Below, piece after piece: positions 1-10,463 of a DNA stretch of 10,463 nt. Where the stretch lies: contig LSSL01002085.1 in the NCBI GenBank assembly GCA_001953115.1, forward strand, positions 1-10,463, in the 5' to 3' direction. The notes beneath the pieces are model-generated. The model was not told where the DNA came from. It did not search any database and saw nothing but the letters and a program-made list of their open reading frames with translations. A program made the position numbers and the translations under genes. Position 1 is the stretch's first letter. The number at the start of each line of letters is the position of its first letter. The DNA comes from Smittium mucronatum. Taxonomy: Eukaryota > Kickxellomycota > Harpellomycetes > Harpellales > Legeriomycetaceae.

Positions 1-791
1 TCGATCGAATTACTATTATTTTTTTGAATAAAAAAGCACTTAGTTAGTATCTAAATATATAATTTGAATATTTTATGCTCAAAGTCGTAGTAAATAAATT
101 AATAAATAAATAAATTCTTACTTCAAGTACCAATTCTCGATTCCAGAATCACTATCCGATTTTTTCGATCAACTCCAAAATCAATGAGTCTTTAGTCTCT
201 TTAACCTACTCAGTTGATAGTCGTACCCTTTGATGCTTTTTTATTATTCTTGTTTTTCCGGTTTAAGAGAAAAAATCATCTTTATTTATCTTTGCTAATC
301 ACCATGTAGCATGTCCTAGATATGGTGTGAAATAAATGATATAAACTAGCCTAATCAAAATACTAATCCTATTTCACTATTTTCACACAGTAAATAATAT
401 GTTATCCTATTAGAATAAGCTTACATCAAAGCCTCAATTTGTCTGGCTGATTATAATTAATTTTTTATAATAAAATGATAAAGTTAGTTTTATTAGATAA
501 AAAATAATTCATATATTTATTTGACTAATTTTGTAAATATTTTGAAATTTTTACTAGTTTTAAAAATATTTTCAAAACCATGACTTTTTTGACATTCACT
601 CATAAATAATTGGTACCAAAAAGCTAAACTTTGCTGTTTTATATTAGTTAACCATTGAAAAAATGCTGATTGTTTATTAAAACTAGTGTTTTATCCATGT
701 TTATCGGGTTGGTGATGATAAAATTTCATTTTGGCCTATTAATTATATGGCAAAAAAAAAGCCTGGTCTTGAAAATAATCTCCAGTATTAC
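1..791. other. A+T-rich stretch without a recognisable gene
   Basis: No protein-like frame was found on either strand. Open frames here are short and hydrophobic, as expected by chance when codons are mostly A and T. Visible structure is limited to a TAAA-type microsatellite near the left end and an imperfect inverted repeat at about 540-577, where the arm beginning ttttgaaattttta faces ttaaaaatattttcaaaa. The plus-strand frame at about 670-879 is Ile/Leu/Phe-rich and overlaps the antisense of a better coding trace, so it is not called. Confidence 0.6.
91..116. repeat. TAAA-type tetranucleotide microsatellite
   Basis: The stretch is built from repeated taaa/aaat units with one slip in the middle (taaataaatt followed by aataaataaataaatt). 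It is a simple-sequence repeat with no sign of function. Confidence 0.8.
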
Positions 792-959
792 CTATAAAAA
801 ATATGTATATGATCTTCCAATTACAGATTTACTAATACCTTTATTCTGTATCTTAGCTATATATTCCCAGACAGGATAGTAATAACATTTTAATCTGGAA
901 GCTTCTTCTCTCAAGTGGAATATTCTAAACTTTTTATTTATAGTTTCCGAACATTTCCA
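792..959 (-). pseudogene. Short coding relic, unidentified
   Basis: On the minus strand a frame stays open for 55 codons from 959 to the stop at 792-794. It has no initiating Met at its open end. Its composition looks like protein rather than translated A+T noise: the first half is charged (HLREEASRLK), followed by an aromatic stretch (CYYYPVWEYIAK) and a Gly/Ser/Lys part. After the stop the same frame continues for about 20 more codons before the next stop. I do not recognise the family. It has the same orientation as the recombinase relic and lies downstream of it, so it may belong to that element or to another decayed one. A chance open frame is possible; only the composition argues against it. 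Confidence 0.3.
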
Positions 960-1781
960 TTATTTTCAATTGAATAATTTGAAATTTCGCCAAACTTTTG
1001 CGCAACTCAATATATATAATATATATTATGTGAAGTTTACTTTAAAGTTAATAATAAGTACTAAAAACCAATTTAAAATTTTTTACCCAACACTCCTTTG
1101 ACACCCTAACAGCTCCATGTCTCGAGGGCATTAATTCAAGTGGGCTTGGGAAATCACTTAAATTCTAAGCTAAAGTGTTCTGGGAACCAGGATTCTAATA
1201 GGAAATTCAGTTGCTTATCGTAAAAATTTGATATTGGCAGTATCATCTCTTAGTATATTATATCTATATTTAGCCCCTAATACATCCAAGGCACTTACCA
1301 ACTATCCTCAAAAGGAATTTGTTGAAAATAAAATGTTGATTTTTTTAAATCTGAGCAGATTTGTGTGGATATGAAGCGGTAGATCATCTCGTTTCGCTGT
1401 CTATCTTTTCAAAAGGAATTTAATAATATGTTTCGATAGTTTCAGGTACATCGATTTTGCAGAATGGATGGTTTTTTTTAATCAAATTCATCTAAAAATA
1501 ATAAATTTTGAATATAACTTAGTCTTTTATGGCAATTAACTAATATTTTACTATTCTGGAAACATTAAAGTGTTATTCTCTTTATTGATAAATTAGCTAA
1601 AAATACAAACAACTAGATATAGCTTTATTGATATTTTCCATGTTGCGAATTTTAGGTAACTGTACCATCTTTTCGCAAAGTAAAAACAATTAAGAAATAT
1701 ACTGAGTAGGTAGGACTTAATATGAATATTTCGGCAGTATAATATTACTAAATAGTCGTAAAATACCAAATTAACTTCAAA
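960..1781. other. Non-coding stretch with faint minus-strand coding traces
   Basis: No gene can be defined. Two faint minus-strand traces exist. One is an ATG-started run at 1491 of 23 codons, followed in the same frame by 13 more after a stop; it is rich in Lys, Glu and Thr. The other is a 39-codon open run around 1166-1050 that overlaps a locally G+C-richer patch (about 1090-1160). Neither resembles a family I know. This region follows the end of the recombinase relic and could be the 3' part of that element, but no boundary or terminal repeat is visible. Confidence 0.4.
1009..1027. repeat. AT-alternating palindrome
   Basis: Nine-base arms aatatatat and atatatatt flank a single central base, giving an almost perfect palindrome that could extrude as a hairpin. 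In DNA this A+T-rich it may be simple microsatellite growth. Confidence 0.6.
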
Positions 1782-2875
1782 TTATCTGACATTTGATGAA
1801 TTGATATTAAGTGAATCCAGAGGGATTATATTTTGAGTCAAATTCATGCCAGAAGTGTATGGCAAGCAATACAATGAATTAAAAACTTTGTAACTTCACC
1901 AATATAATTGAGCCACTATTCATTCTTAGGGGAGCTTTAAATTTGCGACTCTATTCGCGCCTATTGTTTTGATCTTTTGTATTGGGATTTTTTCAATGAT
2001 TTTTATGTTTTTGAAGATGTTATTTATTTGCCTGATTATATTTTTAAGAGACGGAAATCTTCCGGAATCCTTTTTTTACCTAAAAATTTTGTTCACAGAT
2101 ATAATGAGGTCATTATTTCGTAGATTAATCCATTTATTCGTGTCCAACATTGAATTTTAAACAGAATATGGTCGTTCAAAGCAGAGTATCTTGTATGGGT
2201 AGCTGCATATCTCATACGTTTTTATTATTCGGCGGCACATAGTTTATTTTTTGGGATCATAACCACAAGTATCAAGGTGCCGTATATTATCACTTTATTT
2301 GCATCACTTATGTGATAATTATCATTCGCCCTCATGAAAAAACATATAGCCAAAGTAAAGTATGCCCTGCTTGTTGGAAATACTATTTCTGAATCCTTTT
2401 TCTGTCCTATGCTCTCAAAGTACTCCACTACTAGAGATATATCGATTTCTGGTCTAACAATTCATTATACTGGTTTTATTCAAAGATTTAATTAATATCT
2501 GAATATATTACAATTCACTTAATCATTTCAGGTCTGAAGCCAGTAGAGATATTTCTAATTATTATAGTTTCAATGTACTTATACTAATCTTGTCCCTTGA
2601 ATGCAACTATGCAAGTTATCAATTAAGCATTGTATTATTATACCTGAATCTGGAAAATTCACTTTATTCCGCTATTTAAACTTTTGCTGAGAATAATAAA
2701 ATTTTGACCTTTAATTGATAAATCCCCAGCTTGACAGGATGAGGTTAGCTGCAATTTCTGATAAGACCTAGCTACAGAGTAAGATCTGCTAACATTCTAG
2801 ACCACTAAATTCTGAATCTTGTTCTTGTATAGCGTATACTTTTCGTTTCTCAGATCTGGTACTACTTTTATCGAT
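1782..2875 (-). pseudogene. Decayed tyrosine recombinase (Crypton/YR-transposon type)
   Basis: Tyrosine recombinases cut and rejoin DNA through a covalent 3'-phosphotyrosine. Those of Cryptons and related YR elements excise and integrate the transposon. In one minus frame (about 2875-2225) I read an N-terminal core-binding segment containing FYYSQQKF (about 2701-2678), then the start of the catalytic domain with FFMRANDNYHISDA. Its Arg codon at 2330-2332 matches catalytic Arg I, and PKNK lies where the hairpin Lys is expected. A frameshift near 2225 moves the reading to a second frame, which runs to a stop at 1782-1784. That frame gives PIQKIKTIGA at the HxxR box (1968-1979; His and Arg have become Gln and Lys), QLYW at the His/Trp box (1899-1910), and VFNSLYC with the nucleophilic Tyr codon at 1869-1871. 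At least eight in-frame stops and one frameshift mean it is dead. Length (about 360 codons) suits a single-domain YR. No 5' start codon is evident. Family call: motif order seen directly; the Crypton-like label is inferred. Confidence 0.78.
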
Positions 2876-2963
2876 TTATAAATTATTTTTTTGGCCGCCG
2901 CAAATGTTTAAACTTCTGGAAACCGAATATCTAGATGCTAATAGGGAGATAAAAGAGTCACGA

Positions 2964-5455
2964 TTAATCCTTCTCTACGTATTTTTTGTATAAACTTTGG
3001 AACTAGGTCCCAAGGAGTGTAGCAAATGAATTTATACATTCTCTCATAGAGTGCTTTAGAACTTCCTGACTGATTTCCTTCTGAGCTGGATACCTTAAGT
3101 AGTAAATGTTGGCATTATAGTTTGCGACTGATGCAAAAAGATCTAACTCGTGTATTTCAAATAATAAATTCGGATTTCTGAGTAAGCTCCATTAGATTAA
3201 ACGCTCTGTTTGTTCTGCCAGCCAATTTAGGGCGTTCTCAGAATATAATTCAGACGGTTTTATGTCATCTACGGTATCATATTTTTTTATGAAATTCCTT
3301 CAGATCTTTTCCGCAATGCTCAAAAAAATTGAGGAAGTTTTTCGCAAAACTTTCCCACTTACGACAGGGAGGTGGTGCTGTCCGACTATATCAGAAAAAA
3401 TCTCCCAAAAACTTCTGGTAATTTCATGGCAAAAAAGACCTTAATTAGCTCCATTACATTTATATGATGCTTTTTTCTACTATTTTCTATACTATAGAAT
3501 AATTCCTGTTCCATATCACGATTACCCAGACCATATGGCATACATCTGTAAGCATCTCGATCTTTTTTTCTTCGGTAGAAGTCATAGACCATTCCATTTC
3601 CTTAAATTATTCTTCCAAAACGTTATGTTTTGGATTAAATTTTTCGAGAGCTGGAATTTTGATTTAAATTACTTTTTTGCCTTCCAGAATCGTTTCTTCA
3701 ATTCTAGGAGCCAATTCAGCGTCAATATTCCCGGTAAGAGTGCTATTTATATAGCCAGAGCTTTTTCGATTAAACTGGTAAACTCCCTTAAAGACATCTT
3801 TTCCGCAGAAAAAGGCTTTGCTGCTTCGATTATGAGACCTCTTATCTTTGTTCACAGGACTTTTAATGAAATATTCCCTCTTTATATTTTCATACATAAG
3901 TTTTTTTAGGCAGCGATGGAATTATATAAAACTTAAAATTACTTATCAGATATCATAAATTAGTCACACCCCTTGTTATTCGTGAGTTTTAATCCACGCG
4001 GAATTCCTTATTTCTCAAAATTATTAGATCTTCCAAATAAGCTGAGAATCTGATATTATTCACCTTGCTTATGAAATTTCTGGCATCAATACCCCTTTAA
4101 AGTTGTGAGGAATTAATGAGGGGCCAAATTTTAGTTCCCATAACTGACAATTTCTTCTATTCCAGCTAAATCTTAAATTTCTGCATTTTCCCCTTGAAAC
4201 TATATTTATAATACTTCTTTTGGTTCTAGAAAAGTAATGTGGACATTACTTCTCACCAATTTGTAGGTTTTTTAGGTGGATTATTTTTTGAAATTTCACT
4301 CCTCCAGAGTTTTTTTAAGCCTCCTTAAATCCTGTAAAGACTTAGATTTTTTTAATCTTTGTAATGCAGAAAATATTGCTTTATAAAAATTGTAAGCAAC
4401 TCTCTAGGTCATCATTAGCCTTCTTTGGTAATATATAAATGGCATTCCTCGATAATTTTTCGCAAGCCTTCCTGTTAATTTTTCGTTCATGGCTCATAGG
4501 GAACATGGTAAATGAGGGTTTTCCTGAATATTTTGGATAATATCTCGTCTACTCTTTCTACTTTGTATTCATAAATTACAAGAGGCAAATGTCTGATTTT
4601 TAATCCTTGAAAGATATCTCAAAACCTTTCTCGAAGATGTTAAGAACTAATCGATTGTTATTGAGTCTTTCCCTTACTTTCCGGAACACTGCAAAGCGTT
4701 CACAAACTAAAGAGGACTGCAGAGATACTATCGGCTTCCCCTATAACTCCGTCAATGAGCTTACTGAACCCCTGAACTGAAAGAAACGATAGTATTTCTA
4801 GTAGTGGCTTCGGTTATTGGCGCAGGTAAAGAGATCTGAGCTTTGTGAGCTGCAATTTCGTCGTTTTGATAGCTTTCAATAAAAGTATTTTTAGCCTTCA
4901 ACCTTTTTACTGGATCGCTGGCTACAATTTGAGTCTAGAAAAGCTTTTTTTACCTTCATAGGCTTATTTTTGGACTTAATTAACTGCTCTAGTTTCCTAA
5001 ATAGAGCCATCACTTTGTGGAAACTTTCTAGCCTTGCTTGAATAGAGGTAGATGAAACTTTGATGAAAATAAATCTTAGCATAACTAATAGTTCCGATAC
5101 CAGGTATTTATAACTCAGACCTGGATCTTCCTAGCGCTTCGTTTGCATGAAATAGTCTATCATCTGATACAGCTATCGAGAGCTGTCTGTATATCGTATA
5201 GAGTCTATTCTGTTTATATTACTGCACTTAAAAGTGCTTCATTTAGATGAGCGGATTTTAATTCATCTAGCTATTCCTGGAAATAAAGATTATCATCCCA
5301 TTTCTCTCATCTTAAGTTATTAGAAGCCTATATAAATCCTTTTTCAAAAATAATATGAGGTTTTCTAACTCAGCATACATGCTAAGGACTGTTACTGGCG
5401 TGTTTAAAGTGATATGCTGATCCTTTTTAGCACCTTCTTCCATTTTAATTTCCAT
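2964..5455 (-). pseudogene. Long decayed coding region, unidentified, upstream of the recombinase relic
   Basis: A series of protein-like minus-strand segments follow one another in order but in changing frames. The first is an ATG at 5453-5455 opening a 47-codon run (MEIKMEEGAKKDQ...), followed by an acidic helical run at about 5306-5222 (LDELKSAHLNEALLSAV). Next comes a Lys/Arg-rich run at 5179-4891, then open runs at 4901-4761, 4740-4600 (VRERLNNNRLVLNIFEKG), 4618-4490 (VERVDEILSKIFRK) and 4490-4296 (64 codons, one stop; LQRLKKSKSLQDLRRLKK). The rest are 4245-4072 (SWNRRNCQLWELKFGPS), 4096-3992, 3851-3750 (KPFSAEKMSLREFTSLIEKA), 3897-3487 and 3390-3280 (PCRKWESFAKNFLNFFEHC). The last, about 3300-2964, has 110 codons with two stops (ELDLFASVANYNANIYYLRY). 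If single, the ancestor had about 800 residues, mostly charged and helical. I see no RT, integrase, helicase or DDE motif and do not recognise it. Same strand and direct succession suggest it belonged to the recombinase element, but it could be an independent gene. The antisense plus-strand frames are Phe-rich shadows. Confidence 0.5.
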
Positions 5456-5645
5456 CTATAAAGTGTTAGTCTTTGATTTGAGGTTTTTGATAGCGTTTAT
5501 CATATAAAAAATAAAAGTATTAGATATTATCATTATATTAGAGCTATTTTTTTTTTTTTGGTGGATTATCCTTGCAAAAAAAGAGAATGCATTTACAAAA
5601 ACACGCACCATGGAGAGTATCCATAAAATTTTCTTTAGTTATTTG
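5456..5645. other. Spacer with T13 tract between coding relic and inverted-repeat element
   Basis: No gene seen. A run of 13 T at 5547-5559 runs directly into ggtggatt, so the junction reads tttggtggatt (5557-5567). The same 11 bases occur, inverted, at the far end of the inverted-repeat element (8427-8437). This could be an alternative left end of that element, or a second copy of its terminal sequence. The T-run could also be a poly(A) tail of a minus-strand retroposed copy, but nothing else supports that. Confidence 0.4.
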
Positions 5646-5978
5646 TAATTTTCGGTGATTCAATAATAAAAAAGATAAAAATTAGGGAAAATTACAAAAA
5701 TGATCAGGTTTTCAGAAATATTTGCAAAAATGTTCAGATTTTTGAAAATATTTGCAAAAGTGATCAAATTATCAAAAAATTCATATTTATAGCAAAAAAA
5801 TTAACCAAGATTTTTTTAGGAAAATATAATTGGCCCAAATAAACTCCCAAAAAAGAATAGAATTTTTTATAATAAATACTTTCATAATCTGGGATTTCTC
5901 TATTAGGATAGACTAGTTTCAATTTTAATTTTTGACAATATATTTTGACACTTCATATAGGAGGTAATAGCAATTTAT
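5646..5978 (+). repeat. Left arm of the long inverted repeat
   Basis: Running inwards it reads gtaatt/ggtgattca, a tail of A-rich sequence, three 30-bp tandem units, gatttttttaggaaaa, the uninterrupted atataattg site, caaataaactccc, then ctgggattt and the ctagtttcaattttaa block. It ends near caatttata. All of these have inverted counterparts at 8441-7733. Compared with the right arm it lacks the 415-bp insertion and has about a dozen extra bases near its outer end. Confidence 0.7.
5694..5783 (+). repeat. Three 30-bp tandem units in the left arm
   Basis: Units start at 5694, 5724 and 5754, each exactly 30 bases. The best-conserved part is gcaaaaatgatcag, followed by a T/A-rich half ending aaatattt. 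The first two units are closest and the third is more diverged. Subterminal tandem repeats of this kind are often transposase-binding sites in long-TIR elements; that role is inference here. Confidence 0.75.
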
Positions 5979-7732
5979 AAGGTTTAAATACTAAAAAAGA
6001 CCTACAATTAATCATTTAATTGTAGCTTTTTTATTTTCAAGACACTTTAAAAAAACAAAAGGATTTTTTCAGAATAATCCAAGCCGTTTTTCCAAATGAT
6101 TGTTTTTATCTAATTAAATAAGCGAATTTGAATTTTTGTCGTATATTATACATTCATATTAGCCAAGTGGAAGTGAGAGTTGAATATTTTTGGTTTTAAT
6201 CCATTTTTTCTGAAGTAGCTCTGAATAATTGCGCTTGAGGATATTTCGGGATCAAAAAAATCTAAATCGGAATTAATAAACCAAATTATAGATATTATTA
6301 AGCACATTTATTTAAAATCAGATGAAAAAGTTTCGAATTATTTTAGAAAATACTTCATAGATTAGTTTTTGTTAAACTAGTGTCATGCACAAAGATATTT
6401 ATAATCAATACTGATGATAATTTTTCAGACCTATCTGTAAAATGGGCGATTAAAATTATAATTTATATTTCTACATTAAAATAGTAATGTATAATATCTT
6501 TAAGAGGCTCATATTAATGCGAAATTGTAGCTAAATGTATATTACATCAATTGATAATTTAATTATTATTGATGGGTTCAACTTTACAAAGAACAATATA
6601 GTTTATATTAGGCAGTTAGTTTTTCATTTAACAAGCCATTGTATTCCCAAAAAAAAATCATATTAAAGACTTCATGATCTCCAAGAATAATTTTGATAAC
6701 TTTTTAGAGTTTATAATGAAAAATGACTACTATTTACCATAATAAATTTAAAAAATTAATAATAGAACCGACTTGTGTGCTTGTCTTGGGACACCAAACC
6801 ATTTATAACAAAGATGGGCTATAAAAAAGCAAGAGCAATCTTCAAATTAATTATTTATAAAAAAGAATAAGTTTGTTAAAATTGCAATCGAAAAGTCTTA
6901 AAATCTTCAAAGGAAAGCATATCTATAATTAGTGTCAAAAAAAATGCTTTTATTGTTCTTTATAACATATTTGATTTGATATTTTGTACTGTTTATCTTT
7001 TGAGCCCTCAACATTATAATATTAAAACATAATTAAAATTTAGCTCTTATAATCATATATTGAAAATATTGAAAAGAATTTTATTCAATTTTAGTTTATT
7101 TATTATTTATACTCTACTATTCAATTTATTAATTTTATCCTTATAACATATCATTATATCATAGACTCATCCAGAAAAAAAATTTACTCATAAAACGTTA
7201 TATAATTATAGCATGTTAAATATTATTTTAATCTAACTTAAAAATTATTCTAGAATTACATAGCAAAATATTCTGAAATAAAATCAAATATTAAGGGCAA
7301 AATTCATGGAATTGAGATGAAAGCGATGCTTAATCTATTCCAAATGCCTAAATATTCAATGGTATTATCAAATAAAACCAAAAATCTTTATCTTTTAGGA
7401 GAAAATTGATTCAATCTTTTAGAACTTTGGGCAAATAAAATTAGAACTAATTTGGCTTTCTATAAGATATATAAGCCAGATATCAGAGAGGTCATCAATA
7501 ACATATAAACCCCTTAAGAGTTAAATGGATCTATAATTTTATTGAAGTATAGCTTCATCTTCATCTCTCAATGTAAAAACTTTTAGTTTTGATACGTTTC
7601 TTGTATATTCAGATACTGTTCTTATCTAAAAAATCTGTTAAAAAAATCGAATTTCTATCCAAAATATTTTTTGGATCCTACTAAATTCTATTATTTATGG
7701 TATATTCAATGCTCAATTTTATTCGACATATT
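5979..7732. other. Interior of the inverted-repeat element, no recognisable gene
   Basis: This is very A+T-rich and full of stops in all frames. The longest protein-like trace is a plus-strand run of 46 codons at 6225-6362. It has a Lys/Ile-rich centre containing SKKSKSELINQII and KSDEKVSNYF, ends at a TAG (6363-6365) and has no start codon. A transposase once lying here would be expected for an autonomous element, but I cannot name a family from what remains. No RNA gene is visible apart from a hairpin at the left side. Confidence 0.5.
5993..6032. repeat. Strong hairpin just inside the left arm
   Basis: A perfect 10-base stem, ctacaattaa (6002-6011) with ttaattgtag (6016-6025), closes a 4-base loop (tcat). 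The stem continues outward through aaaaaag (5993-5999) and ctttttt (6026-6032), with a two-base bulge on the left side. It lies right at the inner edge of the left arm and has no copy inside the right arm. Its shape resembles a bacterial intrinsic terminator, but the context is eukaryotic repeat DNA, so I list it only as a palindrome. Confidence 0.75.
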
Positions 7733-7875
7733 TAAATTGATATTAACCCTACATGAATTGTCAAAACATATTTTCAAAAAATAAAATTGAAACTAGCCTA
7801 TCCTAATTGACAAATCCCAGATTAATGATTTTATGGATTATAAAAAATAACTATTTTTTGTGAGTTTATTTGAGT

Positions 7876-8308
7876 CAATTTTATGGAAAACGAAAATTTC
7901 ACCACACCTTTACAAGAAACACATTTATAATCTTATCTATTCTCACTTTATTACAATAATTTGCTATTTTTATAGCCCTGCCCAATTACTATGATGAAAA
8001 AATTACTAATTTTGCACAAAATATTTATTTCATTTTAATAAGTGAATAAATTTTAGCTTATCCGCTAAATTTGTATTATACTGTTGTCATGGTATAATTT
8101 GCAATAGTTTAATGTAAAGAAGTTAAATAAAAAAAATTTTGACCAAGGAGATTATTAGAATTTAAATGTGCTAAATTTTTAGATTTATTTTAGCAATAAT
8201 TGGGTAAAATGTAAATTCGATCTAATAAGAGTAATTTTGTGCAAATTTACTAAATTTTGCATTGTTATTTGTAAAACTGTGGAAAGATGTATTTCGTCCC
8301 AATTTTAT
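7876..8308. mobile_element. 415-bp MITE-like insertion with 9-bp target-site duplication
   Basis: The 9-mer caattttat occurs at 7876-7884 and again at 8300-8308, flanking 415 bp (7885-8299). Those 415 bp are missing from the left inverted-repeat arm, where the equivalent site appears once (minus-sense ataaaattg versus atataattg in the left arm, near 5827-5835). The insert's ends are imperfect inverted repeats. The left end, ggaaaacgaaaatttcacca, and the reverse complement of the right end, ggacgaaatacatctttcca, both continue into a ccaca..tttacaa.aaca pattern, about 40 bases in all. It has no coding capacity. A 9-bp duplication with short size and TIRs fits a non-autonomous DNA transposon; 8-9 bp duplications are known for hAT- and Merlin-type and 9-11 bp for Mutator-type families, so the family is left open. 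Confidence 0.7.
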
Positions 8309-8313
8309 TTTTC

Positions 8314-8403
8314 TAAAAAAATATTCGATAATTTTATAAATTACAACTATTTTAAAAATCTGATCATTTTTGAAAACATTCCTGAAAACCTGATCATTTT
8401 TGC
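8314..8403 (-). repeat. Three 30-bp tandem units in the right arm
   Basis: On the minus strand the units begin at 8403, 8373 and 8343 with the same 30-base spacing as in the left arm. The first two keep caaaaatgatcag exactly. The third is degraded and recognisable mainly by its attatc core and its position. Confidence 0.7.
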
Positions 8404-8441
8404 AATTTCCCCTAAAAATTAATATGAATCCACCAAATTAC

Positions 8442-8871
8442 GTATAATTGATACTCATTGGAAAATATAAAAGACTCAATTCAAAATTTTCCTATTTCTT
8501 TGAATACAGATTTACGCTAAGGAAATATCTCCTGAAGATTTATTCAGTTTTATTTTCCATAGATTTTATGATTCATCTTCTACTGTTGGATTTTAAACAA
8601 ATTACTTTTTTTCTCCTTTAGAATTTCGTGACGGTTTTTAAAACCTTTTAATATTTTAAATTCAATTGATTTATCTATCTTTCAGTTACTTTCGCCCAAA
8701 CTTCAAGCTCTGGTCTTTACGGGCGGCTTAATGAGGAAAAAACCCCTAGTTGTAAATATAGACTCTTAGGAAATTCACACTCTCAATCATGCTAGTTTTT
8801 AACAAGACATATTTTATGCCGATTATGTTTTAGAATCATTCCATTGCGCAAGGATTATCCGAATTGGCAAT
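8442..8871. other. Stretch between inverted-repeat element and LINE relic, no clear gene
   Basis: Nothing is clearly coding. Because the LINE relic is on the minus strand, this stretch would be its 3' part (the end of the ORF and the 3' UTR). A locally G+C-richer patch at about 8690-8745 has short protein-like minus-strand runs, but I cannot match them to a LINE C-terminal domain. No poly(A) tail or target-site duplication marking the LINE's 3' end could be placed. Confidence 0.4.
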
Positions 8872-10463
8872 CAGTAAGACAATTTTTCGATCTCGATTTC
8901 GATCTTTATGACTTGATTTTGTTCAAACCAAAGGCCTTGCTTCAGCAAAAACCAATTGGAAAAAAAACCAAATTGGTGGATTTTATTTGAGGCCTTTTGG
9001 TTTTTTAATATCAGATCGGATGATCGAGGGTCTACTTCAATCATTAAAAATAATTTGGGCACATTTACAGTCATAAAAAACTGCTCTACCAAAAATTAAT
9101 TTTATTTAATTCTATTAGCATTTTGGTCCCGAATTCAGCCATTATTGCCTTATCATCAGCAAAAAGCAGTCCAAGCATCCTAGAGGGGGGCTCAGGGACA
9201 TAGTCACTCTGAATACCTTTGAAAACTTTAGTTAATATAAAAATCAAAGAGTATTGGTGAGGATGAGCAGACTTTTCGCAGCTCCCACAGGTAGTCAGTT
9301 GGTTTGAAAAAATCATCTCTAACTCCAACAGCTATTTTCAGGGATCTATAGGGACCCAGAGAGAATTGAGTAACTTTCTTAAAATCAAAATTTCATTCAA
9401 TCTACAGCTGTTTGGTGTGGAGCACTCTATAGGATTCGCCTAAGTCGATATAGCTAATATATACTTATTTTTATGTTTTATTTGATGGGAAACTTCGTAT
9501 ATGGTGTTTGATTGAGTGGCTTTCTCTTTAAAATTTCTAAATACATCTTGTTTTTTGACTAATATTTCGCATTTCTTATCGATCATACCAATTTTTTAGC
9601 CATTATTTATTATAATAGCTTCAAAATGTTCGAAATTAGTAAAATTCACCTATAGTTATCGGGGTCCTTCATATTTCCCTTTCTTGGAACTGGCACCCAA
9701 TATTAGTTCAGTATTAGTCGGATTTCCCCCAGATTCTTACATTAAAAAGATAATTTTGAAAATAAATTTTTCCATTTTCGACTCAGATATTTTATCTGTT
9801 ACCGCCAGTTTCCATACCTCGCTGGGTATTCCAATAGAACCAGGAGCATTTTTATTAGGTGTATCAGATAACTTCGTGCTAATATCGGATCATTTGATAT
9901 TAGTGTCGCACTCTGGAAAGTATTCGCAGTCGGTAATTAGCAGTGATTCCCACTTAGTTGCACTGCGGCTATTCCCAGCGAAATCATTGGCTAATTCGCC
10001 GAAATGATTATTCCAAATTTCAAGCTTTTTGTTTTTTTCAGTTATTATATTTTTATTTTAATCATACACCGGGCCGTCCGAAATGCTCCTAATTGTGTTC
10101 CCAGTGCATGATTTTATGGTTCTCAATTAGTTTCTAGAGTCACTAGAAATAATTTTTTCATATAGTAATTTCATCTTTTTATCTTAGTAAATTTTGCGAT
10201 ATGATTTTATTGCATTAATTGAGCTCGATTTGGCAATTAAGTAATCGATTTTGTCGATTCTTCCAAGCTGATAATCTCTAAATTTATTCCTAAGATTTTT
10301 GATAGTAGAAATCGTTTTTTTTGGACAGAGGTTTTGACCATACCTCAGTAGTTGCTGTAGAAGCTTGATGACGCTTTGATTTTGTCCATAAAGTTTCAAT
10401 AAGACCTTCAGAAAGCTGATTTAGACCCATACCAGCATCAATTAATGAGCTAAATCTGTTACT
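8872..10463 (-). pseudogene. Decayed non-LTR (LINE) reverse transcriptase, open at the right edge
   Basis: LINE pol proteins copy their RNA onto nicked target DNA. Reading the minus strand from 10463, the first frame stays open to 10290. A second runs from 10399 to about 9657 and contains IWNNHF (10001-10018) and NKNAPGSIGIPSEVWK (9809-9856), the motif before the palm, with the usual Asp of PGxDGI replaced by Ile. DPDNYR (9649-9666) follows in another frame, then QDVFRNF (about 9539-9553). Next is motif A, YIDLGESYRVLH (9417-9452); its first Asp is kept, but the second Asp expected after the Tyr is deleted. SPILFDFYIN (9231-9260) corresponds to the QGCPxSPxLF region, and LGLLFADDKAIMAE has the catalytic FADD at 9152-9163. 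MTVN.PK (about 9056-9074) is the post-palm motif. At least six frame changes and many stops show it is dead. No endonuclease or zinc finger is in view; the 5' part lies beyond the window. The RT is certain; the LINE clade is undetermined. Confidence 0.88.
8892..9028. repeat. Imperfect inverted repeat inside the LINE relic
   Basis: The arms are 8892-8936 and 8991-9028. The inner ends match best: aaaccaaaggcc (8925-8936) against ggccttttggttt (8991-9003). The outer ends also pair, with ctcgatttcgatc against the reverse complement of gatcggatgatcgag. The 54-base loop itself contains two ccaatt/aattgg palindromes. It overlaps the region just after the RT palm motifs, where the protein reading becomes unconvincing. 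Confidence 0.55.

What the first reader, a model, noticed from the sequence alone, without database searches (positions are those of the whole stretch)
1782..2875. Tyrosine recombinase relic in a TE graveyard: possible Crypton-like element
The minus strand keeps, in the right order and spacing, a core-binding segment (FYYSQQKF), the Arg I box (MRANDNYHI, Arg at 2330-2332), a decayed HxxR box (QKIK at 1968-1979), a His/Trp box (QLYW) and the Tyr box (VFNSLYC, Tyr at 1869-1871). YR transposons are much less common than LINEs or DDE elements and are thinly sampled in small parasitic eukaryotes. The motif order is seen directly; membership of Crypton rather than DIRS/Ngaro is inferred from the lack of a neighbouring RT of that type.
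Basis: partly seen in the sequence, partly recalled or inferred. Interest (0 to 1): 0.75.

Follow-up and report, generated by a model that had tools for sequence, protein, structure and literature searches.

The report
Decayed DIRS1-like retrotransposon in gut fungus
The tyrosine-recombinase relic is real, but it is the tail end of a worn-out DIRS1-type retrotransposon, probably in a fungus living in insect guts, and not a Crypton DNA transposon; this is an ordinary find for such fungi.

Summary
In detail: all five motifs lie at the stated places, and the relic belongs to a repeated family with 149 matching places in the host genome (147 outside the window; best E 3e-34). In relatives the R, K, R, W and Tyr positions are conserved and the protein is predicted to fold like Cre. 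Relatives carry a gag-like ORF, reverse transcriptase (RVT_1), Dam-type methyltransferase and the recombinase, inside inverted terminal repeats with an internal complementary region: DIRS1 anatomy at 4.2-4.4 kb. Decayed counterparts of these parts lie on the window's minus strand from 8448 to about 1497. A 2.7 kb inserted element with terminal inverted repeats and a 9-bp duplication splits the left terminus. Protein relatives come from Smittium, Mortierellaceae, Mucor, Rhizopus and Phycomyces. DIRS1-like elements are already reported from early-diverging fungi, so this is a dead member of a known kind. One point is mildly interesting: the His of the HxxR box is absent in 43 of 43 readable aligned relatives (Pro in 35) while the rest of the active site is kept; variability of this box was noted in 2011.

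The parts
8417..8448 (-). outermost part of the left terminus of the DIRS1-like element, cut off from the rest by the inserted TIR element
   Evidence: 84% over 32 bp to the left end of relative L053 (E 0.001) and 90% over 30 bp to the left ICR of L053 and L054 (E 3e-05); weak on its own against the window's ICR (score 34, best of 200 shuffles 33)
5685..8412 (.). later insertion, 2728 bp, imperfect terminal inverted repeats beginning GGG(G)AAATT, flanked by 9-bp duplications TAAAAATTA at 5676-5684 and 8413-8421; Mutator-like by TSD length (recalled criterion, no call)
   Evidence: inverted arms 5682-5747 / 8350-8415, 89%; 80 of 95 columns identical; flanks read
5634..5684 (-). inner left ITR
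   Evidence: 80-81% to left ITRs of L053 and L054; 69.7% over 119 columns to the reverse complement of the window's own right ITR, score 89, best of 200 shuffles 59
4606..5518 (-). ORF1 (gag-like) relic, in pieces 5518-5354, 5094-4939 and 4737-4606
   Evidence: tblastn with ORFs of L053-L056, 31.6-38.9 bits, just above to above the 30.4 bits of the best of 200 shuffles
4016..4491 (-). reverse transcriptase relic, with AYLEDLIIL in place of AYLDDLIIV
   Evidence: matches the L054 ORF that scores RVT_1 4.9e-14; three linked pieces of 36.6, 31.2 and 25.8 bits, linked E 1e-11; the last (AYLED) is below the shuffle maximum on its own
3570..3905 (-). RT to RNase H connection relic
   Evidence: 58.9 bits to L053, 53.1 to L056, 51.2 to L054
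3042..3338 (-). RNase H end and start of the methyltransferase region (HELDLFAS)
   Evidence: 36.6 bits to L054, 33.5 to L053
2788..3030 (-). Dam-like methyltransferase relic (CYTPWDLVPKFIQKIRRE)
   Evidence: 56.6 bits to the L056 ORF, which scores PF05869 Dam 4e-08, above the curated cut-off
2612..2872 (-). tyrosine recombinase, core-binding domain relic (FYYSQQKF 2678-2701)
   Evidence: 64.7 bits to an L055 ORF over 2872-2243; the like-placed segment in P0016 scores Phage_int_SAM_4 1.6e-09
1791..2461 (-). tyrosine recombinase, catalytic domain relic: Arg I 2330-2332, QKIK 1968-1979, Trp box, Tyr 1869-1871; frameshift near 2225-2255, six in-frame stops
   Evidence: 87.8 + 37.0 bits to L054; 147 other matching places in the genome
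1715..1829 (-). internal complementary region (ICR), downstream of the YR
   Evidence: within one 458-460-column match, 67-68%, to L054 and L053; its reverse strand matches the right end of L053 (76.8%, 69 bp)
1497..1714 (-). right ITR and right end of the element
   Evidence: end of the same match; matched in inverse by the ICR and the left ITR of the window (scores 66 and 89, best of 200 shuffles 56 and 59)

Best explanation
The feature is the recombinase end of an old, inactive DIRS1-like retrotransposon lying on the minus strand from 8448 to about 1497, about 4.2 kb long once the later 2.7 kb insertion is left out of the count. In relatives the order is gag-like ORF, RT, RNase-H-like region, methyltransferase, YR, within inverted terminal repeats. 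From the published DIRS1 model (inferred here, not shown): the RNA is copied by the RT, the two ends pair with the internal complementary region to make a circle, and the YR inserts the circle at a matching trinucleotide through a Tyr-DNA intermediate, without target duplication. The window copy is dead: stops or frame changes in the RT, methyltransferase and YR relics, box II Arg changed to Lys, and a second transposon inserted into its left terminus. The host is most likely a Harpellales (Smittium-like) fungus.
Against: The window's YR pieces hit no Pfam integrase model. Phage_integrase reaches only E 0.009, below cut-off, in 1 (P0016) of 16 different YR relatives scanned. A profile of 13 relatives finds no PDB chain at E <= 10, and hhalign with three E. 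coli recombinases gives probability 0.5%, so the YR identity rests on core-binding domain, residues, spacing and fold. RNase H was not hit by an RNase H model. ORF1 pieces are only just above the shuffle maximum, and the window's own left-end to ICR pairing barely exceeds shuffles (34 against 33).
Confidence: 0.95

Rival explanations
1. Crypton: a DNA transposon that encodes only a YR (with or without a GCR1_C or other DNA-binding domain) and moves as an excised circle.
Against: RT and methyltransferase directly upstream in relatives and as relics in the window; ITR plus ICR; no GCR1_C or DUF3504 among the matches of 13 relatives at E <= 1.
Confidence: 0.02
2. Ngaro or PAT-like YR retrotransposon with split direct repeats.
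For: RT and YR in one element.
Against: Ends are inverted, not split direct, repeats in 4 of 4 elements; a Dam-type methyltransferase is present; Ngaro was reported as absent from early branching fungi (PMC3783388, passages seen).
Confidence: 0.02
3. Chance run of motif-like residues in AT-rich DNA.
For: No direct Pfam integrase hit of the window pieces.
Against: 147 other matching places in the genome, E down to 3e-34; 87.8 bits against at most 30.4 in 200 shuffles.
Confidence: 0.01

Closest known systems
DIRS1-like retrotransposons of Mucoromycotina (PblDIRS1, RoDIRS1, MciDIRS1; PMC3266345, passages seen)
   Same: gag, RT, RH, MT, YR; ITRs and two ICRs; length 4.2-4.4 kb
   Different: Host lineage (Harpellales-like). 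Those three elements themselves were not compared; annotated YR proteins of Phycomyces nitens, Rhizopus and Mucor mucedo are 31-42% identical to the family members L034 or P0019. Window copy decayed; exact terminal trinucleotides not settled.
DIRS of Kickxellomycotina (Coemansia reversa; PMC3783388, passages seen)
   Same: DIRS order, found there in all Mucoromycotina, Kickxellomycotina and Blastocladiomycota genomes analysed
   Different: No sequence of the Coemansia element was compared here
Crypton (PMC3212892, passages seen)
   Same: Encodes a YR
   Different: No RT, RH, MT or ICR; CryptonF carries GCR1_C, not found here
Cre recombinase (residue numbers from PMC4381057, passages seen)
   Different: Cre has His-289; the family has Pro, Leu or others there. 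Arg II to Tyr is 33 here; 32 by position in XerD, FimB and FimE

Membership tests
DIRS1-like retrotransposon | RT of the gag-pol type with YL/IDD box | tested here: met
   RVT_1 4.9e-13 (L056) and 4.9e-14 (L054), AYLDD in both; relic at 4491-4016 in the window with AYLED
DIRS1-like retrotransposon | RNase H | tested here: inconclusive
   Region lies between RT and MT in relatives and window; no Pfam RNase H match, only weak sub-cut-off DNA_pol_viral_C matches (E 0.011-0.12) in three ORFs
DIRS1-like retrotransposon | Dam-type methyltransferase domain | tested here: met
   PF05869 4e-08, 33.6 bits, cut-off 28.1, in L056; 0.007, below cut-off, in L054; relic 3030-2788
DIRS1-like retrotransposon | tyrosine recombinase | tested here: met
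   Core-binding domain in P0016, YR fold; in A2 (45 of the 70 proteins found) Arg I 44 of 45, Lys 44 of 44, Arg II 41 of 44, Trp 42 of 43, Tyr 42 of 45; His of HxxR 0 of 43
DIRS1-like retrotransposon | inverted terminal repeats and internal complementary region | tested here: met
   ITRs in 4 of 4 relatives, both ICR arms in 3 of 4 as listed; window: met in part
DIRS1-like retrotransposon | insertion without target-site duplication | not tested
   Empty sites were not looked for
Crypton | YR-only element without RT | tested here: not met
   RT and MT in the same element
Crypton | GCR1_C or DUF3504-type domain | tested here: not met
   Neither is among the 12 families matched at E <= 1 by 13 relatives
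Ngaro | split direct repeats | tested here: not met
   Inverted repeats at the ends of 4 of 4 relatives; the direct repeats listed are short, 25-36 nt, and do not form an end structure

The most novel reading that the evidence does not exclude
Early-diverging fungi carry a clade of DIRS1-type recombinases that works without the third pentad residue, the His of HxxR. The position is Pro (35), Leu (5), Val, Tyr or Ala (1 each) in 43 of 43 readable relatives of A2, and never His in the 21 readable of the 25 left-out proteins either, while Arg I, Lys, Arg II, Trp and Tyr stay nearly invariant. A conserved Lys one residue on (39 of 43), or a His/Gln three residues before the Trp (42 of 43), may take over its role. 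The published note that MciDIRS1 has LCPV at the HSTR site may then be a misplacement: LCPV occurs in 25 of 45 family members, in a segment upstream of box II, and the true box II reads P-K-A-R.
Probability: 0.45. Interest if true: 0.4.

Novelty: new member of a known kind. Interest (0 to 1): 0.2.

Why it matters
It corrects a classification: a YR relic without an obvious RT next to it need not be a Crypton, because a decayed RT and a later insertion can hide DIRS anatomy. It adds many DIRS1-like copies from a probable Harpellales genome; the papers I could look into name DIRS-type elements for Kickxellomycotina at large but describe none from Harpellales in the passages seen. The active site without the box II His, shared by Mucor-, Mortierella- and Smittium-type relatives, would be a natural test of how dispensable that His is: Cre H289A recombines with reduced efficiency, while Flp H305A cleaves but is blocked afterwards (PMC4381057, passages seen).

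Tried and rejected
Own-genome search with Phage_integrase (PF00589): 0 matches, while the control genomes rang in 14 of 14; the model is too remote here, which is not evidence against a YR. Pfam on the window pieces: only DUF6641 at E 0.1; nothing for the YR piece. PDB sequence search with a profile of 13 relatives: 0 at E <= 10. hhalign against XerD, FimB and FimE: probability 0.5%, alignment not meaningful; the spacing comparison was done by position. Crypton, Ngaro and chance rejected as above. Host naming by ribosomal RNA failed because the search did not complete; the host is inferred from best hits, from the window's GC of 29.2% and from genome size and GC published for S. culicis and S. 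mucronatum (71-102 Mb, 26-29% GC, PMC5954228, passages seen). The relatives here are not near-identical to S. culicis proteins, so the species is not claimed.

Literature: searches. Smittium + retrotransposon gave 2 papers; two of three of Harpellales, transposable elements, Smittium culicis gave 8. Passages looked at: the words dirs and transposon occur 0 times in the main text of PMC5954228, dirs 0 times in PMC12611240 and PMC8778642; PMC10386755 repeats the Kickxellomycotina statement of PMC3783388. The other papers in those lists were seen only as listings, except those cited elsewhere in this report as passages seen. DIRS + tyrosine recombinase + HxxR gave 0 papers. Supplementary files were not read.

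Full report
What was checked. They lie in two frames, one for the Arg box segment (2461-2225) and one for the C-terminal boxes (2249-1830), with six stops in the latter.

Is it more than chance. The relic protein finds 149 places at E <= 0.1 in the same genome (150 of 241 candidates scored, so a lower bound of matches); two of them are the window. Some places are two pieces of one element, and several pairs of contigs give equal scores, so the number of elements is smaller. The best others are C2013 (E 3.1e-34), C640 (1.3e-28) and C2813 (2.2e-27). In an alignment of the 28 matches that were given loci (L025-L052, two of them identical in protein), Arg I is R in 23 of 28, Arg II in 24 of 28, Trp in 23 of 25 readable, Tyr in 27 of 27 readable; the position of the HxxR His is P 20, L 5, T 3 and never H. 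So the Lys at Arg II in the window is decay, but the missing His is a family trait.

What element it is. Four relatives with surroundings (L053-L056) show the same order: gag-like ORF, RT (AYLDD in L054 and L056), a linker with DLFAS and PPWNLI-like motifs, and the YR. Pfam gives RVT_1 at 4.9e-13 (L056) and 4.9e-14 (L054) and DNA N-6-adenine-methyltransferase (Dam) at 4e-08 (L056), all above the curated cut-offs; a second L056 piece (RVT_1 0.019) and L054 (Dam 0.007) are below them. The repeat finder shows inverted terminal repeats in all four and, after the YR, a region complementary to the outer ends: for L053, 5148-5184 with 1157-1193, and 5178-5246 with 5408-5476. This is the lITR, lICR-rICR, rITR layout published for DIRS1-like elements (PMC3266345, passages seen). 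From end to end L053, L055 and L056 are about 4.32, 4.35 and 4.21 kb; three published Mucoromycotina elements are 4274-4402 bp.

The same element in the window. tblastn with the ORFs of L053-L056 places the relics collinearly on the minus strand: ORF1 5518-4606, RT 4491-4016, connection 3905-3570, RH end 3338-3042, methyltransferase 3030-2788, YR 2872-1791; blastn adds ICR and right ITR 1933-1497 and left ITR 5684-5634. Best scores per part are 37 to 88 bits, with further ORF1 pieces at 31.6 and 32.3; the best of 200 dinucleotide shuffles reached 30.4. The AYLED piece of the RT, 25.8 bits, is below that and counts only as linked to its neighbours; other pieces below 30.4 are not used. The outermost left end is at 8448-8417, beyond a 2728-bp insertion at 5685-8412 with imperfect terminal inverted repeats and 9-bp flanking duplications TAAAAATTA. 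Leaving insertion and one duplication out of the count, the element measures about 4.2 kb. Its inner left and right ITRs are 69.7% alike over 119 columns, against 78-83% over 176-191 columns in the four relatives; the stretches differ, but this agrees with an older copy.

Who carries it. The first protein search gave 14 proteins, from Smittium culicis, S. simulii, S. megazygosporum, Phycomyces nitens and two unnamed JGI proteins; the second, with 13 sequences, gave 60 (only the 7995 candidates sharing most words scored), adding Mucor, Rhizopus, Mortierellaceae and others, and some unnamed metagenome proteins; 70 different proteins in all. In a tree of 37 rows the genome's copies intermix with S. 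culicis proteins, and the window row sits in a 9-row group with L025-L027, L029, L033, L043, L050 and L051 (97/89) on a branch of 1.28, so its exact place is unsure. A Harpellales host is likely but not shown.

Active site. In A2 (45 of the 70 proteins; 33 from named fungi, 12 unnamed): Arg I R 44 of 45, Lys K 44 of 44, Arg II R 41 of 44, Trp W 42 of 43, Tyr Y 42 of 45; the HxxR His position is P 35, L 5, V 1, Y 1, A 1, two gaps, never H; the next residue is Lys in 39 of 43; three residues before the Trp there is H 31 or Q 11 of 43. In the 25 left-out proteins the position is P 15, L 3, E, F, Y 1 each and 4 gaps, again never H; P0069 and P0070 among them do not look like recombinases. Arg II to Trp is 23 residues, as for Cre Arg-292 and Trp-315; Arg II to Tyr is 33, against 32 in XerD, FimB and FimE. 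PMC3266345 reports that HSTR is found in only 13 of 28 DIRS1-like elements and gives LCPV for MciDIRS1; in the present family LCPV occurs in 25 of 45 and CPV in 36 of 45 rows, upstream of box II, so that assignment may be off by position. Cre H289A recombines with reduced efficiency; Flp H305A cleaves but is blocked afterwards; Tyr or Gln occupy the place in a small subset of recombinases (PMC4381057, passages seen). So such a site need not be dead, but whether the fungal enzymes are active is not shown.

Verdict. Observation confirmed, Crypton reading not supported. A dead DIRS1-like retrotransposon of a kind already described from early-diverging fungi, with one modest open question about its active site.

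Noticed in passing
window 5685-8412: Inserted 2728-bp element with imperfect TIRs starting GGG(G)AAATT and 9-bp duplications TAAAAATTA; coding content was hardly looked at (one 62-aa ORF scanned, no Pfam match at E <= 0.1). Its genome copies could not be counted because the search did not complete.
   Followed up: partly
window 9086-9331 (minus) and 10184-10420 (minus): Possible further retroelement relic: by eye an LLFADDKAIMA stretch resembling an RT ADD box (no Pfam match); a DUF4817 helix-turn-helix match at E 0.0023, below cut-off, at 10184-10420.
   Followed up: partly
G000:C145:18090-18713 and G000:C2000:66888-67511 (L036, L037): Two contigs carry the same family member, identical in protein; further pairs with equal scores (C145/C2000 twice more, C689/C2847, C1810/C2239, C1039/C2631, C1354/C1726) suggest unmerged haplotypes or duplications in the assembly.
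   Followed up: no
P0002, P0004 and P0005 (Smittium simulii): By eye, annotated Smittium genes that fuse recombinase fragments with other sequence (P0002 and P0004 start like the gag-like ORF1), probably gene models over broken elements.
   Followed up: no
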